A DNA stretch of 42,078 nucleotides from Candidatus Thermoflexus sinensis. GTDB lineage: Bacteria > Chloroflexota > Anaerolineae > Thermoflexales > Thermoflexaceae. The number at the start of each line of letters is the position of its first letter. Positions within the stretch are counted from its first letter, which is position 1. Shown here piece after piece: positions 1 to 42,078 of this stretch. The notes below the pieces were generated by a model. It had not been told where the DNA came from, made no database searches, and saw only the letters and a program-made list of their open reading frames with translations. The translations under genes and the position numbers were made by a program. Location: the NCBI GenBank assembly GCA_016842045.1, contig JAEVEY010000073.1:1-42078 (forward strand), in the 5' to 3' direction.

Positions 1-116
1 GGGGGCAAGGTTTTTTCTCCCCCCTCCCCACGGCCCAAAGGGCCGTGGGGAGGGGGGAGAAAGGGGGGTGGGGCCATTCCGTTCCACCTTTAGAGCTTTC
101 AACTGCGTAACTCCTA
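1..116 (-). mobile_element. Partial MITE-like element, family A (TIR TAGGAGTTACGCAGTT), reverse orientation, truncated by the window edge
   Basis: Right end AACTGCGTAACTCCTA (101-116). 'ggggtggggccatt' matches the reverse complement of the left end of the copy at 38244. 49-bp perfect hairpin at 14-62 (23-bp arms, loop AAA). Confidence 0.7.
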
Positions 117-238
117 ACATCCATATCCGTATGGCGTTGCGTGAGAATGGCTGAATTGTTATCATTCCACAAAACATCGCACGCATTTGCAACCAGGCAG
201 CCGGAATAGATAACATCCGGGAAGGAAAGGGGCACAGG

Positions 239-1573
239 ATGGGATTTCGATGGAAATGGATCGGGTTGACCCTGCTGGTGGCTTTCATGGGCATGGGGGC
301 CCTCTGGGAGGGCCTTCATCGCCTTCCCCCACGCTATATCGCCCGACTGGTTCCGGAGCCTCTTCAGCCATGGTTCTGGCCGGCGCATCCCGAAGAGGTC
401 CCCACGCCGATGGCGACGGTCCCCCCGGAACGGCTGACAGTTCTCCTCACCCCGATCGCTCCCCGCCCTTCCCCCACGGGAACGGCGCTTCCCTCCCCGA
501 CCCCGAGTCCCTCCCCATCGCCGGTGTCCACCCTCCCGCCGACGCTCACCCCGTCCCGCTCGATTCCAACGCCGACCGTTACCCGGGCGGCGTTCCCGGG
601 GCCGACCCAGGCGGCGCGAAACACGCCGGCAGCGCTGGATCAGGCCGATGTGTTGCTCTACGGGGTGCGCCATGCGTTCCAGACCTGGAACAATTGCGGT
701 CCGGCGACCCTGGCGATGGCGCTGAGCTTCTATGGATGGCGGGGCACCCAGCGGGATGCGGCGGCTGTCCTGAAGCCGGATCCAGAGGATAAAAATGTCT
801 CACCGGAGGAAATGGCGGCCTTCGCCCGGAGCCTCGGGCTTGGCGCGCGGGTTCGGGTGAACGGAGACATCGAGCTCCTCAAGCGACTGCTTCGATCCGG
901 CTTCCCGGTCATCATCGAAACGGGCTTCGAGCCGGATCCCAAACAGGGATGGATGGGACACTATAAGCTCCTGATCGGCTACAGCGAGCGGGCGGGGCAG
1001 TTTATCATTATGGACTCCTATATGGGGCCCAATCAGGGGGTTCCCTATGGAGAGGTGGACCGTTACTGGCGGCACTTCAATCGAACATATATCGTGATCT
1101 ACACCCCGGAGGCGGAGGGCCGCCTGCGGGAGTTGATCGGCCCGGTCTGGGATGACGACCGTCGGATGTGGGAGGAAACGCTGGCGCGGGCGCAGGAGGA
1201 GCTGGCGGCAAATCCTCAGGATGCCTTCGCCTGGTTCAATGTGGGCGCCGCGCTGTTCCATCTGGGGCGAGCGGAGGACGCCGCAACGGCATTCGATCAG
1301 GCCCGGGCCTTGCGATTGCCCTGGCGGATCCTGTGGTATCGGTTTGAGCCCTTCGAAGCGTATCTGGCCGTCGGCCGTTACGCCGATGTGATCGCTCTGG
1401 CGGATGCGAACCTGCGGGTGACCCCTTACGTTGAGGAATGGTATGACTATAAAGGCCAGGCATTGCTGGCGCTGGGGGATCGAGAGCGGGCCCGGGCGCT
1501 CTTCGAACAGGCGCTCCGGTTCAACCCCAACTTCCAGGCCGCCCGAGCTCATCTGACGGCCCTATCGCCGTGA
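239..1573 (+). CDS. C39-like (Peptidase_C39_2) cysteine peptidase with N-terminal TM segment, Pro/Thr/Ser-rich linker and C-terminal TPR repeats
   Basis: N-terminal hydrophobic segment; TWNNCGPATLAMAL (Cys motif), MGHYKLLIGY (His), IIMDSY; TPR-like C-terminus (NPQDAFAWFNVGAALFHLGRAEDAATAFDQA). Confidence 0.85.
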   Translation: MGFRWKWIGLTLLVAFMGMGALWEGLHRLPPRYIARLVPEPLQPWFWPAHPEEVPTPMATVPPERLTVLLTPIAPRPSPTGTALPSPTPSPSPSPVSTLPPTLTPSRSIPTPTVTRAAFPGPTQAARNTPAALDQADVLLYGVRHAFQTWNNCGPATLAMALSFYGWRGTQRDAAAVLKPDPEDKNVSPEEMAAFARSLGLGARVRVNGDIELLKRLLRSGFPVIIETGFEPDPKQGWMGHYKLLIGYSERAGQFIIMDSYMGPNQGVPYGEVDRYWRHFNRTYIVIYTPEAEGRLRELIGPVWDDDRRMWEETLARAQEELAANPQDAFAWFNVGAALFHLGRAEDAATAFDQARALRLPWRILWYRFEPFEAYLAVGRYADVIALADANLRVTPYVEEWYDYKGQALLALGDRERARALFEQALRFNPNFQAARAHLTALSP

Positions 1574-1575
1574 CT

Positions 1576-1605
1576 GGTAGGACAACTGCTTGCAGTTGTC
1601 CTACC
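1576..1605. terminator. Perfect 14-bp hairpin (GGTAGGACAACTGC-tt-GCAGTTGTCCTACC) between convergent genes
   Basis: Read directly. It can be drawn as a G(CUUG)C tetraloop stem. It contains the stop codon of the minus-strand small ORF. No clear T-tract. Confidence 0.55.
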
Positions 1606-1771
1606 GCTCCTGCATCCAGCGTCCGAAACGGATCATCCACGCCCCGACCTGGAACCGGAGGGTTTCCTGTTCCCCTTCCTGTTCGGCGGCCCTGCGCATT
1701 GTCTCTACCCGGGCTTCCGCCTCTCGATTTCGGCGATATACCCAGGCCCAAAGAGCGGGATCCATAAACAT
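1601..1771 (-). CDS. Small ORF, 56 aa, Arg/Trp/Glu-rich hypothetical protein (MFMDPALWAWVYRRNREAEARVETMRRAAEQEGEQETLRFQVGAWMIRFGRWMQER)
   Basis: Hand translation of the minus strand. Preceded by GGAGGTGTAAA-ATG (strong RBS) and a TTGACA-N17-TAGCAT promoter-like sequence. Below the length cutoff of the supplied ORF track. Confidence 0.65.
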   Translation of the reverse strand: MFMDPALWAWVYRRNREAEARVETMRRAAEQEGEQETLRFQVGAWMIRFGRWMQER

Positions 1772-1801
1772 TTTACACCTCCAGTTTCATCCAACCTCAT
1801 T

Positions 1802-1830
1802 ATGCTAATCGATAAGATCAATATTGTCAA
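1802..1830 (-). promoter_or_regulatory. Putative sigma70-type promoter for the 56-aa small ORF
   Basis: Minus strand TTGACA (1830-1825), 17-nt spacer, TAGCAT (1807-1802). Confidence 0.5.
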
Positions 1831-2152
1831 GTATTAAATTTCAAAACAGGAGATTCCGCGTTTCGTCCTTTCGGAAAGGATTTTGAGGCTGGGGGGTGCC
1901 GAAGGCGGCCCATCGAACCGAAAGAAGGGGATGGAGCTGGGCGGGTCACCTTCAGCGGCCCGCCCAGCCCCAGAATTTCTTCCTACCCAATGCCTGAAGT
2001 GCCCTGGAGGGGGAGGAGCCCATGGGTCACTTCATGGAGAGCTTGCCGCCAGAAGTCTCGGGGAATTCCCAGCGGACCTTTGCATTAGAGACGGGCTGCC
2101 GGTAAGCTATTCCTCGAACCCCTTCCACATTCTGGATTGGAGAATTGAAGTC

Positions 2153-2635
2153 ATGGACCCGGAGATCCGCAAGCGCACACTGAGGTTGATCACCTATGGC
2201 CTTTACGTGCTCACTGCGGCGGACGGCGAGGAGATCGCCGCCGGGACGGTGAACTGGCTCTCCCAGGCCTCGTTCAACCCGCCTCTGGTGATGGTGGGGG
2301 TCAAGCGGGACAGCCATCTCCATGCGTTGATCGAGCGGACCGGTCGATTCGCTGTGAACATCCTGGGGGCCGGGCAGAAGGAGATCGCCGCCGCCTTCTT
2401 CCGTCCCACCCAGGTATCCGAGGGCCGGCTGAACGGTTACCCCTTCGAACGAGGCCCACAAACCGGCGCGCCGCTTCTGCTGGACCTGCCCGCGTGGTTT
2501 GAAGCGCGGGTGACCGATGCGGTGCATCGGGGAGATCACACCGTGTTTGTGGCCGAGGTCATCGAGGCCGGGCTGCGGGATCCCGCGGCGAAGCCGCTGG
2601 TGATGTGGGATACCGGATGGTATTACGGGGGATAA
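2153..2635 (+). CDS. Flavin reductase family (FMN-binding) protein
   Basis: MDPEIRKRTLRLITYGLYVLTAADGEEIAAGTVNWLSQASFNPPLVMVGVKRDSHLHALIERTGRFAVNILG is typical of flavin reductase-like domains. Start taken at the internal ATG (2153), not the ORF-track start 1883. Confidence 0.85.
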   Translation: MDPEIRKRTLRLITYGLYVLTAADGEEIAAGTVNWLSQASFNPPLVMVGVKRDSHLHALIERTGRFAVNILGAGQKEIAAAFFRPTQVSEGRLNGYPFERGPQTGAPLLLDLPAWFEARVTDAVHRGDHTVFVAEVIEAGLRDPAAKPLVMWDTGWYYGG

Positions 2636-2730
2636 AGAATGGGCAACTCGCTTTCCCCGCTAACTCCGGCGACCTGAAGTTCTAAAACCCATCGCAACCA
2701 GGTGCCACTTTACTCCCTGAGGAGGCCCGG

Positions 2731-3570
2731 ATGGTTCGGATCGTGACGGACAGCGGCGCGCATCTTCCGCCGGAACTGTTTCGCCAGTATGAGATCACGC
2801 TGGTCCCTCTGGTGGTGAACATGGGCGGGCGGACTTACTATGAGGGGGAGGATCTGGATCTGGAGGCCTTTTATCACTATCTCCGGACCTCCCCGACGCT
2901 CCCCACGACCTCTCAGCCGCCGGTGGGTCGGTTCTATGAGGCCTATCGCCAGTTAAGCAAGGCCGGGCATCCCATTGTATCCATCCATCTTTCCTCCGCG
3001 TTGAGCGGGACCTATGCAGCGGCGGTGGCGGCCCGGGAGATGCTCCCCGAGGCCGAAATTCACGTGGTGGATACCCGGTTGATCTCCGTTCCGCAGGGGA
3101 TCCTGGTGCTGGAAGCCGCCCGGATGGCCCGTGCGGGGGCAACAGCCCGGGAGATCGTGGAGCGCCTGGAGTTCATGAAAGCCCGCACGGTGTTTTATTT
3201 CGTCCTGGACACCCTGGAGTATCTGGCCAAGGGGGGGCGGGTGAGCAACATCCAGGCCCTGATGGGGAACTTGCTCCAGTTAAAGCCGATCCTCAAGCTC
3301 CATGAGGGCCGGATTGAGGCGCATGAGCGGGTGCGGACGACTCAACGGGCCCGGGCCCGGCTGCAGGAGCTGATCCGGGAATATGCGCGCGGGCGGCGGG
3401 ATCTGCGGATCGGGGTGATGCACACCCGGCTTTCGGAGGTGGCGGAAGTCATCGCCCGCACCCTGCAGGAGGAGTTGCAGCCAACGGAGATCTTCGTCGC
3501 CGAAGCGGGGCCGGCCGTGGCCACCCATGCCGGGCCAGGGGGATTGGGGCTGGCGTGTTATGGGGAATAG
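2731..3570 (+). CDS. DegV family (fatty-acid-binding) protein
   Basis: VRIVTDSGAHLPPEL, SQPPVGRFYEAYRQL, IHLSSALSGTYAAA, VVDTRLISVPQG. Confidence 0.93.
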   Translation: MVRIVTDSGAHLPPELFRQYEITLVPLVVNMGGRTYYEGEDLDLEAFYHYLRTSPTLPTTSQPPVGRFYEAYRQLSKAGHPIVSIHLSSALSGTYAAAVAAREMLPEAEIHVVDTRLISVPQGILVLEAARMARAGATAREIVERLEFMKARTVFYFVLDTLEYLAKGGRVSNIQALMGNLLQLKPILKLHEGRIEAHERVRTTQRARARLQELIREYARGRRDLRIGVMHTRLSEVAEVIARTLQEELQPTEIFVAEAGPAVATHAGPGGLGLACYGE

Positions 3571-3695
3571 GCTTGTTGCGTAACTACGGCAAGGGGGCTT
3601 TTGAGGCGAGGGCGATCGTCTCTCCAATCACGCAACGAGTTTAGTCTAATGAAAAGAACGGCCCCCTCAGCTGCCCTCGCAAGAGGGAGCTCGGA

Positions 3696-3734
3696 GGGAT
3701 TGGGGCGGGCACCGAAGGCGCCCGCCCCAATCCC
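3696..3734. terminator. 39-bp hairpin between convergent degV-like and ugd genes
   Basis: GGGATTGGGGCGGGCACC-GAA-GGCGCCCGCCCCAATCCC; 18-bp arms with one mismatch. Confidence 0.5.
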
Positions 3735-3769
3735 AAAACAGAACTGAGATAAAGAAGGGATCCACGCCC

Positions 3770-5104
3770 TCAACGGGCGTGGGATCCCGGGTTCGGATGG
3801 TTGTATCCCCGTCCGATCCCCCGGTAGATGAACCCCAGTTCCCGCATCAGCTCCGGCTCGTAGATATTGCGGCCGTCAATGATCACCGGCCGGCGCATGA
3901 GCTGCTTGATCCGTGGGAGATCCAGATGCTTGAACTCGTTCCAGTCCGTCACCACCACCAGGGCGTCCGCGCCATCGGCCAGCTCGTAGGGATCGGCGCA
4001 CATGATCAGCTGGGGCAGGACTCGGGCGGCGTTGGGCATGGCCACCGGATCATAGGCACGAACGATGGCGCCTTCCTGCAGGAGATAGCCCGCGATCTCC
4101 AGCGCGGGGGCCTCCCGGATGTCATCGGTGTTCGGCTTGAAGGCCAGCCCCAGCAGGCCGATCACCATGCCGCTCAGGTCCTCCAGGATCTCCTTCAGCT
4201 TCCCCACCACCCGCCGCCGCTGATCCCGGTTGATCTCCACGACGGCCTGGAGCAGCTGGGGGTGGCAGCCGTGAACGATCGCCATATGGATGAGGGCTTT
4301 GACATCCTTTGGGAAACACGATCCCCCCCATCCGACCCCCGCGTCCAGGAAGGCGCGGCCGATACGCTTATCGAAGCCCATGCCGGCAGCCACCTCCTTG
4401 ACGTCGGCGCCCAGGGCCTCGCAGATGTTCGCGATCTCATTAATGAAGGAGATCTTGGTGGCGAGGAAAGCGTTGGAAGCGTATTTGATCATCTCCGCGG
4501 TGCGCAGATCGGTGATCATGATGGTGCTGCGCAGAGGAAGGTAAAGCTGCGCCACCTTCTCCGCCGCCTCCCGATCCAGCGATCCTAACACGATGCGATC
4601 CGGGTTCATAAAGTCATAAACCGCTGATCCCTCCCGCAGGAACTCCGGGTTAGAGACCACCCAGAACGGGATGGGCTGACGCTGGCGGCTGCGCACGATA
4701 TCCGCGACCCAGTCCCCTGTGCCCACCGGCACGGTGCTCTTGTTGACGATGATCATGGGGTGATCCATCACCTCACCGATGCGCTCAGCCGCCATGCGCA
4801 CATACCGCAGATCCGCCTCCCCATCCACTCCCTCCGGGGTTCCCACGGCGATGAAGACGAACTCCGCCGGGAGGCCGTTGATGCCCTCCTCATAAGAGGT
4901 GGTGAAGGAGAGCCGGCCAGCCTTCATATTGCGGCGGACGATCTCCTCGAGCCCCGGCTCGAAGATAGGAAGGCGGCCCTCCTGGAGCATGGCGATCTTC
5001 TCCTCGTTGATATCCACACACGCCACCCGATTGCCCAGGTCGGCCAGGCAGGCCGCTGTGGTGAGCCCGACATAGCCCGCGCCGATCACACAAATCCGCT
5101 TCAT
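3770..5104 (-). CDS. ugd: UDP-glucose 6-dehydrogenase
   Basis: [74 protein letters not shown]. Confidence 0.95.
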
Positions 5105-5254
5105 CCATGCCTCCCGAGAGGATGATCTGCAGGATGGCCCCGTGGTCCCGCCCGCCGCACCGATTGCCCATCCTTACGACAGGGATCCCCCTCTTCCCCA
5201 CCGAAAGCGGGGAGGAATGGGGATCCCATAAGGCACAGCCATCCCATGAATGGT

Positions 5255-7882
5255 TCATATCCGCTCGGAGCGCTCTATAACCGGCCATCGCTCCGCCGGG
5301 AGCACGCCAGCCATCAGCAGTCCAATCTGTTGCAGCGTGGCCTCTGCTCGATCCAGGACAGCGACGAGGCGGCCCCGATACATCACCGCAATCCGATCCG
5401 CCAGGGAGAAGATCTCATCCAGCTCCGTGGAAACCAGAAGCACAGCCGCCCCCTGATCCCGCATCTCCACGATCTTGCGGTGGATATATTCCGTTGCCCC
5501 CACATCCAGACCCCGGGTGGGCTGGTTGGCGACCAGCAGGCGGATGGGGCGGGAAAGCTCCCGCGCGGCGATCACCTTCTGCTGGTTGCCTCCGGAGAGG
5601 CTTCGCACCGGGGTATAGGGACTGGGCGTTCGGATGTCATAGAGAGCGATGAGCCGCCGTGCGTGATTCAGAACCGCCTGGGGCTGCCGCTGAATGCCGC
5701 GGGCGAAAGGAGGCTGATAGTAGGTGTTCAGCACCAGATTGTCCGCCACGGAGTAAGGCAACACCAGGCCGTGCTTCTGACGGTCCTCCGGGATGTGAGC
5801 CATCCCCCGTTCGGTTCGATGACGGGGCGGTTGGAGGGTGACTTCCTCGTCGAGCAGGAAGATCCGGCCGCCGGCAGCCGGCCGTAACCCGACCAGGGCC
5901 TCGATCAGTTCCGTCTGGCCGTTGCCCTGCACCCCGGCGATCCCCAGGATCTCGCCCGCCCGCACGGAGAAGCTGACCCCATTGACCACCATCGCCCCCC
6001 GGTCGTCGCGGACCCGGAGATCCTCCACACGCAGGACCTCCGGGCCGGGCCGGGCTGGGGTCTTCTCCACGGTCAGCATCACTTCGCGGCCAACCATCAT
6101 CGCCGCCAGATGCGCCTCGTCGGCCTCCTGGGGCGTCAGGGTACCTACCACGCGGCCGTTCCGGAGCACCGTGATGCGATCGGCGACGGCCAGGACCTCC
6201 TTCAGTTTGTGAGTAATGAAGATGATTGAGACCCCCTGCTGCTGCAGGCGGCGCATCACCCGGAATAGCTCTTCGGTCTCCTGAGGCGTCAACACCGCCG
6301 TCGGCTCGTCCAGGATCAGGATGTCCGCCTTCCGGTAGAGGGCTTTCAGGATCTCCACGCGCTGCTGGACCCCGACCGGCAGATCCTTCACCAGCGCTTC
6401 CGGATCCACCTCGAGGCCGTATCGCTGGGAGAGGGCGCGGACTTCCTCCACCGCTCGCCGGAGATCCAGGAAGGGTCCACGGCGGACCTCCTGACCCAGG
6501 ATGATGTTCTCCGCCACGGTGAACACGGGCACCAGCATGAAATGCTGGTGGACCATCCCGATGCCCAGGCGGATGGCGTCGCTGGGGCTGCGGATCTCCA
6601 CCGGCTGGCCGTTCACGTAGATCTCCCCCTCATCGGGGTGATAGAGGCCGTAGAGGATATTCATCAGGGTGGTCTTTCCCGCCCCATTCTCCCCCAGGAT
6701 TGCGTGGATTTCCCCTCGACGCAGCGAGAAGTTCACGTGATCGTTGGCGATCACCCCCGGGAAGCGCTTGACGATCCCCACGGCCTGCAGGATCGTCCCA
6801 TCCACGGAGAGGGGAGCCGGGGCGGGATGGGCCGCCCGACGCCGGGGCGGCAGGGCTTCTTTCTCATAGGGTTGCCCATCGGCAGCAGGGGGGATCGTCC
6901 GGCCCACGATGCCCGTGAGCACCAGCATCGTCATCACATAGGGCACCATGCCCACAAACTGGGAGGGGGCGGGGAACTCGAACTGCTGGGCGTTGGCCTG
7001 AAGGGCCTGGGCTGCTCCAAAGAGGAGCGTAGCCGCCCAGGCGCCGAACGGCGTCCAGTTCCCGAAGATCATCGCCGCCAGGGAGATGAAGCCCCGACCG
7101 CTGGTCATCAGGGGCTCGAAGGCCGGCACCGACTCCAGGGTGAAGTAAGCGCCAGCCAGGCCGGCGATGGCCCCTCCCAGGACCACGTTGATGTAGCGAA
7201 GGCGAATGACATCAATCCCCAGGGTGTCTGCGCCGCGGGGATGCTCGCCCACCGCCCGTGTCCGCAGCCCCCACACGGTCCGGAACAGGAGGATATGCAC
7301 CAGGATCACCAGGATCGGCGCCAGCCAGGTGATCGGCTGCTGGTTGAAGATGCTCCCCACCAGAGGGAGGTCTGAGAGGACGGGCAGGGCGATGCGGGGC
7401 AGCACTCCGGGGGAATGGGGCATCTGGCCGCCGAAGAAAAGCTGACGGTTCAGATAGCCGGTGATCCCAACTGCCAGGATGTTGATGACCGTCCCGCTGA
7501 TGATCTGATCGGTTTTGTAGGTGACTGAGAGGACGGCGTGGAGCAGGCCCAGGAGGGCGCCGGTGAGGATGGCGATGAGCACGCCCAGGAGGAGGGCCAG
7601 GAGCCCGGGAGCGCCGGCGTCGTAGATGTAGAGTGAGGCCGTGAATCCGGTGAACGCCGCCGTCAGCATCATGCCCTCGATGGCGATGTTCACCACCCCG
7701 CTCCGTTCGCAGAAGATGCCGGAGAGGGCCCCCAGCACCAGCGGGGTGGAAACCCGGATGGTGGTGGACAGCATGCTGACGATGATCACTGCCGCCGGAT
7801 AGCGCCCGTAGCCCAGCGCCACCGCTGTTCCAAAAATCAGGGCGATCACGCCGATGACAAAGCCGAATCGACGCGCGTCCAT
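5255..7882 (-). CDS. Fused ABC importer subunit: NupQ/YufQ-type permease (about aa 1-342) joined to NupO/YufO-type ATPase with two nucleotide-binding domains (about aa 363-875)
   Basis: Single 875-aa ORF. Permease motifs ERSGVVNIAIEGMMLTAAF and TYKTDQIISGTVINI; ATPase Walker A GENGAGKTTLMNILYG; second domain LSGGNQQKVIAARELSR. Confidence 0.9.
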   Translation of the reverse strand: MDARRFGFVIGVIALIFGTAVALGYGRYPAAVIIVSMLSTTIRVSTPLVLGALSGIFCERSGVVNIAIEGMMLTAAFTGFTASLYIYDAGAPGLLALLLGVLIAILTGALLGLLHAVLSVTYKTDQIISGTVINILAVGITGYLNRQLFFGGQMPHSPGVLPRIALPVLSDLPLVGSIFNQQPITWLAPILVILVHILLFRTVWGLRTRAVGEHPRGADTLGIDVIRLRYINVVLGGAIAGLAGAYFTLESVPAFEPLMTSGRGFISLAAMIFGNWTPFGAWAATLLFGAAQALQANAQQFEFPAPSQFVGMVPYVMTMLVLTGIVGRTIPPAADGQPYEKEALPPRRRAAHPAPAPLSVDGTILQAVGIVKRFPGVIANDHVNFSLRRGEIHAILGENGAGKTTLMNILYGLYHPDEGEIYVNGQPVEIRSPSDAIRLGIGMVHQHFMLVPVFTVAENIILGQEVRRGPFLDLRRAVEEVRALSQRYGLEVDPEALVKDLPVGVQQRVEILKALYRKADILILDEPTAVLTPQETEELFRVMRRLQQQGVSIIFITHKLKEVLAVADRITVLRNGRVVGTLTPQEADEAHLAAMMVGREVMLTVEKTPARPGPEVLRVEDLRVRDDRGAMVVNGVSFSVRAGEILGIAGVQGNGQTELIEALVGLRPAAGGRIFLLDEEVTLQPPRHRTERGMAHIPEDRQKHGLVLPYSVADNLVLNTYYQPPFARGIQRQPQAVLNHARRLIALYDIRTPSPYTPVRSLSGGNQQKVIAARELSRPIRLLVANQPTRGLDVGATEYIHRKIVEMRDQGAAVLLVSTELDEIFSLADRIAVMYRGRLVAVLDRAEATLQQIGLLMAGVLPAERWPVIERSERI

Positions 7883-7964
7883 TCTGTATCCTCTCTGAAA
7901 AGAAGACTGGTTTTCATAGAACTGACGCCGTTCGCCTTTATCTCAGCGAATTGGGAACCGAACA

Positions 7965-8075
7965 TGCTCTGTTGCGATCTTGGCGGTACCCGCGCGGGTT
8001 TCGCGTTTGCCCCTCCCCACGTCGCTTCGCGGCGGGGGGAGGGGGTAAATAAAGCCTCTAGTTTGCAACAGAGCA
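7965..8075 (+). mobile_element. MITE-like element, family B1, 111 bp, perfect 11-bp TIR and 9-bp target duplication
   Basis: TGCTCTGTTGC...GCAACAGAGCA, flanked by AACCGAACA at 7956-7964 and 8076-8084. Contains a C-rich/G-rich hairpin. Confidence 0.85.
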
Positions 8076-8101
8076 AACCGAACATCGAAGGTGCCCGGCT
8101 T

Positions 8102-9292
8102 TCACAGCTCCCCCCACCCGCGGGTCAGCACCATCCGTTCGGCCTCGGCTGCCCTTCGGAAGAGGGGACGATAGAGGGCGCGCACAATGGCTTCTGCGGC
8201 CACGAACATCAAAATCAACGCCTGGATCACGGAGATCAGGTCCACCGGGACCTGAGTGAGAAATTGCATGCGACTGGCCCCGTTGCGCAGGGCGCCGAAG
8301 AGGAAGGCCGCCAGCACCACGCCCAGAGGATGGACCTTGCCTAACAGCGCGATGGCGATGGCATCGAAACCGTATCCCAGGTTGAAGCTGAGCTCGTGAC
8401 GGTAATTGAGCCCGGTCACCTGCACCGCGCCGGCCATCCCGGCCAGGAAGCCGCTCATGGCCATGGTGAGAACAGTGATCCGGACGATGGGGATGCCCGC
8501 ATAGCGGGCGGCGTGGGGGTTCAGGCCCACCGTCCGAATCTCGAAGCCCAGCGTGGTCCGCCACAGAAGCCAGGCCACTAATAGGGCCATCCCCAGGGCG
8601 ATCAGGAAGCCGGCGTGGAGGCGGAGATCCGGGTCCGCGAACAGCCGGGGAAGCCGGGCCGTCTCGGCGATCCGGGGCGTCCGCGCGACCACATTCGTGG
8701 GGCTGGGATCCCGCATGGGGCCGTTCAGGAGGTAGCTGGCCATCAGGAGGGCAATGTAATTCATCATGATCGTGTTGATGACCTCATGTCCGCCTGTGCG
8801 TGCCTTCAGCCAGCCCGGGATCGCCGCCCAGAAAGCTCCGGCCAGGGCTCCGCCCAGGATCGCCAGGGGGATATGAAGGACAGCCGGGATCGTCCCGCCA
8901 AGCAGCGAGGGAAGGGCATACCCGATCCATGCCGCCACGATGGCCCCCAGGGCGAGCTGTCCCTCCGCCCCGATGTTGAACAGTCCACCGTGGAACGCCA
9001 GGGCGATGCCCAGCCCAGCGAAGACATAGGGGGTCATCTGGACGAAGGTCTCGCTGAGGGCTTTCGGGGATCCGAAGGCTCCTTCCCAGAGCCCCCGGTA
9101 GGCCAGAAGGACCAGGAGGGGTTGACCCGTAGCCAGGGTCACCACAATGCCGCCCATCACCAGGGCAGTGAAGACGGCCAGGATCGGAACCCACAGCGCG
9201 CTCCCCTGGACCGATTGTCGCAGGAAAAGGGTGAGCCTGTCCAGCCGCCCTCCCCATGCCTCAAGAATTCCCCGCGCGTTCCGCTCCACCAT
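8102..9292 (-). CDS. ABC transporter permease, nucleoside/BMP-type (NupP/YufP-like)
   Basis: AFHGGLFNIGAEGQLALGAIVAAWIG; GGHEVINTIMMNYIALLMASYLLNGPM; same strand and adjacent to the NupQ-NupO fusion. Confidence 0.9.
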   Translation of the reverse strand: MVERNARGILEAWGGRLDRLTLFLRQSVQGSALWVPILAVFTALVMGGIVVTLATGQPLLVLLAYRGLWEGAFGSPKALSETFVQMTPYVFAGLGIALAFHGGLFNIGAEGQLALGAIVAAWIGYALPSLLGGTIPAVLHIPLAILGGALAGAFWAAIPGWLKARTGGHEVINTIMMNYIALLMASYLLNGPMRDPSPTNVVARTPRIAETARLPRLFADPDLRLHAGFLIALGMALLVAWLLWRTTLGFEIRTVGLNPHAARYAGIPIVRITVLTMAMSGFLAGMAGAVQVTGLNYRHELSFNLGYGFDAIAIALLGKVHPLGVVLAAFLFGALRNGASRMQFLTQVPVDLISVIQALILMFVAAEAIVRALYRPLFRRAAEAERMVLTRGWGEL

Positions 9293-9623
9293 TCACCTCC
9301 CATCCTTTGCCAGAGCATTTTTGAGCAGGGCGAGCGCCGAAGACGCTCATCCCCGCCCCCAAAAGCCTCCCCGAGGAGCAGGTTGCATCCATCCAGGTCA
9401 CGGGATGACTTTGATTTTACGCGCGATGAATTGGACGAGGCAAGCGTTATGAGGGAACCATCCGGTAATCCAGCCGTGTTCCCATGGGGGACGAAAGGTG
9501 CCGAAGTCCCTCTCACAGCGCAAAGGGCTGCAAGGGAGGGAAGAAGAAGCTTTCGGGATATGCAGGGCGCGCCGAAGACGCACCCTGCATACGAGTACAC
9601 GACGGATGGCTCATCCTCCAGCC

Positions 9624-12500
9624 TCACCTTCCCGTTGAAGACTCCAGCCATGCCTGGACCACGGGTCCGATTTCGCTCAGGGGGCCCCGGTGGATCGTGC
9701 ATGGAGGAAGCGCCATCAGAAACCATGCGCCGTATGAGCGGCTCGTGATCCGTCGGTCCAGGATCAGCACCACCCCCCGGTCAGAGCGGCTGCGGATCAG
9801 CCGCCCGAATCCCTGACGGAACCGCAGCACGGCCTCCGGCACGGCATAATCGAGGAACGGGTCTCGATACTGAGTGCTCCGGGCAGCGAAAACAGGCTCG
9901 TCCGGAACCTCGAAGGGAAGCCGGGTGATTACCAGACAGGAAAGCGCCTCGCCCGGGATGTCCACCCCCTCCCACAGGCTTCGGGTCCCCAGCAACACGG
10001 CCCGTTCCGCGGATCGGAAGCGCTCCACCAGCTGACGTCGGGAGCTCCCGTCGCCCTGCTCATACACGGCGATCCCGACCCTGGCCAGGGGGGCGGCCAG
10101 GGCCCGAGCAGCCCGCCGCAGGGGAGCATATGCGGTGAAGAGCACCATGGTGCGCCCCCCGATGGTTCGGGCAGCTTCCAGAATTGCCTGCTCCACCGCC
10201 CGCTGGTAGCCGGCCTGGCCGGGCTCCGGGATATCCGTCACCAGATACAGCAAAGCGTTCCGCCGATAATCAAAAGGGGAATCCAGGGCCAGCTCCTCCA
10301 TCTCCCAGGCCCCGAGCCGGTTTTTGAGATGGGCGAAGGAGGGTTCCTGGCGCTCCCGATCCACCGTCCGCAGGGTGGCCGAGGTCATGATCACGCACCG
10401 CTTCGGCTCCAGCAGGTGCCGCCGCACCAGCGGCCCCACATCGAGGGGGGCGGCATACAGGCCCACGCGGGCCCAGTTCCCCTCGCCCACATGGCCTTCC
10501 AGCCAGTAGACCGTATCCGGCGCTGGCTTTCGGATGGCGGCTTCCAGCGCCTGGCGGATTTTCTCGAAATCATGGCTGAGCCCGTTCGCCAGCCCCAGGG
10601 CTTCCTCCACTTCCGTGAACCCGTGGTCCAGCAACTCTGTGAGCGCAGCCCGGATCGCGTTCAGGGCTTCCTGAATCGCCCCCCAGCGAACGGCGAGGAG
10701 CTCCCAGGCCTGCTCCACCGCAGCCCAGGCGGGACGGTTCCGCTCGGTGCCTGTGAGCAGAACCTTGCGGGCGTATTCTCCGCTGCCCGGAGCGGTCTCT
10801 TCCAGAAAGGCCGTGAGGGCGTTCATCAGGACATCCACGCCGGTTCGGGCCGCTTCCACCGCATCGCTCAAACGGCGGGTCATACCGGCCAGCGTGTTGC
10901 GCAATGCGGGGGGAAGGTTCCGCCCCAGCTGGAGCAGGGCCCCGACCAGCCCGCCCCGATGCTCCCGGGCGCTCCCGGCCTCCTGGAGCAGCCGCAGCAA
11001 CCCGAAGCGATCAATCTCCACCGTTAGCTGCTTTGTGGCCGCCTGCTCCAGATGGTGAGCCTCGTCGATGATCAGATGGCGATGCTCCGGGAGCACCATA
11101 TTCTGCGTGGCAGCATCGGCGAAGAGCAGCGCGTGGTTCACAATGATCAGGTGGGCGGCTTCCGCGGCTTTCCGGGCCCGATGGAGGAAGCAGCCCCCTT
11201 CGCCCCACGCGGCGCACACCTCGGCCGTGCACGTCTCGTTGTCCGCGGAGAGGCGAGCCCATAACGCCCGTTCTACGGGCGTGGGCAGATACAGCTCATC
11301 GCCGTCCCCTGTTTGCGTCGTGGGCAGCCACACCAGAATCTTGGCCAGCACCCGCATCTCCTCGACGCTGGCCGGACCGGCGTGCCGCAGATGCGTCAAC
11401 CGGGCCGGGCACAGGTAATGCGCCCGGCCTTTCAGCAACGCCACTCGCAGGGCTGAGCCATCGGCCAGGCCGGATTCGGATAGCAGGCGCTGAAGGATCG
11501 GGATGTCCTTCTGGAGCAGCTGTTCCTGGAGGTTGATGGTGTTGGTGGAAATCACCACGCGCTCCCCGTTTCGCATGGCCCAGAGGGCGGCCGGGATCAG
11601 ATAGGCCAGGCTCTTGCCCACTCCGGTTCCCGCTTCGATCATCCAGTGCTTCCCTTCGTTAAACCCCCTGACAATGGCCCGGAGCATGGCCACCTGCTGG
11701 GAGCGATGCTCATATTCCGGGAAGATCCGGGAGAGGGCGCCGCCGGGCTCTAACAGCCGGGCCAGCTCCTCCTCATCGAGGGGCTGGGGTTGCGGCCTGG
11801 GGCGCAGCGGTCGCGCCCGCACGGGAGGGGGGGCGAGATAGGATTCGGGGGTGGCCAGGCCCTTCGCCCGCAGCTGGGCCCCGATGCTCTGGTCGGCGAA
11901 TCGTCCACGCTGCACGGCCCGCAGGGCCTCCTCAAAGAAGCGCCGGGGCGGCCAGGGGAGATGGGCGGCATGGCGGACGATTTCCTCGAGAATCGGCTCG
12001 GGCAGCTGGCAGGCCCGCTCGAACAGGGCCAGGAACAGCCGGTGGGTCAGCCGGGCGTCCTCCAGCGCCCGGTGAACCACTCCTACGGGGATCCCCAGGT
12101 TGTGGGCCAGGGTGGAGAGGCCGTGGGCGCCGGCATAGGGGACCAGGATGGCCGCCAGTTCATAGGTGTCCAGGGCCTCGTTGTCCAGGAAGAGGCCATG
12201 GCGGCGCAGGAATGCCAGATCCTGGTCAATGGAGTGGCCCACCAGCATGGCATTCCCCACGATCGCCCGGAGGCGGGGCAGGACCGCCCGCAAGGGGGGC
12301 GCCTGTTCGGCCTCCTCCGGCCGGATCCCGGTGAGCTCGACCACCGAGGGGGGGATCGGCCGTTCGGGGCGGACCAGGGTGCTCCAGGTGTCGAGCACGG
12401 TCTCCCCCCGGAACTTGACGACCCCGATCTCGATGATGGCATCCGTTTCCGGGTCCAGACCCGTGGTCTCCAGATCCAGGGCCACAAAAATCGAAGGCAT
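9624..12500 (-). CDS. dinG: DinG-family ATP-dependent DNA helicase with N-terminal DnaQ-like exonuclease domain
   Basis: VALDLETTGLDPETDAIIEIGVVKF (exonuclease); IEAGTGVGKSLAYLIPAALWA (Walker A); LIIDEAHHLEQAA (DEAH); LFTAYAPLRRAARAL; LWEGVDIPGEALSCLVITRLPF. Confidence 0.93.
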   Translation of the reverse strand: MPSIFVALDLETTGLDPETDAIIEIGVVKFRGETVLDTWSTLVRPERPIPPSVVELTGIRPEEAEQAPPLRAVLPRLRAIVGNAMLVGHSIDQDLAFLRRHGLFLDNEALDTYELAAILVPYAGAHGLSTLAHNLGIPVGVVHRALEDARLTHRLFLALFERACQLPEPILEEIVRHAAHLPWPPRRFFEEALRAVQRGRFADQSIGAQLRAKGLATPESYLAPPPVRARPLRPRPQPQPLDEEELARLLEPGGALSRIFPEYEHRSQQVAMLRAIVRGFNEGKHWMIEAGTGVGKSLAYLIPAALWAMRNGERVVISTNTINLQEQLLQKDIPILQRLLSESGLADGSALRVALLKGRAHYLCPARLTHLRHAGPASVEEMRVLAKILVWLPTTQTGDGDELYLPTPVERALWARLSADNETCTAEVCAAWGEGGCFLHRARKAAEAAHLIIVNHALLFADAATQNMVLPEHRHLIIDEAHHLEQAATKQLTVEIDRFGLLRLLQEAGSAREHRGGLVGALLQLGRNLPPALRNTLAGMTRRLSDAVEAARTGVDVLMNALTAFLEETAPGSGEYARKVLLTGTERNRPAWAAVEQAWELLAVRWGAIQEALNAIRAALTELLDHGFTEVEEALGLANGLSHDFEKIRQALEAAIRKPAPDTVYWLEGHVGEGNWARVGLYAAPLDVGPLVRRHLLEPKRCVIMTSATLRTVDRERQEPSFAHLKNRLGAWEMEELALDSPFDYRRNALLYLVTDIPEPGQAGYQRAVEQAILEAARTIGGRTMVLFTAYAPLRRAARALAAPLARVGIAVYEQGDGSSRRQLVERFRSAERAVLLGTRSLWEGVDIPGEALSCLVITRLPFEVPDEPVFAARSTQYRDPFLDYAVPEAVLRFRQGFGRLIRSRSDRGVVLILDRRITSRSYGAWFLMALPPCTIHRGPLSEIGPVVQAWLESSTGR

Positions 12501-12634
12501 GATGCTGATGAACCTCGTGGAAGATCAGCTTTGGGAGTTACAGCGAGGCCGTCTCTGATAGCCTCTTCTGTCCGCAAAAGCTCTCGAGCTTTCCAAACGA
12601 GATCATGCTCCCCTGGTAAGCCCGCTACTGGGCC

Positions 12635-12674
12635 TCTGTGTGGGCGGGCCGCGTACGCGGCCCGCCCACACAGA
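12635..12674. repeat. 40-bp perfect palindrome
   Basis: TCTGTGTGGGCGGGCCGCGT|ACGCGGCCCGCCCACACAGA, centre 12654/12655. Related but degenerate copies near 17120-17175 and 1935-1985. Confidence 0.9.
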
Positions 12675-12730
12675 AAATTTTCCTTCAACTCTTTTTCATC
12701 TTTGCGTTTGCGGCAAAGCAGGTCCCGAAC

Positions 12731-12777
12731 AAAAAAGAGGGGGTTGGGACCGAATGCGGAACGCCTCCCCAACCCCC
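12731..12777 (-). terminator. Rho-independent terminator downstream of rpoC
   Basis: Minus strand GGGGGTTGGG-(19 nt)-CCCAACCCCC-TCTTTTTT. Confidence 0.88.
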
Positions 12778-12802
12778 GGGTGCTTCTTCCAGCCTTCCTG
12801 CT

Positions 12803-17056
<4,254 letters not shown>

Positions 17057-17202
17057 AGGCGCCTCCTCTGAGGATAATTAACGAGAATTGCTCTGTTACG
17101 AACAGGAGCAGGTTCCGGGATTCGGGCGGGGTGGGCCGCGTAAGCGTCCTGCCCCATAGAGAAAATCTTCCTTAAGGCGTGGCTTGGTTTACAGGCTCGA
17201 TT

Positions 17203-17321
17203 TGCTCTGTTGCGATCCTGATGGTGCCCGCTCGGGTTCCGCGTTCGCCCCTCCTCCCTCCCCACACCACGAAGCGGCGTGGGGAGGGAGGTCAATCAGG
17301 CCCCCAGCTGGCAACAGAGCA
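17203..17321 (+). mobile_element. MITE-like element, family B1, second copy (119 bp)
   Basis: TGCTCTGTTGC...GCAACAGAGCA perfect 11-bp TIRs; body alignable to 7965-8075. No clean TSD. Confidence 0.8.
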
Positions 17322-17770
17322 CCGAATTGTTTTTTGTCCTCCCCTCAAAGTCCTTCGGACCATCACGATGGCCGGGCGTTCTTTAGACTCCCTTCGCTCC
17401 CCTCCTCCGCGGCCCTCCGGGGCCGTGGAGAAGGCGGCGAGGCGAAAGAGCCCGATGCTTACCCAGCGCACACCCCCTCTGGCCTCCCGGATACAGGCAA
17501 AATTTTCCCACCTCTCGCTGACCGTGAAGACCGGACGGGATTGAGATGGGGATGATCCATCCGAATTGCGCGCTGCATCCCCATAGCGGAATGCAGGCCT
17601 CTCTGCTCTGGCTGGATCAGAAAGAGGCGATCCTCAATGATCCTTCCAACCCTCAGGATTCTGCTGATAAAAGACAATAGGAGACCCTTCCCTGGCGTTC
17701 CTGAGCCAGGGACTGGATCTCCCAAGCGGGTTTCGGCGTGAAAATCGGGTCTTCATGAGGGCTGTTCTCA

Positions 17771-17799
17771 ACTATAGGCGAAAGAGGGGGTTTTGTCAA
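17771..17799 (-). promoter_or_regulatory. Putative sigma70-type promoter driving rpoC
   Basis: Minus strand TTGACA (17799-17794), 17-nt spacer, TATAGT (17776-17771). Would give a leader of about 700 nt. Confidence 0.65.
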
Positions 17800-17871
17800 A
17801 TTTGCGCCGCTCCGCTGCAGGCGGGGGCATGGGGTGGCAGGGGCCCCGTCTACCCTGGGAGGGATCCTTTC

Positions 17872-17981
17872 AGCCCAGTTGCGCTCCGGATGGTGCCGGC
17901 TCGGGTTCCGCGTTTGCCCCTCTCCGTGCCGCGAAGGCGTGGAGAGGGGGGTAAATCAAGTCTCCTGTTTGCAACAGGGCA
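17872..17981 (+). mobile_element. MITE-like element, family B1, third copy (110 bp), degenerate TIR
   Basis: AGCCCAGTTGC...GCAACAGGGCA; flanks gatcctttc (17863-17871) and gatccattc (17982-17990), 8 of 9 identical. Confidence 0.75.
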
Positions 17982-18298
17982 GATCCATTCTCTCCCCACA
18001 GCCCCCGGGGCTGCAGGCAGGAGCTCGCCTCTCATCCGGGGAGGAGTTAGACGGCCAGCCCGCTGCAGGGCATGTCCTTTCGGGCGCTCTCCGGATGCGG
18101 AGGGAGTTCTTCTTCCCATGAGGTTTTCGGGGTTGTGCCGAAGGCCCCTGCCCAATCCCCGAAAGATATGGAGAGGGATCATCCGCCTTCTCTGTGAATT
18201 CGGATCACCCTGATCTCATAACTGGACAAATTTCCAGTTAGGCTATAATGGGAAGTGTAGACGTCACTCACGGACAAACCGGAGAACAGGTGCTTCCC

Positions 18299-18688
18299 AT
18301 GCGTCGCTGGCCTCCGATCGGCTGGATCCTCCTGGGTTTGGCGGCCCTGGCCCTGGTGGTGGCCTTCCTGATCTTTCTCTACCTGCATCCAGCCACTGCA
18401 GCGGTTTTGCGGGATGTGCTGATCATCGCTCTTACCCTTCAGTTGATTCTGCTATCGGCCGTGGCGATCTTTCTGGTTTACCGTCTGATCCGTCTCGTGG
18501 ACTGGTTGCAGCAGGAGATCCGGCCGATCCTCCAGCGCGCCCGGGAGACGGCGGACACCGTGCATGGGACCAGCGTCTTCCTGAGCCGGCGTCTGGCCCG
18601 CCCGACCATTGAGGCGGCCAGTGTAGCGGCTGGCGTCACGCATGCGCTGCGAACGCTGATCCGTTTGTTGCGTGGCCGATCGCTGTGA
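18299..18688 (+). CDS. Small membrane protein with two predicted TM helices and an amphipathic C-terminus (DUF948-like character)
   Basis: MRRWPPIGWILLGLAALALVVAFLIFLYLHP...LIIALTLQLILLSAVAIFLVYRLIRLVDWLQQEI. Start moved to the ATG at 18299. Precedes a YtxH gene. Confidence 0.7.
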   Translation: MRRWPPIGWILLGLAALALVVAFLIFLYLHPATAAVLRDVLIIALTLQLILLSAVAIFLVYRLIRLVDWLQQEIRPILQRARETADTVHGTSVFLSRRLARPTIEAASVAAGVTHALRTLIRLLRGRSL

Positions 18689-18810
18689 AGCGGGGGCTGG
18701 ACCATCTACAGGAGTTGCGCGGTTGACCTCCCCCACAGGTTTGGGAGATGGGTTCCTGGGGATGAAGGCCAATTGCGCGAGCCTTAATCCAGTATGAACG
18801 GAGGTGACAG

Positions 18811-19191
18811 ATGGCGGAGCGAGAGAGCGGCGGGGAGTTCGGGGCCTTTCTGGCCGGGTTCCTGACTGGGGCTCTGGTGGGTGCGGTGGTGGCTTTGCTG
18901 TTTGCGCCTCGCTCAGGCGAGGAGACCCGACGACTGTTGCGGGAGCGGGGGATTGAGCTGAAAACGCATGCGGAGGAGCTCACGACCCAGGCCCGCTCTC
19001 AGACGGAAGCCGCGCTGATCGAAGCTCGCCGACGGGCCGAGGAAGCGGCAGCGGAAGCACGCCGCCGCGCGGAGGAGCTTCGTAAATGGCTGGAGGAAGC
19101 CCGGGCTCAGTTTGAGCAAATGATGGCCCAGCGTCGGGGCACCACGCCTCCAACAGCCGGCGAGTCGCCCGCCGGGGGAACCACTACTTGA
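18811..19191 (+). CDS. YtxH domain-containing protein
   Basis: GAFLAGFLTGALVGAVVALLFAPRSGEETRRLLRERG followed by a coiled-coil region; GGAGGTGAC RBS. Confidence 0.85.
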   Translation: MAERESGGEFGAFLAGFLTGALVGAVVALLFAPRSGEETRRLLRERGIELKTHAEELTTQARSQTEAALIEARRRAEEAAAEARRRAEELRKWLEEARAQFEQMMAQRRGTTPPTAGESPAGGTTT

Positions 19192-19197
19192 GGGAGC

Positions 19198-19446
19198 ATG
19201 CCCTTGATTTCGTCGGAGGATTGGGTGCTGATCTATGAGGCGGGGAATCTGATCGAAGGCCAGATGGTGCAGGCCCGATTGGAGCAGGAAGGGATCCCTG
19301 TCCGGCTTCGTTATGAGGCGATCCATACGCTGATCGCCTCAACCTTCCACCGGGTGGAGGTTCTGGTCCCGGTGGAGTGGGCGGAGCAAGCTCAACAGAT
19401 CCTGTCGACAGGGGCACTCCCTTCCGAACCGGATCTGCCGGATTAG
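19198..19446 (+). CDS. DUF2007-like putative signal-transducing protein
   Basis: WVLIYEAGNLIEGQMVQARLEQEGIPVRLRYEAI...VEVLVPVEWAEQAQQIL. Confidence 0.75.
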   Translation: MPLISSEDWVLIYEAGNLIEGQMVQARLEQEGIPVRLRYEAIHTLIASTFHRVEVLVPVEWAEQAQQILSTGALPSEPDLPD

Positions 19447-19465
19447 TCGAGATCCACCGGCCGGT

Positions 19466-19494
19466 TTGACGTTCAGGCAACCCTATGCTATGAT
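19466..19494 (+). promoter_or_regulatory. Putative promoter of the infC-rpmI-rplT operon
   Basis: TTGACG (19466-19471), 17-nt spacer, TATGAT (19489-19494). Confidence 0.7.
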
Positions 19495-19529
19495 CTTCTC
19501 CGGCATCCTGCTCCATAAAGGAGGACCAT

Positions 19530-20132
19530 ATTTCCGCGCGCAAGTATCGTGCGAATGAGGCGATCCGGGCACGACAGGTCCGGCTGATTGGCCCGGATGG
19601 GAAGCAGATCGGCGTGGTTTCCCTGATGGAGGCGCTGGCGATCGCGCGCCAGCATGGCCTGGATCTGGTGGAGGTCGCTCCCCAGGCCGACCCGCCGGTT
19701 TGCCGCATTATGGATTACGGCAAGTTCCTGTACGAGCAGGCGAAGAAGGAGCGAGAGGCCCGTAAGGCGCTCAAACAAATCGTGGTGAAAGAAATCCGCC
19801 TGCGTCCGACCACGGATCCTCACCATGTAGGATTCAAGGTGCGGGATGCCCGGCGCTTTCTTAACGACGGCAACAAGGTCAAGGTCCAGGTTCGGATGCG
19901 CGGGCGCGAGATGATGCACCTGCAGCTGGCCACGGAGATGCTCCAGCGTTTCGCGGAGCAGGTGGCCGATGTGGGGATCATCGAGACACCGCCCAGCATG
20001 GAAGGCCAGAGCATGGTGATGGTGCTGGCCCCCCTGCGCCGGAAGGGCGGGCAACCTGGGGAACGGAAGGCGGAATCCAGCGCGGAGGTGATAGAAGGTG
20101 CCCAAGATTCGGACCCACAAAGCGACCGCTAA
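19530..20132 (+). CDS. infC: Translation initiation factor IF-3, initiating at ATT
   Basis: Reading frame extended upstream of the ORF-track start (19614): ISARKYRANEAIRARQVRLIGPDGKQIGVVSLMEAL. In-frame TGA at 19491; AGGAGG at 19519-19524, 5 nt before ATT. Confidence 0.93.
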   Translation: MSARKYRANEAIRARQVRLIGPDGKQIGVVSLMEALAIARQHGLDLVEVAPQADPPVCRIMDYGKFLYEQAKKEREARKALKQIVVKEIRLRPTTDPHHVGFKVRDARRFLNDGNKVKVQVRMRGREMMHLQLATEMLQRFAEQVADVGIIETPPSMEGQSMVMVLAPLRRKGGQPGERKAESSAEVIEGAQDSDPQSDR

Positions 20133-20310
20133 GCGGCTTCGCTATACCGGGGGTGGGAAGCTGGTGCGCGCGAAGATCGGCCGCAGTCACCTGCGGCGCA
20201 AGCGCGCCAAACGCACCAAGCGGCTCTATGATGAAATGCTTACGGTGACTGAGCCATTCGTTTATAAACAGGTGAAGCGACTGGCTCCTTACCTGGATCA
20301 GAAGGATTAA
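20098..20310 (+). CDS. rpmI: 50S ribosomal protein L35 (GTG start)
   Basis: MPKIRTHKATAKRLRYTGGGKLVRAKIGRSHL; preceded by GGAGGTGAT. Confidence 0.95.
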   Translation: MPKIRTHKATAKRLRYTGGGKLVRAKIGRSHLRRKRAKRTKRLYDEMLTVTEPFVYKQVKRLAPYLDQKD

Positions 20311-20487
20311 CGCAGCCGGTTTTCCCCTCTCCAGGCAGTATTGGGCCAGTGGCCTTCGGTCCCTGGCCCAACACTCCAGAGGATAAAGTGTGGATTTTGG
20401 GGATTGGGGCGCCGCCAAAGCGGCGCCCCAGCGTTCTTTTCCACTTGCAACAGAGCACAGCTCACTGACCATCAGGGGGAAGTCGCA

Positions 20488-20850
20488 ATGACTCGCGTGA
20501 AGAGCAGCGTCACCAACCGACGTCGTCATAAGAAGGTTCTGAAGATGGTGGAAGGCCAGCGGGGGTCTCGCAGTCGCCATTACCGGCGAGCCCACGAAGC
20601 GATGATCAAATCTCTGGCTTACGCCTATCGCCATCGGCGGGAGCGCAAGCGGGATTTCCGCCGCCTCTGGATTATGCGGATCAATGCGGCAGCCCGCCAG
20701 AACGGCCTCTCCTATAGCCGGTTTATGGCAGGGCTCCGGGCCGCTGGGGTTACCATCAACCGCAAGATCCTGGCGGATCTGGCCGTGCGGGATGCGGCGG
20801 CTTTCGCCCGGCTGGTCGAAACTGCCCGTCAGGCCTTAGGCCTGGCCTGA
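20488..20850 (+). CDS. rplT: 50S ribosomal protein L20
   Basis: [70 protein letters not shown]. Confidence 0.96.
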
Positions 20851-21046
20851 GCGAGGTGGGCCCAAGCCCGCCGGCTCCAAAACGTGCAAACTCCCTCCCC
20901 GTGGCCCAGAGGGCCGCGGGGAGGAGCTTGTCTCCTGTCCGGAGCAGGTCCAGACGGTCAGCCCACTTTATCCAAAGTCCAGTTCTTCCTGAGGATCCTT
21001 TGAATTGAGAGGGGGGAGAGGGGGGAGGGCGGTATTGCATTCCCCG

Positions 21047-21841
21047 ATGCTCCGGATCACCAGTCCCTCTAATGAAAAGGTTAAACGGGTGCGGGCGCTG
21101 CTGGAACAGCGGAAAGCACGCCGGGCCTATCGACAGATGGTTCTGGAGAGCCCGCGCCTCATCGATGAAGCCCTGCGCTTCTGCGCTCAGCATCCTGATT
21201 ACCGCCTCGTTTTCGCCTTCTACGCGGATCCCACCCCCCGCGCTCAGGAGACCCTGGACCGCCTTCGTGCCGCCGGGGTGCCCTGTTACGAGGTCACTCC
21301 CGCGATCCTTCAAATGTGCACGGAAGCGGAGACCCCGCAGGGAGTGATCGCTGTCGCGCCGATCCCGGATCTTCCCTGGCCTGCATCGCCGACCTTCCTG
21401 GTTCTTCTGGATCGGGTTCAGGAGCCGGGGAATGTGGGCGCCGTGTTGCGCAGCGCGGCGGCGGCGGGTGCGGAGGGGGTGGTGATCTCGCCGGGGACGG
21501 CGGACCCATGGCACCCGAAGGCGGTGCGAGCAGCCGCGGGCGCTCATTTCGTTCTACCCGTGCGCCTGGCTTCCTGGGCGGAAATCCCCTCCCTCCTGAC
21601 GGGCACCACGATCTGGCTCGCGACGCCGGAGGGCGCCCACGTTTATTTTGAGGTCGACTGGCAGGAGCCCGTGACGCTGATCCTGGGGGGCGAAGCGATG
21701 GGCCCGGGGCCGGAGGCGCAGCGCCTGCCCCATCGCACCGTACGGATCCCCATGGCCCGGGGGATGGAGTCGCTCAACGTTGCGGTGGCCGGAGCCCTTC
21801 TCCTTTACGAAGTTGCCCGCCAGCGGAGGCTCGTGAAGTGA
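21047..21841 (+). CDS. TrmH/SpoU-family RNA 2'-O-methyltransferase
   Basis: LVLLDRVQEPGNVGAVLRSAAAAGAEGVVIS; ILGGEAMGPGPEAQ; IPMARGMESLNVAVAGALLLYE. Confidence 0.92.
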   Translation: MLRITSPSNEKVKRVRALLEQRKARRAYRQMVLESPRLIDEALRFCAQHPDYRLVFAFYADPTPRAQETLDRLRAAGVPCYEVTPAILQMCTEAETPQGVIAVAPIPDLPWPASPTFLVLLDRVQEPGNVGAVLRSAAAAGAEGVVISPGTADPWHPKAVRAAAGAHFVLPVRLASWAEIPSLLTGTTIWLATPEGAHVYFEVDWQEPVTLILGGEAMGPGPEAQRLPHRTVRIPMARGMESLNVAVAGALLLYEVARQRRLVK

Positions 21842-21905
21842 CCGGATCCCTGGGGAGCTGGACCGGGAGTTAGGGATCCACAGCCTGGGGGGGAGGAAAA
21901 TGTCA

Positions 21906-24110
21906 TTAACGGCGGCGATGGGCCTCGCGGACGTTGGGGATCTGCTCGATGCGCGCCAGGGCTCGATGGAGCTGGGCCGCCGAGCGGACCTCCAGGGTGG
22001 CCTGGAAGACCGCAAAGCCGTTCCGGGTGTCTACCGTGATGCGAGCGATGTTGATCTGTTCGTCTTTCAAAACGCCGCTGATCTCGTGGAGCAGGCCCAC
22101 GCGGTCGATGGCCACGATCTCCACTTCGACCGGGTATCCTTTCTCCCCCGCCGGGAACTGCACCTCGATCAGACGCTCCGGGGAACGGATGTTCAGGATG
22201 TTCGGGCAGTTCCGACGGTGGATCGTGATCCCGCGGTTGCGGGTGATGTATCCGATCACCTCATCCCCGGGCACCGGGTTGCAACACCGGGCCAGCTGCA
22301 TCAGGAGTCCCTGGGGGTTGTTCTCCACCAGCACAGGTCGGGAGGCGTCGTAGCGTTCAGGGAGGGTAGGGAGCTCCGGCGCGGCCTTCTGCTCCTCCCG
22401 GCGCCGCTCCTCCTCCATCCGGATCAGGCGGGGAGCCAGCTGCTCAGGGGAGACATCCCCCCAGCCAATGGCGGCCAGCAGATCCTCGGGCTCTTTATAG
22501 CCGAACTCCCCATATAGCCGACGGGCGGCCTCATCGACCGAGAAGGGGACGCCCAGGCGTCGGATCTCCTGAGCCAGGATCTCCCGGCCGTGGAGGATGT
22601 TCTCGGCGCGGCCCTGCTGCTTGAACCACTGGCGGATCTTCTGGCGGGCGCGAGAGGTCTTCACATACCCCTTCGCCGGATCCAGCCAGTCCCGGCTGGG
22701 GCCGCCCTGCTTGGCCGGGATGATCTCCACCTGGTCCCCCATTTGCAGGACATAGTTCAGGGGGACCCACTTGCCGTTCACCCGGGCGCCGCGGCAACGG
22801 TGCCCCAGTTCGGTGTGGATATGGTAAGCGAAATCGATGGGCGTGCTCCCCCGGGGCAGGTCGATGACGTCCCCTTTCGGGGTGAACACGTAAATTCGAT
22901 CCTCGAAGACGTCTGTCTTAAGGGACTCGACAAACTCCTTCGCCGAGGTCACCTCATTGCGCCACTCCATCAGGGAGCGCAGCCAGGCCACCTTCTTCTC
23001 ATAGGCCAGATCGCGCTTCGAAACCTGTTCCTTATAGATCCAGTGGGCGGCGATGCCGTATTCGGCCTCCCAGTGCATCTCCCAGGTGCGGATCTGCACC
23101 TCCAGCGTTTTGCCGTCCTCCAGCATCACCGCCGTGTGCAGGCTACGATAGGAATTGTCCTTGGGATTGGCGATGTAGTCATCAAACTCCTTGGGGATGG
23201 GCCGCCACATGGAGTGGATAATGCCCAGGACCTGGTAGCATTCGGGGATAGTGTTCACGATGATGCGGACGGCCCGCACATCGTAAACCTGGTCGAAGGA
23301 GACCCCCTTGCGGAGCATTTTGCGGTAGATGCTGTAAATGTGCTTGGCCCGGCCGGTGACCTCCGCCTGGATCCCTTCTTCGGCCAGGCGGGCTTTGATT
23401 CGTTCCACGATTTTCTGGATATGGCGTTCCCTTTCCGCCCGCCGTTCATCGATGGCCTGGGCGATCTCCCGATATTTCTCCGGTTCCAGGTAGCGAAAGG
23501 CCAGGTCCTCCAGCTCCCACTTCAGCTGCCAGATCCCCAGGCGGTTGGCCAGAGGGGCGTAGATCTCCAGGGTCTCGCGGGCGATGCGTTTCTGTTTCTC
23601 AGGGGGAAGCGCTCCTAAGGTGCGCATGTTGTGCAGGCGATCCGCCAGCTTGATCAGCACGACCCGGGGATCTTCCACCATGGCGAAGAAGATCTTGCGA
23701 ATGTTCTCCGCGCTCTGCTCGTCCCGGGCGGTGCGGCGGGCCTCGCCATCCTCCGGCTGGGCACGGAGACGATCAATGTATTTCAACTTGGTGACCCCAT
23801 CGACCAGGCGGGCGATCTCCTCCCCAAATTCCCGCCGGATATCGTCCAGGGTCACCCCCGTATCTTCCACCACATCATGCAGCAGACCGGCGGCGATCAC
23901 GGGGGGATCCATGCGGAGCTCCGCCAGGATGCCGGCCACGGCCAGGCAATGATACAGATAGGGTTCTCCGGAGGCGCGGGTCTGATGGCAATGGGCCCGC
24001 TCCGCAATCTGATAGGCCCGCTCGATCAGCGCTCGATCCGAAGGGCTCAGGGGATCCCGGATCTGTTCCAGGAGGAACTCCAGGGTCGTGGGATTCTGCA
24101 CGCCCACCAT
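21906..24110 (-). CDS. rel: Bifunctional (p)ppGpp synthetase/hydrolase (RelA/SpoT homolog)
   Basis: HD domain (AGLLHDVVEDTGVTLDDI); synthetase (YRSLHTAVMLEDGKTLEVQIRTWEMHWEAEYGIAAHWIYKE); TGS (VFTPKGDVIDLPRGSTPIDFAYHIHTELGHRC); C-terminal ACT. Confidence 0.96.
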   Translation of the reverse strand: MVGVQNPTTLEFLLEQIRDPLSPSDRALIERAYQIAERAHCHQTRASGEPYLYHCLAVAGILAELRMDPPVIAAGLLHDVVEDTGVTLDDIRREFGEEIARLVDGVTKLKYIDRLRAQPEDGEARRTARDEQSAENIRKIFFAMVEDPRVVLIKLADRLHNMRTLGALPPEKQKRIARETLEIYAPLANRLGIWQLKWELEDLAFRYLEPEKYREIAQAIDERRAERERHIQKIVERIKARLAEEGIQAEVTGRAKHIYSIYRKMLRKGVSFDQVYDVRAVRIIVNTIPECYQVLGIIHSMWRPIPKEFDDYIANPKDNSYRSLHTAVMLEDGKTLEVQIRTWEMHWEAEYGIAAHWIYKEQVSKRDLAYEKKVAWLRSLMEWRNEVTSAKEFVESLKTDVFEDRIYVFTPKGDVIDLPRGSTPIDFAYHIHTELGHRCRGARVNGKWVPLNYVLQMGDQVEIIPAKQGGPSRDWLDPAKGYVKTSRARQKIRQWFKQQGRAENILHGREILAQEIRRLGVPFSVDEAARRLYGEFGYKEPEDLLAAIGWGDVSPEQLAPRLIRMEEERRREEQKAAPELPTLPERYDASRPVLVENNPQGLLMQLARCCNPVPGDEVIGYITRNRGITIHRRNCPNILNIRSPERLIEVQFPAGEKGYPVEVEIVAIDRVGLLHEISGVLKDEQINIARITVDTRNGFAVFQATLEVRSAAQLHRALARIEQIPNVREAHRRR

Positions 24111-24174
24111 GCCGCCACCGCCTTTCCCCTTTGCTTAATTATAACGCAATATTTTTGGCCCTTCTGCAGGGACA

Positions 24175-24363
24175 TAACGATTCCGCCTGGCCCTATTCGG
24201 TTCGAAGCTCTTGCGAAGAGGTGGAAGGGCCCCACCCCGAAATATGTGAGGGCCGAGCCGCACGCCTCTGGCGCACGGCCCGGCGCCCAAAGCCCATAGG
24301 AGAAAACTTGTAGGAAGCGCCCATATCTGTATGGCGTACGGCGTGGGAATAGCGGAATCGTTA
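24175..24363. mobile_element. MITE-like element, family C, 189 bp, perfect 12-bp TIR
   Basis: TAACGATTCCGC (24175-24186)...GCGGAATCGTTA (24352-24363). Interior partly resembles family A. Confidence 0.7.
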
Positions 24364-24486
24364 CCCGGGGACGTTTGGGGCTGGCCCATACCCGGTTTTG
24401 ATCTGCGGATCGCCGGTTCCGTCTGGGCGGTGGGCAGTGGGAAGCAAGCCCCCCATATCAGGGGGAAGGGATCGTTTTGTAAGAAA

Positions 24487-24651
24487 CTGGATTTTGGACA
24501 AACTCCTCCCTTTCCTCAGGATGGGGGATTCAACTTCCCCCCTCCCCGCGGCCCAGAGGGCCGCGGGGAGGGGGGAAGGGGGGAGGGGCTTGCCTCACGC
24601 AAGGGAAGGGCTTGAACGAGAAATCAGATGGCCCGTTTGTCCAAAGTCCAA
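24487..24651. mobile_element. MITE-like element, family D, 165 bp, 17-bp imperfect TIR and 8-bp target duplication
   Basis: CTGGATTTTGGACAAAC...GTTTGTCCAAAGTCCAA (15/17), flanked by GTAAGAAA at 24479-24486 and 24652-24659. 45-bp perfect hairpin at 24534-24578. Confidence 0.8.
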
Positions 24652-24719
24652 GTAAGAAAGGTCAGGCCTCGCAATGTCCGCACATGATCCTGTCGAGCCC
24701 GAACATGCTGAGCGCCCTG

Positions 24720-25586
24720 TCACCCGGCGAACCCGGCCTGTCGGGCGGCGTCCGCCAGCGCCCGCCGAACCAGGACCTCTACCATCTCACGTCGATACTC
24801 CGAGGAGCCCCGGAAATCGCCAGGGGGATTCACCTGTTCGCGAGCCTGGCGTGCAGCAGCGATGAAGCGCTCCGGGTCCGGTGGCCGCCCCTCCAGGATG
24901 TGCTCCACCCCCATCAGCCGGATCGGCCGGGAGGCAACCCCTCCCACCGCAATTCGCACGCCGTAGCAGGCCCCATCGATGCCCCGGAACAACCGGACCG
25001 CTACCCCCACGATGGGCGCGTCCGCGGGGGTCCGGGCAACCTTGTGAAAGGAGACCCCCATCGGTGCCGCAGAGAACGGGAGACGGATCTCCGTAACAAT
25101 CATCCCCTGGCGCCGGAGGGCCTCCCGGTAATCGTAGAAGGCTTCCAGATGCAGCGCCCGCGGGGACTCCGGTTCAGTGAACACGATGAGTTCGGCCTCG
25201 AGAGCGATCAGGACGGTCGCCAGGGGCTGCTCGCCGGAGGCACCGACCACCGCCCCGCCCACCGTGCGCTGATTCCGCAGTGGAAGCGGGGCCGTTTCCC
25301 GAGCGGCCGTGGCGAGGATGCCGCCTCCATAGGCGGCGCTCTCTGGGGCCTCTACCAGCGCCTGCAAAGGCGTCGTCGTCCCGATCCGGAGCGTGTTCCC
25401 CTCCAGCCGGATGAAATTCAATCCCAGGTCCTGGAGGTCCACCACCGCCTCGACCTCCCGTGCTCCTTCCGCCAGGACCTGGGTTCCTCCACCAATGGGC
25501 ACCGTCCGGATATCCGGACGTCGCAGGAGAGCGAGCGCTTCCGTCAGCGTTTTCGGACGGTGGTACTCCCGCAGGTTCAGCAGCAT
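24720..25586 (-). CDS. FAD-binding subunit of xanthine dehydrogenase/CO dehydrogenase family (CoxM/CutM-like)
   Basis: NLREYHRPKTLTEALALLRRPDIRTVPIGGGTQVLAEGAREVEAVVDLQDLGLN; LPLRNQRTVGGAVVGA. Confidence 0.88.
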   Translation of the reverse strand: MLLNLREYHRPKTLTEALALLRRPDIRTVPIGGGTQVLAEGAREVEAVVDLQDLGLNFIRLEGNTLRIGTTTPLQALVEAPESAAYGGGILATAARETAPLPLRNQRTVGGAVVGASGEQPLATVLIALEAELIVFTEPESPRALHLEAFYDYREALRRQGMIVTEIRLPFSAAPMGVSFHKVARTPADAPIVGVAVRLFRGIDGACYGVRIAVGGVASRPIRLMGVEHILEGRPPDPERFIAAARQAREQVNPPGDFRGSSEYRREMVEVLVRRALADAARQAGFAG

Positions 25587-25633
25587 GGAGTGGAACCTCC
25601 TGAGCGATGCCTTGTCAAAGCGGGGAAGGGCTT

Positions 25634-26113
25634 TCAGCTCTGCTCTTCCCCAGGATATACCCGCCAGAACGGCCGTTCCGCGTCGAACGTCGCCTGGATC
25701 TCTGGCGGAACGTTCGCCAGGACGGCTTCCGCTTCCGCGCAGAGCGTTCCATCCAGCCGGCGGAGCTCCGCTCGCGCCTGGGCCAGGCGTGATCCGATGC
25801 GAAGGGGATGGGCGATTAAAAGAAGCGGTTGTCCGGTGGGGACGGGATGGTGATAGCGGACCTTCAGCTGGGCGGTGACCATGAAGCGCTCGGGAGCTCC
25901 GATCATCAACGCGCGTCCCGCCGCCTCGTCCAGCAGGGCAGCAACGACCCCGCCGTGAGCCACCCCTGGATATCCCTGATAGACCTCAGGGATCACCACC
26001 TCCGCCCGCACTGTGGTCATCCCATCCTCATAGAAGCGGACCCTCAGGCCTGCCGGGTTCTGGAGGCCGCAAACAAAGCACATCCGGGAATTCGGTTGAG
26101 GAGACCAGGCCAT
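25634..26113 (-). CDS. PaaI-type hotdog-fold thioesterase
   Basis: CFVCGLQNPAGLRVRFYEDG...YQGYPGVAHGGVVAALLDEAAGRAL...AQLKVRYHHPVPTGQPL. Confidence 0.9.
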   Translation of the reverse strand: MAWSPQPNSRMCFVCGLQNPAGLRVRFYEDGMTTVRAEVVIPEVYQGYPGVAHGGVVAALLDEAAGRALMIGAPERFMVTAQLKVRYHHPVPTGQPLLLIAHPLRIGSRLAQARAELRRLDGTLCAEAEAVLANVPPEIQATFDAERPFWRVYPGEEQS

Positions 26114-26173
26114 GGGTGCCCCTTCGTCAACATGAGGCTCAGCAACGGCAAACCCAGCCCCACCTTTCTGGCG

Positions 26174-27169
26174 TCAGGCCTGGGCGAAGATATCGATCAT
26201 CAACCGGACATCGCCCAGCGGATAGAGGACCGGGCACGTGCATCCGGCCGCGCGATATTCATCGACCTTCCGACGGACCTCCTCAGGAGATCCGCTGGCG
26301 GTGATCAGTTGCACGATATCATCGGGAACCAGTTCCATCGCTCGTTCGATCTGCTCCGGGGTCGCGGGCCAGGTGAGGACGCGTCCGATTTCATCCAGGA
26401 GTTCCTGAGGGACCCCGCTGGCTTTCATGATATGGGGCTGCTGGCCCAGATACTGGGTCACCAGCTTCCGGGCGCTGTCCAGCGCCTTTTTGCGGTCATG
26501 GTCCACGGAACAGACCACTAACTGAGGCCGGTCGATGTCCTCCACGCGACGGCCGGCCCGCCTCGCCCCGATCTCCAGATGGTGAAGCGCCATCTCGTTG
26601 TATTTCGGTGACACCAGGTAATTGAGCAGGACGCCATCCGCGATCTCGCCTGCCAGCTCCATCATCTGCATGCCAGTCGCCCCGATGTAAATCGGCACAT
26701 TGCGCGGCTCCCGACGTCCATATACCACATCCAGCTCCACATCCGTGAGATGAACGAACTCGCCGTGGAACGTTACGCGTTTCATGGCCAGAAGGTCGCG
26801 CACCACGGTCACCACTTCCCGCATGGCCTTTAAGGGCTTTTCGCGTTTGATGCCAACCTTGGAAGCCAGCGGGTCCCACCAGGCGCCGATGCCCAGGATG
26901 ATCCGGTTCGGGGCGAGGTCGTCCAGGGTGAGAAAAGTCGCGGCGATCAGGGCCGGGTTGCGGGTCCAGTTGTTGATCACGCCGGAGGCCACCTTGATCC
27001 GTTCGGTAACGGCAGCGTAGGCAGCCATCGGCACGATGGCGTCGCGCACCAGGCGGGATTCTGCCTGCCAGACGGCCTCGAAGCCTCGTTGCTCTGCATA
27101 TCGCACATATTGCATGGCTTCTCGCAGGTCGTGGGCGTCCTGGAGGTAGAGGGCGACGCGCTCCGGCAT
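26174..27169 (-). CDS. LLM-class (luciferase-like / F420-dependent) flavin oxidoreductase
   Basis: [87 protein letters not shown]. Start moved to MPERV, which has an RBS. Confidence 0.88.
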
Positions 27170-27227
27170 AGGGGCCTCCCTGTGGCGATTTCTTTCATTC
27201 ATTTTAATTCAGCTCTCCGCTTGGGGT

Positions 27228-28202
27228 TTATCGTGTTTGGGTGAGGGAGCCGCCGGGGGCGGCCTGCTCCCCCTCGGCTTCACCGGGTGGGGGATCGGGG
27301 AACTGGGCCTCCTCCACAAAATGCTCCAGCACCCGCCCGACGGCCTCCAGGGTTCGGGGGGAGATCCGATCCAGGGTGTCCGCGGTCGTGTGCCACGCCG
27401 GGTAATCGAAATCGATGATATCCACGGCGGGGATGCCACGCTCCAGGAAGGGGAGGTGATCATCGATCAGCGCCCAGCGGGGCTCCGGGATGAACCATTC
27501 CCGATAGCCCAGCTCCGCTGCGATCCGCCAGAGTCGCTCGCGCAACAGAGGATCCGAGTGCCGCTCATAATAAAACTGCGGATCGGCATCCCCGACCATG
27601 TCCACCAGGATCATGGCCGTGGGAGTCGCTGGGAGGGTGGCCGCAAAATGGGTGGAACCGATGATCCACGGCAGGCCCTCCAGTCCTCCCTGATCCTCCG
27701 CATCAAAGAAGACCAGCCAGACCTCATGGCGCAGGCGTGGGCGATCGAGGACACGGGCCAGCTCGAGCAACACCGCGACGCCGCTGGCGCCATCGTTGGC
27801 CCCCGGCACCGGATCCTCCGGGCGTTCCGGATCTCGATCCGCCCGGCGGCGGGTATCGTAATGGGCCCCCAGCAGGATCGGCGGGCCCTGGCCGGCGCGA
27901 GCGATCAGATTGCGCCCCGAGATCCCGAAGGCCACGAAAGGCTGAACCTCAAAGCGCCAGCCCTCGCGGGTCACATAGTTCTGAATGTAGCGCTGAACCC
28001 GTTCCCAGCCGGGGCTTCCCGGGTAGCGGGGACCCATCGCCAGCTGTGCCTGAACGTGGCGAAATGCCGCCTGCCCATCAAAGCGAGGTTCTGCGGGTAG
28101 AGGCGAAGGATGACAGGCCGCGAGCAGCAGGAGGAAGGCTGCTGCCTGCCACAGAAGAGGGAACCCGAGATGTTTTCCAAATCCTGTATCGAGTCTACTC
28201 AT
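27228..28202 (-). CDS. M28-family metallopeptidase / glutaminyl-cyclase-like lipoprotein
   Basis: Lipobox FLLLLAAC; LLGAHYDTR; GANDGASGVAVLLELARVL; VFFDAEDQGG. Confidence 0.88.
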   Translation of the reverse strand: MSRLDTGFGKHLGFPLLWQAAAFLLLLAACHPSPLPAEPRFDGQAAFRHVQAQLAMGPRYPGSPGWERVQRYIQNYVTREGWRFEVQPFVAFGISGRNLIARAGQGPPILLGAHYDTRRRADRDPERPEDPVPGANDGASGVAVLLELARVLDRPRLRHEVWLVFFDAEDQGGLEGLPWIIGSTHFAATLPATPTAMILVDMVGDADPQFYYERHSDPLLRERLWRIAAELGYREWFIPEPRWALIDDHLPFLERGIPAVDIIDFDYPAWHTTADTLDRISPRTLEAVGRVLEHFVEEAQFPDPPPGEAEGEQAAPGGSLTQTR

Positions 28203-28220
28203 GGCTCATGAAAAGGAGTC

Positions 28221-28402
28221 GTAACTGTTCAGGTGCCGGCCTGGATAGGGGTCGCAAGGGCGATTGTGCAGGACAACGGCGAGCCGTTGTCCTGCACGCC
28301 CGTTTCCCAGGTCGCCCTCGTAGAGGGCGAAAGGATCTCCGAATGGGATGGAAGGGAGAGATCGCTTCGCCTTCGGCTCGCAATGATCGCCTGAACAGTT
28401 AC
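28221..28402. mobile_element. MITE-like element, family E, 182 bp, perfect 13-bp TIR
   Basis: GTAACTGTTCAGG (28221-28233)...CCTGAACAGTTAC (28390-28402). Internal hairpins include GTGCAGGACAACGG-cgag-CCGTTGTCCTGCAC. Confidence 0.75.
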
Positions 28403-28413
28403 AAGTAGTTTTC

Positions 28414-28450
28414 GTGGTGAGGGACACGCTTTCAGCGTGTCCCTCACCAC
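28414..28450. terminator. 37-bp perfect hairpin, 17-bp arms, loop TTC
   Basis: GTGGTGAGGGACACGCT-TTC-AGCGTGTCCCTCACCAC between apgM and the M28 gene (both minus). Confidence 0.55.
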
Positions 28451-28483
28451 ACCCATTCCCTGGACGCTACCCACGTGAGATTG

Positions 28484-29695
28484 TTATGCTCCCAGTCGGG
28501 AAAGACGGCCCGCGTGGGCCAGGATCAGTGGCATCAGATCCGTGGCCATGAAGATCCCCAGCCCTCCGGTCCGGCATGCTCGCTCCCCAAAGCCTGAGGC
28601 GCCATCCGGCCGGGCGGTTCGCGGCGCCCAGAGGAGCACCGGAACCGGATGCCAGGTGTGGGTTCGAAGGGCGGCCGGGGTGGAGTGATCGCCGGTGATC
28701 ACCAGGACGTCCGGCTGGCGTTCCAGCAGGATCGGCAGGGCGGCGTCGACGGTCTCGATCACCCGGACCTTGGCGGCGAAATCGCCATCTTCCCCCCGGC
28801 TATCCGTGGGCTTGATATGGATGAAGAAGAAATCGAAGCGATCCCAATGGGTGACGACCTCCTGGAAGATCTCGGCCGGGGTATCCCCATGGACGTCAAG
28901 GGTCTCCATGCCGACCAGGCGGGCCACCCCGCGATACATCGGGTAAACCGCCGCCGCGGCGGCGCGGAGTTTGTAGACCTCCTGGAAAGACGGCAGGCGC
29001 GGAGGGCGATCGAATCCGCGCAGGGCGACCATGTTCGCCGGATGGGCATCCTTGAGGAGCGCCCGCGCCTGCTCAATCCACTGGTTGACCAGCGCCGCGG
29101 TTCGTTCCGCTTCGGGTTGAAGCGCCTGCACGGGCATAGGCGGCACGCCGGTCTTCCCCGGATCTGTCTCCGTCAGTGCGGGGGAGAGCTCTTCCCCACG
29201 CAGGACCAGGACGAAGCGATGCTCTTTCACCGGCTCCACGAACACCTCCACGCCCTCCAGGCGGATGGACCGCAGGCGTTCCACCAGGCGGGCGCTCACC
29301 TCGGTGGGGATCCGGCCGGCGCGTCGATCCACAATCCGGCCTTCCGCGTCCACGGTAATGAAGTTGCCCCGGGCCGCCACGTCGTGGGGCTCCAGCGGGA
29401 AGCCGATCCCGACTGCCTCCAGCACCCCCCGCCCGACCGGGTAGACCAGCGGATCGTAGCCGAAGAGGGCCAGATGAGCGTAACCGCTGCCGGGGGCCAG
29501 CCCGGGCCGCACCGGGATATGGAGGCCCAGCGTGCCCTCCGCCGCGAGGCGATCCATGTTCGGCGTATGAGCCGCCTCCAGCTCCGTCGGCCCTCCAGGC
29601 TCGATGGGCATCCCACCCAGGCCGTCCATCACCAGCAGCACGATCTTCGTCATGCCTTCCGTGGCAAGCTCCGCGATGAGCTGGAGATCCGCCAT
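28484..29695 (-). CDS. apgM: 2,3-bisphosphoglycerate-independent phosphoglycerate mutase, archaeal type (ApgM)
   Basis: IVLLVMDGLGGMPIEPGGPTELEAAHTPNMDRLAAEGTLGLHIPVRPGLAPGSGYAHLALFGYDPLVYPVGRGVLEA; DVLVITGDHSTPA. Confidence 0.92.
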   Translation of the reverse strand: MADLQLIAELATEGMTKIVLLVMDGLGGMPIEPGGPTELEAAHTPNMDRLAAEGTLGLHIPVRPGLAPGSGYAHLALFGYDPLVYPVGRGVLEAVGIGFPLEPHDVAARGNFITVDAEGRIVDRRAGRIPTEVSARLVERLRSIRLEGVEVFVEPVKEHRFVLVLRGEELSPALTETDPGKTGVPPMPVQALQPEAERTAALVNQWIEQARALLKDAHPANMVALRGFDRPPRLPSFQEVYKLRAAAAAVYPMYRGVARLVGMETLDVHGDTPAEIFQEVVTHWDRFDFFFIHIKPTDSRGEDGDFAAKVRVIETVDAALPILLERQPDVLVITGDHSTPAALRTHTWHPVPVLLWAPRTARPDGASGFGERACRTGGLGIFMATDLMPLILAHAGRLSRLGA

Positions 29696-29868
29696 AGGGG
29701 TCCTCCTCTGTTTTCCATCAGTGGCTGTGTCGGGTTGTGAAAGAAAGTATGAATTGGGGATAGGGGCGCTCCGGATGACCCCTCCTCCAAAAGATCCTTA
29801 TGAAGGTGGTCACAGGCCGAAGGCCCCGCCCCATCTCCTGGAGATCCGTGATGAGAAAAGATCGGGCC

Positions 29869-30270
29869 CTAAGGCTCGGCCAGGCGTTGTAAAGCGGCTC
29901 GCAGCTGCCGGGCGAGCGGGAGAACTGCTTCCGGGGCGACGTGGGCCGCCGTCTGATCCTGAAGCTGCTGGAAGTCCGTCTGCCACTGTCGCACTTCAGC
30001 CGGCCGGGTCAACGCCAGATGTCCGGCTGCCTTCTCAAACGCGGAGCGCGCCCGCTGCAGCGCTCCTCGCGCCTCCTCGGGTGCGGTCGGATAGGTTTGC
30101 AGGAAAAGATCGAGCTGGCGGATGGCCTCTCGAAGCTCCCGGCGGGCCAGCTGCGCGGTTTCCGTTTCCATCCGGGGCCGCGTGGCCCAGACCAGGCCTC
30201 CAAGGAGGCCCATGGCGGTGACAATGCCCAGCAGAATAAGCACCCAGCGTGTTCGGAACCAGAGTATCAT
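29869..30270 (-). CDS. Hypothetical protein with one N-terminal TM helix
   Basis: MILWFRTRWVLILLGIVTAMGLLGGLVWATRPRMETETAQLARRELREAIRQLDLFL. Confidence 0.6.
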   Translation of the reverse strand: MILWFRTRWVLILLGIVTAMGLLGGLVWATRPRMETETAQLARRELREAIRQLDLFLQTYPTAPEEARGALQRARSAFEKAAGHLALTRPAEVRQWQTDFQQLQDQTAAHVAPEAVLPLARQLRAALQRLAEP

Positions 30271-30370
30271 GGGTTCTCCAGGGCAGATGTTACAGAGCGG
30301 CGACCGATCCGCGGCGGACCGTTCGGTTCTGCTCGAATTATCTTAACCCGATTGGCAAAGAGTTCCAACC

Positions 30371-32611
30371 ATGAGAAGGCTGGGGTTGTTGTTGCTCTCT
30401 TTCCTCGTGATCGGGCTTCTTTTCCAGCTCACGGTGCCCCTCTTTGAGACCCCCGATGAGATCTGGCATGTGGGTCTGGCTGCCCATCTGGCGCAGGGGG
30501 GCGGGTTGCCGGTGCAACGGCCCGGAGAGAGCACACCATGGCGTCAGGAAGGAAGTCAGCCGCCTCTGTATTACGCGCTTCTGGCAGCTCTCACGCGCAC
30601 GCTCCATCTGCCTCTCGAGGGCCTGGATCAGATCCGGATCGTGAACCGGCACCCGGCCCCCGGCGATGCCTCCCTTTTAGACAACAAGAACATGGCCCTC
30701 CACGGCTCCTGGGAACGCTTCCCCTGGCGAGGAATGGTGCTCACCCTCCATCTCTGGCGGCTGTTCTCGCTGATCCTGGGAGTGATCGCCCTGGTCGCCA
30801 TCTATGGTGCCATTCGGACCATGATCCCGGATCGGCCCCGGTGGGCGCTGGGCGCTACAGCTCTGGTGGCATGGAACCCCATGTTCCCGTTCATCATGGG
30901 CGCGGTGAACAACGATGTCATGATCAACACGCTTTCCGCCATTGTCCTCTGGCTCCTGGCCTCGCTCTGGCGGAAAGGGCCTTCCCGGGCCCGTTTGATC
31001 CTGCTGGGGCTTGCCCTGGGGATAGCTGCCCTGAGCAAACTCAGCGGGCTCACCCTCTGGCTCTTCGCCCTGGGAGTCCTTCTAACACTCTGGAACCGGC
31101 ATCGGCGGAGCGCATGGGGTCTTCTCCAGGCCCTCGCGGTGGTCTATGGGCTGGCCAGCCTTGTTTCCGGGTGGTGGTTCGTACGCAATTTCATGCTGTA
31201 TGGGGATCCGACCGGATTGAACGTCATGCTGGAGATCTTCGGTCGCCGATCCCCTCCTCGTTCCCTAACGGAACTTCTCTCTGAGATCCGTGGGTTCCTG
31301 TGGTCGTTCTGGGCTGTCTGGGGATGGTTTAATATCGTTGCCGATCCACCGGTCTATGTCTTCCTGGAGGTCTGGGGAACCCTATCGGCCCTGGGCGCGA
31401 TCCTCGCAGCAATAGAGGCATGGCGCCAGCCGCGCCGCGAGCTTCAGGCGCTGTGGGCGGGCGCGGTGGGCTACACCGGCCTGGTTTTCCTTGGTTTGCT
31501 CCGCTGGACCTCGCTGACCTCCGCTTCCCAGGGCCGGTTGTTGTTCCCGGCTATCGGGCCAATTGCATGGATGCTCTGGATGGGGTGGGAATACTGGATC
31601 CGTCGCTGGACCCGGCGTGAACCCAGCGAATGGATATGGGCCCCCGCGGTGGTCTGGCTGGTTATCGCCTGGGTTGCGCCGGTTCGCTACATCTGGCCGA
31701 CTTACGCCGGGCCATCGCCGTGGGCGGAGCTTCCAAAAGGGGCGCGGGTCGTCGATGCGGTGCTCGGAGATCATCTGCGGCTGGTGGCCTATCTTCCGGG
31801 CGCTGCCACGACCGGGCAGCGCCTTCCGCTCACGCTGTTCTGGGAGTGCCTGCAACCTACACAGCGACCCTGGAGCGCCTTCCTGCATCCGGTCTTCACC
31901 CCACGCGTTCGAGACGTCCAGCAGGTAGATCGCCATCCAGGTCGGGGGTTGTTCTCAACCACAGATTGCCAGCCCGGCTTTCGGTTCATGGATCCATACT
32001 GGATTCCCATCGGGCCCAGGAACGAGGTCCCGGCGATACTCCGGCTCCATATCGGGCTGTGGGATACTGATACCGGGTGGATGGCTCCTGTGCGGGATAG
32101 CCAGGGGCGGTCGATCGATCATCTGATCCTGGAGGCCGGGAAAATCCGGGGCCGGGTATGGCTTTCTCCCACCCATCCGCTTGATGTCCGCGTGGGACCC
32201 GCGCGTCTGATCGGCGTGGATCGTCCGGCGGAAGTTCGCCCGGGGGAAACCTTCACGGTAACCCTCTACTGGGAGGTGGAAGCCCCATCAGGGGAAGACT
32301 GGCGGGTGTTTGTGCATATCGGGGATCCGGATCGCCCGCCCCTTCTGCAGCACGATGGCCCGGCGGCGCTGGGAGATTTCCCGGCTCCCTGGTGGGAGCC
32401 AGGGGATCGATTCACAGATCCTCATCCGCTGAAGATCCCGACGGATTTCCCGCCCGGCGTCTATGCGTTGCGGGCTGGTCTGTATCGCCCGGATGGATGG
32501 CGGGCGGAAGTCGTTGGGCCGAAAGGCGAGCGCCCGCCTCATCGGGCGGTGGAGCTGGGGGTCCTTCGCGTGGTGGACCCCTCCTGGGTTATAATTTCCC
32601 CAAAGCCATGA
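30371..32611 (+). CDS. Polytopic membrane protein, GT39/PMT-like glycosyltransferase with C-terminal beta-rich extracellular domain
   Basis: PLFETPDEIWHVGLAAHLAQGG...EGSQPPLYYALLAALTR; multiple TM segments; C-terminal VRPGETFTVTLYWEVEAP. Confidence 0.75.
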   Translation: MRRLGLLLLSFLVIGLLFQLTVPLFETPDEIWHVGLAAHLAQGGGLPVQRPGESTPWRQEGSQPPLYYALLAALTRTLHLPLEGLDQIRIVNRHPAPGDASLLDNKNMALHGSWERFPWRGMVLTLHLWRLFSLILGVIALVAIYGAIRTMIPDRPRWALGATALVAWNPMFPFIMGAVNNDVMINTLSAIVLWLLASLWRKGPSRARLILLGLALGIAALSKLSGLTLWLFALGVLLTLWNRHRRSAWGLLQALAVVYGLASLVSGWWFVRNFMLYGDPTGLNVMLEIFGRRSPPRSLTELLSEIRGFLWSFWAVWGWFNIVADPPVYVFLEVWGTLSALGAILAAIEAWRQPRRELQALWAGAVGYTGLVFLGLLRWTSLTSASQGRLLFPAIGPIAWMLWMGWEYWIRRWTRREPSEWIWAPAVVWLVIAWVAPVRYIWPTYAGPSPWAELPKGARVVDAVLGDHLRLVAYLPGAATTGQRLPLTLFWECLQPTQRPWSAFLHPVFTPRVRDVQQVDRHPGRGLFSTTDCQPGFRFMDPYWIPIGPRNEVPAILRLHIGLWDTDTGWMAPVRDSQGRSIDHLILEAGKIRGRVWLSPTHPLDVRVGPARLIGVDRPAEVRPGETFTVTLYWEVEAPSGEDWRVFVHIGDPDRPPLLQHDGPAALGDFPAPWWEPGDRFTDPHPLKIPTDFPPGVYALRAGLYRPDGWRAEVVGPKGERPPHRAVELGVLRVVDPSWVIISPKP

Positions 32612-32757
32612 GGGGTATAGCGAAGCGTTGGGGCGAGCCGTTGAAGATGCGGTGAGGGGCCGCCGCTGGTTGGGGCTTCCCATCCCATCTTGAGGCCGTA
32701 TGACGTTCAGGATCGCCTCTTCGGCGAGGCGAAGCTCGATAAGAGGGCCTGGAACCT

Positions 32758-33243
32758 ATGGATCTCACCGATCTGATTCTGCTTCCGGTGGCTTTCCTGG
32801 GCGCGACCGTGGCCGCCTTCTGGCTGAGCATGGTGATCTGGACCTTCCGGGATATCCGGTCCCGGACCCGGGATCTGCCCACCCAGTTTCTGGCGACGTT
32901 GCTGGTGGCGGTGCTGAACATCCCCGGGCTGCTCATCTATCTGATCCTGCGCCCTCGGGAGACCCTGGCGGAGGCGTATGAGCGGGCGCTGGAGGAGGAG
33001 CTGATCCTGCAAAGCCTGGAGGAGATCGAGCAATGCCCGGGCTGCGGCCGGCGGGTGAAAGCGGACTTCATCGCCTGCCCTTACTGCCACACCCGATTGA
33101 AGCAACCCTGCCCGCGCTGCCAGCGGCCGTTGCGTCTGGAATGGAGTCTGTGTCCTTACTGTGGCATTGCGCTGGGCGCTCCGGTTCCCTCTCCGACCAT
33201 GCCCGCCTCCGCCCGGGGGCACCACTCCACGGGGCCTGGATAA
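32758..33243 (+). CDS. Membrane-anchored double zinc-ribbon protein
   Basis: N-terminal TM; CPGCGRRVKADFIACPYCHTRLKQPCPRCQRPLRLEWSLCPYCG. Confidence 0.85.
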   Translation: MDLTDLILLPVAFLGATVAAFWLSMVIWTFRDIRSRTRDLPTQFLATLLVAVLNIPGLLIYLILRPRETLAEAYERALEEELILQSLEEIEQCPGCGRRVKADFIACPYCHTRLKQPCPRCQRPLRLEWSLCPYCGIALGAPVPSPTMPASARGHHSTGPG

Positions 33244-33252
33244 GGGGAGTGA

Positions 33253-33292
33253 GGATCGGCGTGTCCTCAGATAAGAGGGGGCACGCCGATCC
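33253..33292 (+). terminator. Hairpin terminator-like structure after the zinc-ribbon gene
   Basis: GGATCGGCGTG-(18 nt)-CACGCCGATCC followed by TTTCC. Confidence 0.5.
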
Positions 33293-33429
33293 TTTCCACC
33301 AGAACCCTGAAGGAGCCGGAACGTCTTCTCCTCCTCCCCGCAGCCCGGGGGCCACGGGGAGGCCGATAAAGGGGAGGGACTCCAGCGCCCCCATGTGAAA
33401 GCGTGACCCGCACCCAGGTGGAGGGCTGA

Positions 33430-34419
33430 ATGGCTCATTATCGACCACCGGATGCTCTGGAATTCCCCCGCTTCGCGGGTATCCGCACGTTCATGCGATT
33501 GCCTCATGTCCAGACCGCCGAGGGCGTGGATGTGGCGATCGTGGGGCTTCCCTTTGATACAGGGGCCACGTTCCGGGTGGGCGCCCGTTTCGGCCCTGAA
33601 GCCATTCGGAGCGCCTCCGTTCTCCTCCGCCCTTATCATCCCGTTCTCCGTGTGAATTTGTTCGAACATCTCTCCGTTGTGGATTATGGCGATGCGCCGG
33701 TCGCTCCTGGCTTCATCGAGGATTCCCTTCGGCGGATCGCCGACTTTCTCTCCCCGCTGACGCTGGCGGGCGTGATTCCGATCGGCCTGGGCGGGGATCA
33801 TTCCGTGCTCCTGGGAGAGCTGCGCGCGGTTGCTGCCGCCTACGGGCCGGTCGCCCTGATCCAGTTCGACAGCCATCCCGACACCTGGGATGTCTATTTC
33901 GGACACCGTTACACCCATGGCACGGTGGTCCGGCGGGCGATCGAGGAGGGATTGATCCTCCCGGAGCGGTCCATTCAGGTTGGGCTGCGAGGCCCGATCT
34001 ATGCTCCGGAGGATTGGGAGGCCGCGCAGAGCCTGGGATTGGAAACCCTTTCCGCGGCTGAAGTCCGGGCGATCGGCCTGGAGAGCGTCTCCCGCCGGAT
34101 CCTCCAGCGCGTTGGCGACCATCCCGCTTTCCTCTCGTTCGACATCGATTTCTTCGACCCGGCTTATGCTCCGGGAACCGGCACGCCGGAGGTGGGAGGG
34201 TTTACATCCTGGGAGGGGCTTTCCCTGCTTCGGGGACTGATGGGCCTTCCTCTGGTGGGGATGGATGTGGTGGAAGTGCTGCCCGCTTATGACCCGGCCG
34301 GGATCACGGCGCTGCTGGCTGCCAACGTGGTTTACGAAGGCCTGGCGCTTCTGGCGGCCCGCCGGCGGGATGGCCTGCCGCGTGTCGCGATCCTGGGCGA
34401 CCGACCGGAAGGGCTTTAG
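33430..34419 (+). CDS. speB: Agmatinase / arginase-family ureohydrolase
   Basis: GLGGDHSVLLGEL; QFDSHPDTWD; SFDIDFFDPAYAPGTGTPEVGGFTSWE. Confidence 0.9.
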   Translation: MAHYRPPDALEFPRFAGIRTFMRLPHVQTAEGVDVAIVGLPFDTGATFRVGARFGPEAIRSASVLLRPYHPVLRVNLFEHLSVVDYGDAPVAPGFIEDSLRRIADFLSPLTLAGVIPIGLGGDHSVLLGELRAVAAAYGPVALIQFDSHPDTWDVYFGHRYTHGTVVRRAIEEGLILPERSIQVGLRGPIYAPEDWEAAQSLGLETLSAAEVRAIGLESVSRRILQRVGDHPAFLSFDIDFFDPAYAPGTGTPEVGGFTSWEGLSLLRGLMGLPLVGMDVVEVLPAYDPAGITALLAANVVYEGLALLAARRRDGLPRVAILGDRPEGL

Positions 34420-34603
34420 GAGCTGGGGATAGGGCTTATCCTGTTTGGGTCCAGCGAATGGCCCTACCCCCCTTTCTCCCCCCTCCCCACGGCCCTTTGG
34501 GCCGTGGGGAGGGGGGAGAAATATATTTTTGGGGGGAGTCGCGCGCCTTCGGCGCGCGACTCCCCCCCAAACCCCCAGGAGAAAACCAACTGCGTAACTC
34601 CTA
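34417..34603 (+). mobile_element. MITE-like element, family A, left end diverged, overlapping the speB stop codon (187 bp)
   Basis: Right end AACTGCGTAACTCCTA (34588-34603). Hairpins at 34473-34521 (49 bp, 23-bp arms) and 34531-34567 (37 bp). Left remnant TAGGAG at 34417. Confidence 0.7.
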
Positions 34604-34690
34604 AGATGATTGAAGGGCTCTTGGGTCAGGGAGGCCGCCGAAGGCGGTTTCCCAACCCTTAACCTCCAAAGCATTCAGGAGGGGCAGGAG

Positions 34691-35776
34691 ATGGTGTTCG
34701 CCGTCGAATTAAGAAAAGTCAGCAAGCATTTCGGCGAGGTCGAGGCCGTTCATCAGGTCAGCCTTCAGATCCGGGACGGAGAGTTTTTCTCTCTGCTGGG
34801 CCCCTCCGGTTGCGGAAAGACCACAACCCTTCGGATGATCGCCGGCTTCGAACGCCCGACGGAGGGGGAGATCTACATTAAGGGCGAACGGATGAACGAT
34901 GTGCCTCCCTTCCATCGCCCGGTGAACACGGTGTTCCAGCACTATGCCCTTTTCCCCCACATGACGGTCTTCGAGAACGTGGCCTTCGGCCTCGAGATGA
35001 AACGTCTCCCACGGGATGAAATCCGCCGGCGGGTGGAGGAAGCCCTGCGGCTGGTCCGGCTCTCCGGATTGGAGAACCGCTATCCGCAGCAGCTTTCCGG
35101 AGGTCAGCAGCAGCGGGTGGCCCTGGCCCGCGCTCTGGTCAACCGCCCGGCCGTGCTGTTGCTGGATGAGCCCCTTGGCGCGCTTGACCTGAAGCTCCGC
35201 AAGGAAATGCAACTGGAATTAAAGACGCTTCAGCATCAAATCGGCATCACCTTCATCTACGTCACCCATGATCAGGAAGAGGCCATGACGATGTCCGATC
35301 GCATCGCGGTGATGAACCAGGGCCGCGTCCTTCAGGTGGGGACTCCCGTGGAGATCTATGAGCATCCGGCCACCCGCTTTGTGGCGGATTTCATCGGCGA
35401 GACGAACTTCCTGGACGGGCGGGTGGTGGATCTGGAGGGAGGGATGGCCCGGGTGGAGATCGAGGGCTTTCCTGTCTTCGCGGCGCCGTCGGGGGCGATC
35501 CATCGGGGTCAAACGGTCACCGTGGCCATCCGGCCGGAGCGGATCCACCTGTGTGCGGAGGAGCCGGGGGATACCCCGAATCGCTATCCGGGGGTGATCG
35601 AGGAGGTCATTTACATTGGAACGGACACCCTCTTTCGGATTCGGGTGGGCGAGCGGCTGGGGTTACGGGTGCGCATGCAAAACCGGGATGGCAGCGCTTC
35701 CGTTTATCGTTATCAGACCGGCGCTCCGATCTGGGTGGCATGGTTGCCGGAAAGCGCGCGCGTTCTAACGGAATAG
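34691..35776 (+). CDS. potA: Spermidine/putrescine-type ABC transporter ATP-binding protein
   Basis: LLGPSGCGKTTTLRMIAGFERP; LSGGQQQRVALARALVNRPAVLLLDEPLGALDLKLRKEMQLELK; C-terminal TOBE. Start at 34691 with RBS. Confidence 0.92.
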   Translation: MVFAVELRKVSKHFGEVEAVHQVSLQIRDGEFFSLLGPSGCGKTTTLRMIAGFERPTEGEIYIKGERMNDVPPFHRPVNTVFQHYALFPHMTVFENVAFGLEMKRLPRDEIRRRVEEALRLVRLSGLENRYPQQLSGGQQQRVALARALVNRPAVLLLDEPLGALDLKLRKEMQLELKTLQHQIGITFIYVTHDQEEAMTMSDRIAVMNQGRVLQVGTPVEIYEHPATRFVADFIGETNFLDGRVVDLEGGMARVEIEGFPVFAAPSGAIHRGQTVTVAIRPERIHLCAEEPGDTPNRYPGVIEEVIYIGTDTLFRIRVGERLGLRVRMQNRDGSASVYRYQTGAPIWVAWLPESARVLTE

Positions 35777-35785
35777 GAGGGGCCT

Positions 35786-36943
35786 ATGCTCGGAGTGGGC
35801 ATCCCGAGCCGAAAGGGGCGATCCATAGATGTGTTTGGGCTTCTGGTGATCAGCGGCATTCTGGTCCTTCTGATGGCCGGGAGAACCGTGGAGCCGTCCT
35901 GGCGGATCATCCTGGGGGGGATCGGGTTTCTGGATGCGGCCCTCGCCGCCACGTGGATCCTGGGGCTTCCCGGCGTTCCCGTCCTGATCCTGGCCCGGGC
36001 GGCTCTTGGACTCGTCCTCGGCCTGGGGTTGATGTTCACCCTTGGTCTGGCCACGGGCCTGATCCTCTGTCTCCTGGCGATGGCCCTGGGGATCGCCGCG
36101 CTCCCCCGGGCCCGGCTCCCCCTGCTTCTGATCCTTCCGGGCGCTTTTTATCTGCTGGTCTTTTTCGCCTTCGCAGTGGGCATCATTGCGGTGATCAGCT
36201 TCCTGAAGCGAGGACCTTACGGGGGGATCCGATGGGTGTTCGTCCTGGAGAACTATCAGCGAGCCCTGGATCCCCTGTATGTGCAGATCATTCTGATGTC
36301 CCTCTGGATCGCGCTGGTGACCACCGGGTTGTGTCTCCTCATCGGCTATCCCGTCGCTTATGCGATGGCGCGCGCTCCGGCGCGGTGGCGTAATACACTC
36401 CTGATCCTCATCATGATCCCCTTCTGGACCAACTTCCTGGTTCGCACCCTGGCGCTGATGTTTGTGCTGCGCTCGGATGGCCCGATCAACGGCCTCCTGA
36501 TGGCATCAGGTTTGATCCAGGAGCCTCTATCGTTGCTTTTCACGCAAAACGCGGTGATCCTCGGCCTGGTTTACGGCGAGCTTCCTTTTATGATCCTTCC
36601 CCTCTATGCCACGCTGGAGCGTTTCGATTTCTCCCTGGTGGAAGCCGCCCATGATCTGGGCGCGAACGAATGGCAGGCCTTCCGGCGGGTGATCTGGCCG
36701 CTCACCCTCCCCGGCGTCCTCGCGGGATCGACGCTGGTCTTCATCCCCTCGGTGGGCGCGTTCATCACGCCGGATCTGCTGGGCGGGGCGAAGACGATGA
36801 TGATCGGCAATGTGATCCAGTATCAGTTCCTCACGGTCCGCCACTGGCCCTTCGGCTCCGCCCTCTCGCTGATCCTGATGGCGATGGTGCTGGTCGCCAC
36901 CATGATCTATCTCCGCGTCGGCGGAAGGGAGCGCGTGCTATGA
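35786..36943 (+). CDS. potB: Spermidine/putrescine-type ABC permease with about 108-aa N-terminal membrane extension
   Basis: PLLLILPGAFYLLVFFAFAVGIIAVISFL; EAAHDLGANEWQAFRRVIWPLTLPGVLAGSTLVFIPSVGAFITPDLLGG. Confidence 0.9.
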   Translation: MLGVGIPSRKGRSIDVFGLLVISGILVLLMAGRTVEPSWRIILGGIGFLDAALAATWILGLPGVPVLILARAALGLVLGLGLMFTLGLATGLILCLLAMALGIAALPRARLPLLLILPGAFYLLVFFAFAVGIIAVISFLKRGPYGGIRWVFVLENYQRALDPLYVQIILMSLWIALVTTGLCLLIGYPVAYAMARAPARWRNTLLILIMIPFWTNFLVRTLALMFVLRSDGPINGLLMASGLIQEPLSLLFTQNAVILGLVYGELPFMILPLYATLERFDFSLVEAAHDLGANEWQAFRRVIWPLTLPGVLAGSTLVFIPSVGAFITPDLLGGAKTMMIGNVIQYQFLTVRHWPFGSALSLILMAMVLVATMIYLRVGGRERVL

Positions 36944-38148
36944 GCGTGCCGGTCGTCACTCAGCCGGAGCGGGCAGCGATCCGTCCTCTGCCGGGCCTGG
37001 TGCTGTATGGGGTGGAAGGGCTGGAATGGACCGTCGGCGGGCTGATCGCGTTGCATCTGGGGAGCGCCCTGGGGGCTGCGATCCCCTGGCTGACCGGCCT
37101 GGGGGTCCTGGGCGATCTGCTGGAGATCGCTCGTCGATGGACGGGTCCGGAGGGGCCGGGCTGGCCACGGCTGGCCAGCGGTCTGCTGGCATGTTATGGG
37201 GCGTTGCTCCTCGCCGGCTGGCTCTGGCGTCGTCCGGGGCGAACGGGGAAGATCCTGCGGCATCTCCTCACCTGGGGCTCCCTGACCCTGATTTTCCTTG
37301 GGCTGGTTCTCCTGGACATCAATCGGGAGCATATCCTGGGTCGTTTCCTGCGGGTGGAGCCCTGGCCGGTTCCCGCCTTTCGCTTCGCCGCGGAGTGGCG
37401 CGTGGGGATGATCGGCCTGACTTTCCTTTTCCTGTATGTTCCGATTTTCATCCTGGTTATGTTCTCTTTCAACGCCTCCCCGATCGCAACGGTATGGAAG
37501 GGTTTCTCCACCGCGTGGTATGAGCGGGTTTTGCGGGATTCGCTGGTCCTGGCCGCAGCGCAGCGGAGCCTGCTGATCGCCTTCCTGGCAACGGCGATCT
37601 CCACCGTTCTGGGGACGATGCTGGCCCTCGGGCTGGACCGGTACCGGTTCCTCGGGAAGACGATTCTGGAGGGCCTGTTGTATCTTCCCATCATCATCCC
37701 CGAGATCGTGATGGGGGTCGGCCTCCTGTTGTTCTTCGTCCTGACGCAGACCCCTCTGAGCGTGTGGACGATCCTGATCGCCCATGTGGCTTTCTGTGTG
37801 CCTTTCGTCTACGTCATTGTCCGCGCCCGGCTGGCGACTTATGATCGCACCCTTGAGGAAGCCGCTCAGGATCTGGGGGCCAATGAGTGGGAGACCTTCC
37901 GGCGGATCACACTGCCGTTGTTGATGCCGGGGATCCTGGGGGGCGCTTTAATGGCCTTCACCCTTTCCATTGACGACTTCGTGATCACGTTCTTCGTCAC
38001 GGGCCCGGGATCCACCACGCTCCCCGTGCTGCTGTATTCCAAGGTCCGGCTGGGGATCACGCCGGAGCTGAATGCGATTTCCTCCCTGCTTTTCGGGGCT
38101 TCTCTGACTTTTGTGTTGCTTTCCCTGATCGCGCAACGTCGTCAGTGA
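36940..38148 (+). CDS. potC: Spermidine/putrescine-type ABC permease with about 150-aa N-terminal membrane extension
   Basis: FLFLYVPIFILVMFSFNASP; EEAAQDLGANEWETFRRITLPLLMPGILGGALMAFTLSIDDFVITFFVTGPG. ATGA overlap with potB. Confidence 0.9.
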   Translation: MSVPVVTQPERAAIRPLPGLVLYGVEGLEWTVGGLIALHLGSALGAAIPWLTGLGVLGDLLEIARRWTGPEGPGWPRLASGLLACYGALLLAGWLWRRPGRTGKILRHLLTWGSLTLIFLGLVLLDINREHILGRFLRVEPWPVPAFRFAAEWRVGMIGLTFLFLYVPIFILVMFSFNASPIATVWKGFSTAWYERVLRDSLVLAAAQRSLLIAFLATAISTVLGTMLALGLDRYRFLGKTILEGLLYLPIIIPEIVMGVGLLLFFVLTQTPLSVWTILIAHVAFCVPFVYVIVRARLATYDRTLEEAAQDLGANEWETFRRITLPLLMPGILGGALMAFTLSIDDFVITFFVTGPGSTTLPVLLYSKVRLGITPELNAISSLLFGASLTFVLLSLIAQRRQ

Positions 38149-38243
38149 GATCAGGGGCACGGGTCATCCGATGGCCCGCTTCGGCGTGGGAAGAGGGGGT
38201 AGGGGGAGGGGCAAATTCGGAGTCCTAACCGGCACCACCAGGA

Positions 38244-38429
38244 TAGGAGTTACGCAGTTCGGGGCTCGCGAGAAGAGGTAAAATGGCCCCACCCCCTTTG
38301 ATCCCCCCTCCCCACGGCCCTTTGGGCCGTGGGGAGGGGGGATCAATATATTTTTGGGGGGAGTCGCGCGCCGAAGGCGCGCGACTCCCCCCAAAAACCC
38401 CCAGGAGAAAACCAACCGCGTAACTCCTA
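38244..38429 (+). mobile_element. MITE-like element, family A, complete copy (186 bp), 16-bp TIR, 5-bp target duplication
   Basis: TAGGAGTTACGCAGTT...AACCGCGTAACTCCTA (15/16), flanked by CAGGA at 38239-38243 and 38430-38434. Hairpins at 38298-38346 and 38351-38397. Confidence 0.85.
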
Positions 38430-38449
38430 CAGGATTGAAACAGAGCACC

Positions 38450-39232
38450 ATGAGCACCTTATCGCGCTCCGCAAGGGAGCCTCGAAAGCGAACCCGCCCA
38501 CCGATGGCTTATCCTCGCGCTGGAGGCGAGATCCCGGGGTTCCGAAGGCTGCTTCCGCGGGTTCTCCCCCCTGTGCTGTTTCTCGCGCTGTTGCTCCTGG
38601 GGCTGCTCGGCGGCCTATGGCTTTATCGGAGGCTTTCGGGCGCCATGACCGGACACGAGGCTTATATCGCCCTCCAGCCGCCGTCTCCCTCCCGATCTCC
38701 CCGTGTGGGCCTGGTCGCCGGGCATCTGGGGCACGATAGCGGGGCGGTTTGCGCCGATGGGCTCACCGAGGTGGAAGTGAACACGGCGATCGCTCGGGGG
38801 GTGGCCCGCCGTCTGGAGGCGCTGGGATACGCGGTGGACGTGCTGGAGGAGTTTGATGAGCGGCTTCATGGATACCGCGCGGCGGCTTTGCTCTCGATTC
38901 ACGCGGACTCCTGCGAATACATCAATGAGCTGGCAACCGGATTTAAGGTCGCGCGGGCCCAGGCCGATGCGGTGCCGGAGCAGAGCGATCGCCTGGTGGC
39001 CTGTCTGATCTCCGCCTATGGCCGGAAGACCGGATTGCGCTTCCATGCGGATAGCATCACCTACGACATGACGGACTACCACGCGTTTCGGGAGATCGCC
39101 CCGGAAACCCCTGCGGCGATCATCGAGACCGGGTTCCTTTATCTGGATCGGGATCTTCTCACCCGAGGGCGGGAGCAGGTGATCGAAGGGATTGTGGAAG
39201 GGCTGCGCTGTTTTCTGGAGGAAAGCGAGTAA
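38450..39232 (+). CDS. N-acetylmuramoyl-L-alanine amidase (Amidase_3)
   Basis: VGLVAGHLGHDSGAVCADGLTEVEVNTAIARGVARRLEALGY; ALLSIHADSCEY; AAIIETGFLYLDRD. Start at 38450 is the best guess. Confidence 0.85.
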   Translation: MSTLSRSAREPRKRTRPPMAYPRAGGEIPGFRRLLPRVLPPVLFLALLLLGLLGGLWLYRRLSGAMTGHEAYIALQPPSPSRSPRVGLVAGHLGHDSGAVCADGLTEVEVNTAIARGVARRLEALGYAVDVLEEFDERLHGYRAAALLSIHADSCEYINELATGFKVARAQADAVPEQSDRLVACLISAYGRKTGLRFHADSITYDMTDYHAFREIAPETPAAIIETGFLYLDRDLLTRGREQVIEGIVEGLRCFLEESE

Positions 39233-39271
39233 AAAACTGCGACGGCGGCTTCAAGCCGCCGTCGCAGTTTT
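39233..39271. terminator. Bidirectional terminator between convergent amidase and secF
   Basis: 19-bp perfect arms around AACTGCGACGGCGGCTT-C-AAGCCGCCGTCGCAGTT with flanking A/T runs. Confidence 0.8.
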
Positions 39272-39319
39272 CACGAGAGGATCGGTGAGCGGAACGGTAG
39301 CGATCGGCTGCTTTCCCCG

Positions 39320-40249
39320 TTAAGGGACGGGCTGCTCCGCCGGCCGGCGGAACCAGGTCCGCCACTCCCGCTTCTCCCAGACCACCAGGATGGGTGCCGC
39401 GTTGAAGATGGAGGAATAGGTTCCGCTGATCATCCCGATCAGTAGCGTCGCGATAAACTGGCGGATCGTTGTCCCCCCGAAGAGGAGCAGGGCCACCAGC
39501 GTGAAAATCAGCGTGAGCTGGGTGTTGATCGACCGGTCCAGGGTTTGCAGGATGCTGTGGTTCACGATCCGCTCGTAAGGCTCGCCGCGATAGCGGATGA
39601 GGTTCTCACGGATCCGGTCGAACACCACGATGGAATCGTGGACGGAGAAGCCGATCACCGTCAGCACGGCGGTAAGGAAGAGGGCGTCCACCTCCCAGCC
39701 GAAGACCTTCCCGAAGATCGAGGCGGTGCCCACCACCACGGCCACATCGTGCAGCAAAGCCAGGACGGCGGCGACGCCGTAGCGAAAGGCATGGGGGATG
39801 TGCCGGAAAGCGAAGGTGAGGTAAAGCATGATCGCTAAGGAGGCCATGGCCACCGCCGCCAAGGCGCCGCGGGTCACTTCAGCGCCCACCGTGGGCCCGA
39901 CGGACTCAAAGCGCTCCAGGGTGATCTCCCCGTAGCGGGAGCGCAGGGCTTCCTCCAGCCGCGTCTTGGTGGGCGCGTCCATCTCCCGGGTGCGGATGAT
40001 CAGGGTGCCCTGCAGCGATGGCTGGACCCGTATGTCGGCGACGTTGAACCCGGTGGTCTGTCCGACGATCCCGATGACCTCTTCGCTGGAGACAGGAACG
40101 CCTGTTGGAAGCCGGATCTCCATCAACGAGCCGCCGGTATAGTCGATGGCCAGAGGCAATCCATAGAGGGCCAGAGAGATCAGACCCGGAATGATCACCA
40201 GAAGCGAAAGCGCGAAATACCAGTAACGCTTGCCGATGATATCGATCAT
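39320..40249 (-). CDS. secF: Protein translocase subunit SecF
   Basis: LAIDYTGGSLMEIRLP; FLTAVLTVIGFSVHDSIVVFDRIRENL; GMISGTYSSIFNAAPILVVWE. Confidence 0.96.
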   Translation of the reverse strand: MIDIIGKRYWYFALSLLVIIPGLISLALYGLPLAIDYTGGSLMEIRLPTGVPVSSEEVIGIVGQTTGFNVADIRVQPSLQGTLIIRTREMDAPTKTRLEEALRSRYGEITLERFESVGPTVGAEVTRGALAAVAMASLAIMLYLTFAFRHIPHAFRYGVAAVLALLHDVAVVVGTASIFGKVFGWEVDALFLTAVLTVIGFSVHDSIVVFDRIRENLIRYRGEPYERIVNHSILQTLDRSINTQLTLIFTLVALLLFGGTTIRQFIATLLIGMISGTYSSIFNAAPILVVWEKREWRTWFRRPAEQPVP

Positions 40250-40294
40250 CCTTTGCCTCCCCAGGTTAAAACCTTGCCTGGAGGTTTGCTGAAA

Positions 40295-40378
40295 TAGAAG
40301 TTACGCCGTTCGGGGCCCGCGAGAAGAGGTGGAATGGCCCCCCAAACCCCCAGGAGAAAACTAACTGCGCAACTCATA
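40295..40378 (+). mobile_element. Hairpin-less (internally deleted) family A MITE derivative, 84 bp, in the secD-secF gap
   Basis: TAGAAGTTACGCCGTTcggggcccgcgagaagaggtggaatggccc directly joined to cccaaacccccaggagaaaactAACTGCGCAACTCATA. Confidence 0.75.
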
Positions 40379-40415
40379 CTTATCCGAGCACACGGCCTGG
40401 GCTTGTGACAAACCC

Positions 40416-41834
40416 TCAAATCCCAAACCAGCGCCCGTGGGCCTGAGCGCTGAGCCGATCCAGCAGCGCGTGCAGGAAGGCCCGTGTGACCCAGATGCCC
40501 GTGAACAGGCTGGCCGCCACCCCGATAGCCAGCGTAAGGGCGAACCCCCGCACCATGCTCGCCCCAAAGTTCATGCCGAAGACATACAGGATGGCGCAGG
40601 TGATCAGGGTGGAGATGTTGGAATCCCGGATCGAGGGCCAGGCCCGCTCGAAGCCATAATCGATGGCCAGGGCGAGGTTGCGGCCGGCGCGGAGCTCTTC
40701 TTTCAATCGTTCGAAGATCAGGATGTTGGCATCCACGGCCATTCCAATCGAGAGCACAAACCCGGCGATCCCGGGCAGGGTCAGGGTGACCGGCAACAGC
40801 TTGAAGATGGCGAACACCAGAGCGGTGTAAAGGCTGAGGGCGAGAACAGCCAGGATCCCCGGCACCCGATAATAGAGGATCATGAAGAGGGCCACCGTGG
40901 CGAACCCCACAATCCCGGCGATCAAACTGCGGTGAATCGACTCCCGGCCCAGGGTCGGCCCGATGTTCCGCGTGTCCACGATCTTCAAGGGCACCGGCAG
41001 GGCACCATAACGCAGGGTCACCGCCAGGGATTCGGCGTCGGCCAGCGTGCTCCCGGAGCCCATGCGGATCACCCCCTGGCCCTGGGTGATCGGCTCCTGG
41101 ATCACCGGGCAGGAGATCACCTTCTTATCCAGCACAATGCAGAGGTAACGCCCCACGTTCTGAGATGTATATTCCGCGAAGAGCCGCGTGCCCTCCGCAT
41201 CCAGGGTGAAGGCCACCTCCGGCTGGCGGAATTGATCCAGCTGAGGCCGGGCGCTGCGCAGATTCCGACCGGTCATAACGGTCCGATAAACCCGCTCCGT
41301 CGGGCTCACCGGAGCGGTCCCCGTAATCGGCGCGGTTTCCGTCAGCGTTGGAGCAGGAGTCAGCGTCGGTGTCCCAGTCGGGGGAACCGTCTCTGTCGGG
41401 GAGATATCCAGGGTGGTGCGGATGGTGGTGCCCTCCGGGATAGGAGTGGCACCGGCGTCCACGAACTCCAGCAGGCCGGTCTGCTTGATGGTATTCACGG
41501 CCTGCTCCAGGTTCGTGACCCCGGGGAGTTCCACCACGATCCGCCGGGTTCCGGCGATCTGCACCACCGGCTCGCTCACACCCAGGGCGTTGACCCGGTT
41601 CTCAATAATGCGTCGGGTATCTTCCAGGTTTCCACGATCCACCGGCTGATTCGGCGGGACATCTGCCTCCAGGAGGATCTGGATTCCTCCCTGGAGATCC
41701 AGCCCGAGCACGGTGCGGATCTCCCGGTGGATGCCCAGGAAATCGATCGCAATCTGGGTTTCCGAGAAATCGACCCAGAGGGCGAAAACCGCTAAAAGGC
41801 CGATAATGGCCAGCCAGAGATTCGGATTCCGCAT
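40416..41834 (-). CDS. secD: Protein translocase subunit SecD
   Basis: LGLDLQGGIQILLEAD; ENRVNALGVSEPVVQIAGTRRIVVELPG; GFVLSIGMAVDANILIFERLKEEL. Start moved to MRNPNLW (41834). Confidence 0.95.
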   Translation of the reverse strand: MRNPNLWLAIIGLLAVFALWVDFSETQIAIDFLGIHREIRTVLGLDLQGGIQILLEADVPPNQPVDRGNLEDTRRIIENRVNALGVSEPVVQIAGTRRIVVELPGVTNLEQAVNTIKQTGLLEFVDAGATPIPEGTTIRTTLDISPTETVPPTGTPTLTPAPTLTETAPITGTAPVSPTERVYRTVMTGRNLRSARPQLDQFRQPEVAFTLDAEGTRLFAEYTSQNVGRYLCIVLDKKVISCPVIQEPITQGQGVIRMGSGSTLADAESLAVTLRYGALPVPLKIVDTRNIGPTLGRESIHRSLIAGIVGFATVALFMILYYRVPGILAVLALSLYTALVFAIFKLLPVTLTLPGIAGFVLSIGMAVDANILIFERLKEELRAGRNLALAIDYGFERAWPSIRDSNISTLITCAILYVFGMNFGASMVRGFALTLAIGVAASLFTGIWVTRAFLHALLDRLSAQAHGRWFGI

Positions 41835-41874
41835 GGGCCTCTCATCCTGAACATAGATCTGGGCAAGCGGTTTG

Positions 41875-41903
41875 ATTATAGGGAGGGGCGGATTGGAAGG
41901 CAA
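41875..41903 (-). promoter_or_regulatory. Putative secD promoter
   Basis: Minus strand TTGCCT (41903-41898), 17-nt spacer, TATAAT (41880-41875). Confidence 0.6.
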
Positions 41904-42008
41904 GCCCTGCATGTGGTTCCCCGCATGGGAGCCACAGGGAGGGAGGGGCAAGCCGCCTTACCCTGAGCTAAAATGATTCGGGCCTGCCTGGTTTTTGTTT
42001 TGTGGAAT

Positions 42009-42078
42009 TAGGACTTACGCAGTTCGTTTCCCATGGGGGCTTTGGGGGCGGAGCGGGGCGCCTTCGGCGCCCCGCTCC
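42009..42078 (+). mobile_element. Left part of another family A MITE-like element, truncated by the window end
   Basis: TAGGACTTACGCAGTT (42009-42024), then a perfect hairpin GGAGCGGGGCGCC-TTC-GGCGCCCCGCTCC ending at 42078. Confidence 0.65.

Follow-up and report, generated by a model that had tools for sequence, protein, structure and literature searches.

The window, that is, the whole stretch of 42,078 bp that was analysed, contains a pair of genes for an ABC importer, and a 111-bp element lies in the 219-bp gap between them (Table 1). The product of the downstream gene is a fusion of permease and ATPase of 875 aa. Judged by their orientation and layout, the two importer genes are likely to be co-transcribed, which would place the element inside an operon transcript. 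A preliminary description of this DNA had named the system a nucleoside importer. The assignment to an ABC importer pair holds, but the nucleoside substrate is not established: the best NCBIfam models, all of which score below their cut-offs, correspond to a putative B6 transporter.

As mobile DNA the element is of an ordinary type, a MITE, and this assignment is well supported. Its TIRs are perfect over 11 bp and are conserved across the aligned copies of the family, and the element is flanked on both sides by a perfect 9-bp target-site duplication (TSD). These features, as given in the preliminary description, are borne out by the sequence, by the further copies, and by an empty site in a related genome. 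The span initially reported for the element and its duplications, 7956-8085, starts at the correct base but is one base too long, the right TSD stopping at 8084. The element was also correctly described as having no coding capacity, in that the only ORFs present there are spurious. A consensus scan of the element found no intrinsic terminator or promoter.

Table 1. Positions of the importer genes, of the inserted element and its parts, and of two further copies in the window.
Feature	Position	Strand	Details
Fused permease-ATPase, same importer, downstream gene	5255..7882	-	PF02653 and two ABC_tran stretches
Left TSD copy AACCGAACA, 9 bp	7956..7964	.	Sequence; 9-bp TSD is family-wide; target single (AACCGGACA) in sister genome G002
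MITE, non-coding	7965..8075	+	111 bp; about 98 copies are recognisable in its own genome
Left TIR TGCTCTGTTGC	7965..7975	+	Sequence; identical end on IS5-type elements
Central hairpin CCCCTCCCCACGTCGC-TTC-GCGGCGGGGGGAGGGG	8010..8044	.	14 of 16 pairs are Watson-Crick in this copy
Right TIR, + strand reads GCAACAGAGCA	8065..8075	-	Sequence
Right TSD copy AACCGAACA, 9 bp	8076..8084	.	Sequence
ABC importer permease, upstream gene of presumed operon	8102..9292	-	PF02653
Second MITE copy	17203..17321	+	119 bp; TIRs perfect; flanks match at 1 of 9 positions (no TSD)
Third, older MITE copy	17872..17981	+	Left TIR degenerate; flanks match at 8 of 9 positions

Copies, target-site duplications and the empty site

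The genome to which the window belongs (G000) is represented by an incomplete assembly of 3.44 Mb in 212 contigs. A genome-wide search with the 111-bp sequence, as had been proposed, recovered about 40 dispersed full or near-full matches in this assembly, and the exact TIR 11-mer TGCTCTGTTGC occurs there 53 times, compared to a single occurrence of a reversed control pattern. With a covariance model derived from 25 copies, 138 matches were obtained in G000, 70 in the sister genome G002, 57 in G003, and 16 in G001, counts that take in some copies twice, once per strand; other congeners gave few matches or none. In a separate profile search of the collected loci, 98 distinct elements were resolved in G000. 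Long stop-free stretches hold 30% of the MITE insertions and 81% of control positions, showing that the insertions avoid open frames.

Two further copies are present in the window. The flanks of the older one, GATCCTTTC (17863-17871) and GATCCATTC (17982-17990), are identical at all but one of nine positions. Solo ends of the element were additionally observed at 17089 and at 20447-20457. In some copies and half-copies (L045, L260, and these solo ends), a GC-rich hairpin of the GGGGCGGCC...GGCCGCCCC type replaces or adjoins the usual one, as if the hairpins had been exchanged or inserted.

The generality of the TSD was assessed in 44 full copies by comparing the last d bases to the left of each with the first d bases to the right (d = 2-15), against shuffled pairings. 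Flank identity peaks at d = 9 (59.6% versus 27.5% expected, z = 12.6). Slight rises at d = 8 and d = 10 (z = 4.3 and 2.9, respectively) are as expected if some ends are shifted by one base. The duplication is perfect in five of the 44 copies and at least 7 of 9 positions match in 21, and in the other 23 the flanks agree at no more than 6 of 9 positions, as expected for old or rearranged copies. Recombination between copies was considered as an explanation for the missing TSDs and was rejected, as a cross-copy comparison of flanks gave no swapped pairs. The 9-bp TSD is thus a property of the family and not of a single copy.

The orthologous site in G002 reads TGGG-AACCGGACA-TCGAAGG without interruption, with the target present once and the element absent. 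This site is divided between two contigs of the G002 assembly, and a single contig spans the empty target. A query consisting of the joined flanks and one AACCGAACA also gave end-to-end matches without an insert in G001, G003, G004, G005, G006, and G008, in which the gap is too diverged for the target to be read. The single, uninterrupted target in G002 shows that AACCGAACA does not belong to a longer conserved element, so that neither of the two observations named in the preliminary description as refuting was made. Together with the TSDs seen across the family, the empty site supports the original proposal that the duplication marks movement of the element as a unit. As the sister MAG has a single target and no element, the insertion at 7965-8075 is recent. 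Approximately 15 further copies are common to G000 and G002 at the same positions and are nearly identical in sequence. Therefore, the family was active both before and after the two genomes split, with older insertions common to both and a recent one that G002 lacks.

A second MITE-like family, with TIR TAGGAGTTACGCAGTT, was observed in the window at 38246-38427 and 40297-40376, with others ending at 34601, ending at 114, and starting from 42011. Its members contain one or two near-perfect hairpins, and their loops occur both ways (AAA/TTT and TTC/GAA). In the G002 orthologue of 7950-8085 (L191, L196), the target is preceded, a few bases upstream, by an end of the TAGGAGTTACGCAGTT type, and intergenic gaps may be shared landing zones for different MITE families. 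Long perfect or near-perfect intergenic hairpins that have no clear MITE ends were noted at 3696-3734, 12635-12674, 24534-24578, and 39233-39271. Several of these are located at the 3' ends of genes, and they may be terminators.

Insertion sequences sharing the terminal repeat

It had been argued from the window that the element could be mobile only in trans, and this is supported by insertion sequences (ISs) with the same TIR, present as ends in a congener and as whole elements in other genomes of the class. A transposase gene bounded by this TIR, which had been proposed as a search target, occurs as ends in G002 and in full elsewhere in the class; none was detected in G000 itself.

In G002, three contigs stop approximately 125 bp past a TGCTCTGTTGC end, a pattern produced when assemblies break at repeated ISs. 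Two of these read MSTQRESRYVVIARIAYHLARQVLPKY from the left end, and the third runs into the right end as ...KFGDRIRSRSVRLQRREVCIKGLVYDIHR-stop. The contigs terminate inside the element. By sequence reading, ends of the IS5-type element at loci L121 and L131 of G002 sit within genes resembling IS1-type transposases, an IS within an IS, and the sides of these genes share no 9 bp. When 299 genomes of the class were searched, relatives of the transposase termini from G002 were present in nine further genomes. The G022 element is 922 bp long, with perfect TIRs on both sides, a perfect 9-bp TSD (ATCTGACCT), and a frameshifted gene. The G202 element is 926 bp long and encodes an intact transposase of 282 aa, which matches NCBIfam NF033579 (IS5_2) with E = 3.2e-27 and 95.8 bits, below the cut-off of 140, and PF01609 with E = 8e-5 and 22.9 bits, against a cut-off of 23. 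The element in G296 is 951 bp long and has perfect TIRs. Of the 13 IS relatives examined, only that of G022 has the 9-bp TSD, and the other 12 show none of any length. The resemblance to the MITE extends beyond the 11 bp, in that the G002 IS begins on its left with TGCTCTGTTGCAATCATAGG, similar to MITE left ends such as TGCTCTGTTGCAATCCTGG.

No candidate IS5-type relative with these termini was detected in the incomplete assembly of G000, from which repeats may have dropped out. The single PF01609 (DDE_Tnp_1) gene of G000 was excluded as a partner, as it is bounded by other ends (GACTTGTTGCACAAT). Similarly, none of the 24 PF01609 matches among the congeners is bounded by TGCTCTGTTGC.

On the basis of the shared termini, an IS5-type IS of approximately 920 bp is the likely mobiliser of the MITE, and a member of this lineage that was formerly present in G000, or that is missing from its assembly, can be inferred to have been the actual one. 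The IS5-type DDE transposase would recognise the shared terminal repeat of the MITE, and its 9-bp staggered cut would leave the 9-bp target duplication. After the split from the G002 lineage, one copy would have been inserted in this way between the two importer genes. Overall, it is very probable that the MITE owed its movement to a DDE transposase of IS5 type, acting in trans and generating a 9-bp TSD, and that it was inserted recently in the importer gap.

It is improbable that a transposase of another family with a similar short TIR moves the MITE and that the IS5-type elements are convergent only. Such a mobiliser would be consistent with the failure to detect a partner in G000, with the different ends of its single PF01609 gene, and with the absence of a visible 9-bp TSD from most of the IS relatives. 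However, the G022 element has both the exact 11-bp TIR and a 9-bp TSD, the nearest of the MITE-bearing congeners has these IS ends, and the left ends of IS and MITE are alike subterminally. A family of REP-like palindromes, rather than a transposon, could likewise favour intergenic sites and have a strong palindrome at its centre, but the duplication would then be a coincidence, which is contradicted by its recurrence across the family. Given also the empty site in G002 and the TIRs defined at both ends, this reading has next to no probability.

Concerted change in the central hairpin

Every copy has at its centre a hairpin of approximately 16 pairs with a 3-nt loop. Among 66 in-register copies, 61 stem cells are altered and yet paired, compared to a mean of 19 and a maximum of 34 in 2000 shuffles in which the right arms were permuted among copies, a procedure that does not fully control for the relatedness of the copies. 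The TIRs, likewise inverted repeats, lie in the same DNA and are equally old, and thus provide an internal comparison. In these, six paired changes were counted in 44 copies versus 3.9 expected (maximum 11), as is consistent with independent drift. Mismatched stem cells include 64 G-T and 86 A-C cases, with no clear preference for wobble pairs on either strand. The loop reads TTC or TTT in 31 copies and the reverse complement, GAA or AAA, in 30. Nearest-neighbour copies have the same loop type in 38 cases versus 30 by chance, a slight excess. No loop flips were observed between orthologous copies at the approximately 15 nearly identical loci shared by G000 and G002, and flips are therefore slower than the split of these genomes.

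Replication template-switching between the hairpin arms would copy a mutation of one arm into the other, and could also invert the loop. This process, perhaps accompanied by some selection, is moderately favoured as the means by which the hairpin is kept paired. Alternatively, the hairpin could be a functional RNA or terminator under selection in the transcript, and the element an attenuator or stabiliser dispersed by transposition. Paired changes above expectation would fit this alternative, as would the minus-strand transcript of the element, which folds better than shuffles (z = -3.7). It is nonetheless unlikely, given that wobble preference is not clear, that no terminator-like T-run is present, and that the 111-bp element has no Rfam match; nor does selection on an RNA stem predict the nearly equal loop orientations. 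Template-switching is favoured because selection on RNA can explain the paired changes, but not the loop inversion.

It is possible, if somewhat doubtful, that the MITE family is a natural recorder of palindrome template-switching, with homogenised arms, loops at about 1:1, and drifting TIRs. As the similar hairpins of the TAGGAGTTACGCAGTT family also have loops in both orientations, the hairpins of mobile elements in this lineage could be upheld by a mutational mechanism and not by selection. The central hairpin is the more interesting part of the element. Its concerted change could be used to gauge how often palindrome template-switching occurs in nature, with the drifting TIRs as an internal control. 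It is also a caution that compensatory changes are not, by themselves, proof of a functional RNA.

Relation to known elements and mutations

The literature searched yielded no description of such MITEs in Chloroflexota, and no paper among those listed gives the TIR letters TGCTCTGTTGC in this context. The family is thus apparently undescribed in this lineage, to which the present analysis adds a MITE family with a plausible IS5-type partner, the searched literature describing no such family there. Prokaryotic MITEs reported elsewhere include QMITE2 of Coxiella and Chunjie of Geobacter (PMC10969869). The 111-bp element is similar to prokaryotic MITEs in being short and non-coding, in having TIRs and a TSD, in its many dispersed intergenic copies, and in its presumed mobilisation in trans. 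It differs in being a new sequence family, and in carrying a central hairpin that is near-perfect and whose arms vary together.

Elements of the IS903 group have inverted repeats of 15-27 bp and 9-bp duplications (PMC3281130), and a 9-bp duplication is also reported for IS903B (PMC9769513). The candidate mobilisers resemble this group of the IS5 family in their putative IS5-type DDE transposase, their length of about 1 kb, and, in G022 alone of the 13 relatives, a perfect 9-bp TSD. In contrast, the ISs found here are 922-926 bp long, have an 11-bp core TIR, and give transposase model scores below curated cut-offs.

The closest parallel to the central hairpin is quasipalindrome template-switch mutation. 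Published events of this type were seen between strains or on trees, unlike those described here, which are undated and are distributed over dispersed copies of one element. Two marks are reported for DNA-polymerase template-switching at inverted repeats, homogenisation of the arms and inversion of the spacer (PMC8604942; compare PMC8794818). Both are seen across the MITE copies, and ttc-gaa spacer inversions are reported in yeast (PMC8604942, PMC8794818).
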